DNA of 64,000 bases, taken from positions 13,082 to 77,081 of the forward strand of contig JAPPLH010000067.1 in the NCBI GenBank assembly GCA_028819505.1, read 5' to 3'. The position numbers were made by a program, and so were the translations under genes. Positions 1-64,000 of this stretch are shown piece by piece. This stretch comes from Acidimicrobiaceae bacterium (lineage in GTDB: Bacteria > Actinomycetota > Acidimicrobiia > Acidimicrobiales > Aldehydirespiratoraceae). A model generated the notes under the pieces. It ran no database searches and had not been told where the DNA came from. It saw only the letters and a list, made by a program, of their open reading frames with translations. Positions within the stretch are counted from its first letter, which is position 1. Every line of letters starts with the position of its first letter.

Positions 1-45
1 CGGCTCCTCGTCGACAACTACGACCCGCACCCCCACGGCGGGTGA
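1..45 (+). CDS. C-terminal end of an unidentified upstream gene (partial)
   Basis: An open frame enters from the left edge and ends at a TGA at 43-45, giving the last 14 codons of a protein ending in DPHPHGG. It lies about 100 bases before hisG in the same direction. A histidine-pathway gene such as hisE would be a natural neighbour, but the tail is too short to identify and shows no recognisable motif. Confidence 0.35.
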   Translation, partial: RLLVDNYDPHPHGG

Positions 46-145
46 GCGGCAGCAGCCCGGGCCATGGGGTCGGGCAGGGCCCCGTCGGTGCGCCGGTAGC
101 CTCGGCACGGCCTGAACCGCGCCCTCAACCGCCACAGGACCCCCC

Positions 146-1021
146 ATGCTGAAGCTCGTTCTCCCCAAGGGATCGCTCGAGAAGTCCACGCTCGAGCTGT
201 TCGAGGCTGCCGACCTGCCGGTCCGGCGGTCCTCCGACGTGGCCTACAAGGCGTCGGTGGCCGACCCGCGCATCGACGATGTCAGGATCCTGCGACCCCA
301 GGAGATCCCGGTCTACATCGCCGACGGTCTGTTCGACATCGGCATCACCGGGCGGGACTGGGTGGAGGAGACCGGAAGCGAGGTCGTCTCGCTGGGGGAA
401 CTGAAATACTCGAAGGCCACGTCGCTGCCGATCCGGGTGGTGCTGGCCGTGGCCGACGGCTCGCACTGCCAGAGCGTCGCCGACCTGCCTCAGGGTGTGC
501 GGGTGTCGACCGAGTACCCGGCGCTCACCCGGCGGTTCTTCGCCGACGCCGGCATCGAGGCCCAGATCGCGCTCAGCTACGGCGCCACCGAGGCCAAGGT
601 CCCCGACATCGTGGACGCGGTGGTCGAGATCACCGAGACCGGCCGGGCGCTGCGGGCCGCCGGACTGCGCATCATCGACACCCTGCTGACCTCCTACACC
701 GAGCTGATCGCCAATCCCGCGGCCGCAGCCGACGCTGGCAAGCGGCACGCGATGGGGCAGATCTACACACTGCTTCAAGGCGTGCTGGAGGCCAGGGGCA
801 AGGTGCTGGTGAAGCTGAACGTGGGCGCCGACGCGCTCGACGACGTGATCGAGATACTGCCCGCCATGAAGGCCCCCACCGTCAACGAGCTGTTCCAGGG
901 CGCGGGCTACGCGGTGGAGACGGTGGTGCCCCGCAGCGAGATCAACATCCTGATCCCTGCCCTGCGCGACCTGGGCGCCACCGACATAGTGGAGATGCCC
1001 ATCTCCAAGATCGTCCCGTAG
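146..1021 (+). CDS. hisG: ATP phosphoribosyltransferase, long form (HisG)
   Basis: HisG catalyses the first step of histidine synthesis, joining ATP and PRPP to give phosphoribosyl-ATP in the cytoplasm. The 291-residue length is that of the long form, which has its own C-terminal ACT-like regulatory domain and needs no HisZ. The N-terminus LVLPKGSLE and the GITGRDW segment (about residues 69-75) belong to the catalytic half; the last 80 residues (from KVLVKLNV) form the histidine-binding domain, so feedback inhibition by histidine is expected. The ATG at 146 follows a weak purine-rich ACAGGA. The stop lies 12 bases before the next small gene, which may be co-transcribed. Confidence 0.95.
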   Translation: MLKLVLPKGSLEKSTLELFEAADLPVRRSSDVAYKASVADPRIDDVRILRPQEIPVYIADGLFDIGITGRDWVEETGSEVVSLGELKYSKATSLPIRVVLAVADGSHCQSVADLPQGVRVSTEYPALTRRFFADAGIEAQIALSYGATEAKVPDIVDAVVEITETGRALRAAGLRIIDTLLTSYTELIANPAAAADAGKRHAMGQIYTLLQGVLEARGKVLVKLNVGADALDDVIEILPAMKAPTVNELFQGAGYAVETVVPRSEINILIPALRDLGATDIVEMPISKIVP

Positions 1022-1033
1022 GGGAGTCTCGCC

Positions 1034-1213
1034 ATGAAGAATGGATGGCTGAAGTACGGGGTCGGGTCCGCGATCGGCGTGGGCGCGGGCGGCGGCGCCG
1101 GTGTGGGCGCCATCTTCGGGGCCCCGGGCGTGGGCGCGGCCGTCGGCGCAGCCATAGGCGTCGTGATCGGTGTGTGGATCTCCAGGAGGGGAGTCAGGCG
1201 CAAGGCCTGCTGA
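1034..1213 (+). CDS. small glycine-zipper membrane protein, 59 aa
   Basis: This short ORF starts at an ATG eight bases after a clear GGGGAG ribosome-binding site and begins 12 bases after the hisG stop. After a short charged start (MKNGWLKYG) nearly the whole protein is a Gly/Ala/Val-rich hydrophobic stretch with G-x-G-x-G-x-G spacing, as in glycine-zipper membrane segments, and it ends in a basic tail (RRGVRRKAC). It probably inserts in the membrane as one or two packed helices. No family or function can be assigned. The good RBS, the clean membrane-protein composition and the conversely oriented next gene support it as real. Confidence 0.6.
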   Translation: MKNGWLKYGVGSAIGVGAGGGAGVGAIFGAPGVGAAVGAAIGVVIGVWISRRGVRRKAC

Positions 1214-1222
1214 CCAGCCCTG

Positions 1223-1714
1223 TCAGGCGACCGGGTCGTCCTCCGAGCCGTCGTCGCCTGATTCTCCGGCGTCGCCGTCTTCGGGGCGGTTCTTGAGTTG
1301 GACGAAGGCCATCCGGATCTGAGACAGGGCGTCCTGCAGCGTGGGCTCCGCTTCGCCGAGGCGCCCCTTCATCCCGTCGAGCAGCGCGCCCAGGGCGTCG
1401 ATCGCCATCGCCCCCTCGGCGAAGTTCGGCGGCTGGTTCGAGAGATGCAGGGCGGCCAGTTCGTACAGGCCCATGGCGTGGTTGGCGACCACCACCGAAG
1501 CGGGCACCGCCTTGAGCCGCTCGCGGGACTCGGCCAGATCCCGTATGTACTGTTCGGCCTGCTCCCGCTCCTCCGGCGACAGGCTGTCGAGGTCGAACTC
1601 CTCGTGCGCGGCGGCTCCAGCGTCGGCTGTTGAGGCGTCGTGGCCCGCAGGGCCGGCATCCGACCGGCGGTCGCCGACCGGTACCTCGCCTCCGGGGGTC
1701 CACAGCGTGCTCAT
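1223..1714 (-). CDS. DUF1844 domain protein
   Basis: The 163-residue protein has an acidic, disordered N-terminus (residues 1-45), a helical core with the DUF1844 pattern NHAMGLYELAALHL (about 80-93) followed by AIDALGALLDGMKGRL, and an acidic tail rich in Asp, Gly and Glu. DUF1844 proteins are small helical cytoplasmic proteins of unknown role, commonly next to infC in actinobacteria. The neighbourhood here fits: it is transcribed away from infC across a 250-base divergent region. The ATG at 1714 is the only good start. Function unknown. Confidence 0.85.
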   Translation of the reverse strand: MSTLWTPGGEVPVGDRRSDAGPAGHDASTADAGAAAHEEFDLDSLSPEEREQAEQYIRDLAESRERLKAVPASVVVANHAMGLYELAALHLSNQPPNFAEGAMAIDALGALLDGMKGRLGEAEPTLQDALSQIRMAFVQLKNRPEDGDAGESGDDGSEDDPVA

Positions 1715-1895
1715 CCGAACACCTCCCGGTGCGACACTGGCAGATGGGCCCGGGGCCCGAGCGGCCCGTGAGCGCAGCGAACAAGAGCGGGAGTGACACC
1801 GTCGCGACGCAGCATGATTTCAAGCTATCCGCGCTCACTCCTAGCCGCATGCCGCAACCGGCTGCTAGCCTACCGGAGTCAATCCAGCGGACATG

Positions 1896-1917
1896 CGCCC
1901 CGGCCGCGGCCGGGGCG
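1896..1917 (+). promoter_or_regulatory. strong GC hairpin in the infC leader
   Basis: The ten-base arms CGCCCCGGCC and GGCCGGGGCG pair perfectly around a two-base centre, 46 bases before the infC start. Leaders of infC-rpmI-rplT operons are often regulated by L20 or by attenuation, so this is a candidate control hairpin. There is no U-tract behind it, only TTCC, so a simple terminator is unlikely. Confidence 0.45.
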
Positions 1918-1963
1918 TTCCGCCCGAATACGGAGGTTCCGTGCTCACGAGGAGTGAAAGGCG

Positions 1964-2566
1964 ATAGCACCGCCAGGCGAAGAGCCCAACATCAACGACC
2001 AGATCCGGGCCCTCGAGGTGCGCCTCGTGGGGGAGGACGGTCAGCAGATCGGCATCAGGACGCTTCAGGAGGCGCTGAATCTGGCCCGGGCCGCGGGGCG
2101 CGACCTCGTCGAGGTGGCAGAGGCGGCCAACCCGCCCGTCTGCCGCATCATGGACTACGGCAAGTTCAAGTACGAGGCGGCCCAGCGGGCCAAGGAATCC
2201 CGACGCAAGTCGTCCAGCGTCATGGTCAAGGAGATGAAGTACCGGCCCAAGATCGGCCGGGGCGACTTCGAGACCAAGACCCGCAGAGTCGAGAAGTTCC
2301 TGGGCGAGGGCAACAAGGTCAAGGTCACGATCATGTTCCGGGGACGCGAGGTACAGCATCCGGAGCTCGGCAGGAAGATCCTCGACGACGTGGCCGAGAC
2401 CGTCGAGCATGTGGGCAAGGTGGAGTTCCAGCCCCGCCAGGACGGCCGCAACATGGTGATGGTGCTCGCTCCCGACAAGCAGGCACAGGCCCGGCACCGC
2501 CGTAGACTCGAGGCCGAGGCCGCCATGGCCGCCAACGAGACGCCGCAGCCCGGCGCCGCGGAGTAG
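1964..2566 (+). CDS. infC: translation initiation factor IF-3, apparent AUA start
   Basis: IF-3 binds the 30S subunit, prevents premature 50S joining and proofreads the initiator tRNA and start codon. Conserved N-domain residues NINDQIR (in place of the usual RINxxIR) and the block NPPVCRIMDYGKFKYE are both present. The IND residues lie upstream of the first GTG in this frame (2018), so translation must begin earlier; an in-frame TGA sits at 1955. Between them the only near-cognate codon is ATA at 1964, spaced nine bases from the Shine-Dalgarno sequence GAGGAG (1949-1954). A non-canonical start fits the known autoregulation of infC, where IF-3 discriminates against its own weak start. The product is about 200 aa. 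rpmI follows 60 bases downstream. Confidence 0.9.
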   Translation: MAPPGEEPNINDQIRALEVRLVGEDGQQIGIRTLQEALNLARAAGRDLVEVAEAANPPVCRIMDYGKFKYEAAQRAKESRRKSSSVMVKEMKYRPKIGRGDFETKTRRVEKFLGEGNKVKVTIMFRGREVQHPELGRKILDDVAETVEHVGKVEFQPRQDGRNMVMVLAPDKQAQARHRRRLEAEAAMAANETPQPGAAE

Positions 2567-2626
2567 GACGTCACCGGCCTTTCGCTCTCACACCGAGGCG
2601 AGCAGTCGAACCAGAGAAGATCAACC

Positions 2627-2818
2627 ATGCCCAAGATGAAGACACACCGGGGCGCAGCCAAGCGCTTCCGCCGCACCGGCTCCGGCAAGCTGCGGCGCCG
2701 CCGGATCAACAAGAACCACATCCTCGAGAAGAAGTCCCCCAAGCGCAAGCGCCAGTTGCGGGCCCCGGCCGAGGTGTCCTCGTCGGACGAGAGGATGCTC
2801 CGGGACCTGGGCATCTAG
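2627..2818 (+). CDS. rpmI: 50S ribosomal protein L35
   Basis: A 63-residue, strongly basic protein opening with the family signature [15 protein letters not shown] and a following KNHILEKK segment. L35 is a late-assembling protein of the large subunit. It lies between infC and rplT in the standard IF3-L35-L20 operon, and expression is probably coupled to the infC transcript. Start and length are normal for the family. Confidence 0.97.
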
Positions 2819-2857
2819 TCCAGCTCCAGGCAACTCGAAGAAGAAGGTGACGATTCG

Positions 2858-3223
2858 ATGGCCAGAGTGACGCGACCCGCCCAGTCGAGGCGCCGCCGCC
2901 GGGCGCTGGTGGCGCGGGCCAAGGGCTACTACGGCAACAAGTCCCGGTCCTGGCGTGCGGCCAACGAGCAGCTCATGCACTCGGGCAACTACGCGTTCCG
3001 CGACCGCAGGGCCCGCAAGAACGACTTCCGCCGGCTCTGGATCCAGCGGATCAACGCCGCCTGCCGCCAGCGGGGAACCTCCTACAGCCGCTTCATCGCC
3101 GGGCTGAAGGCGGCCGGCATCGAGGTCGACCGCAAGATCCTGGCCGACCTGGCCGTCAACGACCCCGACGCCTTCACCGCCCTCGTCGAGGCGGCCTCCG
3201 CGGCCCAGGCCCAGGCGAGCTGA
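2858..3223 (+). CDS. rplT: 50S ribosomal protein L20
   Basis: L20 binds 23S rRNA early in 50S assembly and in many bacteria represses its own operon by binding the leader. The 121-residue product has the typical basic N-terminal extension ([15 protein letters not shown]), the [13 protein letters not shown] block and the globular part [16 protein letters not shown]. The ATG follows GAAGAAGGTGACG by a normal spacing. It is the third gene of the infC operon, 39 bases after rpmI. Confidence 0.97.
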
Positions 3224-3235
3224 CTGGACCTCGCG

Positions 3236-3362
3236 CGCTCGGGCCGCGCCATCGGCGGGTGGCCGAGCGTGTCGAGCGCCGGGTGTCCGGCTCCCAGGTT
3301 CGGAGACGGCCGAGTTGAGCCCGCCTCCGCCGCTCGGGCCGCGCCATCGGCGGGTGGCCGAG
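3236..3362 (+). repeat. 32-bp direct repeat around the trmH start
   Basis: The same 32 bases (beginning CGCTCGGGCCGCGCCATCGG) occur at 3236-3267, between rplT and the next gene, and at 3331-3362, inside the first codons of that gene. The copies are 95 bases apart. This looks like a local duplication that supplied the N-terminal codons of the methyltransferase gene. Confidence 0.8.
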
Positions 3363-4106
3363 CTGCGGCGCCTGGTGCGCCGGCGCGCGCCGAGCGACTC
3401 CACGGTCGTTCTGGAGGGGCTGCGAACGCTGTCGGAGGCCTTGACTGCCGGTCTGCAGCCTTCGGTCGTGGCAATTGCCGAGCCGGCCGCCGACGACTCG
3501 GCGGTGAAGGACGCGCTGGCCCGGCTGGCGCCTGGCGCCGAGACGCTTGTGCTCTCCCACAGGGCCTTCCACTCGGTCGCGCCGACCCCAACGCCTCAGC
3601 CGGTATTGGCGCTGATCCACAAGCCCGAGTGCGAACTGCCCGAGATGCTCAGCCCGGACGACCTCGTGCTGGTGCTCATGGGCGTGTCCGATCCCGGCAA
3701 CACAGGCACGATCATCCGCACCGCCGAGGCCTGCGCGGCCTGCTGCGTGGTGGTGGTGGGCGGCGCCGACCCGTGGGCACCCAAGGCGGTGCGGGCCTCG
3801 GCCGGCTCGGTGCTGCGGGTGCCCGTCGTCCAGGCGGACGACGCCCTGGCCGCCCTCAGGACCCTCCGGACTGCGGGAGCGGCCATCGTGGCTGCCGATC
3901 CTCACCATGGCGAGCGCCACGACGCTGGCGTGCTCGCCGCTGGGCGGGGTGCGGTGGCTCTCGTGTTCGGATCGGAGTCCCACGGCCTCGACCCGTCGCT
4001 GCGGGAACTCGCGGACGGCCGGGTCCGGATCCCCATGGCGGGCCGCGCCGAGTCGCTCAATGTGGCCATGGCGGCCACCCTGCTGGCCTTCGAGTACCGT
4101 CGCTAA
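3315..4106 (+). CDS. TrmH/SpoU-family RNA 2'-O-ribose methyltransferase
   Basis: A SPOUT-class enzyme of 263 residues, expected to methylate a ribose 2'-OH in tRNA or 23S rRNA using S-adenosylmethionine. The three SpoU motifs are clear: N-TGTIIRTAEA (about 131-141), VFGSESHGL (about 218-226) and the knot segment IPMAGRAESLNVAMA (about 240-254). An N-terminal substrate-binding domain (EGLRTLSEAL) precedes them. The TTG at 3315 is the best available start; the first dozen codons overlap a duplicated 32-bp sequence, so the true N-terminus is uncertain. It sits between rplT and pheS, the common place for this gene in actinobacteria. The exact RNA target cannot be read from sequence. Confidence 0.9.
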   Translation: MSPPPPLGPRHRRVAELRRLVRRRAPSDSTVVLEGLRTLSEALTAGLQPSVVAIAEPAADDSAVKDALARLAPGAETLVLSHRAFHSVAPTPTPQPVLALIHKPECELPEMLSPDDLVLVLMGVSDPGNTGTIIRTAEACAACCVVVVGGADPWAPKAVRASAGSVLRVPVVQADDALAALRTLRTAGAAIVAADPHHGERHDAGVLAAGRGAVALVFGSESHGLDPSLRELADGRVRIPMAGRAESLNVAMAATLLAFEYRR

Positions 4107-4699
4107 GGCGGTATGTCGCCCGCGAGGGCGGCTTCGAGAGCGTCGGTCCTGCCGAGCGATGCGATCAGCGCCGTCAGCTTGCGGTCGATCTCGGACACTC
4201 CACGCTGCAGCTCGTCGATCTCGGCGTCCTGGGCGGCGAACCGGTTCTCGATCTCGGCGTCCTGGGCGGCGAACCGGTTCTCGATCTCGGCGTCCTGGGC
4301 GGCGAATCTGGCGTGCATATCGTCGCTGAGGGCGCTCACCTCGTCTCTGAGAGAGTCAACGTCGTCGCCGACCCGGTCGATTTCCTCGTTCAGCAGGAAC
4401 ACGGGGATGCCGAACAGGACGCTCACCGAGCCTATGAGTCCCACGATGATCCCGATCAGCAGAGCGGTGTTGCCTGCGTCGATCCTGCGGGCGGCGGGCT
4501 GGGGCAGGCCCGCAGAGGCGGGCGAGTGAACCGGCGCCGGTCGAGGTGCGGGCGCCGCCGACTCGGAGGCGGCATGCGCCGTGGTCTCGGGCGCCTCTTC
4601 CGGCCCGGGACCGCCGGAGGGCTCGGGCTGGAGATCATCGTGTGTGTCGTCCATGGACGCCATCACCTCGTGCGTGGTGGGATGAATCGATGCGGTCAT
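4103..4699 (-). CDS. membrane-anchored coiled-coil protein with 11-residue repeats
   Basis: This 198-residue protein has a Pro/Ala/Glu-rich N-terminal half (residues 1-75), one hydrophobic segment of about 22 residues (ALLIGIIVGLIGSVSVLFG, about 78-100), and a C-terminal coiled coil. The coil holds tandem copies of RFAAQDAEIEN, an 11-residue (hendecad) repeat. The likely arrangement is a cytoplasmic tail, one membrane helix and an oligomeric coil; the side of the membrane on which the coil lies is not clear. The stop codon overlaps the trmH stop by four bases (convergent genes). No enzymatic motif is present and no family was recognised. Confidence 0.7.
   Translation of the reverse strand: MTASIHPTTHEVMASMDDTHDDLQPEPSGGPGPEEAPETTAHAASESAAPAPRPAPVHSPASAGLPQPAARRIDAGNTALLIGIIVGLIGSVSVLFGIPVFLLNEEIDRVGDDVDSLRDEVSALSDDMHARFAAQDAEIENRFAAQDAEIENRFAAQDAEIDELQRGVSEIDRKLTALIASLGRTDALEAALAGDIPP
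4217..4308 (-). repeat. three tandem 33-bp repeats coding 11-residue coil units
   Basis: Copies start at 4217, 4250 and 4283; the first two are identical and the third diverges near its end. Being a multiple of 33 bases, each copy adds one hendecad turn to the coiled coil without shifting the frame, so copy number may vary between strains. Confidence 0.85.
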
Positions 4700-4899
4700 G
4701 AATCCTCGCTCCGGCCGGGCGGCGCTCGTTAGCGGCGCTCCAAGACTTCAACGGTCGACTGCCGCTACGGCCCGGCAGCGAGGCTGGCACATCAGGGTAT
4801 CTGACGACAAATGTCGTGTCAAACACGGGTTCCTCGTCGACAATCGAGATCGCGATCATCCGCCGGGCAGCGGGCGCGAACGCCATTAGCCTCTCTCGG

Positions 4900-5979
4900 A
4901 TGATCGAGGGCTACGAGCAGGACGTTGCCGATGCCGAGGAGCGCCTGGCCGCGGCTGCCGACCTCGATGCCGTGGCCGGCATCGAGCGGGACATGCTCGG
5001 ACGCCGCTCGAAGTTCACCGAGGCCAAGCGCCGGCTCGGCGAGCTCGACGCCGGGGAGCGGGCCGCGGCCGGCCGCCGCCTCAATGAGGCCCGCGGCAGG
5101 GTCGAGGCTGCCGTGGCCGCGGCCCGCGGGCGGCTGGCGGCCGCGGACCGCGCCGAGCGCTACGCGGCCGAGCGGCTCGACCTCACCGAGCGGCTCGACC
5201 TCGCCGAGCGGCTGCGCCCCACGGAGCGTCTCCACCCCGCTGAGCGCTTGCGCCTCGCCGAGCGCCTGCGCCAGCAGGCCGTGTCGAGCAGGGGGCGCTT
5301 CCATCCCGTGACCCAGGCCCGCGACCGTCTCGAGGACGTGTTCGTCGGGATGGGCTACACCGTCGCCGAGGGCCCCGAGGTGGAGACGGCCTGGTACAAC
5401 TTCGAGGCCCTCAACATCCCCGACTGGCATCCGGCCCGGGGCAGCTTCGACACCATCTTCGTCGACCTCGGGGCGCCCGAGGAAGTCATGCTGCGCTCTC
5501 ACACCTCACCGGTGCAGATCCGGGTGATGGAGAAGCGCAAGCCGCCCGTCTACATCGTGGCGCCGGGCCGGACCTTCCGGACCGACACCGCCGACGCCAC
5601 CCACCTGCCGGCCTTCAACCAGATCGAGGGCCTGGCCGTGGACCGCAACATCACCATGGGCGACCTCGCGGGCACCATCGACGAGTTCGTCAGGGCCTTC
5701 TTCGGCAGGGAGGTCAAGAGCCGGCTGCGCCCGTCCTACTTCCCGTTCACCGAGCCGTCGGCCGAGTTCGACATCTCCCGGCCCGACGGGTCGTGGCTGG
5801 AGCTGGGCGGCTGCGGGATGGTCCATCCCAACGTGCTGAGCAACTGCGGGATCGACCCCGAGGAGTGGCAGGGCTTCGCCTTCGGCTTCGGCATCGACCG
5901 GCTGGCGGTGATGCGCCACGAGATCGACGACATCCGCGAGTTCGTCAACAGCGACACTCGCTTCCTGAGCCAGTTCTGA
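4900..5979 (+). CDS. pheS: phenylalanyl-tRNA synthetase alpha subunit
   Basis: The catalytic subunit of PheRS, which charges tRNA-Phe as an alpha2-beta2 heterotetramer with PheT. The N-terminal coiled-coil domain begins at ATG 4900 (MIEGYEQDV), matching family length (359 aa). The class II core is intact: motif 1 region FVGMGYTVAEGPEVE, motif 2 FRTDTADATHLPAFNQIEGL and motif 3 GFGFGIDRLAVM. The linker between coil and catalytic core, normally a short segment, is expanded here into six hexapeptides of the RLDLAE type. pheT follows about 110 bases downstream in the same operon. An earlier in-frame start at 4816 adds residues that do not look like PheS. Confidence 0.95.
   Translation: MIEGYEQDVADAEERLAAAADLDAVAGIERDMLGRRSKFTEAKRRLGELDAGERAAAGRRLNEARGRVEAAVAAARGRLAAADRAERYAAERLDLTERLDLAERLRPTERLHPAERLRLAERLRQQAVSSRGRFHPVTQARDRLEDVFVGMGYTVAEGPEVETAWYNFEALNIPDWHPARGSFDTIFVDLGAPEEVMLRSHTSPVQIRVMEKRKPPVYIVAPGRTFRTDTADATHLPAFNQIEGLAVDRNITMGDLAGTIDEFVRAFFGREVKSRLRPSYFPFTEPSAEFDISRPDGSWLELGGCGMVHPNVLSNCGIDPEEWQGFAFGFGIDRLAVMRHEIDDIREFVNSDTRFLSQF
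5173..5280 (+). repeat. six degenerate 18-bp repeats inside pheS
   Basis: Six consecutive 18-base units encode RLDLTE, RLDLAE, RLRPTE, RLHPAE, RLRLAE and RLRQQA between the tRNA-binding coil and the catalytic domain. The units differ in codons, so the expansion is not brand new. It would lengthen the helical arm or hinge that positions the tRNA-binding coil. Confidence 0.85.
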
Positions 5980-6076
5980 TGGGTGCGAGTGGGGTGACGG
6001 CCGCGACCCGTCGGGGCCAGCTCGACGGTAACGTCGATGCTGGCGAGGCCGGTGCGCCTGAGCCAGTTCTGATGGG
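5964..6076 (+). repeat. 20-bp direct repeat of the pheS 3' end
   Basis: CCTGAGCCAGTTCTGATGGG, which spans the last codons and stop of pheS, is present at 5964-5983 and again at 6057-6076 just before the pheT start. The copies are 93 bases apart. The spacer between them has no match elsewhere that I can see. It looks like a short duplication in the pheS-pheT spacer, with no effect on either reading frame. Confidence 0.8.
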
Positions 6077-6088
6077 GCGGGATCCATC

Positions 6089-9000
6089 ATGAAGGTGCTG
6101 CTGTCGTGGCTCAGGGAGTTCGCGCCCGGCATCGACGGCGACCCGGCCGAACTCGGCGACGTGCTCAGCGCGCTCGGTCTGACGGTCGAGGAGACGACCG
6201 TCACCGGCTCGGTGCCCGACGGCGTGGTGCTGGGCCGGGTACTCGAGCTGAGCCCCCACCCCGACGCCGACCGGATCCAGCTCGTCGAGGTGGACGACGG
6301 TTCCGGCAAGACCCTCCAGGTCTGCTGCGGTGCGTTCAACATGGCCGTCGGCGACCTGGTGCCGCTGGCCCGGGTGGGCACCGTGCTGCCGGGCGGGCTG
6401 GAGATCGCCCGCCGCAAGATGAGAGGCCAGGCCTCCGAAGGCATGTGCTGCTCGGAGATCGAGCTCGATATGGGCGACGACGCCGACGGCATCATGATTC
6501 TCAACGACCGGGTCGCGGCCGGCGCCGGGCCGGGCATGCCGCTGGCCGACGCTCTGGGACTGGCACCCGACGTCCTGTGGGACCTCGACGTCGGAGCCAA
6601 CCGGCCCGACGCCCTTTCGGTGATGGGCGTGGCCCGCGACCTGGCGGCCGGTCTCGGCGTGGCCTTCGAGCCGCCCGACTGGTCCACGGCCGCCTCCGGC
6701 GGTGACATCGCCGAGTCGGTCGAAGTGGAGATCGTCGACCCCACCCTCTGCGGCCGCTTCGTCGGCCGGGTGCTGCGCAACGCCCCTCAGGGCTCGTCGC
6801 CGCCGTGGATGGCCAACCGGCTGACCGCGCTGGGCCAGCGCCCGATCAACCTGGTCGTCGACATCTCCAACTACGTGATGCTCGAGCTGGGCCAGCCCAG
6901 CCACACCTTCGACCTGGGCCGGGTGGCCGGCGCCCGGATCCGGGTGCGCCGGGCCCGTGACGGCGAGACCATCACCACCCTCGACGGCGCGCACCGCACG
7001 CTGGCCGCCGGCGACGGAGTGATTGCCGACGGCGACGACGAGGCGATCGGCATCGCCGGCGTGATGGGCGGCGCGTCCACCGAGATCGACGCCGGCACCA
7101 CCGACGTGCTGGTGGAGATGGCGTGGTGGGACCCGCCGTCGATCTCCCGCACGGCCAAGCGGCTGAACCTCTCCAGCGAGGCCGCCACCCGCTTCCGCAG
7201 GGGCGCCGACTGGGGCTACAACATGGAGCGCTGCATGAACCGCTTCGTGCAGCTGGCCGCGGCGCAGGGGGCCGAGGTTGCCCCCGGCACGATCGACGAG
7301 CGCGGCGACCTGCCCGACCGCCGCCCGCTGCGGGTGCGGGCCGCCAGGGTCAACAGCCTGCTCGGCACCGGCCTGGGCGCCACCGAGATGGCCGGTCACC
7401 TGCGGTCCATAGGTTTCGGGGCGGACCCCGCCGGCGACGCCGAGCTGGAGGTGGCCATCCCGACTTGGCGCTGGGACACCGAAACCGAGACCGACATCGC
7501 CGAGGAGGTGGCCCGGCTCCACGGGTACGAGAGCATCGAGCGCACCGTGCCCACCGCCAACGAGGCCGGCGGGCTGTCGGCCTACCAGAAGGACCGGAGG
7601 CTGGTGCGCGACGTGCTGGTGGGTGCGGGCTGCTACGAGACCCAGCCGATGCCGTTCGTGGCGCCCGGCTCGCTGGCCGCGGTGGGCCTGCCCGAGGACG
7701 GCGTCACGCTGTCCAACCCGGTCGACGACAGCGAGTCGGTGCTGCGGACCTCGCTTCTGCCTGGCCAGGTGCGGGCGGTGGCCTACAACCAGCGCCATTT
7801 CAACGGCGATGTGCGGCTGTTCGAGATAGGCCACGTCTACCTGCCCCCGCCGGAGGGCCGGCTGCTGCCCGACGAGAGGGAGTTCCTGGCCGTGGCCCTG
7901 TCGGGCGCGGAGGCCCCGGCCGCGGTGGCGGTCCTCGACCTGCTCACCGATGCTCTGGCCCTGCCCGCGGTCGAGCTGCGAGCCGCCGAGCCTCCGGGGA
8001 TGCACCCCACCCGGTCCGCCGAGGTGGTGGTGGCCGGGCGGTCCCGGGGCGCGGTGGGCGAGGTCGATCCAGAGGTGCTCGAAGCCGCGGGGGTGTCGGG
8101 CCGGGTGGCCTGGCTGCAACTCGATCTGCAGGATGTGCTCGACGGCCCCCGATCACGGCGCCGCTACCGGCCTGTCAGCACGTACCCGCCCAGCGATGTG
8201 GACTTGGCCTTCGTGGTGCCCGACACTGTGGCCGCGGCCCGGGTCGAGCGGGCGCTGCGAGCCTCGGCCGGCTCGCTGCTGGCCCGCATCGAGCTTCGCG
8301 ACGTCCATCGGGGCTCGGACATGGCCGGCGGGACGCGCAGCCTCGCCTACCGCTTGAGATTACAGGCCCTTGACCGCACCCTCGATGATGCCGAGACCAC
8401 TGAGGCCCGTCGGCGCTGCATCGACGGGACCGTCCGCCTGCCGGGCGTGTCGCTCGCTCGCGGTGCCGCACCGAAGGTCACCGACGATGCCGCGCGCCGC
8501 AGTGGCTCGCTGCCCGGTCCCCAGGCCCTCACGGTGGAGATCGATGAGACGCAATTGAGCTTCGAGACCGACTCGGGGACGTTCTCAGCCGACCGGTTGA
8601 GCCCCGGCACACAGCTCCTGTTGGACCGGGCACCCCCGTTGACCGGCGACGAGGCGCGAGTGTTGGACTTGGGATGCGGCTGGGGTGCCATCGCCTGCGT
8701 CTTTGCGCGGCTTCACCCTGAGGCCGAGGTGTTGGCGGTGGACGTGAACCCGCGGGCGCTGGAACTCACCAGAGCGAACGCCGACGCCAACTTTGCCGGC
8801 AACGTGACCGTGGCCCACCGAGACGACGTGGACCCGGACCTCCGTTTCGAGCGCATCCTGTGTTTTCCGCCGATCCCGACACGCGGTGACGGCGAGCGAG
8901 ACCGTCGAGAGATGCTCAGCACATGGCTGCCCCGGCTGACGTCTGCCGGGAGGGCGCACTTGGTGGTGCCCGACGACCCGGCAAGCGACTCGCTGGTCGC

Positions 9001-9109
9001 TTGGCTCACCATGAACGCCCGCGTGGCGACCCTGACGACGGAGACAGGTTTCCGTCTGCTGGAAGTGAGCCCCGAGATGCGAGCATCTACGGCTAGGCGT
9101 ACCAGCTAG
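6089..9109 (+). CDS. pheT: PheRS beta subunit fused to an RsmC-like methyltransferase domain
   Basis: At 1006 residues this is about 200 longer than a normal PheT. Residues 1-770 carry the usual order: EMAP/tRNA-binding domain (LELSPHPDADRIQLVEVD), B3/B4 editing domain, B5 and the FDX-ACB anticodon-binding domain near residues 690-770. After a 45-residue linker, residues about 815-1000 form a class I SAM methyltransferase of the MTS/RsmC type: SGTFSADRLSPGT, motif I VLDLGCGWG (about 859-867), motif II VDVNPRALELTRANA, and WLPRLTSAG. The motif IV asparagine (NPPI in stand-alone relatives) is replaced by phenylalanine (CFPPIP), so guanine-N2 methylation may be lost or altered. No stop or frame break separates the parts. 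The ATG at 6089 gives the normal PheT N-terminus MKVLLSWLREF. Confidence 0.93.
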   Translation: MKVLLSWLREFAPGIDGDPAELGDVLSALGLTVEETTVTGSVPDGVVLGRVLELSPHPDADRIQLVEVDDGSGKTLQVCCGAFNMAVGDLVPLARVGTVLPGGLEIARRKMRGQASEGMCCSEIELDMGDDADGIMILNDRVAAGAGPGMPLADALGLAPDVLWDLDVGANRPDALSVMGVARDLAAGLGVAFEPPDWSTAASGGDIAESVEVEIVDPTLCGRFVGRVLRNAPQGSSPPWMANRLTALGQRPINLVVDISNYVMLELGQPSHTFDLGRVAGARIRVRRARDGETITTLDGAHRTLAAGDGVIADGDDEAIGIAGVMGGASTEIDAGTTDVLVEMAWWDPPSISRTAKRLNLSSEAATRFRRGADWGYNMERCMNRFVQLAAAQGAEVAPGTIDERGDLPDRRPLRVRAARVNSLLGTGLGATEMAGHLRSIGFGADPAGDAELEVAIPTWRWDTETETDIAEEVARLHGYESIERTVPTANEAGGLSAYQKDRRLVRDVLVGAGCYETQPMPFVAPGSLAAVGLPEDGVTLSNPVDDSESVLRTSLLPGQVRAVAYNQRHFNGDVRLFEIGHVYLPPPEGRLLPDEREFLAVALSGAEAPAAVAVLDLLTDALALPAVELRAAEPPGMHPTRSAEVVVAGRSRGAVGEVDPEVLEAAGVSGRVAWLQLDLQDVLDGPRSRRRYRPVSTYPPSDVDLAFVVPDTVAAARVERALRASAGSLLARIELRDVHRGSDMAGGTRSLAYRLRLQALDRTLDDAETTEARRRCIDGTVRLPGVSLARGAAPKVTDDAARRSGSLPGPQALTVEIDETQLSFETDSGTFSADRLSPGTQLLLDRAPPLTGDEARVLDLGCGWGAIACVFARLHPEAEVLAVDVNPRALELTRANADANFAGNVTVAHRDDVDPDLRFERILCFPPIPTRGDGERDRREMLSTWLPRLTSAGRAHLVVPDDPASDSLVAWLTMNARVATLTTETGFRLLEVSPEMRASTARRTS

Positions 9110-9420
9110 GCCCTTGCCAGCGCCCCGCTGTTCGAGCAGGGCACACTGAAGCCCGACGACCTGCAATCCGCTCCAGCCTGTCAGCGAGCCGACGGCGTCC
9201 TTCACAGCGGCATCCAACGAACTGGTCGCCTCCACAGAATGGATGTAGTGGCGCCCGTTCCGAGTGGCGTGGCCGGTCTCGGCCGACGGCTCGCGGATCA
9301 TCGGGTCGCGGATCATCGGGTCGCGGTTCATTTGCGCTCTGACGACGGTGATGCGCCCTACCGTCGCCGGGGCGTCGGCGGCGTACGCGTGGGCGACCAC
9401 CAGCAGCAGGTCGGCCCGCT
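9110..9420. other. non-coding stretch with a 15-bp tandem repeat
   Basis: No convincing gene. The only structure is a tandem repeat, TCGCGGATCATCGGG, at 9291-9305 and 9306-9320 with the first six bases of a third copy after it. Open frames here have no codon-like composition. It leads into a toxin-gene remnant and is best read as decayed toxin-antitoxin DNA. Confidence 0.5.
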
Positions 9421-9567
9421 CTGGACCAGCGATTCTCGCTCTCGGATCGAACCAGTTGGGCCGTCATGGAGCGGCTCGGGATCCACCATGCCGTCACGCT
9501 GGACAACGACTTTCGGATCTATCGCTTCGGTCCCGACCGCCGCCGCTCCTTCGCCGTCTCACCCTGA
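9421..9567 (+). pseudogene. remnant of a PIN-domain (VapC-type) toxin
   Basis: The frame ending at the TGA at 9565-9567 encodes LSDRTSWAVMERLGI followed by AVTLDNDFRIY, the typical C-terminal third of VapC PIN RNases (SltDatSfavMrrlgi, then the last catalytic Asp in the LDxDF motif). The first two acidic residues, the N-terminal two thirds and any antitoxin are missing; upstream codons are not PIN-like. It lies directly against the dnaE2 3' end. It is a decayed fragment without expected activity. Confidence 0.65.
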
Positions 9568-9580
9568 TCTCCTCGTCCGG

Positions 9581-12500
9581 CTAGCGGAAGTCGCGGCTGG
9601 GGAGGGTGGCCGGCAGCGCCAGCGGCGCCAGGTGCTCGGCGATGACGTTCACCACGCCCTCGTGGCGCTCCAGGCGGCCCCGGATCGTCAACGCCCTGGC
9701 ACCGATGGCGAGCCTGCGGAACCGGGCCTGGCAGCCCTTCGACACGATCACGTTGGTGAGGCCGGTCTCGTCCTCGAGGTTGATGAACATGGTGCCCCCG
9801 GCGGTCATGGGACGCTGACGGTGCGACACCGTGCCGGCCACCTTCACCCGGCCGACCGGGTGAGTGTGCAGGTCCGCGGCGGCCACCACGCCCGTGGCGT
9901 CCAGCTCGGCCCGGTGGAAGCGGGTGGGATGGCCGTCGGGGGCCACGCCGGTGGTCCACAGGTCGGCGGCGGCCTGCTCCTGGGGCGACATGGGCCGCAG
10001 CCTCGGCGCCTTCGTCCCGGTGACCGCGCCGGGCAGGCGATCGGCATCCGACTGCGCCGCCGCGCCGGCCGCCCACAGAGCCTCGCGCCGGTCCAGGCCC
10101 AGCGAGTCGAACGCCCCGGCCGCGGCCAGCGACTCCAACGCCGGCAGGTCCAATGGCGGCAGGCGTCCCTGGAGCTTGCGCCCCCGTCCCGCGCGTCGTC
10201 GACCGTTCGGGGCCTGTCGGGCGGCCCCGGCCCGCTCGGCCGCGATCCTGCGCTCCGACATGGCCCGGACCAGGTGCTCCATCGACTCATACGGGGCCTC
10301 TTCAGCCATGGCCGCGGCCAGCTCCGGGCCCACTCCCCGCACCGACGACAGGCCCAGGCGCACCGCGGCGCCGCCCGTCGAGGCCTGGCACGGCTCCAGC
10401 GTCGCCGCGTCGGCCGACAGGTTGATGTCGGGACCATGCACTGCCACGCCGTGGCGGCGGGCGTCCTGGCACAGCGAGTGGGGCGAGTAGAAGCCCATCG
10501 GCTGGGCGTTCAGCAGCGCCGCGCAGAACGCGGCCGGGTAGTGCCGCTTGATCCACGCCGAGGCGTACACCAGGTAGGCGAACGACACCGAGTGGCTCTC
10601 GGGGAACCCGTAGGTGGAGAAGGCCACCATCTTGTGCCAGATCTGCTCGCCCGCCTCCTCGCCGACGCCCCGCTCGGCCATCCCGGCGAAGAACCGGCCC
10701 CGCAGCCGCTCCATGCGCTCCACCGACCGCTTGGCCCCCATCGCCCGGCGCAGCTCGTCGGACTCCGCCGGGGTGAACCCGGCCACGTCGATGGCCATCT
10801 GCATGAGCTGCTCCTGGAACAGCGGCACCCCCAGCGTCTTGGCCAGCGACCGCTCCAGCAGCGGATGCAGGTAGGTGACCGGCTCGACTCCGTTGCGGCG
10901 CCGGATGTAGGGATGCACGGAGCCGCCCTGGATCGGCCCGGGCCGGATCAGCGCCACCTCCACCACCAGGTCGTAGAAGCCGCGGGGCCGCAGCCGGGGC
11001 AGCGTGGCCATCTGCGCCCTCGACTCCACCTGGAACACGCCCACCGTGTCGGCCTCGCACAGCATGTCGTACACCGCCGGGTCCTGGGGCAGGGCGGCCA
11101 GGTCGATCTGCTCGCGATGGGCCGAGGCCACCATGTCCACCGCGTAGTGCAGCGCGGAGAGCATCCCCAGCCCCAGCAGGTCGAACTTCACCAGGCCCGC
11201 GGCGGCGCAGTCGTCCTTGTCCCACTGCAGCACCGACCGGTCGGCCATCGACGCCCACTCCACCGGGCACACCTCGGCGACGGGCCGGTCGCAGATCACC
11301 ATCCCGCCCGGGTGGATGCCCAGATGCCGGGGCCCTCCCTCGGCCTCAGCGGCCAGGCTCAGCACGTCGGCTGGGACATCTTCGAGGTCTTGGTCAGCGG
11401 TGCCTGCGCCCGCGGCCGGCTCGCCCAGGCCACCCCGGCGGTCCAGCGACTTGGCCCAGGCGTCCTGGCGGGCGGGCGGATGGCCCAGCGCCCGGGCCAT
11501 GTCCCGCACCGCCGAGCGGGCCCGGTAGGCGATCACGTTGGCCACCAGCGCGGTGCGGTCGCGGCCGTAGCGGCCGTACACGTACTGGATCACCTCCTCG
11601 CGCCGGCCGCTCTCGATGTCGATGTCGATGTCGGGCGGGCCGTCGCGCTCGGGCGACAGGAACCGCTCGAACAGCAGGCCCAGCGTCACCGAGTCCACGT
11701 TGGTGATGCCCAGCACGTAGCACACCGCCGAGTTGGCGGCCGACCCCCGGCCTTGGCAGTAGATGTCGCGGCTGCGGCAGAACGACGCGATGTCCCACAC
11801 CACCAGGAAGTAGCCGCAGAATCCGAGCCGCTCGATCATGTCCAGCTCGTGGCCGATCTGGCGCCAGGCGCCCGGCACCCGCTCGGCCTCCGGCGGGCCG
11901 TAGCGGGCGGTGGCGCCCTCGACGGCGAGACGGCGCAGGAAGGCGGCCTCGTCGAGGCCGTCGGGGCACGGGTACGGCGGCAGTTCCGGCGCCACTAGCG
12001 ACAGGCTGAACGCGCATTCCCGCCCCAGACGGGCCGCGGCGTCGGTCGCGCCGGGGTAGCGGGCGAAGCGGCGTGCCTGCTCGGCGCCGGAGCGCAGGTG
12101 GGCGCATCCCCAGGCGCTGAGCCGGCCGTCGTGGTCGCTCAGGCCGCGACGGGCGCCGGCCGCGGCCAGGGCGTCGGCCAGGCGCCGGTCGGCGGGCGCG
12201 GCGTAGCGCACCGCGTTGGCGCACACCGGCTGAACCCCCCGGCGCACGCCGAGTTCGGCCAGGGCGTCGTTGCGGTGGGAGTCCAGCGGGTCGCCGTGGT
12301 CCCACAGCTCCACGAACACGTTGCCGGCGCCGGCCGCGCCGGTCAGCCGGTCGAGCGCGGCGGCCGCGGCCCGGGGACCGTGCTCGACCAGCGCCGAGGG
12401 CACCGCTCCGCCGTGCGCGCCGGTGAGGATCGCCCACCGGTCGCGGTGGGCCGCGGCCGCCTCCAGGAACGTCTCGGTCGACAGCCGGGGCTCGCCCTTG

Positions 12501-13030
12501 CGCCCGGCCATGTGGGCCCGGCTGATCAGCGTCCCCAGGGCCGCGTACCCGGCCGCGTCGCGGGCCAGCACAACCACCGTGCGGCTCTGCCTGCGCCGCT
12601 CAGATGCACGGGGGGACGAACGCCGGGACGGGCGGGTCAGGTCGAGGGTGAGCTCGGCGCCGAACACGGTGGGCAGGCCGGCCTCGGTGGCGGCCCCGGC
12701 GAGCCGCACCACCCCGTAGAAGCCGTCCCGGTCGGTCAGCGCCAGGGCGTCGAGCTCGAGCCGGGCGGCCTCGGCCACCAGCTCCTCCGGGTTCGACGAG
12801 CCGTCCATGAAGCTGAACCGCGAGCGCGCATGCAGCTCCGCATACGGCACCCGACCCGCCCCGGAGCCCCTGCCGGCTTGGCGGCCAGAAAGACTGCGGA
12901 CCACGCCGGCTCCATTGGAGGCAGTGTGGTCGCTCCTGCGGTCCCCGTTCGACCACAGCGGTGCGCCCGCCCGGTCCGACAGGCGGCGCTCCAGTTCCCG
13001 CCAGGAAATGACCGGATTGTCGAACCCCAT
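9581..13030 (-). CDS. dnaE2: error-prone DNA polymerase III alpha subunit DnaE2
   Basis: DnaE2 is the C-family polymerase of the actinobacterial mutasome, which copies past lesions and causes induced mutation together with ImuA' and ImuB. The 1149-residue protein has an N-terminal PHP domain (YAELHARSRFSFMDGSS), the catalytic aspartates in GPPDIDIDI and KFDLLGLGML, the helix-hairpin-helix region and an OB fold near the C-terminus (VAGTVSHRQRPMT). ATG 13030 gives MGFDNPVISWRELERRL, the family N-terminus, and is preferred to an upstream TTG. A perfect LexA-type site lies 19 bases upstream, so SOS induction is expected. DnaE2 lacks the tau-binding C-terminal domain of replicative DnaE1. Confidence 0.95.
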   Translation of the reverse strand: MGFDNPVISWRELERRLSDRAGAPLWSNGDRRSDHTASNGAGVVRSLSGRQAGRGSGAGRVPYAELHARSRFSFMDGSSNPEELVAEAARLELDALALTDRDGFYGVVRLAGAATEAGLPTVFGAELTLDLTRPSRRSSPRASERRRQSRTVVVLARDAAGYAALGTLISRAHMAGRKGEPRLSTETFLEAAAAHRDRWAILTGAHGGAVPSALVEHGPRAAAAALDRLTGAAGAGNVFVELWDHGDPLDSHRNDALAELGVRRGVQPVCANAVRYAAPADRRLADALAAAGARRGLSDHDGRLSAWGCAHLRSGAEQARRFARYPGATDAAARLGRECAFSLSLVAPELPPYPCPDGLDEAAFLRRLAVEGATARYGPPEAERVPGAWRQIGHELDMIERLGFCGYFLVVWDIASFCRSRDIYCQGRGSAANSAVCYVLGITNVDSVTLGLLFERFLSPERDGPPDIDIDIESGRREEVIQYVYGRYGRDRTALVANVIAYRARSAVRDMARALGHPPARQDAWAKSLDRRGGLGEPAAGAGTADQDLEDVPADVLSLAAEAEGGPRHLGIHPGGMVICDRPVAEVCPVEWASMADRSVLQWDKDDCAAAGLVKFDLLGLGMLSALHYAVDMVASAHREQIDLAALPQDPAVYDMLCEADTVGVFQVESRAQMATLPRLRPRGFYDLVVEVALIRPGPIQGGSVHPYIRRRNGVEPVTYLHPLLERSLAKTLGVPLFQEQLMQMAIDVAGFTPAESDELRRAMGAKRSVERMERLRGRFFAGMAERGVGEEAGEQIWHKMVAFSTYGFPESHSVSFAYLVYASAWIKRHYPAAFCAALLNAQPMGFYSPHSLCQDARRHGVAVHGPDINLSADAATLEPCQASTGGAAVRLGLSSVRGVGPELAAAMAEEAPYESMEHLVRAMSERRIAAERAGAARQAPNGRRRAGRGRKLQGRLPPLDLPALESLAAAGAFDSLGLDRREALWAAGAAAQSDADRLPGAVTGTKAPRLRPMSPQEQAAADLWTTGVAPDGHPTRFHRAELDATGVVAAADLHTHPVGRVKVAGTVSHRQRPMTAGGTMFINLEDETGLTNVIVSKGCQARFRRLAIGARALTIRGRLERHEGVVNVIAEHLAPLALPATLPSRDFR

Positions 13031-13048
13031 CCCCAAACTCTAGTTGAG

Positions 13049-13062
13049 CGAACATGTGTTCG
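13049..13062. promoter_or_regulatory. LexA-type SOS box before dnaE2
   Basis: CGAACATGTGTTCG is a perfect palindrome of the actinobacterial SOS-box form GAAC-N4-GTTC. It is 19 bases upstream of the dnaE2 ATG and 113 bases upstream of the divergent hicA start, within an AT-rich intergenic region that probably holds both promoters. Confidence 0.85.
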
Positions 13063-13174
13063 TCACTCTGCTCCGTAATGACCGATGTTAGTTGAATAAA
13101 ATGATAGTTAGTTATATGTCATAGCAATAATCCGGTACCGCAGCTGTATGCGGCTCTCAGGTTGGAGGATCGAA

Positions 13175-13432
13175 GTGACGGAGTTCGAGAGGGCTCAGGC
13201 GATGATCACGAAATGGCGCAGGAGCCAGACGGGGGTCCGATTCTCCGATCTGGCCAAGGTGTGCCGCCTATACTTCGGGGAGCCTCGCCGGAAGGGGAGC
13301 CATCTGATCTATCGCACTCCTTGGCGGGGCATGCCGAGAGTGAACATCCAGAATCATGACGGGGAGGCCAAGCCCTACCAGGTTCGGCAGGTGCTGCTTG
13401 CCATCTATCTCAAGGAGGCAGATGATGGATAA
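13175..13432 (+). CDS. hicA: HicA-type mRNA interferase toxin
   Basis: An 85-residue HicA/YcfA-like protein with the double-stranded-RNA-binding-like fold. The active-site segment GSHLIYRTPW keeps the essential Gly-Ser-His, and the end KPYQVRQVLLAI matches the family C-terminus. HicA toxins cleave mRNA and are neutralised by HicB. GTG 13175 follows GGAGG (13164-13168) at good spacing and is preferred to the ATG at 13148. The stop overlaps the hicB start by 11 bases, the usual coupled arrangement. It faces dnaE2 across an AT-rich divergent promoter region that contains the SOS box. Confidence 0.8.
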   Translation: MTEFERAQAMITKWRRSQTGVRFSDLAKVCRLYFGEPRRKGSHLIYRTPWRGMPRVNIQNHDGEAKPYQVRQVLLAIYLKEADDG

Positions 13433-13676
13433 ACCAGGCTACGAGTATCGCACTTCCTGGTCGGAAGATGACGACGCCTGGGTGGGCGCGTGCAATGGGT
13501 TCTTGCTGGTGAGCCACTTGGCGCCCACAGAAGCCGAGGCTTCGAGCGGCATTCGATCCCTAGTAACCGACATCGTGTCCGACATGAGAGCCAATGGCGA
13601 GTCGCTGCCTCTCCCGCTCCCTTGGGAGTTGTACGACGCGGCGCGACTCGGCACGGTGACTGCTCAGAGCAGCTAA
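13422..13676 (+). CDS. hicB: HicB-type antitoxin
   Basis: This 84-residue protein has the HicB pattern, a partially RNase H-like fold: YEYRTSWSEDDDAWVGACNGF, then HLAPTEAEASSGIR. It follows hicA with an 11-base overlap and has a good AAGGAGG site inside the hicA 3' end. No C-terminal DNA-binding domain (HTH or RHH) is visible, as it ends after LPLPLPWELYDAARLG; autoregulation may therefore rest on the N-terminal part or be absent. The pair stands inside the mutasome locus, between dnaE2 and imuB. Confidence 0.75.
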   Translation: MMDKPGYEYRTSWSEDDDAWVGACNGFLLVSHLAPTEAEASSGIRSLVTDIVSDMRANGESLPLPLPWELYDAARLGTVTAQSS

Positions 13677-13707
13677 CCGCTCAGCTGCGTAGTCATCGGC
13701 TATGCAG

Positions 13708-15366
13708 CTAGTCGTAGGTGGCCTCGCGCTGCCAGCGGCCGGACTCCAGCACGCAGAGGTGGGCCGAGCCGTCGTCGAGGACCAGCTGGAAGCGGGCTTG
13801 GCGGCGACGGGCCGACTGGCGCCACCAGCGCTCGTCCAGCGGCCACGGGCCGGCCCAGGCGACGACCATCCGGCTGCGGCCCTTCGTGTCCGTCACTTGC
13901 CATGGTGCTGCGCTTGCCTCGCCCCGGCCGCCGACGGTGACGGTGTTTCCCTCGCAGTCGGTGACCGTGATCGGTTCGGGCCTTTCCAGTACCACGGCGG
14001 GCTGAGGCGGCGGCAGCCGTCCCGGCCACGGAGCTTCCACTGCCTCGGTTGCCTTGTCCGCCCCGGCCTTCCTGGCCCCAGTGGTGACGGTCCTGGAGGC
14101 TCTTGGCGGCTTGCGCCCCCGACTCTTCTTGCCCCTGCCTCCGTCTAGGGCGGTCGCTGAATAGCCGCCGGCACCGCTGGCTTCGGCGGCGTCATACGGC
14201 ACCCGGCGGCCGATGTCGGCGGGGCGGCGCCCGCCGGCCAGACGGGGCACGGTCACCGCCTCGGCCCCCAGCAGTCCCTGCACCCGGGCCAGCGCCCTGG
14301 CGGCCCGCTCGTCGGCATCGCTCTTCGCGCCCCACATCCCCAGCTGGCGGCCGTCGGCGGGAGACACCACGCATGGCGCTATCCGGATGAGTGTGACCGG
14401 GCCGGTGGGACGATCCGGCGACCGGTGCCAGCCCTCCAGCTGCCAGCGGACCCTGTCAACAATGTCCGCCGCGTTGAAGCGGAACTCGTGGCGCCATCGT
14501 CGATTGCTGGCGTGGCCGCTGTCGGACTCCGCAGTGATGCCGATGCTCACGCAGTCCAGGCCGTCGCGGGCCAGCCGGGACACCATGTCGTCGGCCAGCG
14601 CTCGGGCCGTGAACGCCACCGTCTCGATCCGCTCGGCGGGCGGGTCGATCTCGGCCTCCACGGCGGAGCTGGTCGGAGCGGGCTTGACCTGCTGCGGCCG
14701 GTCGTCAAGGCCGCAGACCAAGCGGTAGGCCAGCAGCCCCGGCCAGCCGAAGCGGCCCAGCATGTCGGATTCGCTCAGCGCGGCCAGGTCGCCCAGCGTC
14801 CGGATACCCAGCCGCCACAGCACGTCGAGGAGCACTTCTGTGCCCTTCTCGTCGGAGTACAGCGGCGAGACAGGATCGGACAGTGAAGTCAAGGGCAGCC
14901 CGGCCAGGAACTGCCGGCCCTGCCCGGGCGGCACCACCAACACGGCCGTGAAGAGGGAGAGACTGACGGCGGGTGACTGCGCGGTTGGTGACCGCTCGGT
15001 GGATGGTTGGGCAGCAACGGGCGATCTCATCTCGGTCCTCTCGGATACTCGAGCCAAGCGGGCGGCGAGGCCGGCGGCGAAGAACCCGTCGGCGACGCCC
15101 ACGCCGACTGACCGCGCCGAGGGTGTCGAGTCGGCTGTGGCCTGTGCGACCAGTTCGACCAGGGCACGCTCGCCGCCGAAGCAGCGCGACGGCCCCCTCG
15201 CCCCGAAGGCGTGCAATCCGGGCCTCAGCGCCTCGGCCGACGGAGTGAACTGCTCCAGGGCCGCGGCCACCGGCTCGCAGTCTCGTGCGTCGATTTCGCC
15301 AAGATCCACCACGACCATGCGCACCGGCCGTTCCTGGGGTCGGGGGAGTGACGGTTCGGAGGCCAT
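13708..15366 (-). CDS. imuB: ImuB, Y-family polymerase-like mutasome adaptor
   Basis: ImuB is a catalytically inactive Y-family relative that links DnaE2 and ImuA' to the sliding clamp. The 552-residue product starts at ATG 15366 (MASEPSLPRP) with a palm-like region MVVVDLGEID that lacks the usual DxDxFFASVE acids, fitting inactivity. The little-finger region includes FRFNAADIVDRVRWQLEGW, and the beta-clamp motif is QLGMWG (compare QLPLWG), about residue 340. The C-terminus RWWRQSARRRQARFQLVLDDG is the typical ImuB tail. It begins 20 bases after imuA' and is very likely one transcript with it. Confidence 0.92.
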   Translation of the reverse strand: MASEPSLPRPQERPVRMVVVDLGEIDARDCEPVAAALEQFTPSAEALRPGLHAFGARGPSRCFGGERALVELVAQATADSTPSARSVGVGVADGFFAAGLAARLARVSERTEMRSPVAAQPSTERSPTAQSPAVSLSLFTAVLVVPPGQGRQFLAGLPLTSLSDPVSPLYSDEKGTEVLLDVLWRLGIRTLGDLAALSESDMLGRFGWPGLLAYRLVCGLDDRPQQVKPAPTSSAVEAEIDPPAERIETVAFTARALADDMVSRLARDGLDCVSIGITAESDSGHASNRRWRHEFRFNAADIVDRVRWQLEGWHRSPDRPTGPVTLIRIAPCVVSPADGRQLGMWGAKSDADERAARALARVQGLLGAEAVTVPRLAGGRRPADIGRRVPYDAAEASGAGGYSATALDGGRGKKSRGRKPPRASRTVTTGARKAGADKATEAVEAPWPGRLPPPQPAVVLERPEPITVTDCEGNTVTVGGRGEASAAPWQVTDTKGRSRMVVAWAGPWPLDERWWRQSARRRQARFQLVLDDGSAHLCVLESGRWQREATYD

Positions 15367-15386
15367 CGGTTGTGGCGGGGTGGCGG

Positions 15387-16136
15387 CTAGCTCGCCCGGC
15401 GTTCGGTGACGTCCTCGTGGCCGTCGCCGAGAGCGGAGTCCTTGACGGGCTCTGCGCAAGCCACCCGGCCGTCGGTGGACGGCAGCCACATCAGCAGCCG
15501 GCGGGGCCGGGACGCCGCGCCCCGGCCTCCGACGGTCACCTCGGCCCGACGGGCCAGCAGCCGCCCGTGACCGTCGTCGATGCCGGTCCACTGCGTCTGG
15601 GTGACCGTCAAGCGGGCCTCCGGCACCAGACCGGCCGTGATGTCCGCCGAGGTGCCGCCGAGTACGCAGACCAGCGAGGTGCCGTGCTCGCGCATCCGGG
15701 CCAGCAGCCGCCGTGCCGTCGCGCCCGCCACCCTGATCTCGGGTCCCAGCAGCACGAGGTCGAAGCCGCCCACCACCGCGCCCAGCACGTCCGCAGCGAG
15801 ACTCCCGGTCCTGGCCGCGCCAGGCAGGTCCACCAGCGCCCAGCGGTCCAAGTCGACGCCTCGCTCGGCCAGCGCGGCCACGCCCAGGTCGGCCATTCCC
15901 ACCGCCGCCACCCAACTGCCCCGGCGGGAGGCCTCGGCTGCCAGCGCCATCGCCAGCGTCATCGAGCCGTGGCCGTCGACCGCGACGGCGGTGCCCCGCC
16001 GGATGCCGCCCTCCGGCAGAAGCGTCGCCAGCGCCCCCTCCACAGGAAGCCGCCACTCATGGGCCGCTACGGCGAGCGCCGAGACTTCCGCGGATTGCAT
16101 TGCCAGCTGCGCCGACGATGGCTCCAAGCCTGCCAT
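15387..16136 (-). CDS. imuA': ImuA', RecA-like mutasome protein
   Basis: The 249-residue protein is the actinobacterial ImuA' type, distantly RecA-like but without a proper Walker A loop (the region GTAVAVDGHGSMTLAMALA replaces GxxxxGKT). It acts with ImuB and DnaE2 in translesion synthesis. ATG 16136 gives MAGLEPSSAQLAMQS; a TTG 15 bases upstream is less likely. A LexA-like site lies 13 bases before the start. The gene is followed closely by imuB. The next gene upstream is a divergent SDR gene. Confidence 0.85.
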   Translation of the reverse strand: MAGLEPSSAQLAMQSAEVSALAVAAHEWRLPVEGALATLLPEGGIRRGTAVAVDGHGSMTLAMALAAEASRRGSWVAAVGMADLGVAALAERGVDLDRWALVDLPGAARTGSLAADVLGAVVGGFDLVLLGPEIRVAGATARRLLARMREHGTSLVCVLGGTSADITAGLVPEARLTVTQTQWTGIDDGHGRLLARRAEVTVGGRGAASRPRRLLMWLPSTDGRVACAEPVKDSALGDGHEDVTERRAS

Positions 16137-16148
16137 CTGGCCAATATA

Positions 16149-16162
16149 CAAACATATGTTCG
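16149..16162. promoter_or_regulatory. LexA-type SOS box before imuA'
   Basis: CAAACATATGTTCG matches the SOS form GAAC-N4-GTTC with one mismatch in the left arm. It sits 13 bases upstream of the imuA' ATG, the same relative place as the perfect box before dnaE2, so the two mutasome transcripts are likely induced together. Confidence 0.7.
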
Positions 16163-16240
16163 CTCTGCGCCAGATTGATGCGACTACTGGTCCTATAGGG
16201 TCAGAATCGGCATCAATTCCGGCAGGGGAGGGACTGTGTG

Positions 16241-17152
16241 ATGGGCTGCTGTGACGGGCGGGTAGTGATCGTCACCGGTGCGGGACGGGGGCTGGGTCGG
16301 GCCCATGCCCTGGCCTTCGCGGCCGAGGGCGCCCATGTGCTGGTCAACGACCTCGGCGCCACCGGTGGTGGCTCGCAGCCGCGCTCCGACGATGCCGCCA
16401 CCGCAGTGGCCGGGGAGATCAACGCCGCCGGTGGCTCGGCCGCCGTCAACCATGCCGACGTGGCCGACTGGGATGAAGCCGGCGCCATGGTGGCGCAGGC
16501 CATCGACACCTGGGGATGCCTCGACACGCTGGTGTGCAACGCCGGGTTCCTGCGCGACCGGATGCTGGTCAACATGAGCGAGCAGGAGTGGGACGCCGTG
16601 GTGCGGGTCCATCTGAAGGGCCATTTCGCGCCGGCCCGCCACGCGGTGGCCCACTGGCGCGAGCGCCAGAAGGCCTCCGGCGGCGAGACGCCGGCCGCCC
16701 GCATCGTCAACACCTCGTCGGGAGCGGGTCTGATGGGATCCATCGGCCAGGGCAACTATGTCGCGGCGAAGGCCGCCATCGCGGCGCTGACGATCCAGCA
16801 GGCCGCGGAGTGGGGCCGCTACGGCGTGCTCGCCAACGCCGTCGCGCCCGATGCTCGCACCCGGATGACGGCGGTGATCCCCGGCTATCCCGCGCGGCCC
16901 GACGACGGCTGGGATCCCAAGGATCCCGCCAATGTGTCGCCGCTGGTCGTGTGGCTCGGAAGCGCGGACTGCGATGTCTCCGGGAGGGTCTTCGAGTGCG
17001 CGGGAGGCCAGCTCAACGTGTGCGACGGGTGGCGGCACGGACCGGTGGTCTCGGTGGGGGAGCGGGCCATGGCGGTGGCTGAGGCGGCCGCGCTGGCCCG
17101 CCTCTCAGTGGAGGCCGGGGAACCGCCTGCTCCCGTGTACGGCGCCCGTTGA
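16241..17152 (+). CDS. short-chain dehydrogenase/reductase
   Basis: An NAD(P)-dependent SDR of 303 residues. The cofactor loop is TGAGRGLGRAHA (about 12-23), with NDLGATGGG after the second strand, the structural NAG in CNAGFLRD, the serine region VNTSSGAG, and the catalytic pair in NYVAAK. The extended first loop (GGGSQPRSDDA) resembles hydroxyacyl-CoA dehydrogenases of the HSD17B4/FabG group, so a beta-oxidation or steroid role is plausible. GGGGAGG lies nine bases before the ATG. The acyl-CoA synthetase downstream in the same direction supports a fatty-acid or sterol context. The substrate cannot be told. Confidence 0.88.
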   Translation: MGCCDGRVVIVTGAGRGLGRAHALAFAAEGAHVLVNDLGATGGGSQPRSDDAATAVAGEINAAGGSAAVNHADVADWDEAGAMVAQAIDTWGCLDTLVCNAGFLRDRMLVNMSEQEWDAVVRVHLKGHFAPARHAVAHWRERQKASGGETPAARIVNTSSGAGLMGSIGQGNYVAAKAAIAALTIQQAAEWGRYGVLANAVAPDARTRMTAVIPGYPARPDDGWDPKDPANVSPLVVWLGSADCDVSGRVFECAGGQLNVCDGWRHGPVVSVGERAMAVAEAAALARLSVEAGEPPAPVYGAR

Positions 17153-17215
17153 GAACCTGTTGCGAGGCAGAGGGAGCGGAGTTCTCCGAGATCCAACCCG
17201 GCCTTCAGAAAAATC

Positions 17216-17254
17216 TGTGACAAGAATGTGACAAACCCGTGACGATGGTGTAAC
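17216..17254. promoter_or_regulatory. four hexamers at exact 11-bp period
   Basis: TGTGAC (17216), TGTGAC (17227), CGTGAC (17238) and TGTAAC (17249) are spaced by exactly 11 bases, one helical turn. OmpR-family response regulators such as actinobacterial MtrA bind direct repeats with this spacing. It lies 60 bases after the SDR stop and about 250 bases before the acyl-CoA synthetase start, so it may control that gene. Confidence 0.5.
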
Positions 17255-17334
17255 CTAGTCGACAGGACTCGGGTCTGAACGACAGGATCGGCCAGAACCG
17301 GATCCACATTCCCCCCCTCCAGGGACCGTGCGGA

Positions 17335-17456
17335 GCCCGCCAGTATCACGCTGGCGGGCTCCGGCGCGTCTCGTCGGGCGGGCTCCGCTGGGGTGTGACT
17401 GTGCCCGCCAGTCTGGCGCTGGCGGGCTCCGGCGCGTCCCGTCGGGCGGGCTCCGC
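17335..17456. repeat. two imperfect 54-bp direct repeats, each with a hairpin
   Basis: Units 17335-17388 and 17403-17456 are nearly the same. Each begins with GCCCGCCAG, which pairs with CTGGCGGGC a few bases later, forming a nine-base stem. The pair lies just before the acyl-CoA synthetase gene and fills, with the 11-bp array, the 350-base spacer 17153-17502. It may be a small mobile palindromic repeat or leader structures. Confidence 0.65.
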
Positions 17457-17502
17457 CGCGCGTTACGCTCCCATCGCTGTTCTAGCTACCGGAGCAACCT
17501 GC

Positions 17503-19125
17503 ATGACCGAGCCGATCTACGACGCCCGGACCTTCTGGGAGTTGCTCGACCGACGGGTGGCGGCCACGCCCGACCGGATGATGCTGGTCGACGAGACGGG
17601 ACGCTCGCTGACTTTCGCAGAGTTCAGGGACCAGGCCGAGCGTGTGGCCGCGGGGCTGCTGGCCATGGGCGTCACCGAGGGCACGCCGGTCACCTGGGTG
17701 CTGCCCACCCGCATCGAGACCGTGCTGGCGAGCTTCGCCCTCAGCCGTCTCGGCGCGGTGCAGAACCCGATCATCCACATCTACCGCCGCCGTGAGGTCG
17801 GGTTCTGCATCCGGCAGACGGGCGCCGAGCTGGTCGTGCATCCGGGCGTCTGGAACGGCTTCGACTACGGCGGCATGGTCGGCGAGATCGTCGCGGGGCT
17901 CGACCACGAGGCCCGGGCCCTCGCAGGCTACGACAACCTCCCCGAAGCCGATCCGGCCACTCTGCCGCCGGCGCCGGAATCCGACGGCGGCGCCGTGCGC
18001 TGGCTGTACTACACCTCGGGAACCACCTCTGACCCCAAGGGCGTGAAGCACTCCGACGCCTCGTTGATCGCCGGCGGGGTCGCGCTGGCCCGGGCCCTCG
18101 ACATGAGCGGCGGCGACGTGGGCTCCATCGCCTTCCCGTACGCCCACATCGGCGGACCCGACTACATGGTGACGATGCTTGCGGCCGGGTTCGGCGCCGT
18201 GCTCGTCGAGCGTTTCGACCCGGCCGCGGCGGTCGTGACCTACGCCCGCCACGGCGTGACCATGGCCGGCGGCTCGACGGCCTTCTACCAGATGTTCCTG
18301 GAGGAGGACCGCAAGTCGCGCCAGTCCGCCGGCCGTCCGGCCATTCCCGCCCTGAGGGTGCTGTCGGGCGGGGGCGCCCCCAAGCCGCCCGACGTCTACT
18401 TCCGGGTGAAGGAGCAGATGGGGGTGCCCGTGGCCCACGGGTACGGCATGACCGAGTGCCCGATGATCTCGCAGGGCTCGCCCCGTGACAGCGACCACCA
18501 GTTGGCGTACACCGACGGGCGCCCGGTCCACGGCTGCGACGTGTCGATCGTGGCCATGGCCGCCGACGGCGGGGAGGCGCCCGCCCCCGCCGGCGTGCAG
18601 GGCGAGGTGAGGGTGAGCGGCCCGATGCTGTTCTCGGGCTACACCGATCCCCGCCTCGACAAGGATGCCTTCGACGCCCGGGGCCGCTTCCGCACCGGCG
18701 ATCTGGGCGTGCTGGGCGCCGACGGGCACCTGACGCTGACCGGGCGGGTGAAGGACATCATCATCCGCAAGGGGGAGAACATCTCCGCCAAGGAGATCGA
18801 GGACGTGCTGTACACCCACGACAAGGTGGGGGCGGCCGCGGTCATCGGCCTGTCGGACCACAAGAGGGGCGAGCGGGTCTGCGCGGTGGTCGAGACCACG
18901 CCCGGCTCCGACGATCTGACCTTCGACGAGATGGTCGAGGCCTGCCTCGCGGCCGGCCTGGCCCGCCAGAAGGTTCCCGAGCAGCTCGAGATCTATCCCG
19001 GCCCGCTGCCCCGCAACGCCACTCTCAAGATCCTCAAGCACAAGCTGCGAGAGGTCTATGAGAGGAAGGGGCCGGTGAGCCTGGCCGAGAGAAAGGTCTA
19101 CGTGGCCCGACAGGAAGAGGATTGA
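17503..19125 (+). CDS. acyl-CoA synthetase (AMP-binding enzyme)
   Basis: A 540-residue class I adenylate-forming enzyme that activates a carboxylic acid as acyl-AMP and transfers it to CoA. Motifs in order: YYTSGTTSDPKGVKHS phosphate loop (about 169-184), GYGMTE (about 315-320), RTGDLG (about 400), GRVKDIIIRKGENIS hinge and the C-terminal lysine region NATLKILK. ATG 17503 gives the natural N-terminus MTEPIYDARTFWELLDRRV; longer frames run into repeat DNA. Its place after the SDR gene and before the redox genes suggests fatty acid, sterol or aromatic acid catabolism. The acid used is not determined. Confidence 0.92.
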   Translation: MTEPIYDARTFWELLDRRVAATPDRMMLVDETGRSLTFAEFRDQAERVAAGLLAMGVTEGTPVTWVLPTRIETVLASFALSRLGAVQNPIIHIYRRREVGFCIRQTGAELVVHPGVWNGFDYGGMVGEIVAGLDHEARALAGYDNLPEADPATLPPAPESDGGAVRWLYYTSGTTSDPKGVKHSDASLIAGGVALARALDMSGGDVGSIAFPYAHIGGPDYMVTMLAAGFGAVLVERFDPAAAVVTYARHGVTMAGGSTAFYQMFLEEDRKSRQSAGRPAIPALRVLSGGGAPKPPDVYFRVKEQMGVPVAHGYGMTECPMISQGSPRDSDHQLAYTDGRPVHGCDVSIVAMAADGGEAPAPAGVQGEVRVSGPMLFSGYTDPRLDKDAFDARGRFRTGDLGVLGADGHLTLTGRVKDIIIRKGENISAKEIEDVLYTHDKVGAAAVIGLSDHKRGERVCAVVETTPGSDDLTFDEMVEACLAAGLARQKVPEQLEIYPGPLPRNATLKILKHKLREVYERKGPVSLAERKVYVARQEED

Positions 19126-19135
19126 GGCACCGCCC

Positions 19136-19510
19136 ATGACCGGCACAACCATCTATCACAACAAGCATTGAAACTCCTCCAGGAATGCCGTGGCGGTCGC
19201 CACGGACGCTGGCGCCGACTTCGACGTGGTGCTCTACATGTCCGATCGTCCCGACCGCGACACGCTGCGGGGCATCGTCGAGCGGCTCGAGGACCCGGTG
19301 GAGGACCTGGTCCGCAAGGACTCGCAGTTCTCCAAGCTCGGGCTCGATCCCGACGACTACGTGGGAAACGCCGACGCGGTGGTGGACGTGCTGCTCCAGT
19401 ATCCGAGGCTCTTGCAGCGCCCGGTGCTGGTGCGGGGCGACCGTGCCATCATCGGCCGGCCCCTCGGCGACATGAAGGCCAAGGACCGGCTGGCCGAGTT
19501 CCTGGCTTGA
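19136..19510 (+). CDS. ArsC-like thioredoxin-fold protein with in-frame UGA at the catalytic Cys (probable selenoprotein)
   Basis: Read with UGA as an amino acid, the frame from ATG 19136 gives a 124-residue ArsC-family protein. Its start is MTGTTIYHNKH-U-NSSR, where U is TGA (19169-19171). Family members read YHNPxC-SxSR, so the UGA falls exactly on the catalytic cysteine. Downstream the frame is intact and conserved: VRKDSQFSKLGLDPDDYVGNAD, then QRPVLVRGDRAIIGRP, and a normal stop. A hairpin with a GGUC loop begins right after the UGA. These facts favour selenocysteine insertion over a point nonsense mutation. ArsC-like proteins reduce arsenate or act as thiol oxidoreductases; the substrate here is unknown. 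Without readthrough, a GTG at 19190 could give an inactive C-terminal fragment. The gene follows the acyl-CoA synthetase by 10 bases. Confidence 0.75.
19179..19212 (+). promoter_or_regulatory. candidate bacterial SECIS element
   Basis: A seven-base stem CCGTGGC/GCCACGG (19188-19194 with 19199-19205) is capped by the tetraloop GGTC. An outer CCAG/CTGG pairing (19179-19182 with 19209-19212) extends it across an internal loop. The loop starts 23 bases after the UGA, inside the usual 16-37 base range, and begins with G, as bacterial SECIS elements do; GGUC resembles the fdhF loop. It lies inside the coding frame, as expected. Confidence 0.65.
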
Positions 19511-19590
19511 CCGCGCCCTGCGTTCCGCGGTTCGCTACCGTGGGCCACCGCCAAGCCGACCACATCGCCAAACGACCACAAGGAGAGCCG

Positions 19591-19785
19591 ATGCGCATCG
19601 TCGTTGACTTCGACCTGTGCGAGAGCAACGCCGTCTGCATGCAGATCGCGCCCGACATCTTCGAGGTGCGGGACGACGACTTCCTCTACATCCTCGACGA
19701 GACGCCCGGCGAGGCCGACCGGGCCAGGGTGGAGGAGTGCGTGCAGCGCTGCCCGAAGCAGGCCATCTCGATTGCCGAAGACTGA
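19591..19785 (+). CDS. small ferredoxin, P450-partner type
   Basis: A 64-residue, acidic ferredoxin with cysteines in CESNAVC (about 9-15) and CVQRCPKQAI at the end, the pattern of [3Fe-4S] or mixed ferredoxins that pass electrons to cytochrome P450s or Rieske oxygenases. The residues APDIFEV between the clusters are typical. ATG 19591 follows AGGAG. The FAD-dependent reductase starts 24 bases downstream, so the two form an electron-transfer pair. No P450 or oxygenase is in the window, so the final acceptor is elsewhere. Confidence 0.9.
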   Translation: MRIVVDFDLCESNAVCMQIAPDIFEVRDDDFLYILDETPGEADRARVEECVQRCPKQAISIAED

Positions 19786-19809
19786 GCCAACCTCGGGAGC
19801 CGGCTGCAC

Positions 19810-21012
19810 ATGACCCGAGCCCCGCGCGCCGTCACCATCGTCGGGGCCTCACTGGCGGGTTTGAACGCGGCCGAGGCTCTGCGTCGCGAGGGCTTCGACG
19901 GCCCGGTCACGCTCATCGGCGCGGAGAGCCGCCTGCCCTATGACCGGCCTCCGCTGTCCAAGCAGGTGCTGGCGGGCGATTGGGCGCCCGAGCGGGCTGC
20001 GCTGACCGACCCTGAGGAGTTGGCGGAAGACGGCATCGAGGCCCGTCTCGGCGTGCGGGCCACCGCTCTGGACATGGCTGCCCGCGAGTTGACCCTCCAT
20101 ACCGGCGAGACCGTGGAGTTCGACGGGCTCGTCATCGCCACCGGGGCCCGCTGCCGCACGATGCCGGGCACCGAGGGGATCGGCGGGGTCCACGTGCTGC
20201 GGTCGCTGGACGACTGCCTGGCGCTGCGGGCCGACTTCGAGGCGACGCCCCGGCGGGTGGTGGTGGTCGGCGCCGGCTTCATCGGCGCCGAGGTGGCCGC
20301 CACCGCGCGGGGCCGCGGCCTCGATGTCACGATGGTGGAGGCTCTGCCCACCCCGCTCAGCCGGGTGCTCGGCGACGAGATGGGCGAGGTGTGCGCCGAA
20401 GTCCACCGCGACCACGGCGTCGACCTGCGCACCGCCGTCGGCGTGGAGCGCATCTCCGGCGACGGCCGGGTGGAGCGGGTGACCCTGTCGGACGGCTCGA
20501 CGGTCGACGCCGATGTGGTGGTGGTCGGCATCGGCGTGGTCCCCAACACCGGATGGTTGGAAGGGTCGGGCCTGGAGGTGGACGACGGCGTGGTGTGCGA
20601 CGCCTCGTGCCTGGCCGCCGACCGGGTGGCCGCCGCGGGCGACGTGGCCCGCTGGCCCAACGAGCTCTTCGGCGAGACGATGCGGGTGGAGCACTGGGAC
20701 AACGCGGCCCAGCAGGGCGCCCACGCGGCCCGCCGCCTGCTCGACGCCGCGGTGGGGCCGTTCACGCCGGTGCCGTGGTTCTGGAGCGACCAGTACGACC
20801 GCAAGATCCAACTGGCCGGCCGCGTCCGCGGCGACGACGAGGTCCGCGTGGTGGCCGGCTCGGTCGAAGAGCGGCGCTTCGCCGCGATCTACGGTCGGGC
20901 GGGACGCATCGTCGGGGTGCTCGGCTTCAACCGTCCCCGCCACGTGATGCGCTACCGGGCCCTGATCGAGCAGCGGGCCGGCTTCGACGAGGCCCTAGCC
21001 GCCGAGTTCTAG
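19810..21012 (+). CDS. FAD-dependent ferredoxin reductase
   Basis: A 400-residue pyridine nucleotide-disulfide-type oxidoreductase of the rhodocoxin/putidaredoxin reductase group. It carries electrons from NAD(P)H to the ferredoxin encoded just upstream. The FAD site is IVGASLAGLNAAEAL (about 9-23), the NAD site is VVVGAGFIGAEVA (about 152-164), and the second FAD contact is VAAAGDVARWP (about 274). The C-terminal Reductase_C-type domain (WSDQYDRKIQLAGR) is complete. The last 15 bases of the gene reappear at the far end of the defence island (43793-43807), next to a decayed partial copy of this gene. Confidence 0.93.
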   Translation: MTRAPRAVTIVGASLAGLNAAEALRREGFDGPVTLIGAESRLPYDRPPLSKQVLAGDWAPERAALTDPEELAEDGIEARLGVRATALDMAARELTLHTGETVEFDGLVIATGARCRTMPGTEGIGGVHVLRSLDDCLALRADFEATPRRVVVVGAGFIGAEVAATARGRGLDVTMVEALPTPLSRVLGDEMGEVCAEVHRDHGVDLRTAVGVERISGDGRVERVTLSDGSTVDADVVVVGIGVVPNTGWLEGSGLEVDDGVVCDASCLAADRVAAAGDVARWPNELFGETMRVEHWDNAAQQGAHAARRLLDAAVGPFTPVPWFWSDQYDRKIQLAGRVRGDDEVRVVAGSVEERRFAAIYGRAGRIVGVLGFNRPRHVMRYRALIEQRAGFDEALAAEF

Positions 21013-21019
21013 TTGCAGC

Positions 21020-21044
21020 GGCGAGCCGCTCATACAGGCTCGCC
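21020..21044 (+). terminator. hairpin after the reductase gene
   Basis: GGCGAGCC and GGCTCGCC pair perfectly around a nine-base loop, starting seven bases after the reductase stop, with TCATT behind. It probably ends the ferredoxin/reductase transcript and marks the left edge of the island. Confidence 0.55.
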
Positions 21045-21114
21045 TCATTCTGATGGCTCCCCTCCCCCCAATGGCGGTGCCGAGCGAGCAGAGCCCATGA
21101 AGGTGCCGTTGCCG

Positions 21115-22992
21115 TCACCGAGACGCGCGCTCCACCAATCCCGCTTCGACGAGGAACCGGGATGGAGTCTGAGCATGCAAGCGGCCGAACCGGTCGTACG
21201 TGGTGGCCGGCCATGAGATCAGCAACTCCCGAGAGGCCCGAGTCATGGCCACGTAGAGTCTGCGGCGGTCCTCGTTCCGTTCTTCTGGCGTATCGGATCG
21301 GTAGTGCGGTATCAGCCCTTCGCGGGCCCCGACCAGCGCGACGGCCTTGAACTCCAGTCCCTTGGCACGGTCGATGGTCAGCAGCCGCACGCCCGGGTCG
21401 GTGGGCCGGGTGCGCTGCGTCCTCGCGAGATGCACCAAGAATCCCTTGGGGGAACGATCCTGCACCGACGTCCTCGATCGGTAGTCCGTCCATGCGTCCC
21501 CGAGAGCGCGAGCTCCGTCCTGCCAGCCGTGCGCCTGCCCTGCGGCGGGCAGCGCATCCATCGCCCGCGCAAAGTCGTCTCGCCCCCTCGCTGAGCGCTC
21601 GACTAGGTCACTTAAGGCTCTCAGAGACTCGTCGTCGGCGCCCTTCAGCGCCTCCAATGGGTCGTCGCTGCCGTGGTGCGGCATCAACTCGCGGAGCTCC
21701 TCGAACGCTCGGCGAGCGGCGGGCGCATCGTTGTCGTTCAGCCGAAGGGCGAGACAATCGACGAACAGACGGGCCTCGGGTTCCTTCAGGAACACTCCGG
21801 AGTCCGTTTGGATCGTCAGTTCGATGCCTCGATCCTTCAACGAATCCACGGCAGGAGCCAGAGTCCATCTAGTTCGGCCGAATATGGCGATATCCTCGGG
21901 GGCCACTGAAGTGTCTTCGCCGTCAGCGGCGATCTCGCTGTCCAGGCCAGACTCTATGAGCCGACAGGCCCACGAGGCGATGTGCTCGGCCTCAGTCTCG
22001 GGCGACGGCATTGCGATTGTGGCGACCTTCCCCGGCGGCATGTTCTCTGGAGAGAACACGTTACGGTCAGCTTCCGGCAGTGAATGCAATAAAGCCTCGG
22101 CGGCACACAGTATTCTCTGCGCGCAGCGAAAATTGTGGCGAAGGGTGAGTGGAGCTTCCGCTGCCTGTGGCACCAGCCGCTCGGCGTGCTTGAAGGCACC
22201 TCCGGCGTACCCCCGTATCGACTGTTTGTCATCCGCGACGACAAACAGACTGATTTCATCGCCCGCGAGTCGTCGCAGGATTCTCGCCTGGATCTCAGTT
22301 AGATCCTGTCCCTCGTCTACGAGGATCTCTCGATACAGCGTTCGAAAGTGGCCTAGTACCCATTCGTCCTCGTCGAGGAGCCTGCGAAGGCCAAGCAGCA
22401 TCCCCGGGAAGTCAATGGCTCCATGGTCTCTGAGATGCCCCTCATATGCCTCGGACAATTCGCCTAGTTCGACTCCGAAGTAGTTACGGCGCGAGTCGCC
22501 CTCACCTTTCGTGACGTCAAGCAGGAGTCGATGGGTGTCGATCGCCTCGAGCAGCGACCTCATGTCATGTTCCAATTCGTTGCTGACGCTCGCACCGCGG
22601 CCCACAGATTGGAGGTACATGCTGACAACGGAGGCACGATCGATGTCGTCGCTGAGAACCACCACATCGGGGCCGACGCCGACCTCCTTGCCGTAGCGGC
22701 GCAGCCAATCGAGCGCGAAGCCGTGGATCGTGTCGGCGTCGATGCGCCACAACTCGTCGGCGACAGCCTGTCGGGCCCGTCGTCGCAGCTCCTCGGCTGC
22801 CTTCACGGTGAACGTCACCACGAGCAAGCGGAACGACTCGCCGGCGCTGCGCTCGAGCGTTCGAATGACGCGCCGGATCAGAACCTCCGTCTTGCCGCTG
22901 CCGGCCGGAGCGACAACGAGCACCTCGGCTCCCTCCGCGGAGATGGCGCGCTCCTGGTCGGGCGTGAGGGATCGGGGGACGCGCCGACTCAT
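21115..22992 (-). CDS. UvrD/Rep-type helicase, Gabija GajB-like
   Basis: A 625-residue superfamily 1A helicase. Motifs: Walker A APAGSGKTE (about 29-37), VTFTVKAAEELRRRA (Ia), DTIHGFAL, the DExQ box LVDEGQDL (about 232), QSIRGYAGG, and the C-terminal RAKGLEF and YVAMTRA. It begins within the stop of an OLD-type nuclease gene (four-base overlap), the pairing and order of Gabija (gajA-gajB), where GajA nicks DNA and GajB senses or processes DNA. The helicase gene is intact but its partner is broken, so the Gabija function is probably lost unless the fragment is active. Many other UvrD-like proteins pair with OLD nucleases, so GajB is a likely, not certain, name. Confidence 0.85.
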   Translation of the reverse strand: MSRRVPRSLTPDQERAISAEGAEVLVVAPAGSGKTEVLIRRVIRTLERSAGESFRLLVVTFTVKAAEELRRRARQAVADELWRIDADTIHGFALDWLRRYGKEVGVGPDVVVLSDDIDRASVVSMYLQSVGRGASVSNELEHDMRSLLEAIDTHRLLLDVTKGEGDSRRNYFGVELGELSEAYEGHLRDHGAIDFPGMLLGLRRLLDEDEWVLGHFRTLYREILVDEGQDLTEIQARILRRLAGDEISLFVVADDKQSIRGYAGGAFKHAERLVPQAAEAPLTLRHNFRCAQRILCAAEALLHSLPEADRNVFSPENMPPGKVATIAMPSPETEAEHIASWACRLIESGLDSEIAADGEDTSVAPEDIAIFGRTRWTLAPAVDSLKDRGIELTIQTDSGVFLKEPEARLFVDCLALRLNDNDAPAARRAFEELRELMPHHGSDDPLEALKGADDESLRALSDLVERSARGRDDFARAMDALPAAGQAHGWQDGARALGDAWTDYRSRTSVQDRSPKGFLVHLARTQRTRPTDPGVRLLTIDRAKGLEFKAVALVGAREGLIPHYRSDTPEERNEDRRRLYVAMTRASRELLISWPATTYDRFGRLHAQTPSRFLVEAGLVERASR

Positions 22993-23965
22993 GCGTCCTC
23001 CGCATCACTCGGGGCGCTCCGCCCGATCCCTAGGACGGCCCCCAGCTTCTGACCGAGTTCTTCGATACAGGCCGGGAGCGTCCTGTTCGCCTTCATTGCT
23101 CTAGCGGCAACCTGCTCGACGGCCCATGCTTTGTTGGCGCGAAGAAACTTCAAGTGCGGCTTCCTGCCTGAGCCGATCTCGATGCCGCTATCGGCCGCAA
23201 CCTGTTCGATCTCCTGGGTGTAGCCGGCATCGATGAGCATCTGCTCGATCTGCTTCTCGCCGCTCATGATCACTTCAGGCGACTCAGGTGTCAGCAGGTC
23301 GGAGGTTCCTGGATGCACAATCTTGCCAAGCGCCAATTCTCCCGCCTCGTCTCGATCAGTGAAGGCAAACCATGGCAGTTTGAGATCATGTGCGGCCCGG
23401 ATGACTATTCCTGGCTGTTCTCGGTTCATCGATTCACAGTCGATGAAGGAGACGCCCAAGCCGGCTGGGTGGCAGCCGAAGTAGGCGGATAGCAGAATCG
23501 GGAGCGCGCCCCGCTCAGATGTGCCGTCGCACAGCACGATAGCAACGAACGACGAGTCGCGAGCACACGGTCCTCGCGGCTGGGCAGGAACGTTGTTCGG
23601 ATCCCCACGGTCTCTGAGCCGGTGGCCGGGTCGCGCTGCACAAGCACCAGATCCTGTGCGGTCCGGGGTGCGAACCTCTGGCCCTTCGCGGGAACCGGCA
23701 GCAGGTCCACCGCCGCCTCGTCCGCCAGAGTGCCGTCGCCCTCTCGGCGCAGGTCGTCGTCGAGCGGTCTACGGCTTCCGAGAGCAGACCAAAGCGCCAA
23801 CAGGATCGATGTCTTGCCGGAGTTGTTCTCTCCGACTAGGTACGTGGTGCCGGGCGACAGATCGAGACGGGCCTCCCGGACGCAGCGGAAACCGCGAACC
23901 TCTACGCGCGAGACTCGAATACCAGCGCCGGAGTCGGGGGCGGCGATTGTGCTCGTCTCCGTCAT
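22989..23965 (-). pseudogene. OLD-family ATPase/TOPRIM nuclease (GajA-like) with internal deletion and frameshift
   Basis: Two overlapping frames are parts of one gene. The first (23965 down to about 23560) encodes the N-terminus of an OLD ATPase with Walker A VGENNSGKTS (about 44-53). The second (from about 23560 to 22989) encodes the TOPRIM domain, with SSFVAIVLCDGTSERG followed by the acidic FTDRDEAG. The rest of the ATPase domain, including signature and Walker B, roughly 200 residues, is missing, and the halves are in different frames. This is a deletion, not a single-base error. Upstream lies a gene-free spacer; downstream the UvrD gene overlaps by four bases. Nuclease activity of the TOPRIM fragment alone (a GTG at 23537 could start it) is not expected. 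Confidence 0.8.
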
Positions 23966-24517
23966 CGGCTCGTCCTCTCAGAAGGGAAGATATCGGGCTC
24001 TCCGCGCTTTGGGGGCGATTCGCGTTTGAGGGTGGAGTGAGCAGTGTGATGGTCCGCTGCTGAACACGAGGGAGCCCAGTATCGGCGCTTCCGAGCACCC
24101 GAGCATCTGGAGGATCCCCTGAGCAAAGCAACCCTATGCGCGTGGGCGAGTTGTTGGTGGGGATGGGCGACCGTGGGGGTGTTGCGTCGACGCCGCCGGC
24201 GCGCCGCTGCGGATGCACATCCGCTTTCGGGGGTCGCGGCCGGGCTGGGGGGCCTGCGGAGGCGGTTGTCGCAGCCGTGCTTCGTCGGGTCGAAGAGGCG
24301 GTGCTTGCTTGGCCGTTCCTGGAATCCTGCCGCACGGGTGCTGCGCTCGGCACTGCTGGCGGCGTGGCAGGAGCAGGGTCGGGATTCGCAGAGAGAGAGA
24401 AGAGCAATCGGCCTGCTTGGACAATCCCGGTGACGACCTACAGGCACGACCGCTCCGGTGTTGGCGGTTGGTGGCTAGAGTCCACCGGGGGCCGATGCTG
24501 TCGCGTGCGGAGGTAGC
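23966..24517. other. 552-base divergent spacer without a convincing gene
   Basis: It separates the OLD/UvrD pair (minus) from the HEPN gene (plus). Open frames here are short, cysteine- and arginine-rich, and look like GC-driven noise. It may hold the two divergent promoters and decayed sequence. I see no tRNA or repeat in it. Confidence 0.5.
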
Positions 24518-25327
24518 GTGGATGACCGGGTCCTGATGACCATGTGGCCTACACCGGCGGATGCATCGAGTCGGTTCTACGACTCGAACCTCAGAAGTGC
24601 TGTCGGGCTGCTGATCGCGATCGCCACCGACCGGCGGTCGCGAGGGTCAGGAAGGCCGCCGGGCCAGCCGCAGGCAGAATGGCGCGCCGTCCTCGTCTTG
24701 GCGCTCGCGGCCCTTGAGGCCGGCTTGGTGGATGTGGGACTCGCAGCCCACCATCACCGGGTCTCGAGTCGGTGCGATGCCCTCGGTGACGGGGCCGCGA
24801 CCGAGGACGAGTTGACGCGTGCCCGCGGACGCCTTCTCAGTTCGCTGCCCCTGTCGGCGCCGAACGCGCAGAAGATCGAGAACTTCATGCTGTCGCAGTT
24901 CGGGGTCCTGCCGAGCCGCATCGTCGTCCCTCCCGTGGCCCACTTCACCGCTCGTCGCAAGCGGGAGGCGCTCGGAGGTGCAGGCTCAGGCACCAAGGCG
25001 TCTTTCAGGGGCGGGTGGGACGAACTTGCGACCCGCCTAGACGCGATCCAGTACCTCCGGAATGCGATCGTCCATGCGGACTCCCGGAAGCTCACAACAA
25101 TCCCAGGTGCCGCTTCCTCCCTACCCGAGAATGTTCAAGACAGCATCTGGGCACGGCAGAAGGACGGCAACTGGTCGTTGCAGATGCCACATGCCGTGAC
25201 CGCGGTCAGGACCGCGGTGGCGGTGTTCAACACCGTGGCCGACACGCTCTACGCGGCGGCCGGTCTGGACGAGTCCGCCCAGGCTGTGCTGAGAAGGCCC
25301 GACGAGGTCGTGCCCTTCGACGACTGA
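24518..25327 (+). CDS. HEPN-domain protein, possible RNase
   Basis: A mostly helical 269-residue protein. The motif RNAIVHADS (about residues 180-188) has the R-x4-H signature of HEPN domains, whose active Arg and His cut RNA in many toxins and defence effectors. The segment before it (WDELATRLDAIQYL) is typical of HEPN helices. The GTG start is preceded by GGAGG. It stands alone between two defence units, without a visible nucleotidyltransferase partner. It could be an abortive-infection effector or an unrelated RiboL-PSP-like protein. The rest of the protein (N-terminal 170 residues) is not recognised. Confidence 0.65.
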   Translation: MDDRVLMTMWPTPADASSRFYDSNLRSAVGLLIAIATDRRSRGSGRPPGQPQAEWRAVLVLALAALEAGLVDVGLAAHHHRVSSRCDALGDGAATEDELTRARGRLLSSLPLSAPNAQKIENFMLSQFGVLPSRIVVPPVAHFTARRKREALGGAGSGTKASFRGGWDELATRLDAIQYLRNAIVHADSRKLTTIPGAASSLPENVQDSIWARQKDGNWSLQMPHAVTAVRTAVAVFNTVADTLYAAAGLDESAQAVLRRPDEVVPFDD

Positions 25328-25402
25328 ACGGCCATTCGAGTGCATGCATGGCCTCGCGCTGGCCCTCGCGTGCTCTTGAGATGTGGGAAACACCGGACCA
25401 CG

Positions 25403-28400
25403 TCAGCGGAATCGTTCGAGCGGAGCATCAAGGACGGAGGGCTGGGCTGCAGCCGCGACGGTCGCACGCTCGACGCCTGCTTCGGCCTCTTCGGCCTGGG
25501 CATCGTCGCGTCTGGGCAGTCGGTTGCTCCACCAAGCGATGAGCTCGGCGGCGTCCTCGATGTCGAACGCCTCGCACGTCCGCTCGGCCAGTCGTCGCAG
25601 GTGAACGGAGCGTTCCCGCGCCGAACCGGACCTGAATGCCGCCTCGGCATGAGCGGCGGCGGAGTCCCACGCCTCCGAGGGAGGCGGGAGGGGCAGATCC
25701 GCGATCTGTCGGGCGCTCAGCTTGAGGGCTGACGTGCTCAACGATGCGCCGAGGTAGCGGGCGGCCGCCCAGGCAGTGAGCGCCGGCGCGGTCAGAAGTG
25801 CGGCGGCGTGCCACAGCGAGATGGTCCTCGGCACCACTGTGACCACCGGCACCGATGGCAGCAGGACTCCTGCCTCGTCGGGCAGGACTTCGAGCACGGG
25901 GGTCTGGGTCGCTACCAGCAGTTTCGGTACGAGCCGGCGGTCGGCCCAGCCGCCGAGGTCGCTGCCGGATCGCAGCCTTTCGATGTCTACGGCGGGGGCG
26001 TGCCACTTCTTCTTGGCAAAGCGGGTGGGCGTCTCGCCCCACATGTTGTGCAGCGGATCGATGAGGCCCACCGTGATGAGTGGCGCGAGCAGCGTTCCGC
26101 CCGTGTCGGGGCTCGCGCCGCTGTGCGTGTTCTCAGCGTCAATGACGAACGGCTGTAGTCCGTAGTACTGATCGCGAAAGTCGGCCGTGGCGGTGGCCAC
26201 ATCACCCAGACGGGCGTCGCCGTCGAGTTGGACCCTGGGCACTCCGAAGCCCTCGGCGATCAGCGGGCCCCAGGTGGGCATTCGAGCCACCTCCGCCATC
26301 GACACTTCGAGTTCGGGGATGGCATCGAAGTTGGCGCCGAGGCTGCGGCGGATCGGTTCGGGCCGTCGCGATTGGCCCGATCGAACGGTGACGGCGCACG
26401 TCAGCACGTTTGCGGAGAAGACCTTCTCGCCGGCGACCCAGAGTGACTCGATAGTCGTGCTAGACGCGATGGCTTGTCGCAGCGCCGAGGCGCCGTCGGC
26501 TGCGAGCAGGCTCTCGGGTTGCACCAGCCCGACGCGCCCGCCGTCGGGGCGGGCTGCCTCGCAGGCCAGCGCATAGAAGACGTAGGCGGCGTCGGCGTAG
26601 CCCTCGGCCGCGCCGCGGTAGCGGACGCTCTGGAGGCTCGCGAGGCGGCCCCGGGTGGCAGTCAGGTCGCGCAGTTGGTTGAGGAACGGCGGATTGCCTA
26701 CTACTGCGTCGAAGCCGCCGGACCAGCCCGTCCGCTCGTTGCCTGCGTCGTCGGGGTCGTCGGGCACCGCGAACACCTCGGGAAAGGCGATGTGGAGGTG
26801 GGTGAACCGGAACTCGTCCGAAAGGCGCAGGATCGCCTCCAAGGCTTCGTGGGAGTCCGGGTCGAAGCCGCCGGCGGCCGCCGCGCCGCGCCGGATCTCA
26901 TCCACCGACTCGTGCACCTCCTCAGGTGTCGCGGACTCCAAGGACCGCAGGAGGCCCTCGGTGAGCGCGGGCGCTTGGGCGGTCTTGGCTACGACGAAGG
27001 CCGCGCACCAGGCGTCGGCGAGCAGCTTCGACCTGACCGCTTGACCGTCCTTCGTCAGGCGAACGTGCTGAGCCTGCTTGGCCGTGATCTGCTCGGCGGT
27101 TTTGCCGGGGGCGGCATCGATGCGCCGCACCGCCTCCGCCATGGCGGCGGCGTCCGCTGACGGCGACCATGACAGCGAGAGCACGCCCTGATCGGTCTTG
27201 GCGCGCTCGGCCTTGTTGCGAGCGCGCAAGGCACGGGCGCGGCTCTTGTCATCGTCGGACTGGGTCTTGAACGCCTCGTCGGGAATCCTGCCGTGCACGA
27301 GACGGGGCGTGGCTCCCAACAGGCTGTTGCCGCACACGATGCGATGGTCGAGGAAGGCCAGCGGCAGGCCGGGTCTGCTCGACTCCAGCCAGAGGCTCAC
27401 CTTGCACAGTTCTACAGCCATCGGGTTGATGTCGATTCCGTAGAGGCAGCGCCCCACGACCTCGCGCAGCGCCTCGCCCGATTCCTCGGGAGAGGGCTCG
27501 GCGCCGCCGCTGCGGGCCGAGGCCAACGCGCGGGCGATGCGATGAGCGGCCGCGATCAGGAAGTGTCCGGAGCCGCAGGCCGGGTCGAGCACCTTCAGAT
27601 TCAGCAGCGCTTCTTCGGGGCGGGGCTGGGACTCGGCCTCTCGGATCGCGGGATCGAGGGCGTCGTCAAGGATCCGTGAGATCAGTTGAGGCGGGGTGTA
27701 GTAGCTGCCTGTCGTCTTCCGCTCGCCTCCCGCGTCCGCTTCCAGGCTGAATGATCGGGTATGCGGGTCGACCGCCGCGTGCTGCTCGAGCAGGGACTCG
27801 TACACCGAGCCCAGCTCCTCGGTGCCGAGGTTCCGGTAGTCGACGGGTCGCAGCACCCGGGCGTCGTCGTCGCGGACGAACGCCAGGCTGCGCACCGCTT
27901 CCAGCAGGCTGGCATTGTCGATGCGGACCCCGGCGAGGTCGGGGATCTCCTGCCGCGACCACAGCATGCTGCCCAACGAGGTGAGGCCCAACTCCTCCCG
28001 CGACTTGACCTGAACGTCGTCGTTGCCCGTGTCCAATGCCGCCATCGTGACCAGCAGACCGTCCCACAGGTCGCTGTGTGCACCTCCCCGGCGATTGCCG
28101 GCCAGGCCGCAGAGTCGCTCCATCGAATAGAAGTCCCGGTAGCGCTCCTTGGCCAGGCTGTTCACGTCTGGCGCCGTGAGCAGCCCGCGGGATTCCGCCA
28201 CCAGCAGGAACAGCATCCGATAGACGACTCGGAGCAGCTGGCGCTGCAGGTCGTCGGGCGCGAGTCCGCCCGTGAGCAGCCTGCTACGCAGTTCCTGGTT
28301 GGCGGGATGGTCCAGTGCACCATTGCCCAGCCCGGCGATCGCCGCCTCCACGCCGCGCCGGAGCTTGTCGAGGGCGCGTGTGCCCGTCTTGGCCGCCTCG

Positions 28401-29089
28401 GCGTACCACTGCTCGAGACGGCAGTGCTCCGGCGGATCACCCTTGAATCGGCTGCTGTGGCAGCAGAGCCACAACAGGGTGAAGTCGGCGAACGACTCGC
28501 CGTCGAAGATGGCTTCGAGGTCGAACTCCAGGTATGCGGGGCGTGTGAGGGACGCGTTGTGGCGCAGCAGTCGCAGCACCCTGCCGTTGGAGACGATGCC
28601 CCAGAGGTGCGAGTCGGACCGGTTCAGGAACTCCTGCACCAGCCCGTGCGGCGAGACTCGCGCCGCGCCCCGCACGCCGGGGCTGCGCCGGTCGATGGCC
28701 GTGTCCCAGCCCACGAGGTGTACCGGCATCTGTTCCCGCCATTCGTGGCTGATCGCATACGACTTGCCGTCGTCATCCGGGACGAGGCTTCGCACTGATT
28801 CCAGGCCATCGAATCCTAGCTCGGTCAACAGAGGCACAAGCCAGAGCTCCCGGGCGAGGCGAGCCGCTCGGCTTCCATCGTTGTCTTCGGCCGCCTCCGC
28901 CCGCGCGAAGTCCGCCCAACGCTCGCCCAACCGAAGCCAGGAACGGTTGACAGCGTCCCCCAGCCGCTCGCCAGTCCCCAGCCCATAGTCGACGGACCGG
29001 AGCCCGCCAAGCCCTGAGTCCCCAGCAGTGACGCGCTCCAGCAGCTCACGCGGCAGCATCGCCCCGATCGATCTCACCGATGCCCGCAC
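25403..29089 (-). CDS. Eco57I-type adenine methyltransferase 1
   Basis: A 1228-residue protein, last gene of the island operon. The N-terminal 480 residues form a helical domain with WGIVSNGRVLRLLRHN, as in PglX/Eco57I-type enzymes. The SAM site motif I is DPACGSGHFL (about 502-511), followed by GIDINPMAVELCKVSLWLES, and motif IV NPPF (799-802) marks an N6-adenine or N4-cytosine methylase. The last 350 residues are a target-recognition-like region ending LSARQIADLPLPPP. No nuclease motif is seen, so restriction must come from partners. It is closely related to the second methyltransferase of the operon (30818-35056) up to motif IV, then diverges. An 82-base gap upstream may hold its own promoter. 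Confidence 0.87.
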   Translation of the reverse strand: MRASVRSIGAMLPRELLERVTAGDSGLGGLRSVDYGLGTGERLGDAVNRSWLRLGERWADFARAEAAEDNDGSRAARLARELWLVPLLTELGFDGLESVRSLVPDDDGKSYAISHEWREQMPVHLVGWDTAIDRRSPGVRGAARVSPHGLVQEFLNRSDSHLWGIVSNGRVLRLLRHNASLTRPAYLEFDLEAIFDGESFADFTLLWLCCHSSRFKGDPPEHCRLEQWYAEAAKTGTRALDKLRRGVEAAIAGLGNGALDHPANQELRSRLLTGGLAPDDLQRQLLRVVYRMLFLLVAESRGLLTAPDVNSLAKERYRDFYSMERLCGLAGNRRGGAHSDLWDGLLVTMAALDTGNDDVQVKSREELGLTSLGSMLWSRQEIPDLAGVRIDNASLLEAVRSLAFVRDDDARVLRPVDYRNLGTEELGSVYESLLEQHAAVDPHTRSFSLEADAGGERKTTGSYYTPPQLISRILDDALDPAIREAESQPRPEEALLNLKVLDPACGSGHFLIAAAHRIARALASARSGGAEPSPEESGEALREVVGRCLYGIDINPMAVELCKVSLWLESSRPGLPLAFLDHRIVCGNSLLGATPRLVHGRIPDEAFKTQSDDDKSRARALRARNKAERAKTDQGVLSLSWSPSADAAAMAEAVRRIDAAPGKTAEQITAKQAQHVRLTKDGQAVRSKLLADAWCAAFVVAKTAQAPALTEGLLRSLESATPEEVHESVDEIRRGAAAAGGFDPDSHEALEAILRLSDEFRFTHLHIAFPEVFAVPDDPDDAGNERTGWSGGFDAVVGNPPFLNQLRDLTATRGRLASLQSVRYRGAAEGYADAAYVFYALACEAARPDGGRVGLVQPESLLAADGASALRQAIASSTTIESLWVAGEKVFSANVLTCAVTVRSGQSRRPEPIRRSLGANFDAIPELEVSMAEVARMPTWGPLIAEGFGVPRVQLDGDARLGDVATATADFRDQYYGLQPFVIDAENTHSGASPDTGGTLLAPLITVGLIDPLHNMWGETPTRFAKKKWHAPAVDIERLRSGSDLGGWADRRLVPKLLVATQTPVLEVLPDEAGVLLPSVPVVTVVPRTISLWHAAALLTAPALTAWAAARYLGASLSTSALKLSARQIADLPLPPPSEAWDSAAAHAEAAFRSGSARERSVHLRRLAERTCEAFDIEDAAELIAWWSNRLPRRDDAQAEEAEAGVERATVAAAAQPSVLDAPLERFR

Positions 29090-29171
29090 GCGCAGCCTTA
29101 GGGAGCGTGACGCCAGAAGATCCGAATATGCACTGAGAGCTCCTCACGCCGTGTCGTCTGAAGTGTCTGAA

Positions 29172-30317
29172 TCATTTGATTTCAGGATCCCAGTAATCCT
29201 CATCTTTGTCGATGATGTCCAGCACTCGAGGATTCAGCAGCCTCCAGCGCTGACCGACACGTTCTAGATCGCCATTCAGCACGAGCGGCATATTGACGCT
29301 ATGTGCATGGATCGCTCGGTCGTAGTCGAATTGGTCAAGCACGCTGACGACCGTTTGGATTCTGTCGTCTACATACGCTCGCAGCCAGACCGTTCCGTAC
29401 AGATCCAGTTCGTCGCGGCTCAGCTTCTGGACCATTCCGAACACGACAACATCAGGTCTCGGTTCCTTCGATCGAAGGGTACGAGACGCCTCTTGGAGGA
29501 TCGGCGCATCGCTCGGTCCGAAGCGGAACACCTCGTGAGCGCGAGGAACGGGACGAGTATGAGCCCAGGAGATGGACGTGTCCACGGTCGAGAAGGACCC
29601 GATCAGCATGACGATCGCCTCGCATAGATTGGCGCTCACTCCCTGACTGATCGACTGGCGGAAGACATCCTGCCTTCCTAGAGTCGTCAAATCGGCTGCC
29701 TCGCGTGTAGCCCGCAGCGCCAGTGCCAAATGTTGGGTCACTCTTCGTTCGAACGGCTCATCGTCGATGTCGGATGTCGTAGGACCGCTGTGCATTATCG
29801 GAGCGATGACGGGCGAATGAAGCGTTATCACGAAACTGCCCTGCTCGATAGGTCCCACTCGCATGCGGTTCAAGAACTCGTTGGCTTCTTGATGGGCGCC
29901 TGTACGATAGAGCGGGCGTGGACTCTTCAGAGAGCAGGCAGCTGCCAGTATCATCTCGCGTGTTCCTTGCATAAGGTTTACACCGTCGGCGATCGTGATG
30001 CTCGACCTGTCCTCATCGTCCACCGTTCGGATCCGGATCACATCTCTGTTCGCGACAACCAGTTGTCGATATATGGAAAGTTGATCCAGGTCTGCTTCGG
30101 ATGCGAAGATGTCAATGAGTTGCGACATGACTCGGGCATAATCTGCGAGATTCTGCGTTCTAGGCAGAACGATTTCGGGCCGACCATCAGCCGTGTAGAC
30201 ATCCGAATTAGCTCGGTAGCGCTTCGACAGTTTCCAACCCATACTCTGCGCATACGCTGTGAGGGCTGCTGGCTGAATGGCGTTGAGCATTCCTGTGTCT
30301 TCAATCGTTCCTCGCAT
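29172..30317 (-). CDS. operon protein of unknown family, 381 aa
   Basis: I do not recognise this family. The start ATG overlaps the stop of the DUF4365 gene (TAATG), so translation is coupled. No transmembrane segment or signal peptide is seen; the composition is of a soluble alpha/beta protein with segments SDVYTADGRPEIVLPRT (about 38-54), a central helical part (RREVTQ-like, residues 180-240) and a C-terminal LNGDLERVGQRWRLL. No Walker, PD-D/ExK or HEPN motif is evident. DNA in this gene is visibly AT-richer than in most neighbours. The place between a nuclease-like gene and a methyltransferase suggests an accessory role in modification or immunity. Confidence 0.7.
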   Translation of the reverse strand: MRGTIEDTGMLNAIQPAALTAYAQSMGWKLSKRYRANSDVYTADGRPEIVLPRTQNLADYARVMSQLIDIFASEADLDQLSIYRQLVVANRDVIRIRTVDDEDRSSITIADGVNLMQGTREMILAAACSLKSPRPLYRTGAHQEANEFLNRMRVGPIEQGSFVITLHSPVIAPIMHSGPTTSDIDDEPFERRVTQHLALALRATREAADLTTLGRQDVFRQSISQGVSANLCEAIVMLIGSFSTVDTSISWAHTRPVPRAHEVFRFGPSDAPILQEASRTLRSKEPRPDVVVFGMVQKLSRDELDLYGTVWLRAYVDDRIQTVVSVLDQFDYDRAIHAHSVNMPLVLNGDLERVGQRWRLLNPRVLDIIDKDEDYWDPEIK

Positions 30318-30814
30318 TAGATTTCACCCCTTTGCGATTGTTCCATAAGGCCTTCGAGCGCGGCTACGTCGAATTGATTGTCGACTGGTATGCTCACCGT
30401 CACCGTTGCAACGTTCGTGCTCGGAGGGTGTCCGTGTAGGTGCAGCCAATATGCGCATCTTTTGAGAGTCAAGGCTTCGGCGGAGATTGTCAACCAGTCT
30501 TGCTGGCTTGTTGGCAAGTCAAGAACTACCAATATGCGCGGCGTTTGTGAGTCTGAGATCAAGTTGCGATAGTTCTTCCTCTCGAGAGCGTAGCGGTAGA
30601 CGTCGTTGCTTGGTACGGGAAGACCTGTGGTCGCTTTGAGTTGAACTTCAAGAGCGGGCATGATAGACCCGCCCGCCTGGATTCGTAGGTCGACCCCGTG
30701 TCTATCGAAGTCATAGGCGGCTGTGGTGTAGCTGGCCCGAGCCGCCACCGCTTGGACGTAGGCGCGTGAGAGTGCCTCCTTCCGGTCGGACGCGGAGAGT
30801 AGAGCGTTCGTCAT
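30317..30814 (-). CDS. DUF4365 protein, PD-(D/E)XK nuclease-like
   Basis: A 165-residue protein beginning with the DUF4365 pattern KEALSRAYVQAVAARASY. It has HGVDLRIQAGG (Asp about 41) followed by LEVQLKATT (about 55-63), the D...E-x-Q-x-K arrangement of Mrr/Holliday-resolvase-like restriction nucleases. It is therefore the best nuclease candidate of the small genes in the operon. It starts three bases after the second methyltransferase stop and overlaps the next gene by one base. DUF4365 proteins are common in defence islands but of unproven activity. The DNA is AT-richer than the flanks. Confidence 0.78.
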   Translation of the reverse strand: MTNALLSASDRKEALSRAYVQAVAARASYTTAAYDFDRHGVDLRIQAGGSIMPALEVQLKATTGLPVPSNDVYRYALERKNYRNLISDSQTPRILVVLDLPTSQQDWLTISAEALTLKRCAYWLHLHGHPPSTNVATVTVSIPVDNQFDVAALEGLMEQSQRGEI

Positions 30815-30817
30815 GGG

Positions 30818-33800
30818 TCAGCCTTCGGTCGTTCCAGCGGACGATATCGCCCGATTCTCCTGTCGGGACGGAGGGAGGGAGTTCGGGGATGCCCACGAAG
30901 GGCGAGTCGATGCGGGGTGGGCCTGGCTGGGGTGTGCAGGTGGGGGATCGATGTTCGTTCTGTAGTTCGCGGCGAGGGCGTCGGCGAGGAGGCGGCTGTA
31001 CGTGGCGAGGCTTGGCTCGTCGAGTGGCGGATTGGGGCCGTTCGGGGTTCCTGCGAGGGTTCTGTGCTTGGCCTCGAAGGCAGCGGTCATGGCGTCGTAG
31101 CGATCGAGGACGAGGCGCTTCGTGCGGAACTCCCCATGTGCCTCCTCGTCCTTGCGTCGGATGATCGGGAACGTGTCCATGATGTAGCCCGCATCCGCAC
31201 GCGATACGCCGTAGAGGTGGAACATCAGTGCATCGATCTCCGCTCGGATCAAGGCACGACGCGCGTCATCCCACCGGAATGGTGGCCCTTCGTTGCGAAG
31301 GTCAAGGCCGAAGGGCTCCATGTCCCACGCCGTATAGACGAGTTCCAACGCCGAATCTGTGATAAGTGCTTCGTGATATCGAACCATCTCTTGAGTCAAA
31401 AGAGGGAGTTGCTTCAAATAGATGTAGTTCATGTGGTTGCCCCCGACCTTCTGACGCGCTGTGTAGTCGAAGACGAATGAACTGGCAATTGCAAGAACAA
31501 GATGTGCATACATGGGAACGATTAGAAGCGGCTCAGAATTCCCTACAGCAACACTCGGCAGTGCACTACAGACCATCGTGCGTTCGTTGGCGACGCTCGT
31601 GACGTCATTGAATCCAAGCAGCCAACTCGTACCAGAATCCATGCGCTCACGTATCGTCTCCTCGTCAATCCAGTACAGAGGAAGAGGCTGCGTCATTGCA
31701 TCTTGCTTCTGCGTCGGCGTCAAGTAACGAGGCTGATTCTGACGAGTGGTCGCCGTTAGGCTCTTGAAGACGTCCGACGCGCGGTGGTCGTAGAACGTGG
31801 CCATCTTGCCTTCGTACAATGGCAGGTACCTCTCAGCTGTGGAGTGCTCATTGTTTGGCGTTAGGCCATGTGGACAGACGAAGCGATTCCCTTCCAGCAC
31901 TAGGCCGATGGCTTCTAGCGTCTCGCGATCACGGAACAGGCCCGAGTCGTTCGTCATGTCGAACATGCGCCGAAAAGAGACGTTCCACGGGTTGCCGTCG
32001 GAGGCGTGCTCGTCGATCAGTATCGGAAGTCGTCGGTAGATGCTCGTGGTGATCTCGGCATCCCGAGTGCTGCGGAAGATCGGGCAGGTCTTGGTGTTGG
32101 GGTTCAGCAGGCTGAAGTCTTGGGGGCCCAGCATGAAGCGTCGGTCGTCCTCGTCGAGATCCGAGGGTTCGTGGGCGAAGAACGCGAAGGTGGCCCGGGA
32201 TGCGCTGCGCTCAGTTCCTGTCAGCGTGAGCAGGCAGAACTTGAAGCTTCGATGGACTGCTGGGAAGATGCTCCTCCGATTCTCAAAGTCGTAGAAAGAG
32301 ACCAAGCGGCTGTTCTCGACGAGATGTCCGAAGAGGTGCTTGGTGGTGTCGTCGGTTGCGATGCCAGTGGGTACGATGGTACCGACGTGCCCGGTTGGGG
32401 AGACGCCGTTCGCCATCAGTTCGGCGAAGACGGCGTAGGTGTTGACGTCGCCTCGGCCTGCCAGAGGGAAGCGGCCGGAACTTCGCAGGAGCGCGCTGGT
32501 CCCTTCGGCTTGTCGCAGAGCCTGCTTGAACGCTTGGCGTAGAGTCGGGTTGCTGGCCTTCAGGTCAGCGATGAGGCGTTTGCGGGCGGCGGCTGTCGGT
32601 GCGGCGGCGATAGTCTCGTCGTGTTGGGAGAAGAACTCCTTCTCCTGGAGTTTGACCCGCTCCCACGGAGGATTGCTGAGAATGGCGTCGAAGCCTCCTG
32701 ACCAGCCGGTGTGGGCATTGGTGGCCGTATCCGGGTCTTCGGGGACCTCGAAGACGTTGGGGAACGCCAAATGGAGGTGGGTGAACTGATACTCGTCAGC
32801 TAGACGGCGAATGCTGTCGATGTCGGCCGCTGCCTTCTCGGATGTGTCGTTCTGGCGCGATTCCGAGATGTCTACCACCAACTGGTCGGGTGAGCGGGAC
32901 TGTAACGTCCTAAAGGTCCTGTCGGTGATGGGGGGATCGCTGGGTGTTTTGCGTGCGACGAAGGCGGCGCACCATGCGTCCGCGATCAGCTTCGCCTTCT
33001 CCACCCGTGCCAAGGCCCGCAGGCGGGCGTACTCGACTTGCTTGGCCGCGACCTGTTCGGCGGTGTCGTCCTCGGCCACGTCGATACGGTGCAGCCCCGA
33101 CGCCAAGAGGGCGGCCTCGGAGGCTACCGACCATTCGACGGCCAGCACGCCCTGCGATCGGTCTTTGCGCTCCTTCTTGTTGGCCTTCCTCAAGGCGCTG
33201 ACATGTGCTTTGTCGTCGCCCGTCAAGTGCTTGAAGGCAGTGTCCGGGATGCCTCCGGCCAGCAATCGGGGAGTGGTTCCCAGGAGGCTATTGCCGCAGA
33301 TAATGCGGTGGTCCAGGAAGTTGAGGGGCTTGCCGGGTGTGTTCGATTCCAGCCAGAGGCTCACCTTGCAGAGTTCCACCGCCATGGGGTTGATGTCGAT
33401 GGCGTACAGGCAGCTGCCCACGACCTCGCGCAGGGCGGCGCGCGACCCCTCCGGGGAGGGCTCGGTACCGCCCTCGCGCACCGACGCGAGCGCGTCAGCG
33501 ATGCGGTGTGCGGCTGCGATCAGGAAGTGGCCGGAGCCGCAGGCCGGATCAAGCACCTTCAGGTCGAGCAGTGCCTGTTCGGGCTCGGGCTTGGCCTTGG
33601 CCTCCGCGATCACAGGATCAAGGGCCTCGTCGAGGAGCTTCGAGATCAACTCCGGCGGGGTGTAGTAGCTGCCCGTCGTCTTTCGCTCGCTGCCGGCCGC
33701 AGATCCCAGGCCGAAAGAGCGGTCCTCGGGGTCGACGACGGCGTGCAGTTCCAACAGCGACTCGTAGACCGAGCCCAACTCCTCAGTGCCGAGGTTCTGG

Positions 33801-35056
33801 TAGTCCACGGGACGAAGCAGCCTGGCCTCGTCGTCATGAACGAACGCCAGGTGGCGCACGGCCTCAAGCAGGTGGGCATTGTCGATGCGGGCCGCGGCCA
33901 GATCGGCGACCTCGTCCTGGGACCACAGCAGGCTCCCCAGCGATGTCAGGCCGAGCGCCTCCCGGGCGGCTCGCTGCGGTGGCTCGTCCCCGATGTCGAG
34001 CGCTGCCATCGTCACGCCCAGCGCCTGCCACAAGTCGCTGTGGGCACCACCGCGCCTGGCGCTGGCCAGACGGCACAGCCGCCTCATCGAGTAGAAGCGC
34101 TCGTAGCGGTCCTTGGTGTCGGCAGGCGAGTTGGGCGCAAGCAGGAGGCTGCGGGACTCGGCAACCAGCAGGAACAGCATCCGGTACACGACCCGAAGGA
34201 GCTGGCGTTGCAGGTCGTCCGCAGTCAGCTCGCCGCTGCGCAAGCGGGCTCGAAGCTCTGAGTTGGCGCGGTGTGCGAGCGCGCCGTTGCCGAGGCTGAC
34301 GATGGCCTGTTCCACGCCTGAGCGGAGCTTCTCTCGGGCTCGCGTCCCCTGGACGGCTGCCTCCTTGCGCCACTGCTCCAGCGGGCAGCGCGCCGGAGTG
34401 TCGCCCTCGAACCGCGTGCGGTGACAGCAGAGCCACAGCAGGGTGAAGTCCGCGAACGCCTCGCCGTCGAAGATCGCTGTCAGGTCGAACTCCACATAGG
34501 CCTGCCGGGTCAGCGACGCGTTGTCGCGCAACAGTCGCAGAACCCTGCCGTTTGAGACGACGCCCCACAGGTGCGCGTCGGAGCTGTTGAGGAACTCCTG
34601 CAGCAGCCCGTGCGGAGACGCCTTCGCCGCACCGGGCAGGCCGGGGGTGCGGCGATCGATCGGCGTGCGCCAGCCCATGAGATGCACCGGCACGCGGCCG
34701 CGCCACTCGTGGCTTATGGCGTAGGTCTTGCCGTCGCTGCCGGGGGCGAGGCTCTGCACAGCGTCCAGGCCGGCGAAGCCGAGTTCGCTGAGCAGCGGCA
34801 ACAGCCAGCGCTCCCTGGTGAGCCGGGTGGCGCTGTCATCGGTGTCCGGAAGTGCTTGTTCCTCTCGCTTGAAGGCTGTCCACAGTGCCGCGAGCCGGTT
34901 CCATGAGCGGGTGACGGCGTCGCGGAGCCGTTCGCTCGGCGCGAGCTCGAAGTCGGTCGGCTTCAGGCTGGGGAGAGCTGGGTCGCTGCGGTCGAGGCGT
35001 TCGAGGAACTCGCCGGTCAGCAGTCCCCCGACCGTGGAGATGGCACCTGCGGTCAC
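30818..35056 (-). CDS. Eco57I-type adenine methyltransferase 2
   Basis: A 1412-residue paralogue of the methyltransferase at 25403-29089. The N-terminal domain holds WGVVSNGRVLRLLRDN, motif I is DPACGSGHFL (about 503-512), then AIDINPMAVELCKVSLWLES, and motif IV is NPPW (about 795-798). The C-terminal 600 residues, with a target-recognition-like region (around FNDVTSVANERTMVC), are longer than in the paralogue and coded by AT-richer DNA. The GTG start overlaps the SNF2 gene stop (GTGA), so the two are translationally coupled. A disordered, Pro-rich tail ends the protein. It most likely methylates host DNA at a site different from that of its paralogue. Confidence 0.88.
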   Translation of the reverse strand: MTAGAISTVGGLLTGEFLERLDRSDPALPSLKPTDFELAPSERLRDAVTRSWNRLAALWTAFKREEQALPDTDDSATRLTRERWLLPLLSELGFAGLDAVQSLAPGSDGKTYAISHEWRGRVPVHLMGWRTPIDRRTPGLPGAAKASPHGLLQEFLNSSDAHLWGVVSNGRVLRLLRDNASLTRQAYVEFDLTAIFDGEAFADFTLLWLCCHRTRFEGDTPARCPLEQWRKEAAVQGTRAREKLRSGVEQAIVSLGNGALAHRANSELRARLRSGELTADDLQRQLLRVVYRMLFLLVAESRSLLLAPNSPADTKDRYERFYSMRRLCRLASARRGGAHSDLWQALGVTMAALDIGDEPPQRAAREALGLTSLGSLLWSQDEVADLAAARIDNAHLLEAVRHLAFVHDDEARLLRPVDYQNLGTEELGSVYESLLELHAVVDPEDRSFGLGSAAGSERKTTGSYYTPPELISKLLDEALDPVIAEAKAKPEPEQALLDLKVLDPACGSGHFLIAAAHRIADALASVREGGTEPSPEGSRAALREVVGSCLYAIDINPMAVELCKVSLWLESNTPGKPLNFLDHRIICGNSLLGTTPRLLAGGIPDTAFKHLTGDDKAHVSALRKANKKERKDRSQGVLAVEWSVASEAALLASGLHRIDVAEDDTAEQVAAKQVEYARLRALARVEKAKLIADAWCAAFVARKTPSDPPITDRTFRTLQSRSPDQLVVDISESRQNDTSEKAAADIDSIRRLADEYQFTHLHLAFPNVFEVPEDPDTATNAHTGWSGGFDAILSNPPWERVKLQEKEFFSQHDETIAAAPTAAARKRLIADLKASNPTLRQAFKQALRQAEGTSALLRSSGRFPLAGRGDVNTYAVFAELMANGVSPTGHVGTIVPTGIATDDTTKHLFGHLVENSRLVSFYDFENRRSIFPAVHRSFKFCLLTLTGTERSASRATFAFFAHEPSDLDEDDRRFMLGPQDFSLLNPNTKTCPIFRSTRDAEITTSIYRRLPILIDEHASDGNPWNVSFRRMFDMTNDSGLFRDRETLEAIGLVLEGNRFVCPHGLTPNNEHSTAERYLPLYEGKMATFYDHRASDVFKSLTATTRQNQPRYLTPTQKQDAMTQPLPLYWIDEETIRERMDSGTSWLLGFNDVTSVANERTMVCSALPSVAVGNSEPLLIVPMYAHLVLAIASSFVFDYTARQKVGGNHMNYIYLKQLPLLTQEMVRYHEALITDSALELVYTAWDMEPFGLDLRNEGPPFRWDDARRALIRAEIDALMFHLYGVSRADAGYIMDTFPIIRRKDEEAHGEFRTKRLVLDRYDAMTAAFEAKHRTLAGTPNGPNPPLDEPSLATYSRLLADALAANYRTNIDPPPAHPSQAHPASTRPSWASPNSLPPSRQENRAISSAGTTEG

Positions 35057-38019
35057 GAGGTGCGCGCCTCGGGCAGGAAGTGGTAGACGGCGAGCACGTC
35101 GACCGGCCGCTGGGCCGCTACCGCCGCGACCCTGGGCGCGGCGCCGGGACGCCGGTCGGCTTCACGAACGCCGCGATGGGCGTCGGCGAGGGCCCTGGCC
35201 CGTCTCTCGGCCTCGGCATGGACGGCCGGCCGCCAGCTCTCTTGGTCGGCGAGGATCCGGGCGATGCGCTCCGATGCGGCCGCGGGAGCGACATTGCCGG
35301 CCGGCTCGGCCGCCAGCAGCTCGATGGTCTCGTCGGGCGCGAGCCATCGCGGGCTGTCGGACGGGCCGGCGAACGCCAGCAGCACGGCCTCCTCGGCGAG
35401 CATGTGGTGGTCGCCGCCGCGGGAGCTCGCAGTGATCGACATGCGTACCCGGCACAGCAGCAGCGTGGTGACGATCGCCACCGCGCCGGTCCTCATCACC
35501 CCGCAGCGGGCCGCGACGGGCGGGTGCCGGGAGGGCTGCTCGCCGTCGCCGTGACCGGCACTCGGCCCGTCGATGTCGGGGCCTCGAGCCTCGGCGGAGT
35601 CGAGCGCCCGGTCGAGCACATAGGCCGCGAGCCCGCCGACTGTGGGATGGGTGCGCGACAGCCTCACAGCGCCGTCGGGGACGCTGGGGCCGAAGCCGAC
35701 GCTCAGACGGTCGGCGTCGCGGCCGGCGGCGCCGCCCGCTCCGGGCGCGGCCAGGGCGTCGCGCACCGATCCGGGCACCTCGGAGAGGTCGATGTCGTAG
35801 GACGCTGCCTCCGCAGTGCCTCGGGGAGCGACTGCGGCGCCGTGGGCCTCCAGGGCCGCCACCACGAACCGCTCGGTGTCGGCGCCGGCGCCGATGGCCT
35901 CCTGCATCTTGAGGAGCTCGGCGTGGACCTCCTGCGGGTCTATGCGGCTCTGGGCGAACAGGGACCGGCGGCGCTGCTCGTTGCGGGCCGAGCGGTCCCA
36001 TTCGGCATCGAGCGCGTCGGTGTGGGGGCGCAGCTGCTCGATAATCCCCTCCAGAGGCATCTGGAGAGCCTGGCCGGAGGATTCCAGCACCTGCTCCGCC
36101 AGAGCCTCCACGATGTCGCTGGTGGAGCCGGGAACGGGGATGGAGATGCCGAGCGTCGAGCGGATCGTACGGTGCTTACGCAGCAGTACTTCGAGCACTG
36201 TCTCGTCGATCCGGTTGTCTGTGCCCCAGCAGGTGACCACCCTCACCTCCGGCTCCGACTGCCCGTAGCGGTCGACTCGGCCCTCTCGCTGCTCTAGGCG
36301 CGTGGGGTTCCACGGCAGGTCGTAGTGGACGACAGCCGAGAAGTGGTGCTGGAGGTTGATGCCCTCGCTGAGGCAGTCCGTGCATACGAGCACGCGGCGG
36401 GGATGCTCGCCTAGTTCCGCGATGCGAGACTCGCGCTCGACGGGCGGCAAGCGACCCGTGACGGTGGCGATCTGGGGGCGTGCCCTCTTGGGCAGGCGGA
36501 CCGCGAGGCGCTCGGCCACATACTCGGCGGTGTCGATGAAGCGGCAGAAGACGATTGGGTGGAAGCCGTCGGCGAGCAGCCTGCCGAGTATCTCGATGAG
36601 TCCGTCGAGCTTGGCATCTGCACCCTTCGAGGTCGAAGCCGAGGCGATCTCGTCGGCCTGCTTGGCGAGCTGGCGCAGCCGCCGCGACACTGCAGACTCC
36701 GCGCCCGGCGAATCGAGCCGGCTTCCCGGGACCACGTCTGGGGCCTCCTCGGCATCGTCGAGGTCTAGAACCAGGCGCCGGCCTCGCTCGTCGATGTCGT
36801 CGGCGTCGGTGCCGGCAGTGTCCGCGGTGAGGGCTCGGGTGCGCAGCGTCGCGGCCGCGGCGGCCGGGCTTGACGCTAGGGCCCGTAGCAGGCCAAGCGC
36901 CGACCACTTGCGGATGCGCTGTTGGCGACTGCCGCGTTCGTGCTCGGACAGGCTGCCCTTCGCATACGACAGCGCGTCGTCGAACAGGGTCCGGTAGTCG
37001 GGGGATAGCTCGTAGCCGACCTCCGTCTGCGCCCGGTCCGGAAACTGTGTGTCGGCGCCGAGGAAGTCCTGGATCTCGGAGCGGCGACGCTGCACGAGGT
37101 GGCGGGCGAGCCGCTCCCGGTGGTGGCGGTTGACTTCGCCGGTGAGATCCTCCGGAAGCTCGCCGAACTCCGTGTCGAGCAGACCGAGCAGCGAGCGGAA
37201 CGCGGCGTCACTGCCGGAGTGGGGTGTGGCCGTCACTAGGATCAGATGCCGGTCGGCCTTGCGGGCTAGGTCCCGAACCAGGGCGTGGCGCTGGTGACGG
37301 CCGGAGGAGGCCCGCTCGTCGGAGCGGGCGCAGGTGTGGGCCTCGTCCACGATCACCAGCTCCGGGCACGCTCTGATGAAGTCGTTGCGGCGGCGGTCGG
37401 ACTTGATGAAGTCGATCGACACGATCACGTTGGGGTGCCGCTCGAAGATCGACTCGCCCAAGGCGAGGCCGCGCTCAAGGCGGCGGGCGGTGGAGGCCAG
37501 CACCAGTTCAGCATCGATGTGGAACTTGTCGCGCAGCTCGGCCTGCCACTGCTCGGCCAGATGGGGAGGGCAGAGCACGGCCAGGCGCTCGGCGTCTCCC
37601 TGGGCGACGAGTTCGGACGCGACCAGCGCTGCCTCGATGGTCTTGCCGACGCCCACATCGTCAGCGATGAGCAAGCGAACCGGATCGAGTCGCAGCGCCA
37701 TCAGCAGCGGCACGAGTTGATAGGGACGCGGGTCACAGCCGATCCGTGCCACGGAGCGGAACGGTCCGGCGCCGGAGCGGAACCCGAGCCGCAGGGCGTC
37801 CCGCAGCAGGCGAGCCGAATGGGCATCGCCGAGGTGCCGAACCGGGTCGGGCAGGCCGAAACTGGCAGGCTCGACTGATTCAACGGCAGTGAGGATGCCG
37901 GTGGTCTCGTCGTCCGTGCCCCCGAGCGGCCGCACCATGACCAGATCGGGTGCGTCGTGAGAAAGCACCACCCAGTCCCGGCCGCGAGCGGCGACAAGCG
38001 AACCTGGCGAGAAGGTCAT
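35053..38019 (-). CDS. SNF2/RapA-type helicase-translocase (DISARM DrmD-like)
   Basis: A 988-residue superfamily 2 ATPase. Walker A is [11 protein letters not shown] (about 118-128), the Walker B box is IVDEAHTCA, motif III is LVTATPHSG, and motif VI is [12 protein letters not shown] substrate-binding loop [16 protein letters not shown] precedes the ATPase core, and a helical C-terminal region follows, rich in Ala, Arg and Asp. Such SNF2-like proteins occur as DrmD in class 1 DISARM and in other methylase-helicase systems; they translocate on double-stranded DNA without unwinding. The gene overlaps both neighbours by four bases. The C-terminal third is low-complexity and poorly conserved in look. 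Confidence 0.85.
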
Positions 38020-41000
38020 GCGCCGTCGCCAGCCTCGCTGCCGGGGCCGAAGACTGCGGGGTGAGCGTGAGCGATCTGGTCCCAGTCGTCGCGGTGGCTG
38101 AAGCGGATCACCTGGTAGCCGAGATTCTGCATGGCGGCGGACTGCTCGGCGTCGCGTCGGGCGCGTTCCGGATAGTCGTGGTGCGGACCGTCCACGTACA
38201 CCACCGCGCAGGCGTCGTCGTAGACGAAGTCGGGCCGGGTGCGGGCCTCCTCGAAGAACACCTGGCCGCGGTCTGGCCGTCGGTAGCCGTGCTCCCCCAA
38301 GAACTCCAGGAACTCGCGTTCGAGGCCCGACTCAGCCCCCTCCGCGAGCGTGGCGTCGTGAGCGTCGGCCAGAAACGCCGCACCCGTGACGAATGGTGCC
38401 AGGAACTCGACCGCCAACTCTCGATACAGCAGGTCGTGGTCGGGCTGGTTCGAATACGACATCAGGCAGTCATAGCAGGCCCCTTCGCAAGCGCCGTCCT
38501 CTCCTGTGCCTGCGTCGTCCTCGCGGCCGGTTCGGGGGTCGGTGTGGCAGATCCGCAGAGCCTCGGCGGCTACCCGCGGCCACAGGGCCGGGTCGTCTAC
38601 GAGTTGCTTGAGAACACCCGCTCCGCCCTCTTCGGCCTCGTAGACGAGAAGCAGGCGACGGTCGTCACGCGACGGCAGAGGCTCCGCCGCGACCTCGTTG
38701 GACTCCAAGCGGAACACCACCTGCAGTGCCTTAGAGAGTGCCGCCTGCACGGATGCCATCGTGGCCACGTCGGGAGCATCTTCGGCCGCTTCGGCGTCAG
38801 CCGACCCCGGAAGCGCCTCCGACGGCGAGCTTGCCACAGGCTCGATCAGCAGCGCGTTACGCGTGTCGGTCACATAAGGGATGACACGCTCGGTGCGTCG
38901 GGCCTTCGGCGCAGCGTCGGCGCCGTCGTCGGGCTGCTCGTCCTCGTCGTCGCGGCTCCAGTAGCCAGTCGCCACATCGAGCACGAACCCGGCCCGGCCG
39001 ACTGGATTCCTCGAGTGGCGCGGTCCCCGGTTGATGCGCCAGATCGTGGCGGCGTCGCCGTAGCGAAGCCGGAGCAGTCTCGAGGTCTCGACCTCGATGC
39101 TCGATCCAGCGGGCGGCATCGCCGCCACGAACCGCTCGACATGGGAGGGAGCACGGGAGCGTTGGCTGAAGCGCACCGCGGAGAGGATCTCGTAGCCCCG
39201 GCGCCGGCGCTGCTCCTCGTCGGAGGTGATCCGGTCGCGGCGTCGAGTCGACACGTTGCCCATACGGAACATGTTGCGTGTGGCCGGCGGCAGCCGCTGC
39301 GAGCAGAGCTCGCACAGGTCGGGATCGCTCGAAGCGTCGATCTGGTGCATGTAGCCGCAGGCCTCGCAGCGCTTGATGGAGGTCTTGAGGATCGAGGCGC
39401 CGCCGTCGGCCGCGTCCAGGTCGGCGGCGGCCAGCTGCACCCGGTTCGACGAGTACTGGCTGCCCTCGTGGTAGATGATGCTGTGCGGGCCGAACTCCGA
39501 GATGGCCAGAAAGCGCGGCCGCTGGAGCAGTTCGCCACGGACGGCGCCGCGGCGCGAGACGTACGCCGACAGCGGCAGGCGCGGGAACGAGTAGCCGGGC
39601 AGGAAGCCCTCCGAGGCCAGATAGCGGTAGGGGTAGAAGTCCGAATTGAGGCCCGCGCCGCGCTCGCCTGTCAGCAGTTCGATCTGATGCTCGGCTTCGC
39701 GTCTCAGCGTCTCGGCTCGGTCCCGGTCGGCCCTGCTGCGGCCGTGCGCCAGCCTGATCCGCCCCTGCTCGGTGGCTTGGCGGTGCGCGGCCGTGTACAG
39801 CGACCGCCAACGTGACAGCGCCTCTTCGAACCGCTGCGGGATGGCCCGCATCGTGTCCTCCAGCCAACTCGGCGTGTACCAGTCGGCGTCCGCCAACTCA
39901 GAACCCAGATCGTCGAGCAGCCCTTGTGCTCGCCGCTGGGCCTTGTTGCGAACCCCCCGGTCCGCGAGCACGGTCGCAGCCTGGTCCAACAGCTTCAACG
40001 AAGGCTCCTCGCCCTCGCGTGGCAGTTCGAGCAGATCGCCCATGCCACTGCCGAGGTCGAGCCCGCTGCAAGCCAGCCACACCGAGTGGACGTGCGACCG
40101 GACCAACTCCTCGTTGGCGAGGTCCAGCCGCGGTGCCTCCACCTCGCCGGACACCATGAGCTCCTGCTCGCGGAAGAAGTACTGGTCGTGGCTGCTGCCC
40201 GACGAGCAGAACGTGGTGACCAGAGCGGGCTGGCCGCCGCGTCCCGCCCGCCCCGAGCGCTGCGCGTAGTTGGCCGGCGTCGGAGGCACATTGCGCATGT
40301 TGACCACGTTGAGCTCTGCGATGTCCACGCCCAGTTCCATGGTCGGCGAGCAGAACAGCACCGGCAGGTCGCCGTCGCGGAATCGGTGCTCGCGCTCCTG
40401 GCGCAGTTCGTGGGAGACCTGCGCGGTGTGCTCCCGAGCCTCGATGTGGCTGGCGGACTCGTCGGTGGGATCGGTACTACCAGGCTGCGTTCTGAGAGCT
40501 TCGGCGATGCCCTCGTAGAGGTCGACGAAGTACGGGTTGAGCGACATTCCCGTCTCGGGCGCAGACGGTGTGCGGATCGGATCGTGGTACGGCGTGCCGT
40601 CACCCAGCTTCCAGACCAGCGCGGCCGCCGGGATCTGCCAGGTTCGGGTCTGGCCCTCTTCGTCCATCAGGCGCAGCATCCCATAGCGCCTCAGGGCCTC
40701 GACGAGATCGTCGATGAGCGCCAGTCGCTCGTCCAAGGGCAGATCCTCGGCAGCGCCGAAAGTGTCGCCGCGGTCGAGGAACCGCCCGAACCCGCTGCGC
40801 GGGGTGAGAGACGTGATGCGCCGACGGCCGCCGGGGCCGCGCGGCCCGGTCGCGATCAGAGACGACCATGTCTGCCGCTCGCCCGCCACCGACCACTGGT
40901 CGGTCAGATGCTGCTCGCTGCGCCGTTCCATCGGACCCCACTCGTCGGGGTCGAGGACTCCGACGAAGATGCCCAGACCGCGACGTCCCGTCTCCAGCAG

Positions 41001-43385
41001 CGCCCTCAGAACACGGAGACGAGTATCAGGGCTCGCGCTGGCGGTCAGTGGATGACGCCACTCGTCGGCGTCTGCCGCAAGTTCCTCGAGCCCCGGATAG
41101 TCGAAGCGCAGCATTCCGCATTGTTCGAGATTCGGCAGGTTGACCCGCCAGCCCCGGCGCAGGTCGAGATAGAGCCGGTACTCGACCACCTCTGTGAGAG
41201 CCTTGAGTGCCATCGACTGGATGCGGCCTCTCGCCCCAGGCTGCAGCGCGTAGGCCTCCTCGTGCAGGCCGAGCGCTCGCACGACCCGAGACGCGAGCAG
41301 GTCGTGGCTCAGCCCTTCCGCTCCGGCATCGCTGAGCGCCCGCCAGAGCGCGGCCCGCAACGTCGTCACGTTCACGAAGTCGTTCAGGTGCCCGGCCTGA
41401 AGCGAGGCGTCTTGGCGGTTGTCGGTGAACGACAGCAGCTTTTGCGCCTTGCGGGGCAGTTCGCCCACTTGGCGCAGGTGGCGTATCGCGGCCAGCGAGG
41501 TGATTGTCGTCGCGGTAGACCGGCCCTGCGAGTCGAGCGGTGCGAGCCGGCTGAAGTCGCTGCCCCGCGGGTCGGCGTAGGACATCCCGCAGCGCATGCA
41601 GAAGCGGAAGGGCGCCGTCAGCCAGAACCCCGTCGTGGTCGGAGTCCCGTCCGAGGCATCCGAGTGGTGCAGGGAACCGTCCGCGGCTACCCGCAGCGGG
41701 ACAGGCACGTCGCCGCGCCGGGCGTCACGGAGCCGATCATCAGCGTCGAACCAGTCAGCAGGCAGGCGCTCACGGATGCCCTCGCTGTCGACAGGCCATG
41801 GCTCATCCCACTGGTCGCCCGGCTCGGGGGCAATGAACAGGAAGCCCGGCTGAGCATCTGATGCGCCACGTTCCCCCAAGTCACGGGGCGCGAGCACTTC
41901 GCCCTGGCCGCTGGCCGGGGTCTCGCGGACCACTACGTAGTACTCCTGTCCGCAGGCGCGGCAGAACGCCAGGGGCAGGTATTTTCGGTGGGGTTCATTG
42001 CGAACGAAGCGCTGAGCCCGCATCGTGACGCTGCGGTCATCAGGCGCCTCCGGGGTGGCGTGAGCGGCACCGCCGGCGCTGAGGAACTGGTGGAGCCGGA
42101 AGGCGAACACGGGGTTGCCGTTCTGTGGGCTTCTGATCCTGGTGCCGGCCAGCAGCCGGCGCCTGATGGCGTGCGCGCAGTCCTCCCGCGAGAGACCGGT
42201 CTCAGAGGACAGCATCTCGGCCCCGCCGATGTCGCCCTCGATCGGGATCGGGGGCGCTCGCACCAGCCGGCCGTCGCGTGTCTCCAATCCGAACCCGGAC
42301 TCGATCCATGACGAGAACGGGTCACGTCGCATGGCGTCGTAGGACGTCGGCTCCGGCGTGTCGCCAGTGACGCGGCGAATCAGAGTCTCCGTGAAGTCCG
42401 GCCGGTCGGAGGGGTCCGGAGTCGTGCGTCGCAGGGTTTCCGAGATGACCTCGGAGGGCCGAACCTCGGCGCCGAACAGTCTCGAGGCGACCGTCGCCAC
42501 CTGGATACTGCGTTCGGCGTGGCTTCCCTCAGTGGAGAGCGTCGCCGAAGTTCCGACGCACTGAAGCTCGGTCGCACCGCACGCCTCACGGATGCGGCGA
42601 ACGAGCATGGCCACGTCCGCGCCCTGGCGGCCGCGATACGTGTGAAGCTCGTCCAGCACCAGGAACCTCAGCGACGCCATGGCGTTCACCAACTTGACGT
42701 CGTTGTGGCGGGTGAGGATGAGCTCGGCCATCACGTAGTTGGTGAGCAGCACGTCGGGCGGGTCGTCTCGGATCGCCTGTCGCTCGGCTTCGTTCTGCTG
42801 GCCGGTGAACACGGCGAAGGACACGGGCCGCTGACCGGTCGGCGCCTCCGGTGAGCGGACCCCGTGGTTCTCAGCGGTCCATGGCCCATGATCGAGGAAC
42901 TTGCCGAGCTCCTCGTACTGGCTGTTGGCCAAGGCGTTCATCGGATACAGCACCAGCGCCTTGATGCCCCGGCCCGATCCGGCGCGCAGCACGTGGTCCA
43001 CGATCGGCACGATGTAGGCGAGGCTCTTGCCCGACCCGGTGCCTGTCGTGAGGACGTAGCTCCGGTTGTCTGCAGCCGCGTCCATCGCCTGGACCTGATG
43101 GCGGTGCAGCGTCATCGGCTCGCCCCGAGAATCCTCATCGGACTTGGCCTTGCGGAAGATCTCCCCGGCACGAGGGTGCAGGCGGCCGCTGACGACCAAC
43201 TCGTCCACGGTCGCGCCCGGCTCGAAGGAGGGATTCAGCCCGATACGGGGATCCGGCCAGAGCAGCCCCCTGTCGAAGGCGTCGTCGACCGTGCTCCTGA
43301 TCCGCTCGTCGGCTATCTCGACGAAGCCCTCCGAGTAGCTCCGGTACTCCGAGACCACCCGATCCCTCAGAGAGAACACGTCCAT
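38016..43385 (-). CDS. giant DUF1998-type helicase with C-terminal nuclease-like domain (DruE/MrfA-like)
   Basis: At 1789 residues this is the first gene of the operon. After MDVFSLRDRVVSEY come Walker A TGTGSGKS (about 114-121), DELHTYRGRQGAD (from about 245) and motif VI QRSGRAGRGGQPA. Several zinc-ribbon cysteine pairs follow (FCRACGQEYY, FCMRCGMSY, CEACGYMHQ, CELCSQRL), then the DUF1998 signature EGGAGVLKQLV and a four-cysteine group CEGACYDCLMSY as in MrfA. The last 100 residues look like a Vsr/DUF559-type nuclease: RPDFVYDDA, VYVDGPHHDY and GYQVIRFSHRDD. DruE of Druantia and DrmA/DrmB of DISARM are relatives. ATG 43385 is preferred to GTG 43397 because MDVFxLRD is the family start. Confidence 0.88.
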   Translation of the reverse strand: MDVFSLRDRVVSEYRSYSEGFVEIADERIRSTVDDAFDRGLLWPDPRIGLNPSFEPGATVDELVVSGRLHPRAGEIFRKAKSDEDSRGEPMTLHRHQVQAMDAAADNRSYVLTTGTGSGKSLAYIVPIVDHVLRAGSGRGIKALVLYPMNALANSQYEELGKFLDHGPWTAENHGVRSPEAPTGQRPVSFAVFTGQQNEAERQAIRDDPPDVLLTNYVMAELILTRHNDVKLVNAMASLRFLVLDELHTYRGRQGADVAMLVRRIREACGATELQCVGTSATLSTEGSHAERSIQVATVASRLFGAEVRPSEVISETLRRTTPDPSDRPDFTETLIRRVTGDTPEPTSYDAMRRDPFSSWIESGFGLETRDGRLVRAPPIPIEGDIGGAEMLSSETGLSREDCAHAIRRRLLAGTRIRSPQNGNPVFAFRLHQFLSAGGAAHATPEAPDDRSVTMRAQRFVRNEPHRKYLPLAFCRACGQEYYVVVRETPASGQGEVLAPRDLGERGASDAQPGFLFIAPEPGDQWDEPWPVDSEGIRERLPADWFDADDRLRDARRGDVPVPLRVAADGSLHHSDASDGTPTTTGFWLTAPFRFCMRCGMSYADPRGSDFSRLAPLDSQGRSTATTITSLAAIRHLRQVGELPRKAQKLLSFTDNRQDASLQAGHLNDFVNVTTLRAALWRALSDAGAEGLSHDLLASRVVRALGLHEEAYALQPGARGRIQSMALKALTEVVEYRLYLDLRRGWRVNLPNLEQCGMLRFDYPGLEELAADADEWRHPLTASASPDTRLRVLRALLETGRRGLGIFVGVLDPDEWGPMERRSEQHLTDQWSVAGERQTWSSLIATGPRGPGGRRRITSLTPRSGFGRFLDRGDTFGAAEDLPLDERLALIDDLVEALRRYGMLRLMDEEGQTRTWQIPAAALVWKLGDGTPYHDPIRTPSAPETGMSLNPYFVDLYEGIAEALRTQPGSTDPTDESASHIEAREHTAQVSHELRQEREHRFRDGDLPVLFCSPTMELGVDIAELNVVNMRNVPPTPANYAQRSGRAGRGGQPALVTTFCSSGSSHDQYFFREQELMVSGEVEAPRLDLANEELVRSHVHSVWLACSGLDLGSGMGDLLELPREGEEPSLKLLDQAATVLADRGVRNKAQRRAQGLLDDLGSELADADWYTPSWLEDTMRAIPQRFEEALSRWRSLYTAAHRQATEQGRIRLAHGRSRADRDRAETLRREAEHQIELLTGERGAGLNSDFYPYRYLASEGFLPGYSFPRLPLSAYVSRRGAVRGELLQRPRFLAISEFGPHSIIYHEGSQYSSNRVQLAAADLDAADGGASILKTSIKRCEACGYMHQIDASSDPDLCELCSQRLPPATRNMFRMGNVSTRRRDRITSDEEQRRRRGYEILSAVRFSQRSRAPSHVERFVAAMPPAGSSIEVETSRLLRLRYGDAATIWRINRGPRHSRNPVGRAGFVLDVATGYWSRDDEDEQPDDGADAAPKARRTERVIPYVTDTRNALLIEPVASSPSEALPGSADAEAAEDAPDVATMASVQAALSKALQVVFRLESNEVAAEPLPSRDDRRLLLVYEAEEGGAGVLKQLVDDPALWPRVAAEALRICHTDPRTGREDDAGTGEDGACEGACYDCLMSYSNQPDHDLLYRELAVEFLAPFVTGAAFLADAHDATLAEGAESGLEREFLEFLGEHGYRRPDRGQVFFEEARTRPDFVYDDACAVVYVDGPHHDYPERARRDAEQSAAMQNLGYQVIRFSHRDDWDQIAHAHPAVFGPGSEAGDGA

Positions 43386-43583
43386 TGGCACAGGCACACT
43401 CCGTCCGCGCGGTCGGTCGCCCCGGACCTGGCAGGCCGGCCTGGAGCGGCCCGTCCACTATCGCACACCGATGTGACACCGGCGACGAGCGGACGGCGCG
43501 GCTCGCCAAGCGTCGCCGACGGGATCGTCGGGCGGGGACGACAGCCCGCCGCGGTCTCCGCCCACGGCGGAACACGTCGTGCC

Positions 43584-43807
43584 GGGCGGCGAGATGGGCG
43601 GGGTGTGCGCCGATGCCCACCGCTGCCACGGGGTCGACAGCGACCACGCCGCTGTCACTGGGCGGCGAGATGGGCGGGGTGTGCGCCGATGTCCACCGTT
43701 GCCACGGGGTCGGTCTCGCGCACCGGGCGGAGCGGGTGGCCCTGCCGGATGGCTCGACCATCGGCGCCGACGCGGTGGTGGTCGGCGTCGTCGCCGCCGA
43801 GTTCTAG
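43584..43807 (+). pseudogene. decayed fragment of the ferredoxin reductase gene with an internal duplication
   Basis: The last codons read GEMGGVCADVHRCHGVGL, then RVALPDGSTIGADAVVVGV and AAEF-stop, matching the reductase at 19810-21012 around its middle (GDEMGEVCAEVHRDHGVDL and RVTLSDGSTVDADVVVVGI), then jumping to its last residues (AAEF). A 53-base unit is present twice in tandem (43584-43636 and 43660-43712). The final 15 bases, GCCGCCGAGTTCTAG, are identical to the end of the intact gene. Start, FAD site and most of the NAD domain are missing. It is the right boundary of the defence island. Confidence 0.78.
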
Positions 43808-44090
43808 CCGCCGCGTTCCCGCCGGCGCACCCGCCGCGGGGTCACGGCACGCTTGGCGGGCAGCAGCCTCGGGCACTCGTTGCGCGGATCGACCTCGACG
43901 CCGAGCGTCTCCAGCGCGATCACGCCCAGCAGCGGCACGGCGTGATCGTCGCCGAAGACGACGTTGAGGCCGCCGAAGCGGCCCATCGCCTCGATGCGAG
44001 CCTCGGCTACGTCGAGTTCCACGGCGCTGCCGTCGGCCAGTTCGCAGGTCTCGGAACCCTCGGGCTCGACGCAGCGGACAGGCGTAGCGT
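43804..44090 (-). pseudogene. C-terminal fragment of a clan AA aspartic protease
   Basis: The frame encodes CELADGSAVELDVAEA and LLGVIALETLGVEVDPRN, the second half of a retropepsin-like clan AA domain closely similar to the complete gene at 44726-45088 (CRLADGSPMRFDKAL and LLGVVAIEGLTLEVDPVN). The catalytic DTGA half is absent, replaced upstream by unrelated sequence of the HNH fragment on the other strand. Its stop shares the palindromic CTAG with the reductase remnant. It is broken. Confidence 0.7.
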
Positions 44091-44108
44091 CGGCAGGTGC
44101 GGGTGCGG

Positions 44109-44754
44109 CAGGAGGCCCGCGGCGGACATCACCATCGTCCAGCATCTCAGCGCCGACGGCACCGACGCGTTCGCGGAGATCGCCGGCGGCGATGCGATCC
44201 CCCAGAGCGTGCTCGAGGAGTACTTCTGCGACGCCCGGATCACAGGGGTGGTGTTCAGCTCGGAGGGTGTGCCGTTGTGGCACGGCCACGCCAAGCGGGT
44301 GGCCACCAAGGCCCAGATGAACGCGCTGCGGGCCCGCTACGGGGCTTGCGGGGGCTGCGGCGCCGACATGTGGATCTGTCAGGGACATCACGTCGAGGCG
44401 GTGTCCGCGGGCGGGCCTACCAACATCGACAACATGATGCTGGCCTGTTGGGCCTGCCACCAGAAGATCCATCATCACGGCTGGCGTGCGGTTCCGGACG
44501 GGAGGGGCCTGTACACCATCGTTCCGCCTGAGCGGATCCGCCACGGGCCCGCGCACGCCCCCGACCCGCCGCCCGGGCACACACAGCGACCCCCGCCCCG
44601 CCCCGCGCCGTCATGTAGGGCGCTTCCGTGTCTGCTCCGTTCTCCCAATGAGGTCAGAGATGCCCGGGCGGCGCCATCACCGCACGGGTCTCGCCCCAGT
44701 GTCTGCTCCCGTTCTCCCAATGAGGTCAGAGATGCACCGCCGGGAGGCGCCTGA
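44109..44754 (+). pseudogene. 5'-truncated HNH endonuclease (DUF222/13E12 type)
   Basis: The frame carries ADGTDAFAEIAGGDAIP, then a treble-clef pair CGGC, HHVEAVSAGGPTNIDNMML and CWACHQKIHHHGW: a complete HNH motif with zinc cysteines, typical of the C-terminus of actinobacterial DUF222-HNH proteins. The DUF222 half, several hundred residues, is missing and no start codon with an RBS precedes it. The junction with the protease fragment is near 44090-44110. After IVPPERIRH the tail is low-complexity and runs to a stop at 44754. Likely a remnant of a repeated HNH family element. Confidence 0.65.
44628..44735. repeat. duplicated 36-bp segment at the protease 3' end
   Basis: Bases 44628-44663 and 44699-44735 are the same except for one extra C; both contain TTCTCCCAATGAGGTCAGAG. 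The second copy overlaps the last codons of the intact protease gene. The copies are 71 bases apart. A short duplication, consistent with the rearranged nature of this stretch. Confidence 0.75.
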
Positions 44755-45088
44755 GCTGTTGGTTGACCGGATCCACTTCCAGCGTGAGCCCTTCGATGGC
44801 GACCACGCCGAGAAGGGGAGTGGCGTTGTCGTCGTCCGCGAACAGCACCGTCGCGCCTGCGTACTCGCCCATGAGCTCGACACGCGCCAGAGCCTTGTCG
44901 AAGCGCATCGGGCTGCCGTCGGCCAGCCGGCAGACTTCTGCGCCGTCCGGCTCGAGACCGATCGCCTCCAAGTGCTTGCGCGGCACCAGGCAATGGTAGG
45001 CGCCGGTGTCGACGAGGAACTCGCCTTGCCAGGCCCTGTCCGGCTGCGCCGGGTTTCTGACGGTGACGTCCACGCGTATCGAGCCCAT
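44726..45088 (-). CDS. clan AA (retropepsin-like) aspartic protease
   Basis: A 120-residue single-domain protein. The active-site motif FLVDTGAYHCLVP (Asp-Thr-Gly about residues 26-28) and the downstream LLGVVAIEGL are those of retroviral-type aspartic proteases, which work as dimers. In bacteria such small proteins are widespread, often with unknown targets. The ATG follows a purine-rich GGGAGTGGACGG. No toxin or antitoxin partner is next to it. A second, truncated copy lies 600 bases downstream (43804-44090), showing local duplication. Proteolytic activity is inferred from the motif. Confidence 0.8.
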   Translation of the reverse strand: MGSIRVDVTVRNPAQPDRAWQGEFLVDTGAYHCLVPRKHLEAIGLEPDGAEVCRLADGSPMRFDKALARVELMGEYAGATVLFADDDNATPLLGVVAIEGLTLEVDPVNQQLRRLPAVHL

Positions 45089-45313
45089 CCGTCCACTCCC
45101 TTCGATCTACAATCCAATTGCACATCAATATACAACATGAATTCACTACGGCAGCCTCGAAGGGCGCGATCAAGGAGTGATCGCCGGATCGCGCGGCGCC
45201 ACCGGTAGCCTGTCGGGGTTCCGCCGACGGCGGGACATGTCGTGCGCAGCACGCAGGCTGCCGGCCTCGCACCGCGGGCCATGCAGCAGGGTCCGACACC
45301 CAACGGAGATTCC

Positions 45314-45595
45314 ATGCCAACCAGCCTCCCCCCCAAGGCCGACACCATCACCTCGATGGTGGCGACCTTCGGACTCAAGGAGAACGACACCGGTTCCCCC
45401 GAAGTCCAAGTCGCGCTGCTCTCCGACCGCATCAACCATCTCACCGAGCACCTGAGGGTCCACAGGAAGGACCATCACAGCCGGAGGGGTCTGCTGATGC
45501 TGGTGGGCAGGCGCAGGAGGCTGCTCGACTACGTGAAGGAGAACGACGTCGAGCGGTACCGGGCGTTGATCGCCCACCTCGGTCTGCGACGCTGA
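45314..45595 (+). CDS. rpsO: 30S ribosomal protein S15
   Basis: S15 organises the central domain of 16S rRNA. The 93-residue product shows the family pattern [38 protein letters not shown] and [15 protein letters not shown] 45314 is preceded by GGAGA (45305-45309). The 220 bases between the protease gene and rpsO form its leader, which in other bacteria is bound by S15 itself. pnp follows downstream, the usual rpsO-pnp pair. Confidence 0.97.
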
Positions 45596-45814
45596 TCACG
45601 ACAGGGCGGCTCTCGGGCCGCCCCTCCGGCTGCAGGCGCCGATGTCGGCGCCGGCGAGCCGGCGACGACCCCAGTGACAACCGACATCAGGCGCGACCGC
45701 TCCGGTGCTAGTCGCATCGGCCCCGCCCCCCTCGCCGGGCGGGACCGATACGACTGGGAACTGGCGGGGTCGTGCCCGGACCGGGCCCCGACGGGGCCCT
45801 CAAGGAGCATTCCC

Positions 45815-48382
45815 ATGGCCGATGCCATATCTGTCACTGGTGCGTTCACGCGCGCCGAAGGCAAGGACGCCACCTTCGAGACGGGCCTGCTGGCCCCGCT
45901 CGCGGGCGGCGCCGTCACCGCCCGCATGGGCGACACGGTGGTGCTCGTCACCGCCACCTGCGCCAAGTCGCCCCGGGAGGGCGCCGACTTCTTCCCCCTC
46001 ACCGTCGACGTCGAGGAGCGGATGTACGCGGCGGGCCGCATCCCCGGCTCGTTCTTCCGGCGCGAGGCCCGCGCCGGGGAGCAGGCCATCCTGACCTGCC
46101 GGCTGATCGACCGCCCGCTGCGGCCCAGCTTCCCCGACGGGTTCCGCAACGAGGTGCATGTCGTGGCCACCGTGCTGGGCGCCGACCAGTCCCATCCCTA
46201 CGACATCGCGGCGCTCAACGCGGCGTCGCTGGCTCTGTGCATCTCGCCGATCCCCTTCGACGGACCGATCGGCGCCGTGCGCGTGGCCTGGTCGTCGTCG
46301 GGCGAGTGGGTGCCGTTCCCGACGTACGAGGAGGGCGACGCCTCCGCGTTCGAGATGGTGGTGGCCGGCCGGCTCGACGGCGACGACGTCGCCGTGATGA
46401 TGGTCGAGGCCGGAGGCACCGCCGCCACCTGGGGCCTGTATTCCGACGGTGTCCCAAAGGTGGACGAGGACGTTCTCGCCGGCGGCCTGGAAGCGGCCAA
46501 GACCTGGATCCGCGAGATGATCGAGCTCCAGCAGCAGATGATCGACTCGGCGGGCCGGGTCGCCAAGATCGACGTGCCGCTGGCGGTCGACTACACCGAC
46601 GACATCCTGGCGGCCGTGCGCGACGCCGCCGCCGACCGCATCGAGGCGACCCAACGGATCGCCGACAAGGCAGACCGTCAGGCCGCCGAGGCTGCCCTGG
46701 CCGCCGACGTGATCGCCGAGCTGGACGAGCGCTTCGGCGACGACGCGGCCGCGGCCCGGCAGATCGGCAGCGCCATCCGGACCGTCACCAAGGAGGCGGT
46801 GCGGCGCCGCATCGTCGCTGAGGGCGTCCGCATCGACGGCCGCGCCACCGACCAGCTGCGCCCGCTGATGTGCCGGGTCGGGGTGATCCCGACTGCCCAC
46901 GGCTCGGGGCTGTTCCAGCGGGGCGAGACCCAGGTGCTGAACTTCACCACGCTGGGGATCGGCCGCAGCGACATGCTGATCGACGACCTGTCGCCCACCG
47001 ACAAGAAGCGCTACTTCCACCACTACAACTTCCCGCCGTTCTCCACCGGCGAGACCGGCTTCATGCGCGGTCCCAAGCGGCGCGAGATCGGGCACGGGGC
47101 GCTCGCTGAGCGGGCCGTGTTCCCGGTCGTGCCCGGGTACGAGGACTGGCCCTACACGGTGCGCACCGTGTCGGAGGTGATGGCGTCCAACGGGTCGAGC
47201 TCGATGGCGTCGGTGTGCGGGTCCACGCTGTCGTTGATGGACGCCGGCGTTCCGATCAAGGCGCCGGTGGCGGGGGTGGCCATGGGCCTGGTCCACGCCG
47301 ACGGCGCCTGGGTGACCCTCACCGACATCCTCGGCGCCGAGGACGCCTTCGGAGACATGGACTTCAAGGTTGCCGGGACCACCGACTTCATAACTGCCCT
47401 CCAGCTCGACACCAAGATCTCGGGCATCCCGGCTCCGGTGCTGGCCGACGCGCTGCGGCAGGCGCGCTCGGCCCGTCTCGACATCCTCGACGCGATGGCC
47501 GAGACCATCATCGAGCCGAGGCCCGACGTTCGCGACACCGCCCCGAAGATCTCCTCCTTCGAGATCCCCGTCGAGAAGATCGGCGAGGTGATCGGACCCA
47601 AGGGCAAGGTGATCAACGCCATCCAGGCCGAGACCGGCGCCGACATCAGCGTGGACGACGACGGAGCGGTCGGCATCGTGGCCATCGCCTCCACCGACCG
47701 GGGCGCGGTGCTGGAGGCCGAGCGGCAGATCAAGCTCATCCTGGACCCGCCCACCGCCGACGTCGGCGCCGCCTATCGGGGGCGGGTGGTGAACATCACC
47801 AAGTTCGGGGCGTTCGTGAACATCCTGCCGGGCCGCGACGGTCTGGTTCACATCTCCAAGCTGGGCGGCGGCAGGCGCATCGACAGGGTCGAGGACGTGC
47901 TCGAACTCGGCGAGGAGATCGATGTCGTTGTCGAGGACGTCGACCCCAACGGGAAGATCTCTCTCCTCCCGAGGACCGAGGGCTCCGACGGAGGCGAACC
48001 GCCTTCCTCCCGGCGCCGGGAGATGTCCCGGGGCGGCACCGGCGGCGGGGCGAGCCGGGGCGAGCCCCGTGGCCGCGCGGGCGACGGACCGGGGCGGGAT
48101 CCAGGCCGGGCCGGCCGCGACGGGGGCTTCGGCCGCCACCGCGACGGCGGCCCGCCCGGGCCGAGACGGTCGGAGCCCGGGCGCGGAGACCAAGCCGGCG
48201 GCGGGCAGCGCCGCGACGATCGGTCCGGCGCCCGGTCGAGGCCGCCCGCGCCGGCGTCCAGCGCCAGGGGGGTCTCGTTCGAGGATTCCTTCGACCAGGA
48301 GCTAGAGCGCGAGTTCGGCGAGCTGGGCCCGGATCCGCGGGCCCGGCGCGGAGGACGCCGCGGCGGCCGCGGCCCGCGCTAG
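45815..48382 (+). CDS. pnp: polyribonucleotide nucleotidyltransferase (PNPase) with RG-rich tail
   Basis: PNPase degrades RNA from the 3' end using phosphate and can also add tails. The 855-residue protein has the two RNase PH domains (first from MADAISVTGAF, second from GVRIDGRATDQLRPL with GDMDFKVAGT), the helical linker, the KH domain IGEVIGPKGKVINAI (about 590-604) and the S1 domain GRVVNITKFGAFVNIL (about 660-675). After S1 comes an unusual 125-residue extension very rich in Gly, Arg, Asp and Pro (RGG/RGR type), likely disordered and RNA-binding. ATG 45815 follows AAGGAG. The gene belongs to the rpsO-pnp unit; dapB starts 10 bases after its stop. Confidence 0.96.
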   Translation: MADAISVTGAFTRAEGKDATFETGLLAPLAGGAVTARMGDTVVLVTATCAKSPREGADFFPLTVDVEERMYAAGRIPGSFFRREARAGEQAILTCRLIDRPLRPSFPDGFRNEVHVVATVLGADQSHPYDIAALNAASLALCISPIPFDGPIGAVRVAWSSSGEWVPFPTYEEGDASAFEMVVAGRLDGDDVAVMMVEAGGTAATWGLYSDGVPKVDEDVLAGGLEAAKTWIREMIELQQQMIDSAGRVAKIDVPLAVDYTDDILAAVRDAAADRIEATQRIADKADRQAAEAALAADVIAELDERFGDDAAAARQIGSAIRTVTKEAVRRRIVAEGVRIDGRATDQLRPLMCRVGVIPTAHGSGLFQRGETQVLNFTTLGIGRSDMLIDDLSPTDKKRYFHHYNFPPFSTGETGFMRGPKRREIGHGALAERAVFPVVPGYEDWPYTVRTVSEVMASNGSSSMASVCGSTLSLMDAGVPIKAPVAGVAMGLVHADGAWVTLTDILGAEDAFGDMDFKVAGTTDFITALQLDTKISGIPAPVLADALRQARSARLDILDAMAETIIEPRPDVRDTAPKISSFEIPVEKIGEVIGPKGKVINAIQAETGADISVDDDGAVGIVAIASTDRGAVLEAERQIKLILDPPTADVGAAYRGRVVNITKFGAFVNILPGRDGLVHISKLGGGRRIDRVEDVLELGEEIDVVVEDVDPNGKISLLPRTEGSDGGEPPSSRRREMSRGGTGGGASRGEPRGRAGDGPGRDPGRAGRDGGFGRHRDGGPPGPRRSEPGRGDQAGGGQRRDDRSGARSRPPAPASSARGVSFEDSFDQELEREFGELGPDPRARRGGRRGGRGPR

Positions 48383-48392
48383 ATATCCGGCC

Positions 48393-49124
48393 GTGGTCAA
48401 GCTCGGCGTCTGCGGCGCCACCGGACGCATGGGCGCCGAGGCCTGCAGGGCCATAGACGCCGACCCCGAGACCGAGCTGCTGGCCGCGATCGGCTCCGCC
48501 GGCTCGGTCGAGGAGTTCGTCGAGGCGGGCGTCGAGGCGGTGGTGGACTTCACCGTCGCGGAGGCGGTCCGGGCCAACATGGGCGTGCTGGCCGCGGCCG
48601 GGATCCACGCGGTGGTCGGAACCTCCGGTCTGGGCGCCGACGACCTGGACGGCCTGCGCGCCGGCTTCGTGCGGAGCCACTGCGTCGTCGCGCCGAACTT
48701 CGCGCTGGGCGCCGTGCTCATGACCCGGTTCGCGGCCCTGGCCGCCAAGTACTTCGACACCGCCGAGGTGATCGAACTGCACCACGCCCGCAAGGTGGAC
48801 GCGCCCTCGGGCACGGCCATGGCAACCGTAGAGGCCATGGCGGAGGCGTCCGGCGACTGGGCGCCGGACCCGACGGCCGGCGAGAGCCTGCCCGGAGCAC
48901 GCGGCGGACGCGGCCCGGCCGGGATCCCGGTCCACTCGGTGCGCCTCAAGGGACTGGTCGCGCACCAGGAGGTGCTGCTCGGCGGGCCCGGCGAGACCCT
49001 CACAATCCGCCACGACACCATCGACCGGTCGGCGTTCATGCCGGGCATGCTGCTGGCGGCCAAGCGCGTGGTGACTCTCGGGCCGGGATTGACCGTCGGC
49101 CTCGGCGAGGTCCTGGGCATCTGA
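48393..49124 (+). CDS. dapB: 4-hydroxy-tetrahydrodipicolinate reductase
   Basis: DapB reduces hydroxy-tetrahydrodipicolinate in lysine and diaminopimelate synthesis, using NAD(P)H. The 243-residue protein has the nucleotide loop GATGRMG (8-14), VDFTVAEAV, the GTSG segment and the catalytic ELHHARKVDAPSGTA (His and Lys about 130-133 and following). It starts with GTG 10 bases after pnp. Its pathway partner dapA starts at 63860; the intervening catabolic block seems to have been inserted between them. The start GTG has no strong SD because it lies in the pnp end. Confidence 0.95.
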   Translation: MVKLGVCGATGRMGAEACRAIDADPETELLAAIGSAGSVEEFVEAGVEAVVDFTVAEAVRANMGVLAAAGIHAVVGTSGLGADDLDGLRAGFVRSHCVVAPNFALGAVLMTRFAALAAKYFDTAEVIELHHARKVDAPSGTAMATVEAMAEASGDWAPDPTAGESLPGARGGRGPAGIPVHSVRLKGLVAHQEVLLGGPGETLTIRHDTIDRSAFMPGMLLAAKRVVTLGPGLTVGLGEVLGI

Positions 49125-49141
49125 GGGACCGAGCGGGCAGG

Positions 49142-49888
49142 GTGCGCCGGCTGGCATCGCCGGGGTGGATCGCCTCGCACGTCTTCGCGCTGGCGATGGT
49201 CGTGCTGATGGCCAACCTGGGGCTCTGGCAGCTCCGCCGACTCGACGAGCGCCGCACCGGCAACGCCGAGATCGCGGCGGCCATGTCCCAGGACCCGTTC
49301 GACTTCGCAGCCCACCTCGACCGGCGCGGGCGCCCACCCGAATACACCGCGGTGGCGGCCACCGGCACCTACCTCGCCGACGCGGAGGTGCGCATCGGCA
49401 ACCGGAGCAGCGGCGGGCAGCCGGGCTTCTGGCTGGCGACGCCGCTGCAACTCGGCGACGGCCGGGCCGTGGCGGTGGTCAGGGGCTGGGTCCCCCGGCG
49501 GAGCCTCACCGGACTCGACGAGCGCAGCACGGCCCCGCCGCCAGGCGATGTGGTCGTGGTCGGGCTCGCGTTCGACAGCGTCGAAGGCGGCCGGGTGGCG
49601 GAGACAGCCCCCGGGGAGGCGCCGGAGATCTCCCGCATGGACCTCGACCGGTTCGCCGAGGTCTCGGGCATCGACGTGGCGGATGCCTGGATCAGGCTGC
49701 GCGTCCAGTCGCCGCCCCAGCCCGAAGGCCTGCCGGAGCCGGTGCCCGATCCCGATCTTGGCGAGGGACCCCACCTGTCGTACGCGTTCCAGTGGTTCTT
49801 CTTCTCCGCCGGCGCGATCGTGGTGTACGGCCTCATCCTGCGCCGGGCCGTCACCGGGCGCTCAGAAGCGGCCGACACTCCGATCTGA
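49142..49888 (+). CDS. SURF1-family cytochrome oxidase assembly protein
   Basis: A 248-residue membrane protein with an N-terminal helix (ASHVFALAMVVLMANLGLWQLRRL), the SURF1 motifs GLWQLRRLDER and GWVPR, and a C-terminal helix (FQWFFFSAGAIVVYGLIL) after the HLSYAFQWF signature. SURF1 helps to insert heme a into subunit I of aa3-type cytochrome c oxidase. It follows dapB by 17 bases in the same direction. This shows an aerobic organism with aa3 oxidase, though the oxidase genes are not in the window. Confidence 0.92.
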   Translation: MRRLASPGWIASHVFALAMVVLMANLGLWQLRRLDERRTGNAEIAAAMSQDPFDFAAHLDRRGRPPEYTAVAATGTYLADAEVRIGNRSSGGQPGFWLATPLQLGDGRAVAVVRGWVPRRSLTGLDERSTAPPPGDVVVVGLAFDSVEGGRVAETAPGEAPEISRMDLDRFAEVSGIDVADAWIRLRVQSPPQPEGLPEPVPDPDLGEGPHLSYAFQWFFFSAGAIVVYGLILRRAVTGRSEAADTPI

Positions 49889-49956
49889 GTGATTGACAGA
49901 TCGACGGATCGCGTATCGTGGCCACCAACGTCGCTGCAGCAGCCGCGCTGTAGGGG

Positions 49957-50013
49957 CAGTTGGGCTAGCCCGGCGGAGTGACTGGATCTGCGGCAGAGCC
50001 ACTCGCCCAACTG
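49957..50013. terminator. long hairpin between convergent SURF1 and putA genes
   Basis: CAGTTGGGC (49957-49965) pairs with GCCCAACTG (50005-50013), with a second inner pairing GAGTG/CACTC. It sits exactly between two genes that end toward each other, so it can stop transcripts of both strands. There is no long U-tract. Confidence 0.55.
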
Positions 50014-50016
50014 GAC

Positions 50017-53000
50017 TCATAGGAGGTTGCCGTAGCGGTGGAGAGTGCGCGTGACTGCCTGCTCGCGCAGATAGTGGAGCAGTTCGATGCGCCCTTCGGC
50101 GGTGACGGGATCGTCGGCGATCTGGATGCCAGCCTTGGTGGCCGCTGCTCGTAGTTGGTGGCTGCAGGTCCCAACCAGCCGCACCCGTGGGATGTCCAAT
50201 GACTCGAGGCGAGCGGCGAAGGCGATGCTGGTCTCGTCCGCGGCGTGTGATTCGGCCAGCGGCACGCTGCAACGGCCGGCCGCGGCCCGGACTCTCTCGA
50301 TCTCTCGACGTGTGGCGTCGGCCTCAGCTCTGAGGGCCATTCCGGGCAGGGTCCGGTAACGCAAGATATTGGACTCGCAGAACACCCCCGAAGGGTCGTG
50401 CTCCACTCCGAACTCGGCGTTCCAGGCGGCCTCGTCGCTGGCTCGGGCTGCGTCGAGCCATTCGTCGTCGCTGATGCCGGTGTTGACGGGATGCCAGGTG
50501 CCGAGGCGGGCCACATAGTTGGGGCCGCCCGCCTTCGTGCCGGGTCCGACCGATGACTTCTTCCAGCCGCCGAAAGGCTGGCGGCGCACGATGGCGCCGG
50601 TGGTGGGGCGGTTGATGTAAGCGTTGCCCACCTCCACCGCGTCGGTCCACTTGTGGATCTCGGCGGGGTCGAGGGTATGGATGCCGCCGGTGAGGCCGTA
50701 GGCGCTGGAGTTCTGGATGGCGATGGCATCGGCGAGAGTGCCGGCTCGCATCAGGCCCAGGACCGGGCCGAAGCACTCGGTCTTGTGGAACCATGAGCCG
50801 GCGCGGACCCCGAGGCGTACGCCGGGGGTCCAGGTCTGATCATCGAGGCGTCGGGGCTCGACCAGCCACTCCTCGCCGTCGTCGAGGCGGGTGAGGGCAC
50901 GGAGCAGCTTGCTCTCGGGTGGGGCGATCACCGGTCCGGTGGTGGTGGCCAGGTCGGCGCTGGGTCCGACCCGGAGGCTGGTGACCGCGTCGGTGAGCTG
51001 GCGGAGAAGCCTGGGCGAGTCGTAGGTCCCACCGACGCAGATCGCAAGGCTGGCTGCGGAGCACTTCTGTCCTGAGTGGCCGAACGCGGAGGTCACCAGG
51101 TCGGCCACGGCCAGGTCGATGTCGGCGTTGGGGGTGATGATCATGGCGTTCTTGCCGGAGGTCTCCGCCAGCAGGCGCATGTGGGGTTTCCAGGCCAGGA
51201 ACATCCGGGCGGTGTCGTAGGCGCCGGTGAGGATCACCGCGTCCACATCGGGGTGGGCGACCAGGTGGTGGCCGGCCGCGTCGTCGGGGGTGCGAAGGAA
51301 CGACACTGCTCCTCGGGGGACGCCTGCGGCCCAGCAGCACTCGGCCACGATCTCTGCGCAGCCAGGCGTCTCGGGAGCGGGCTTGAGGATCGCGGCGTTG
51401 CCCGCGGCCAGCGCCGCGAAGGTGCCCCCGGAGGGGATGGCCACCGGGAAGTTCCACGGAGGTACCACCAGCACCACTCCGAAGGGCTCGAACCGGGCCG
51501 TCTCCGTGGCGGCCAACTCCAAGGCCCGGTCCCCGTACCAGCGGGCGAAGTCGATGGCCTCGGACACCTCGGGGTCGGCCTCGGCGATCGTCTTGTGGCC
51601 CTCGTGCACCATGGCCGCCACCAGGTCACCCCGCCGGCGGGCCATTTCGTCGGCCACCCGCCACAGCAGCCCGCGACGCTCCTCCGGTGACCGGGCCGCC
51701 CATCCGGGCTGCGCGTCGACCGCAGCGGCCACCAACCGGTCCACGTCGGCAGACTCGGTCGTGAGTGCGGTGACCGGGCCGCTCCAGTCCCGGCTGACGA
51801 TCCGCTCAGCCCATGCGCGGTTCGCAGCCATCGCAGGGTCGGTGTCGGGCTCGTTGAAGAACCCGGCTGTGGGATCGGCAGGTTCGGGCTCGCGGCCGCG
51901 GTCCTGGCGACGGCGCGGCAGAACGTCGACCGACCATCTCGCGGCGACCGCGGTGCGGAACTTGGCCGCCTCGGACTCGAAGGCGGCCGTGCCGGGCCGC
52001 AGGCCGAACAGGTGGTGGATGAAGTTCTCGTCCGACGCGTTCTCCTCCAGGCGGCGGAACAGGTAAGCGATGGCCACGTCGAAGTCCGCCGCGGCCACCG
52101 ACGGGGTGTACAGCAGCACCCTTCTGCCATCGACTCGCAGCAGCTCGGCCGCGGTGGGTGCCATGCCTTCGAGCATCTCGAACTCCACCCGGTCACGGAC
52201 CTCCCGACGGCTCGCCAGCAGATCGGCCCAGGCAACGTCGAAGAGGTTGTGGCTGGCCACCCCGATGCGCACGGAGGCGGTGCACTCAGAGGTCAGCGCC
52301 CAGTCCAGGCATCGCTTGTAGTTGGCGTCGGTCCCGGCCTTTGTCTCATGGGGCGCCTGCGGCCAGCCCCGCATGGCTGCCTCCACCCGCTCCATGGCCA
52401 GGTTGGCTCCCTTCACCAGCCGGATCTTGATCTCACCGGACCGCCGGCCTGCAGCCACCAAGCCGTTGTGCCAGTCCACCATCTCCCGCAGGGCGTCGAA
52501 GCAGTCCGGCAGGTAGGCCTGAAGCACAATGCCGGCATCGACCCCCTCGAACTCGGACTCCTCCAGCAGGATCCGGAATGCCGCGGTGGTCAACTCCAGG
52601 TCGTGGTACTCCTCCATGTCGAGGTTGATGAACGTCGCGGGCACAGTGGCCGCGGCCGTCCGCAGCAGCGGCCGTAGTGCCTCCACCACCCGCTCAACCG
52701 ACCCGTCGAAGTCCCACTCATTCAGCTGGGACACCACCGCCGACACCTTCACCGACACGTAGTCCACGTGCGGCTGGGCCAGCGTCTCGAGCACCTCGCG
52801 GTGGCGCCTGCGGGCCTCGGCGTCGCCCAGCACGGCTTCGCCCAGCATGTTGACGTTCAGCGAGAAGCCTGCCTCCGAACGCTCCCGCAGATGCGCGCCC
52901 AGACGCCCGGGGTCGGCGTCGACCACCAGGTGGCCCACCAGCGACCTCATGCGTCGGCGGGCGAGCGGCATCACCACACCGGGGAAGCTCCGCCCCATCC

Positions 53001-53298
53001 ATGCACCGGCCCGCAGCAGCCACCGGTCCGACCACGACAAGAACCCCGGCAGCTCGGCCTCGGCCACCAGCGAGGCCAGCTGCCCGGCGGACACCGTCGG
53101 ATCCTCCGGGCGGATCACCCGGTCCACGAACCGCAAGGCGAAGGCCGTGCCCGGCCGATCGCTGACCATCGTCGCCAACCGCCGGGCCGCCAGACGCTCC
53201 CGGCGCGGCACCGACACCCCGGCCGCGTCCAGCCAGCGCTCGACCCGCGCCACAGCCTCATCGACCAGCAGACTGGGACGCTGTGCGTCCTCATCCAT
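50017..53298 (-). CDS. putA: bifunctional proline dehydrogenase / P5C dehydrogenase (PutA-type)
   Basis: It oxidises proline to pyrroline-5-carboxylate and then to glutamate. The 1093-residue protein has a PRODH barrel in the first half (IKIRLVKGANLAMERVEA, then GTDANYKRCLDWAL) and an aldehyde dehydrogenase in the second: PPWNFPVAIPSGG, glutamate in LAETSGKNAM, and the catalytic cysteine in GHSGQKCSA. No N-terminal ribbon-helix-helix DNA-binding domain is present, unlike the enterobacterial protein, so it is not its own repressor. ATG 53298 is used. An XRE-cupin regulator gene lies 150 bases upstream on the same strand and is a likely controller. Confidence 0.95.
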   Translation of the reverse strand: MDEDAQRPSLLVDEAVARVERWLDAAGVSVPRRERLAARRLATMVSDRPGTAFALRFVDRVIRPEDPTVSAGQLASLVAEAELPGFLSWSDRWLLRAGAWMGRSFPGVVMPLARRRMRSLVGHLVVDADPGRLGAHLRERSEAGFSLNVNMLGEAVLGDAEARRRHREVLETLAQPHVDYVSVKVSAVVSQLNEWDFDGSVERVVEALRPLLRTAAATVPATFINLDMEEYHDLELTTAAFRILLEESEFEGVDAGIVLQAYLPDCFDALREMVDWHNGLVAAGRRSGEIKIRLVKGANLAMERVEAAMRGWPQAPHETKAGTDANYKRCLDWALTSECTASVRIGVASHNLFDVAWADLLASRREVRDRVEFEMLEGMAPTAAELLRVDGRRVLLYTPSVAAADFDVAIAYLFRRLEENASDENFIHHLFGLRPGTAAFESEAAKFRTAVAARWSVDVLPRRRQDRGREPEPADPTAGFFNEPDTDPAMAANRAWAERIVSRDWSGPVTALTTESADVDRLVAAAVDAQPGWAARSPEERRGLLWRVADEMARRRGDLVAAMVHEGHKTIAEADPEVSEAIDFARWYGDRALELAATETARFEPFGVVLVVPPWNFPVAIPSGGTFAALAAGNAAILKPAPETPGCAEIVAECCWAAGVPRGAVSFLRTPDDAAGHHLVAHPDVDAVILTGAYDTARMFLAWKPHMRLLAETSGKNAMIITPNADIDLAVADLVTSAFGHSGQKCSAASLAICVGGTYDSPRLLRQLTDAVTSLRVGPSADLATTTGPVIAPPESKLLRALTRLDDGEEWLVEPRRLDDQTWTPGVRLGVRAGSWFHKTECFGPVLGLMRAGTLADAIAIQNSSAYGLTGGIHTLDPAEIHKWTDAVEVGNAYINRPTTGAIVRRQPFGGWKKSSVGPGTKAGGPNYVARLGTWHPVNTGISDDEWLDAARASDEAAWNAEFGVEHDPSGVFCESNILRYRTLPGMALRAEADATRREIERVRAAAGRCSVPLAESHAADETSIAFAARLESLDIPRVRLVGTCSHQLRAAATKAGIQIADDPVTAEGRIELLHYLREQAVTRTLHRYGNLL

Positions 53299-53375
53299 GC
53301 TTCATCGGCCCTCTCCTGACCCGACAATCAGTTCGGGCTGGGCCTCGAGGAGTCCCGCTGGCCTGTCTTCGGTTT

Positions 53376-53403
53376 CCGAATTCCGTCCGATCGTAGGATT
53401 CGG
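53376..53403. promoter_or_regulatory. imperfect inverted repeat upstream of putA
   Basis: CCGAATTCC and GGATTCGG face each other over an 11-base spacer within the 149-base gap before putA. Symmetry is broken only by one extra T. It may be an operator for the putA promoter. Alternatively it is chance; no promoter hexamers are obvious. Confidence 0.35.
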
Positions 53404-53447
53404 CGCACCAGGGGCCCTGCGGGCGCCAGAGCGGGCGCGCTGAGGCT

Positions 53448-54020
53448 CTAGAAGATCGCGGGGCTGACTATCCACAACACGGCTGCGTCGGTCTCGCTCG
53501 TCACCTCGAATGTGTGCTCCTCATGTGATCCGTAGTGGATGCACTCGCCCTCGCCGAGTTCGTGCGACTCCCCGCCGAGGATCAAGCGCACGGAGCCTTC
53601 CAGCACGAGGGCGAAGCGCTCGCCGAAGTGCCGGTACCGCAAGGATGGCTCAGAGGGAGGCAGGTGGTGAATGAGCGCCGTGTATGCGCCCTCGTTGCCG
53701 TGGGCGCCGAGGACGGTGTAGCGGTGGGCCGGATCGCCGCTGTCGGAGAGGCCGGTCCGCAGCGCCAACGGCTTCGAGGCGCGTGACACGTGCAAGCGCG
53801 GTCCCGCCACCTCCTTGAACAGGGCCCGCATCTCCACGCCGAGGGCCGAGGCGAGGCTGGCAAGGCCCGACAGCGACGGCACCGACTCACCGCGCTCGAT
53901 CTGGGAGAGGTACGAGACGGTGTAGCCGGTGAGGTCTGCCAGGCCTTGCAGCGTGAGGCCGCGTACCGACCGGAGTTCGGCCAGGTTGCGCCCGACGGCT
54001 TGCAGCTCAACCTCTACCAC
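53448..54020 (-). CDS. XRE-family regulator with C-terminal cupin
   Basis: The 190-residue protein has an N-terminal helix-turn-helix (LAELRSVRGLTLQGLADLTGYTVSYLSQIERG, about 13-44) and a C-terminal cupin domain (YRHFGERFALVLEGSVRLILGG, then YGSHEEHTFEV). Regulators of this build sense small ligands and often control amino-acid or nitrogen catabolism. It is divergent from the monooxygenase-hyuA-hyuB unit and shares with it a spacer with a perfect 15-base inverted repeat. It also lies upstream of putA. The GTG at 54020 opens the frame. Confidence 0.88.
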   Translation of the reverse strand: MVEVELQAVGRNLAELRSVRGLTLQGLADLTGYTVSYLSQIERGESVPSLSGLASLASALGVEMRALFKEVAGPRLHVSRASKPLALRTGLSDSGDPAHRYTVLGAHGNEGAYTALIHHLPPSEPSLRYRHFGERFALVLEGSVRLILGGESHELGEGECIHYGSHEEHTFEVTSETDAAVLWIVSPAIF

Positions 54021-54058
54021 GATCCGACTCTATTCGGGGAGGGTCCAGCCAGCCGCAT

Positions 54059-54123
54059 CCGGTATAGGTACACGACTTGCAACTGTAACCCCAATCGAGT
54101 ATAGATATGTGTACCTATACCGG
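54059..54123. promoter_or_regulatory. perfect 15-bp inverted repeat in a divergent promoter region
   Basis: CCGGTATAGGTACAC (54059-54073) is exactly complementary to GTGTACCTATACCGG (54109-54123), centres 50 bases apart. The spacer holds AT-rich TATAGATAT-like sequence that may be a -10 element. It lies between the XRE-cupin gene and the hydantoinase operon, so it is a good operator candidate, probably bound by the XRE-cupin protein as two dimers that may loop. Confidence 0.7.
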
Positions 54124-54178
54124 AAAGCTAGCGGTCGAGGCATCCGAAGGAGGCAAGAGTGCAGTCGAGGAAGGCGCG

Positions 54179-54505
54179 ATGATCCGAACGGTCCTAGCCC
54201 TACGGCCGAAGCCGGGGCTGACGGGCGCTGTGGTGGAGCTGTTCGCCAGCGAGCGGATCATCGAGCGTGCTCTCTCGGTGGAGGGCTGTCACCGAGTCGA
54301 GGTCTGGTCCGGTGCTGACGAAGTGCTCGTGATGGGAACCTGGGCCGACTCGGGGGCCTATCAGGCCTGGCTTGCGCACCCGGAGCGCAACGCGAGCATT
54401 GACGCACTCAATGCGTTGCTGGACCAGATGATCTCTGCCAACAGCCGAGGCGGCAGCTATACCCTCGCCCTTTGCGGCGGGCGGCTCACCGAGGACGCGC
54501 CGTGA
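54179..54505 (+). CDS. antibiotic biosynthesis monooxygenase-like (ABM) small protein
   Basis: A 108-residue dimeric alpha+beta barrel type protein (MIRTVLALRPKPG, GCHRVEVWSGADEVLVMGTWADSGAYQAWLAH). ABM-domain proteins include monooxygenases and heme-degrading enzymes, but many have unknown roles. ATG 54179 follows GAGGAAGG; a longer start at 54107 lies in the operator. Its stop overlaps the next gene by four bases (GTGA), so it is the first gene of the hydantoinase operon. No catalytic residue is assured, so the function is not claimed. Confidence 0.75.
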   Translation: MIRTVLALRPKPGLTGAVVELFASERIIERALSVEGCHRVEVWSGADEVLVMGTWADSGAYQAWLAHPERNASIDALNALLDQMISANSRGGSYTLALCGGRLTEDAP

Positions 54506-56565
54506 GCCGGTACAGGGTCGCGATGGACATCGGCGGCACGTTCACCGACGCCGTGGCCTACGACGAGACGAGCGGCCAGTACAGCGCCGGGAAGGCATCG
54601 ACCACCCCGGGCGAGCTGTCTGTCGGGGTGCGCCGAGCGATGCACAGCGTCGTGGAAGACCTCTCGACGGTGTCGTTTGCGGTGCACGGCACCACGCAGG
54701 GCCTCAACGCCTTCCTGCAGCGGCGCGGCGAGAACGTGCTGCTGATCGCCAGCGCAGGCGCCGGGGACGTGTACCAGATCGCCCGCGGGAACCGGACCGA
54801 GATGTACGAGGTTCAGTACCGCAAGCCCCGACCGCTGCTTTCGAGGTCCGACACAGTCGAAGTCTCCGGCAGGCTCGACCCGCGTGGCCGCGAGATCGAG
54901 CCGCTCAGTGTCGAGGACGTAGTTGCGGCAGCGCGCCGGTACCGCGACAGGGAGTACACCTCCATCGCGGTCGCTCTTCTGTTCAGCTACGAGTGTCCGG
55001 ACCACGAACTGCAGGTCCTGGAGGTGCTGCGCAGCGAACTCGGTCCGGACGTACCGATAAGCCTGTCGCATCGGTTGGCCCGCGAATGGCGGGAGTATGA
55101 GCGAACCTCGACGACGGTTCTCGACGCTTACACCGCACCGATCGTGAGGACGTACCTGGAGGAGCTGTCCGAGGGACTGCAAGCCGACGGCATGAGCGTG
55201 CCCCTTCACATCATGCAGTCCTCCGGCGGGATCATCACCGCTCGGTCAGCTCGAGACCACACCGTCCAGACGCTGTTGTCGGGTCCGGTGGGTGGCGCGA
55301 TGGGCGGCGTGTCGCTGGCCCGGCTCACCGGCCAGGTGAATCTGATCTGCATTGACATGGGCGGCACTTCGTTCGATGTCAGCCTGATTGTCGACGGCGA
55401 GGCCGATGTGTCCACCGAGGCGTCGCTGGAAGGATTCCCGCTGCTGATGCCGGTGGTCAACATCCACACCATCGGAGCGGGCGGCGGCTCTGTCGCCTAC
55501 CGGGAGGCGGGCGGTCTGCGAGTGGGGCCCCGCAGCGCCCGCGCATCTCCGGGGCCGGCCTGCTACGGCAGGGGCGGCACAGAGCCCACCGTGACCGACG
55601 CCAACGTCGCTCTGGGTCGGGTCGATCCGGCCACGTTCGCCGGCGGCGAGTTCACGCTCGACGTGGACGCAGCCCACCGGTCTCTGGCCGCCCTCGGCGG
55701 CGAACTGGGTCTGGGATCCGCCGAGATGGCCCAAGGCATCGTTGATGTCGTCAATGCCAAGATGGCCCAAGCCATCCGGACTCTCACCGTCGAGAAGGGC
55801 ATCGAGCCCCGAGACTTCGCCCTGGTCGCCTTCGGTGGCGCCGGTCCCATGCACGGAGTGTTCCTCGCGGAGGAACTCGGCATCGACCAGATGATCGTTC
55901 CCCGCTTTCCGGGAGCGTTCTCCGCCTGGGGGATGCTCGAGACGCAACTTCGCCGCGACTCAGCTCGCGGATTCCCCTTCCCTCACGCCACCGCCGACCT
56001 CGCCGCCCTGCAACGAGTGTTCGACGAGATGGGCGCCGAGGTCCGCTCCCAGATCGAAGCCGAAGGGGTGGGAAGCGACTCAGTAGTGCTGCACCACTCG
56101 ATAGACGCCCGCTACATCGGCCAGGAGTACACGCTGACGATTCCGGTCGGCATGCTCAGCGTCGTCGGCGTCAGCGGCTGGCGCGAGCAGATCAAAGCGG
56201 TGTTCGATGCCGCCCACCACAGCCGGTTCGGGCACTCCAACGCCGAGGCGCCCATCGAGTTCACCATCGCCCGCACGACCGGCTTCGGCGACCTCGGACG
56301 GGCTGCGCCGTCGCGGCTGGATGTCCGGCCTCCCGCCGGTCCGGTCGCGCGCCGGCCGGTCCGTTTCGGGGGTGAGGCCCTGGACACGCCGCTGATCCCG
56401 CGGGATCGGCTCGCCCCGTCCACTCAGATGGACGGCCCCGTCGTCATCTCCGAAGCGACCGCCACAACCGTCATCCCGCCGGGCTGGCACCTCGAAGTCG
56501 ATGACTACGGGATCCTCTCGGCCTTCAGGCGCAACCCAGGCAAGCAAGGAGGCGCTTCGTCATGA
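54502..56565 (+). CDS. hyuA: hydantoinase/5-oxoprolinase subunit A
   Basis: A 687-residue ASKHA-fold ATPase of the hydantoinase A family, which with subunit B hydrolyses cyclic amides such as N-methylhydantoin, 5-oxoproline or related compounds with ATP. The phosphate loops are MDIGGTFTDAVAYD at the N-terminus and CIDMGGTSFDVSLI (about residue 290), then GAGGGSVAY and GGAGPMHG. The GTG start overlaps the ABM gene stop, and its own stop overlaps the subunit B start (ATGA), so the three form one translational unit. Which ring compound is used cannot be read. Confidence 0.92.
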   Translation: MSRYRVAMDIGGTFTDAVAYDETSGQYSAGKASTTPGELSVGVRRAMHSVVEDLSTVSFAVHGTTQGLNAFLQRRGENVLLIASAGAGDVYQIARGNRTEMYEVQYRKPRPLLSRSDTVEVSGRLDPRGREIEPLSVEDVVAAARRYRDREYTSIAVALLFSYECPDHELQVLEVLRSELGPDVPISLSHRLAREWREYERTSTTVLDAYTAPIVRTYLEELSEGLQADGMSVPLHIMQSSGGIITARSARDHTVQTLLSGPVGGAMGGVSLARLTGQVNLICIDMGGTSFDVSLIVDGEADVSTEASLEGFPLLMPVVNIHTIGAGGGSVAYREAGGLRVGPRSARASPGPACYGRGGTEPTVTDANVALGRVDPATFAGGEFTLDVDAAHRSLAALGGELGLGSAEMAQGIVDVVNAKMAQAIRTLTVEKGIEPRDFALVAFGGAGPMHGVFLAEELGIDQMIVPRFPGAFSAWGMLETQLRRDSARGFPFPHATADLAALQRVFDEMGAEVRSQIEAEGVGSDSVVLHHSIDARYIGQEYTLTIPVGMLSVVGVSGWREQIKAVFDAAHHSRFGHSNAEAPIEFTIARTTGFGDLGRAAPSRLDVRPPAGPVARRPVRFGGEALDTPLIPRDRLAPSTQMDGPVVISEATATTVIPPGWHLEVDDYGILSAFRRNPGKQGGASS

Positions 56566-58283
56566 GCACCCCCGTCAATCCGATAACAGTCGAGATCATC
56601 CGCAACGCGCTGATCGCGGTCGCCGACGAGATGAACGCGACCCTGATCCGCTCGGCCTACACCCCGATCGTCTACGAGATGAAGGACTGCTCGGTGGCAC
56701 TGCTCGACTCCGAGCACAGGGTGCTGGGACAGTCCGCCGGCCTACCGATCTTCCTGGGAAACCTCGAAGCGTGCACCATCGCCATCGAGGAGCAGTACGG
56801 CCGCAACGTGTGGGCACCGGGAGACGTGTGGATCATGAACGACCCGTACGTCACAGGCACCCACCTGCACGACATGACGGTGATGGAGCCGATCTTCGAC
56901 GACTCGCAACTCCTAGGGTTCGCAGCCTCCCGGGCGCACTGGCTCGACGTCGGATCCAAGGATCCCGGCGGGACCATCGACTCGACCGACGTCTTCCAGG
57001 AAGGGCTGCGCCTGGCACCAATCAAGGTGGTAGAGGCCGGAACGCAGGTTGCGACCATCACCCAGATGATCGGCCGCAACAGCCGGTTCTACCACGGGGC
57101 CGTCGGCGATCTCGGAGCCCAGATCGCCTGCTGCCACACCGGGGCACGGCGGCTGCCGGAGATCTTCCGTCGATTCGGCGCAGCGACCGTCCTTGCTGCC
57201 CGAGACGAGATCTTCGCCCAGGCCGAGAGGCTGGAGCGGGAGTTCATCGCATCCGTTCCAGACGGCGTCTATCGCGCCGAAGGCACCATCGACAGCGACG
57301 GGATCAGCGACCGTGAGGTAGCCGTGCGGGTCGAAGTCTCCATCGACGGCGATCGCATGGCCATAGACCTGAGCGACAGCGACGACGCCTGCCAGGGTCC
57401 CGTGAACTGCGGAGCCACCCAGGCCGTCGCTGCTGCCCGCGTCGCCTACAAACTGCTTGTCGATCCTCACCGGCCGGCCAACGGCGGATCCTTCAGACCG
57501 CTGACCGTCGAAGTGCGCGACGGGTCGCTGGTGGGCGCCAACGAGCCGTCCCCGGTCGAGTGGTACTTCACCCCGCTAGGCCTGCTCATCGACCTTGTCG
57601 TCAAGGCGCTGTCGGAAGCAGTGCCCGAACGGGCCGCCGCGGCGAGCTACGGCGATTCCATGGTGATCTACCTCAGCGGCACCCACCCCGACACCAGGCA
57701 GCCCTGGCTGCACGTGGAACCCACGGTCGGCGGCTGGGGAGCCTGGCAAGGATCGGACGGCGAAGACGGTCTCATCAACAACGTCAACGGATCCCTCAAG
57801 GACATGCCGATCGAAGTGCTCGAGACGAAGTACCCGGTGCGGCTCCGCCACTACGGGTACCGGAGCGACTCGTGCGGCCACGGCGAGTTCCGCGGCGGGG
57901 TCGGGGTCGAGCGCGAGTTCGAGATCCTCGCGGATGCGTCAATGTCCGCGTGGTTCGAGCGCAGCCGGACCCCCGCCTGGGGGCTGGCCGGAGGCGGGAC
58001 GGCGCAGCCCCCCGACATCGTGATCAACCCTGGCCGCCCCGACGAGCGCCACCTCCTCAAGTGCGCCAACGTGCGCCTCTCCCAAGGCGATGTCGTGCGA
58101 ACCAAGACGGGCGGCGGCGGCGGCTTCGGCCGGCCGGATGACCGCGACCGCGACGCCGTCAGGACCGACGTGTTCGACGGTGTGATCACACCGGAGACCG
58201 CTCGGAGGGTCTATGGGCTCAGTGTCGCCCGCAGGTCGAGCGGGCCCAGAGACGACTCCCCACGCAAGGCCGGCGCGACCTGA
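56562..58283 (+). CDS. hyuB: hydantoinase/5-oxoprolinase subunit B
   Basis: The partner of HyuA, 573 residues. The N-terminal signature PVNPITVEIIRNALIAVADEM and the segment PGDVWIMNDPYVTGTHLHDM are those of hydantoinase B. The C-terminus has the glycine-rich motif RTKTGGGGGFGRP. The heterodimer opens the ring with ATP hydrolysis. It overlaps hyuA by four bases. The ABC importer genes follow after a 70-base gap with AAGGAGGG before the next start, and likely bring in the substrate. Confidence 0.93.
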   Translation: MSTPVNPITVEIIRNALIAVADEMNATLIRSAYTPIVYEMKDCSVALLDSEHRVLGQSAGLPIFLGNLEACTIAIEEQYGRNVWAPGDVWIMNDPYVTGTHLHDMTVMEPIFDDSQLLGFAASRAHWLDVGSKDPGGTIDSTDVFQEGLRLAPIKVVEAGTQVATITQMIGRNSRFYHGAVGDLGAQIACCHTGARRLPEIFRRFGAATVLAARDEIFAQAERLEREFIASVPDGVYRAEGTIDSDGISDREVAVRVEVSIDGDRMAIDLSDSDDACQGPVNCGATQAVAAARVAYKLLVDPHRPANGGSFRPLTVEVRDGSLVGANEPSPVEWYFTPLGLLIDLVVKALSEAVPERAAAASYGDSMVIYLSGTHPDTRQPWLHVEPTVGGWGAWQGSDGEDGLINNVNGSLKDMPIEVLETKYPVRLRHYGYRSDSCGHGEFRGGVGVEREFEILADASMSAWFERSRTPAWGLAGGGTAQPPDIVINPGRPDERHLLKCANVRLSQGDVVRTKTGGGGGFGRPDDRDRDAVRTDVFDGVITPETARRVYGLSVARRSSGPRDDSPRKAGAT

Positions 58284-58355
58284 TCGAAACGGCAGGAAGC
58301 GTCCGAATCAGTCGACAACACCCGAGGGGTGTGCATCCCAAGGAGGGAGACAACC

Positions 58356-59504
58356 ATGACCAAATCACTGCCGCGGGTAGTAGCGCTGCTGCTGACTCTC
58401 GGCCTCCTGGCCGCCGCCTGCGGCGACGACGAGGCCGACGGCCCGATCGAACAGCAACCAGCCCAGGCTGAGCCTGAACCTGCGGAGCCCGAACCAGCCG
58501 ACGAGCCGGAGCCAGCCGAGGAACCGGAACCTGCGGAGGAGCCGGAGCCAGCCGACGAGCCGGAGCCAGCCGAGGAGCCCGAACCTGCGGAGGAGCCGGA
58601 GCCAGCCGACGAGCCGCTGCGAGTGGCGTTCTTCGGCTTCGCCGCGGCCAACGGATTCGCGCAGGCGACTTGGGCCGGGATCCAGGAGGGTGCGGCCGCG
58701 ATCGGTGCCGAGGTGGAGTTCTTCGATCCGGTGTTCGACGCCAACACGCAGATCTCGCAGATACAAGACGCCATCACCGCCGGCGACTGGGATGCGTTCG
58801 TGATACAGGCCAACGACGGCAACGCCGTTATTCCTGTCATCGAGGAGGCTCTCGCGGCCGGGATTCCCGTGGTGGGCGAATTCACGCCGATCGGCCCCGA
58901 CTACAGCACCATCGAGCCCCAGGTAGAAGGACTGATATTCGTGGGTGCAGCCCCAGTGGACAACGGTGTGATTCTCGCGGAGATGGCCATCGAGGCGTGC
59001 GCTGGCACCAGCCCATGCAATGTCGCCTTCCTGGAGGGATTCCGGTTCCTGCCGCTGGACGTGGCCCGAACCGATGCGTTCCACTCCACAATCGCGGCGG
59101 CGGACGGCGTGGAGCTCCTCGCCAGCGTGGAAGGCGGCTATCTCCCCGACACAGGCCTCAGCGCGGCCCAGGACGTCTTCGTCGCCCATGGCGACGTGCA
59201 CGTCATGGTCGGGTCATCGCAGGCGATCCTCGGCGCTGAGCAGGCCGCCAACGACGCGGAAGTGAGCGTGAAGCTGATCGGCAACGGCGGGGCTCGGCAG
59301 GCTGTGGATGCGGTGCGCGAGGGCCGCTGGCACGGCGTGTTCCTGGACGCCGAGCGCGACGCCGGCCGCACCGCGTTCGAACTGGCCGTGCAGGCCGCGA
59401 CCGGCGGCAACCCGCCCAGTTCCTTCGATGCCACTACGCTCGTCCCCAACGTGAAGGGGACCGCAGACGTGATCGGTGACTTCGAAGGTCAGTGGGAGAT
59501 CTAG
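58356..59504 (+). CDS. CUT2-type substrate-binding lipoprotein
   Basis: The first 22 residues form a lipoprotein signal peptide with lipobox LAAAC, so the protein is exported and lipid-anchored. Then a spacer of about 65 residues made of EPEPAEE/EPEPADE repeats separates it from a periplasmic binding domain of the sugar-binding (Peripla_BP_4) type: VAFFGFAAANGFAQATWAGIQEG and DAFVIQANDGNAVIPVI. It is 382 residues long. AAGGAGGG precedes ATG 58356. It delivers ligand to the permease and ATPase encoded downstream. CUT2 importers usually carry sugars or nucleosides; here the context suggests a hydantoin or dipeptide-like solute. Confidence 0.9.
   Translation: MTKSLPRVVALLLTLGLLAAACGDDEADGPIEQQPAQAEPEPAEPEPADEPEPAEEPEPAEEPEPADEPEPAEEPEPAEEPEPADEPLRVAFFGFAAANGFAQATWAGIQEGAAAIGAEVEFFDPVFDANTQISQIQDAITAGDWDAFVIQANDGNAVIPVIEEALAAGIPVVGEFTPIGPDYSTIEPQVEGLIFVGAAPVDNGVILAEMAIEACAGTSPCNVAFLEGFRFLPLDVARTDAFHSTIAAADGVELLASVEGGYLPDTGLSAAQDVFVAHGDVHVMVGSSQAILGAEQAANDAEVSVKLIGNGGARQAVDAVREGRWHGVFLDAERDAGRTAFELAVQAATGGNPPSSFDATTLVPNVKGTADVIGDFEGQWEI
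58470..58616 (+). repeat. Glu-Pro-rich repeat tract in the binding-lipoprotein gene
   Basis: About eight tandem six-residue units (EPEPAE/EPEPAD) are encoded by near-identical 18-base and 36-base blocks. They form a stiff, acidic tether between the lipidated cysteine and the ligand-binding domain. Copy number may vary by slippage. Confidence 0.8.
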
Positions 59505-61069
59505 CAGCCCGACCTGAAGGTCCTCCAGATCGGAACGGGAGACGACTCCAAACCGACGGAGCGTTTCTGAGAGCCTTCGGACTGACCAAGACGTTCGGCG
59601 GAGTCCGCGGTGTGGACTCCGCCGACGTCTCCTTCAAGCTGGGGCAGATCCACGGTCTCGTAGGCCAGAACGGCGCAGGCAAGACCACCTTGGCCAGGAT
59701 GCTGTGCGGCGTGCTGAGCCCTGACAGCGGACACATCGAGGTTGAGGGCGCGCCCACATCCTTCGCTTCGCCGCGGGCTGCGCTTGACGCCGGAGTAACC
59801 ATGGTGGCCCAGGAGCTGTCTCTGGTTCCGGGGCTCACCGTCGCCGAGAACCTTCTTCTGGGCCAGTTGCCCTCGCAGTTCGGAGTCTGCAACAGCGGCG
59901 AGATGTTGCGCCGAGCCCGTCATCTGATCGAGGACTCTGGCTTCAACCTCGACCCGGCGGCCCTGGTCTCTACTCTGTCCCAGTCCGACCGGCAGAAGAC
60001 CGAGATCCTGCGGGCAGTGGCCCGCAATGCCCGGTTGGTGATCTTCGACGAGCCCCGCTCCAGTCTCTCGGTGCACGAGGCGGCACAGGTCTATGGGGTG
60101 ATGCGCGCCCTGGCCGCAAGCGGAGTGGCTGTCGTGCTCGTCTCCCACTTCTTGAGCGAGGTGCTTGAAGTGTGCGATGTCGTGACCGTCATGCGAGACG
60201 GCCTGGCGGTGATGCACGCACCGACAGATGATCTGACCCCTCGCCACCTGGTCGAGCACATGGTCGGCTCCACGCATGATGGATTGCAGGGAGGCCGCCC
60301 GAACCCGCCACCACAACACGGCGCACCCCGGCTCGAGACCAGGGGGCTGACCGGCCTCGGATTCGAGGAGATCAGCCTCACGGTCGGCGTGGGTGAGATC
60401 GTCTCCATCGTCGGCCTGGTGGGTTCGGGCCGAACGGAGTTCATCAGCGCGGTCTACGGCGCCCAGAAGCCCACCTCGGGCACCATTCTCATCGACGGCG
60501 CTCCCGAACGTTTCCGCAGCCCCCGTGCCGCCAAGCGCGCCGGGCTGGCCTACATCTCCGAGTCGCGCCAGACCGACGGAGTCTTTCCTCTGCTGGGAGC
60601 CGACACGAACATCACCGTTGCCCACATGGAGACGATCAGCCGTTTCGGCTTGCTCGCTCGACGCTTGCAGCGCGATCGCAGCGCCGACGCAGCCCGCCGC
60701 GTAGACGTCCGGGCCGGGTCGCTCAGCCAGCCGATCTCGTCGCTCTCCGGCGGCAACCAGCAGAAGGCTCTGCTGGCGCGATGGCTGGTCCAGCCTCCGC
60801 AACTGTGGCTGATAGACGAGCCCACGCGCGGCGTCGACGTCGTGTCGACCGCTCAGATCCACAGCGTGATCGTCAGCCTGGCCGAGGCGGGAATGAGTGT
60901 GCTGATGGTCACTTCGGACCTCGACGAAGCCCTCGCCATCGCTCATCGCATCTACGTCTTCCGAGACGGACGAGTCGAACGGGAATTCGATGCTGGCACC
61001 ACCGACGAGTCCGCTCTGCTCGCGGCGGCCTTCGCCGCCGACGCGTCCGAACCGAGACAGCTCACATGA
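59492..61069 (+). CDS. CUT2-type ABC transporter, duplicated ATPase subunit (RbsA/MglA-like)
   Basis: A 525-residue protein with two ATPase halves. The first has Walker A GQNGAGKTT (about 59-67), a degenerate signature LSQSDRQKTE and Walker B LVIFDEPRSSL; the second has the usual degenerate Walker A GLVGSGRTE, a good LSGGNQQK signature and Walker B LWLIDEPTRGVDV. The altered signature in half one means only one ATP site may be fully active, as in RbsA-type proteins, though here the change is stronger than usual. The GTG at 59492 overlaps the binding-protein stop by 13 bases; a later start is possible. The permease start overlaps its stop by four bases. Confidence 0.88.
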   Translation: MGDLAARPEGPPDRNGRRLQTDGAFLRAFGLTKTFGGVRGVDSADVSFKLGQIHGLVGQNGAGKTTLARMLCGVLSPDSGHIEVEGAPTSFASPRAALDAGVTMVAQELSLVPGLTVAENLLLGQLPSQFGVCNSGEMLRRARHLIEDSGFNLDPAALVSTLSQSDRQKTEILRAVARNARLVIFDEPRSSLSVHEAAQVYGVMRALAASGVAVVLVSHFLSEVLEVCDVVTVMRDGLAVMHAPTDDLTPRHLVEHMVGSTHDGLQGGRPNPPPQHGAPRLETRGLTGLGFEEISLTVGVGEIVSIVGLVGSGRTEFISAVYGAQKPTSGTILIDGAPERFRSPRAAKRAGLAYISESRQTDGVFPLLGADTNITVAHMETISRFGLLARRLQRDRSADAARRVDVRAGSLSQPISSLSGGNQQKALLARWLVQPPQLWLIDEPTRGVDVVSTAQIHSVIVSLAEAGMSVLMVTSDLDEALAIAHRIYVFRDGRVEREFDAGTTDESALLAAAFAADASEPRQLT

Positions 61070-62013
61070 GTGTTCCCGCTGTTGCTGTGCTGACCAGGTA
61101 CCTAGGTCGTTACGGCATCCTGGTGGCCTACGGGCTGCTGGTGATTGCGGTGGCCACCCAGAGCGATCGCTTCCTGACGAAGCGGAACATTCTGAACCTC
61201 CTTGACCAGGCCGCTCCCCTCGGTCTGATCGCGGTCGGTGTCACTCTCTGCATCATCGCGGGCATCTTCGACCTGTCGACGGGCTCGGTATTCGCCGTGG
61301 CTGCCGTGGCGGCGGCGAAGGCGGCCTCAGTCGACCCTTGGCTCGGAGTCGCCGTGGGGGTGGCAGTGGGCGCCTCGCTCGGCGCCTTCAATGCGCTGGT
61401 GATGAGCACAACCGGCATAAACTCCTTCATCGGGACCCTCTCCACAAGCATCATGTTCCGAGGCATCGCCCTGCTCGCCACCAGTGGGCTCATCGTGTCC
61501 GTCGCCGACCGCGAGTACAAGACACTCGGAACTGAGACCCTGCTGGACGCCAAACTGACCGTCTGGGTCTTCGCCGCCGTCGCCGTGATCCTCGGGCTGA
61601 CACTGGCTCGCACCACACTGGGTCGGGCCCTGTACGCCATCGGCGGGAACTCCGAGGCGGCCCGCCTCGTCGGGATCCGAGTCGGTTCGGTCCAGACCTT
61701 CGCCTATGTCATGTCCGGTACCTGCGCTGCTGTGGCCGGGGTCCTGACATCCAGCCGCACCGGCTCCGCGCAGGCCGACATCGGCATCGGCCTTGAGCTG
61801 TCGGCAATCACCGCGGTGGTCGTGGGCGGGACCAGCATCTTCGGAGGCGAGGGCGCGGTATGGCGGACCGTCGTCGGCGTGATGCTGCTTCAGACCATAG
61901 GCAACGCGTTCAATCTGCTCGGAGTCGATCCCACCTACAAACAGGTGGTTCAGGGGGTGCTGATACTCGCCGCCGTCTCGATCGATCACCTGGTCAGACA
62001 GCGCACCCGGTAG
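61066..62013 (+). CDS. CUT2-type ABC transporter permease (RbsC-like)
   Basis: A 315-residue integral membrane protein with about eight to ten hydrophobic helices (first: YGILVAYGLLVIAVATQ). Family features: NILNLLDQAAPLGLIAVGVTLCIIAGIFDLSTGS near residue 45, and GRALYAIGGNSEAARLVGIRV, GGTSIFGGEG in the second half. It forms the channel for the importer with the ATPase and lipoprotein encoded just before. Translation is coupled to the ATPase gene by an ATGA overlap. Confidence 0.92.
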   Translation: MSVPAVAVLTRYLGRYGILVAYGLLVIAVATQSDRFLTKRNILNLLDQAAPLGLIAVGVTLCIIAGIFDLSTGSVFAVAAVAAAKAASVDPWLGVAVGVAVGASLGAFNALVMSTTGINSFIGTLSTSIMFRGIALLATSGLIVSVADREYKTLGTETLLDAKLTVWVFAAVAVILGLTLARTTLGRALYAIGGNSEAARLVGIRVGSVQTFAYVMSGTCAAVAGVLTSSRTGSAQADIGIGLELSAITAVVVGGTSIFGGEGAVWRTVVGVMLLQTIGNAFNLLGVDPTYKQVVQGVLILAAVSIDHLVRQRTR

Positions 62014-62092
62014 CCGCGATGCCGCGCAGAACGGCTACGCATACCAGCCTGATACACGACCTCCAACCCGCGTGGCCGAAAGGAATCCACTA

Positions 62093-63211
62093 GTGCGACC
62101 CCCCGTAACCGACGAAGCACTCACTCGACGCTGGCACCAAGTGCGGCAGCGGCTCGCCGATGCAGACGCGGCCGGCATCCTGATCGGCGGCGGAGCGGAC
62201 CTCGAGTACCTGACCGGATACGAAGCCATGCCACTGGAGCGCATCACAGCGTTCGTCGGGCGGCTGTCGGCTTCAGAGGTACTCCCGACCCTCATCGTGC
62301 CCGAACTCGAGGCGGCCCGCGTCCGGCGCCGGCCGTCGGTCTATGGCGTCGCCACATGGGACGACACGACCGATCCAGTGAGCACCATCGCCTCGGCCCT
62401 CCCGCAACGGGGCCGAGTCGTCGTGTCTGACGACCTGTGGGCGCTGCACGTGCTGGGCCTGATGCACCAGCGCCCTGAGCTGGACCTCGTTCCAGCCAGC
62501 AAAGCCGTGGGCGGCCTTAGATCAATCAAGAGCCAGGAGGAACGTGACGCCCTCGCGGCGGCTGGCTCGCTCGCGGACAAGGTCGCGGCCCAGATACAGC
62601 ACCGTGATCTTCCGCTAGTCGGGCGAACCGAGGCAGAGGTCGCCGCCGAGGTCGCCGACCGTCTCATCGAGGCGGGTCATGAGACGGTGGAGTTCGTCAT
62701 TGTCGCTTCAGGCCCCAACTCGGCCAGCCCTCACCACCATCCCGGCCCGCGGGCCATAGAGCGCGACGAGATGGTGATGTTCGACTTCGGTGGGAGCTTC
62801 GGCGGCTTCTGCAGCGACACGACTCGCTGCGTCTATACCGGACCGGTGCCGCAGGACGTGCGCGACGCCTACACCGTGCTCACCGAGGCCCAGGAGGCAG
62901 CCGTACAGGCTGCCAAGCCCGGCCGCCCCCTCGCGGAGGTCGACCTCGCGGCGCGCCGCATCATCGGCGCCGCCGGATTCGGCGACTACTTCATCCACCG
63001 CACCGGCCACGGCATCGGCGCAGAAGTCCACGAGCACCCGTACGTGACGGAACTCAACAGCGAGCCCGTGCAGATCGGCCATGCCTTCAGCATCGAACCG
63101 GGCATCTACCTGCCGGACCGGTGGGGTATGCGCCTTGAGGACATTGTCGTCATAGAGGCCGACGGCGCTCGCCGCTGCAACAACAGCAACCGCAGCCTCG
63201 TGGAGGTCTGA
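62093..63211 (+). CDS. M24-family metallopeptidase (Xaa-Pro peptidase-like)
   Basis: A 372-residue pita-bread-fold enzyme with a creatinase-like N-terminal domain. All five metal ligands are present: Asp in MFDFGG and CSDTTR, His in HRTGHGIG, Glu in SIEPGIYL and in MRLEDIVVI. A true dinuclear metallopeptidase, such as prolidase or aminopeptidase P, is therefore more likely than creatinase, which lacks the metal. GTG 62093 follows AAAGGA by eight bases; a longer start at 62072 is less likely. It is last in the importer operon. Together with PutA it would release proline from dipeptides and feed it to glutamate. Confidence 0.88.
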   Translation: MRPPVTDEALTRRWHQVRQRLADADAAGILIGGGADLEYLTGYEAMPLERITAFVGRLSASEVLPTLIVPELEAARVRRRPSVYGVATWDDTTDPVSTIASALPQRGRVVVSDDLWALHVLGLMHQRPELDLVPASKAVGGLRSIKSQEERDALAAAGSLADKVAAQIQHRDLPLVGRTEAEVAAEVADRLIEAGHETVEFVIVASGPNSASPHHHPGPRAIERDEMVMFDFGGSFGGFCSDTTRCVYTGPVPQDVRDAYTVLTEAQEAAVQAAKPGRPLAEVDLAARRIIGAAGFGDYFIHRTGHGIGAEVHEHPYVTELNSEPVQIGHAFSIEPGIYLPDRWGMRLEDIVVIEADGARRCNNSNRSLVEV

Positions 63212-63240
63212 CCCCGGGCTGTAGCGCGCTCTGATCCGCC

Positions 63241-64000
<760 letters not shown>

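Follow-up and report, generated by a model that had tools for sequence, protein, structure and literature searches.

A PheT protein carrying an RsmC/SasO-like methyltransferase tail altered on its target side in two genomes of one Acidimicrobiales genus

Introduction

What might explain why two members of a single bacterial genus carry an RNA methyltransferase domain in frame at the end of PheT, and why that domain should lack the asparagine of motif IV that marks its stand-alone relatives? The locus lies in a 64,000-nucleotide stretch of DNA (the window: positions 13,082 to 77,081, forward strand, of contig JAPPLH010000067.1, assembly GCA_028819505.1) from the genome of an Acidimicrobiaceae bacterium, here called G000; other G-numbers denote the genomes with which it was compared. 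A preliminary description had read one long frame as PheT fused to an RsmC-like methyltransferase with a SAM-binding motif and a changed motif IV, for which it suggested a structural or regulatory role or an altered chemistry. We have followed up that reading by comparing the fused gene, its domains and its surroundings with those of relatives.

Results

The coordinates of the locus are collected in Table 1. Pfam recognizes in the fused protein the tRNA_bind (46-145), B3_4 (221-389), B5 (415-480), CLM (483-680) and FDX-ACB (697-779) domains, and by both Pfam and NCBIfam the PheT portion is complete to about residue 780, with a TIGR00472 (pheT_bact) score of 599.7 bits against an equivalog cut-off of 402.65. 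The MTS family PF05175 follows at residues 823-969 (77.4 bits, cut-off 23), and the RsmC-like domain start SGTFSADRLSPGT is present in the same frame. A second pheT was found neither in G000 nor in G008, the other genome with the fusion (94% and 95% complete, respectively), so the fused protein must act as the PheRS β subunit.

Table 1. Features of the fused pheT locus, with positions in the window
Feature	Position	Strand	Evidence
pheS, partner gene upstream of fused pheT	4816..5979	+	PF01409, PF02912
pheT plus methyltransferase domain, one in-frame gene	6089..9109	+	open frame, ATG, 1006 aa plus stop; Pfam, NCBIfam
FDX-ACB anticodon-binding domain, aa 697-779	8177..8425	+	PF03147, 65 bits
His740 codon, aligned with T. 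thermophilus Tyr731	8306..8308	+	alignment to Thermus chain; Tyr in 29/29 non-fused PheTs
Linker, aa 791-809, predicted disordered	8459..8515	+	pLDDT <50, model residues 102-120
RsmC/SasO-like class I methyltransferase domain, aa 810-997	8516..9079	+	PF05175; model pLDDT 84; 1dus Z 23.1, 3dmf Z 22.4
Motif I VLDLGCGWG, aa 858-866, SAM side, kept	8660..8686	+	sequence, alignment
Motif IV CFPPIP, aa 925-930, where stand-alones have [SCA]NPP[IV]R	8861..8878	+	74/74 stand-alones NPP[IV]; CFPPIP also in G008
3' flank, matching the flank directly after the non-fused G014 pheT end (empty site)	9104..9274		76% identity, 172 columns

A whole-protein search of 61 genomes (G000 and 60 relatives) gave only one other match across both parts, in G008, over residues 1-997. 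There the frame is likewise unbroken, with the same junction and the same CFPPIP, and the two fused proteins are 83-85% identical over 995-997 residues; 11,015 bases of the G008 contig agree without a difference with VYBO01000088.1 (Acidimicrobiaceae bacterium isolate SB0673_bin_3). Because G008 was assembled separately, its identical junction and motif show that the fusion in G000 is neither chance nor an assembly join. The fusion is thus present in 2 of 16 genus genomes and in 2 of 51 family genomes, with no further case among those 51. None appeared among the matches listed for 397 order genomes, or among 395 class genomes searched at E <= 1e-42, in draws that were made without G008 and in which few candidates were scored per genome, so that distant independent fusions could escape detection.

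In 12 of the 14 non-fused genus genomes pheT stops by itself directly after the FDX-ACB domain; of the other two, the contig of G002 ends first, and G014 has a fragment with an in-frame stop. Separate genes in relatives together with a frame break at the junction had been named in the preliminary description as what would argue against a fusion: separate genes are indeed what relatives have, but neither fusion-bearing genome has a frame break. G014 also supplies the empty site, with argC about 640 bases further on. In seven other non-fused genomes inspected argC starts at most about 140 bases after pheT, and in both fused genomes it is on a different contig from the fused gene. A conserved inverted-repeat-like element, GTGCAACTAGTATCT ... 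TGCACATAGTTGCA, precedes argC in non-fused relatives (L075-L083) and resembles an operator, perhaps of an arginine regulator. G014 itself has two overlapping pheT pieces on two contigs (L086 1-1485, which is G014:C272, and G014:C399:49279-50769), one of them with an in-frame TAA, which points either to a second copy in decay or to faulty assembly.

Where did the tail come from? The host genome has a stand-alone homologue at positions 8510-9064 (-) of the contig, about 4 kb before the window starts and about 13 kb from the fused domain, to which it is 57% identical; the stand-alone protein has NPPI. For comparison we assembled 74 stand-alone domains, comprising 14 from the genus and 60 hand-picked, and hence non-random, from the family and order match lists. 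A 76-domain tree pairs the fused domains with each other (100/100), their common stem being 0.53 changes per site long, inside a clade of genus stand-alones (100/100) and near its base. Neither a position inside the host's own subclade (p-AU 0.18) nor one outside all genus stand-alones (p-AU 0.47) is rejected, and we therefore leave the duplication undated. A foreign origin is disfavoured by the nesting within the genus clade, with the proviso that the outside placement is not rejected. Most simply, the tail would be a duplicate of the lineage's own RsmC/SasO-like gene that then changed rapidly. At the stand-alone locus before the window (L001 839-2652 (-), contig C148) the stop codon of the RsmC/SasO-like gene abuts the start codon of a second gene, which by eye resembles a SpoU-type methyltransferase. 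A preprint (PMC12637814) pairs SasO with SasN, two genes of corresponding kinds, and reports that SasO, a relative of RsmC, methylates G1051 of 16S rRNA; this may be the job of the parent stand-alone enzyme.

Set against the 74 stand-alones, the two fused domains have kept one side of the methyltransferase and changed the other. Before residue 920, on the SAM side, both retain 11 of 11 fully invariant columns, DxGxG included, and motif I DxGCGxG and the acidic residue of motif II are present in both; after residue 920 both have lost 4 of 13. The lost target-side residues are Asn926 (now Phe), Lys936 (Glu), Leu964 (Pro) and Gly965 (Ala), and the nearly invariant Arg930 (now Pro), His963 (Asp) and Arg981 have gone as well. 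The contrast between the two sides is a trend that falls short of significance (p = 0.098, or 0.15 and 0.11 when the thresholds are loosened). The new target-side letters are conserved between the two species, G000 and G008 being identical at 16 of 16 residues over 958-973. The SAM site looks intact, and ordinary guanine-N2 methylation by the tail is unlikely, because the motif IV asparagine and several other target-side residues have been lost. The net charge of the fused tails is -12 and -5, compared with a mean of 0.1 and a range of -7 to +5 for the stand-alones, and since the tail is acidic, contacts with protein would be likelier than contacts with RNA.

Structure prediction gives the tail a full class I methyltransferase fold (pLDDT 84, pTM 0.83, from 6 aligned sequences). 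Among solved structures the nearest are MJ0882 (1dus, Z 23.1), Thermus RsmC (3dmf, Z 22.4), RlmG and E. coli RsmC, and the matches to 1dus, 3dmf, 2zul, 2zwv, 4dcm and 2pjd all fall between Z 20.9 and 23.1. A model of the last 317 residues, again from 6 aligned sequences, has two folded parts separated by residues 791-809 at pLDDT <50, and its overall pTM is 0.58. As modeled, the tail is a module tethered by a linker, and its predicted orientation to PheT is unreliable.

Purifying selection acts on the tail, whose dN/dS between G000 and G008 is 0.35 by NG86 (bootstrap 0.22-0.59) and about 0.27 by YN00. For the stand-alone copies in these two genomes the value is 0.26 (0.17-0.41), with an interval that overlaps that of the tail, so that constraint on the tail is perhaps somewhat weaker than on its parent. 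Within the tail, the SAM half (0.31) and the target half (0.42) have wide, overlapping intervals. Catalytic or target residues have been lost from a domain that selection still maintains, which is the combination expected of a pseudo-methyltransferase.

The change is not confined to the tail. We aligned 31 PheT proteins (29 non-fused and 2 fused), drawn from 14 of the 16 genus genomes, G002 and G014 being left out, and from 17 further genomes, 16 of the family and one of the order. Position 740, the equivalent of Thermus Tyr-β-731, is His in both fused proteins. In the T. thermophilus enzyme G34 of tRNA-Phe contacts Asp729, Ser742 and Arg780 and stacks on Tyr731, according to a review (PMC9976931), and Tyr731 is also treated in PMC7540514. 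The equivalents of Asp729 and Ser742, Asp738 and Ser751, are kept in the fused pair. Residue 790 is Ala or Ser and residue 791 Arg in the pair, whereas all 29 others have Arg at 790; equivalence with Arg780 is uncertain, the alignment having been extended by two residues there. Residues 736-790 include 25 columns that 90% or more of the 29 non-fused proteins share; both fused ones differ at 5 of these, and at 1 of the 337 such columns of the body (Fisher p = 6e-6, for a comparison picked post hoc and uncorrected for relatedness). Membership of the PheT family holds despite the missing aromatic, because G34 stacking is a recognition feature and not part of the family score.

An altered tRNA-Phe that might explain the FDX-ACB change is not seen in G000, whose tRNA-Phe is identical over 74 bases to that of seven genus genomes with non-fused PheT, the comparison covering 8 of the 12 genomes in which a pattern search detected the gene; the same search found none in the G008 assembly. 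The partner subunit has a peculiarity of its own in G000: after its N-terminal coiled coil, at about residues 118-155, PheS (window 4816-5979) contains a run of ERL-type repeats, AERLDLTERLDLAERLRPTERLHPAERLRLAERLRQQ, at a site where the PheS of 14 genus relatives has a single short ERLDLTERLP stretch.

Different parts of the fused gene group with different relatives. The first 550 residues of G000 PheT fall with those of the non-fused G007 and G011 (98% identity to G007), and the corresponding part of G008 PheT with the non-fused G010 and G015, whereas the FDX-ACB segments of G000 and G008 group together (100/99) on a stem of 0.32. Window positions 1-1730 and the stand-alone gene place G000 in the group of G006, G008, G010, G013 and G015. 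By these groupings the body of pheT and its fused 3' part differ in ancestry, and they imply within-genus recombination, in which either one tail cassette was joined to two PheT bodies or the body of the G000 fused gene was replaced. Convergent with the fused gene is a gene for a DnaE-type DNA polymerase (window 9581-13036 (-)). In relatives its best matches are on contigs other than their pheT contigs. Over its first 572-938 window bases it has 95% identity to G007/G011, and over the remainder it is nearest to G010 (92%).

Discussion

We tentatively prefer to read the tail as a pseudo-methyltransferase that probably binds SAM and has been added to the anticodon-binding domain, where it would have a structural or regulatory role. 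A copy, most simply of the lineage's own stand-alone RsmC/SasO-like gene, is joined in frame to the 3' end of pheT; its SAM-side residues have been kept while several on the target side were replaced, presumably at the cost of the parent's guanine-amine methylation; and a flexible linker of about 20 residues would hang it from the anticodon-binding domain. That domain has lost its G34-stacking aromatic in parallel, with tRNA-Phe constant in G000. Both the place of the tail beside this domain and their joint change point to a structural or regulatory role there. Given that the aromatic is lost and the tRNA unchanged, the likeliest job of the tail would be to support or tune the weakened domain through protein contacts, which is the least certain step, and SAM or SAH could be its stabilizing or sensing ligand.

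A rather unlikely rival, and the one that survives best, makes the tail a passive passenger without specific function, constrained only to fold harmlessly on an essential protein, while the FDX-ACB changes would be by-products of the junction or of recombination that the protein tolerates. The rarity of the fusion in the genus, the long, fast stem, a dN/dS slightly above that of the stand-alone genes and the loss of target-side residues are all what a passenger would show, but it would hardly have kept every SAM-side residue in both species, nor fixed the same new letters on the target side, nor been retained while recombination exchanged PheT bodies. It is improbable that the tail is an active methyltransferase of new target or chemistry, in which Phe926 and rebuilt loops accept another substrate that PheRS brings to it, perhaps a protein or tRNA-Phe. 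Its SAM motifs and overall fold are intact, its new motif IV residues are conserved in both species and it adjoins the anticodon-binding domain; against this, the asparagine is invariant in all 74 stand-alones, other target-side residues have been lost with it, and the surface has become acidic. A bolder version of the regulatory role, which we regard as a long shot, would have a dead RNA methyltransferase recruited as a SAM-responsive module that retunes or takes over the reading of tRNA-Phe, coupling charging to SAM/SAH, with the tail and the altered half-domain exchanged between species as a cassette. Highly doubtful is a direct tRNA clamp, in which the former rRNA-binding face grips tRNA-Phe and replaces the lost stacking on G34: descent from an RNA methyltransferase family, a position adjoining the anticodon-binding domain and the loss, in parallel, of the residue equivalent to Tyr731 would suit it, but the fall in net charge and the loss of the conserved Arg930, Lys936 and Arg981 would not. 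Very unlikely, finally, is an artefact or a separate product (through contig chimerism, an overlooked stop, or translation initiated internally at the in-frame GTG at 8534 or TTG at 8555 near the domain start), since, although these are metagenome-type genomes of many contigs, G008 has the same open junction, G014 has the empty site, the tail is shared and constrained, and by eye no clear ribosome-binding site precedes either codon.

The preliminary description was right about the fusion (an unbroken frame with the expected domains, found again in a second genus genome), about motif IV and about the SAM motif, and the structural or regulatory role that it suggested is supported as probable over ordinary N2-guanine methylation. 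It did not foresee that the tail would be a duplicate, that the target side would have lost more than its asparagine, that the FDX-ACB domain would have changed or that the gene would be of mixed ancestry. A sole, presumably essential PheT that combines a decayed RNA methyltransferase and a stacking-residue change with a tRNA that has stayed the same amounts to a natural experiment in domain gain by synthetases and in how strict G34 recognition must be. Since the parent gene, the empty site and both types of allele occur within one genus, ancestral and derived states can be compared directly.

How does the fused protein compare with known systems? No PheT-methyltransferase fusion was named in the titles returned by a literature search, whose coverage of subscription journals is poor, and the accessible part of a review (PMC7373986) yielded nothing on one. 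Appended domains of aminoacyl-tRNA synthetases are already known, and PheT with a decayed methyltransferase is a new variant. Compared with bacterial PheT (TIGR00472; the T. thermophilus, E. coli and M. tuberculosis structures), the fused protein has all domains through FDX-ACB, but it is about 200 residues longer, has His at the Tyr731 equivalent, and has the Arg780 equivalent shifted by one residue or lost. In eukaryotic FDXACB1 a Rossmann methyltransferase-like domain is joined to an FDX-ACB domain; the order of domains and the methyltransferase family differ, however, FDXACB1 is not a PheRS subunit, and our literature search found nothing on its biochemistry. The tail resembles the catalytic domain of the two-domain RsmC and RlmG, whose N-terminal domain is itself a decayed copy, but it has one methyltransferase-like domain, has lost motif IV, and scores 41.6 bits against the RsmC equivalog cut-off of 295, which belongs to a two-domain model. 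The single-domain RsmC/SasO-like guanine-N2 methyltransferases (SasO and, by fold, MJ0882) are its parent family by tree, and it shares their fold and SAM motifs. Unlike them, it has FPP in place of NPP, has lost target-side residues, is acidic, and is fused to PheT.

Follow-up and report, generated by a model that had tools for sequence, protein, structure and literature searches.

A 2005 study of the Sargasso Sea gave the first report of selenocysteine (Sec)-containing ArsC proteins with a UxxS motif, with 14 sequences (PMC1088965); they returned as 'ArsC 1', with 77 sequences, in the 2008 GOS survey of the ocean selenoproteome (PMC2398784). Sec-ArsC is also covered by reviews of 2022 and 2026 (PMC9312934, PMC13188914), in which such functions are called largely uncharacterised, and the later review contains a TIGR00014/UxxS entry (PMC13188914). 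A related ArsC-like Sec protein is the arsenate reductase-like selenoprotein with a UxxC motif (NF041106; 'ArsC 2' of the GOS survey). Within the set of papers searched, a full-text search for selenoprotein together with Acidimicrobi- returned nothing on point. Arsenate is the substrate of the ArsC family. In the glutaredoxin-dependent ArsC of E. coli plasmid R773, Cys12 is the catalytic residue, and Arg60, Arg94 and Arg107 bind arsenate.

The gene described here lies in the window, by which we mean the whole 64,000-nucleotide stretch of DNA that was analysed. Its frame runs from an ATG at 19136 through an in-frame UGA at codon 12 to a second TGA (19508–19510), which serves as the terminator. 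The features of the locus are listed in Table 1.

Table 1. Features of the putative Sec-ArsC locus (positions of the window)
Feature	Coordinates	Strand	Description	Basis
Putative Sec-ArsC gene	19136..19510	+	124 aa, MTGTTIYHNKH-U-NSSR...AEFLA	Translation; Pfam/NCBIfam ArsC; 80 relatives aligned full length
In-frame UGA, codon 12	19169..19171	+	Catalytic Cys position of ArsC; motif UxxS (U-N-S-S)
Candidate SECIS hairpin	19188..19205	+	CCGUGGC-GGUC-GCCACGG; 7-bp stem, loop GGUC	Fold −12.6 kcal/mol
AMP-binding (acyl-CoA ligase type) gene, upstream	17395..19125	+	Standard TGA stop	Pfam PF00501/PF13193
Small single-cluster ferredoxin, next downstream gene	19591..19785	+	TGA stop	Pfam Fer4_13/Fer4_15
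FAD-dependent ferredoxin-reductase-type oxidoreductase	19810..21012	+	Kept in nearest relatives	Pfam Pyr_redox_2 + Reductase_C

The locus resembles the UxxS Sec-ArsC family (PMC1088965, PMC2398784) in its COG1393/PF03960 assignment, in the predicted Sec at the catalytic Cys, in the UxxS motif and in a SECIS-like hairpin directly downstream. It differs in being tied to a genome that has its own Sec machinery and that its nearest named relatives place in the class Acidimicrobiia, and in an RNA element for which covariation and constrained synonymous sites give support; we claim no difference in biochemistry. Unlike the UxxC family NF041106, it reads U-N-S-S and has no resolving Cys at that position. 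The R773-type ArsC (PDB 1i9d, 1jzw) is similar in fold family as judged by sequence (phmmer 2e-14), in the position of the nucleophile and in the equivalents of Arg60 and Arg94, whereas the present protein would carry Sec in place of Cys12 and an ars operon was not recognised here. The Sec-ArsC type is already known, as the first-pass annotation had correctly stated (PMC1088965, PMC2398784, PMC13188914), and the present gene adds an unusually well supported member.

With Cys placed at the UGA, the product scored 50.3 bits against Pfam ArsC (PF03960, cut-off 24), and its best NCBIfam match was TIGR00014 at 79.4 bits, short of that model's equivalog cut-off of 106 bits. These scores support the predicted product as a member of the ArsC family (COG1393/TIGR00014) at family level; since the equivalog cut-off was not reached, the functional name arsenate reductase is not assured. 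Codon 12 aligned with the catalytic Cys12 of solved E. coli-type (R773-type) ArsC chains, and the same position was TGC or TGT in 49 Cys homologues. Arg60 and Arg95 of the query aligned with Arg60 and Arg94 of the solved chains, and a third arginine, R108, was assigned to R107 of R773 ArsC by means of the GRP motif. U12, R60, R95 and R108 were invariant among 24 aligned proteins. The first-pass annotation had described a frame YHNKH-TGA-NSSR open into an ArsC-type protein, with the TGA at the family's catalytic cysteine, and both descriptions agreed with the translation (19136 to 19510) and with the alignments.

The acyl-CoA ligase-type gene, which also adjoins Sec-ArsC in the nearest relatives, ends 10 nt ahead of the Sec-ArsC start, and the two genes are likely on the same transcript. 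Sec-ArsC is followed in 15 relatives by genes for the glycine-cleavage T and P proteins and not by the ferredoxin genes of the window (cluster representatives L053 and L054, 15 loci each).

These surroundings bear on the substrate. Of the genes that recur beside Sec-ArsC in 80 loci, none was recognised as an arsenic gene, and neither ACR3 nor ArsB, the two arsenite exporters searched, was found in the draft host genome, so that arsenate is only a presumed substrate. The protein may instead be a selenoprotein with another physiological substrate, a redox enzyme of the Spx/ArsC fold acting on a different oxidant or thiol. The acyl-CoA ligase, ferredoxin and ferredoxin reductase neighbours speak for this, as do the missing exporters, the TIGR00014 score under its equivalog cut-off and the neighbourhood in other Acidimicrobiia, where genes for glycine-cleavage T and P proteins and SerB-like, CoaE-like or enoyl-CoA hydratase-like genes were found repeatedly beside Sec-ArsC. 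Against it, the equivalents of the three arsenate-binding arginines of R773 ArsC are invariant, and TIGR00014 far outscored the Spx models on this product (79 versus 30–43 bits). We regard a non-arsenate substrate as a tentative possibility that deserves serious attention, and we infer, provisionally, arsenate rather than another oxidant. With respect to thiol systems, the mycothiol gene mshA gave one long match in the host (357 bits), below the cut-off of 462.

For comparison with close relatives, the best 80 of 173 confirmed relatives in the genome collection were kept. TGA stood at codon 12 in 80/80 of these; the peptide search pattern across the site had been back-translated with Cys codons, which does not favour TGA and may favour this subfamily. 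Past the UGA, dN/dS against nine close relatives was 0.09–0.21, indicating purifying selection. TGC or TGT in close relatives together with a decaying downstream frame had been named as a sign against selenocysteine, and neither was found. Some metagenome-assembled genomes labelled Verrucomicrobiota or Planctomycetota carried near-identical hairpins and UGA-ArsC genes (L047, L077, L090, L092, L093, L094, L097, L099); these copies reflect either horizontal transfer or binning errors.

The mechanical list of open reading frames gave only a 106-aa fragment starting past the active site, which would fit translation from GTG 19190, with the upstream piece untranslated and a product devoid of the active-site residue. 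In all relatives, however, the amino acids flanking the UGA in the YHNKH-UGA-NSS segment were conserved, and a start at GTG 19190 would sit inside the hairpin and drop the catalytic strand. A downstream start was rejected on these grounds as highly improbable.

The hairpin begins 16 nt past the UGA and its GGUC loop 23 nt past it, with the seven base pairs and the loop that had been claimed from the sequence at first reading. The published bacterial SECIS model has a loop of 3–9 nt, a stem of 4–16 bp, G in the first two loop positions, a spacing of 16–37 nt and an energy of at most −7.5 kcal/mol (PMC13188914), and the hairpin here (GGUC, 7 bp, 23 nt, −12.6 kcal/mol) agrees with every part of it. 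When the region after the UGA was folded, as had been proposed, the hairpin formed, while the folding energy of the 57-nt segment was no better than that of shuffles (z −0.80) and was uninformative. The 18-nt hairpin alone reached z −3.7 against shuffles, a value for a segment chosen after the fact. On its own, the hairpin is only modest evidence for a SECIS element. A search of Rfam with it gave no relevant match.

Comparison across 81 genes was more telling. The loop region GCGGTCGC (stem end, loop and stem start; eight bases) was identical in 81/81 genes, even though it covers Ala and Val codons whose third positions are free to vary, and the full 7-bp helix can pair in 78/81. Synonymous codon homozygosity at codons 6–11 past the UGA was 0.95, 0.64, 1.00, 1.00, 0.64 and 1.00 in the 81 genes, where 0.25–0.52 was expected from the family's own codon usage; the GCG and GTC codons stood at 1.00 versus an expected 0.35, and the first GCC at 0.95. 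Codon choice was frozen at codons 6–11 only and was near expectation from codon 12 on. Two stem pairs covaried, one changing from G-C to A-U or C-G (synonymous) and another from U-A to G-C. The stem scored 0.229 for covariation; shuffles gave 0.115 (0 of 500), and no slid helix exceeded 0.072. Covariation partly reflects shared ancestry, which the slid-helix controls have as well. The kept loop and helix, the covarying stem pairs and the restriction of frozen synonymous sites to this element together put the hairpin beyond chance.

A single in-frame stop could likewise arise from a nonsense mutation or a sequencing error that turned a Cys codon into TGA. This explanation was refuted by the same-codon TGA in 80 relatives from separate assemblies, by purifying selection past the UGA and by the frozen RNA element, and we give it a negligible probability.

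The host assembly that contains the window is a draft of 3.73 Mb, 94% complete. It encodes a tRNA-Sec with anticodon TCA (tRNA-Sec(UCA), 66.9 bits), SelB (274 bits) and SelA (369 bits), which adjoin on contig C123, and SelD (354 bits). The first-pass annotation had held absence of this machinery to be fatal to its claim; all four components searched for, selA, selB, selD and tRNA-Sec, were present. The host SelD gene (L018, minus strand of G000 contig C28:2075-2989) is interrupted in frame by a TGA at GAG-*-ACK, where SelD proteins usually carry Sec or Cys. SelD is therefore probably a selenoprotein itself, judging from this site, and its in-frame TGA is an internal sign of UGA decoding in the host. 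If UGA were read as an ordinary amino acid throughout the genome, the read-through in Sec-ArsC would also be explained, but this reading was refuted and has a negligible probability, since Sec-ArsC, the ferredoxin and the ligase upstream terminate at TGA, a scan of the window for other UGA-interrupted genes gave none that was convincing, and a dedicated tRNA-Sec system is present. Because UGA is an ordinary stop in these three genes, the code as a whole is unchanged.

We thus consider it almost certain that the UGA at codon 12 directs Sec insertion and that this is a functional selenoprotein gene. The UGA, the frame, the conservation, the RNA element, the machinery with its co-occurrence and the catalytic residues were read from sequence, and it is from these that we infer actual insertion. 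The selenocysteine reading of the first-pass annotation is supported by the machinery in the genome, the TGA in 80/80 relatives, the frozen and covarying hairpin and the co-occurrence with the machinery in the class described below.

In the proposed mechanism, SelB with Sec-tRNA(Sec) would bind the hairpin 16–34 nt past the UGA during translation, and selenocysteine would enter at codon 12 in place of termination. The UGA that closes the gene lacks such a hairpin context and would terminate translation normally. The product would be an ArsC-type thiol oxidoreductase of the glutaredoxin family with the selenol of Sec12 as nucleophile, assisted by Arg60, Arg95 and Arg108 (Arg60, Arg94 and Arg107 in R773 ArsC), which may position an oxyanion. 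The selenol would attack the oxidised substrate, and a small thiol or redoxin would then resolve the intermediate.

Within the class Acidimicrobiia, an ArsC match was found in 100 of 296 genomes, and the form with an in-frame TGA in 37 of the 100. The site could be read in 41 genes with UGA and in 49 with a Cys codon, TGC or TGT, the latter including genes of more distant species of the class. The selA gene was present in 37/37 UGA-ArsC genomes versus 33/63 genomes with Cys-only ArsC (Fisher p 3e-8, which overstates the evidence since the species are related); in the class overall, it was present in 201/296 genomes. One genome, G265 (95% complete draft), had UGA-ArsC and selA, and a tRNA-Sec was not found in it at E ≤ 1e-10. 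Both forms were seen in a single genus only, g7. There, G051 (L114) has the UGA, a hairpin, selA and tRNA-Sec; G019 (L120), 99% complete, has TGC and lacks the hairpin, selA and tRNA-Sec.

The covariance model R1 includes coding sequence and weakly scored some Cys homologues (L112, L115); it is therefore not a clean SECIS detector, and loops were inspected directly instead. A simple rule-based SECIS scan, in which 22/41 UGA genes and 6/49 Cys genes passed the energy limit, was not decisive for distant UGA-ArsC forms.

A second Sec-ArsC group had, in place of the GGUC hairpin, another and equally frozen one, CAAUGC-CGUG(C/A)-GCAUUG, with the loop 17 nt past the UGA (L111, L113, L114, L116, L118, L119, L122, L123, L125-L128 and L133). 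Four genomes of one family each had two unlike UGA-ArsC genes: G246 (L106/L185), G187 (L117/L184), G169 (L121/L186) and G211 (L124/L187). In each, one copy was of the GGUC type and the other of a distant HNP(G/V)-U-G type with no evident SECIS. In a tree of 108 proteins, built from short sequences, parsimony gave at least 8 Sec/Cys changes, only 2 of which were forced by well-supported branches. A broader and rather unlikely proposal is that the Acidimicrobiia Sec-ArsC lineage might be a redox enzyme of central metabolism, tied to local ferredoxin/ferredoxin reductase or thiol systems and not to arsenic resistance, in which two or more hairpins (GGUC and CGUGM loops) would mark separate histories of Cys/Sec exchange.

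Gene callers split or drop such UGA-containing genes. For the family, these results mean that Sec-ArsC is common in the class (37/100 genomes with an ArsC match) and that the predicted SECIS can be read directly from the frozen synonymous codons of the Sec-ArsC set. The Sec or Cys state of the enzyme tracks the Sec machinery even inside one genus, and the g7 pair G051 and G019 would offer a ready natural comparison of the selenol and thiol forms of one enzyme.
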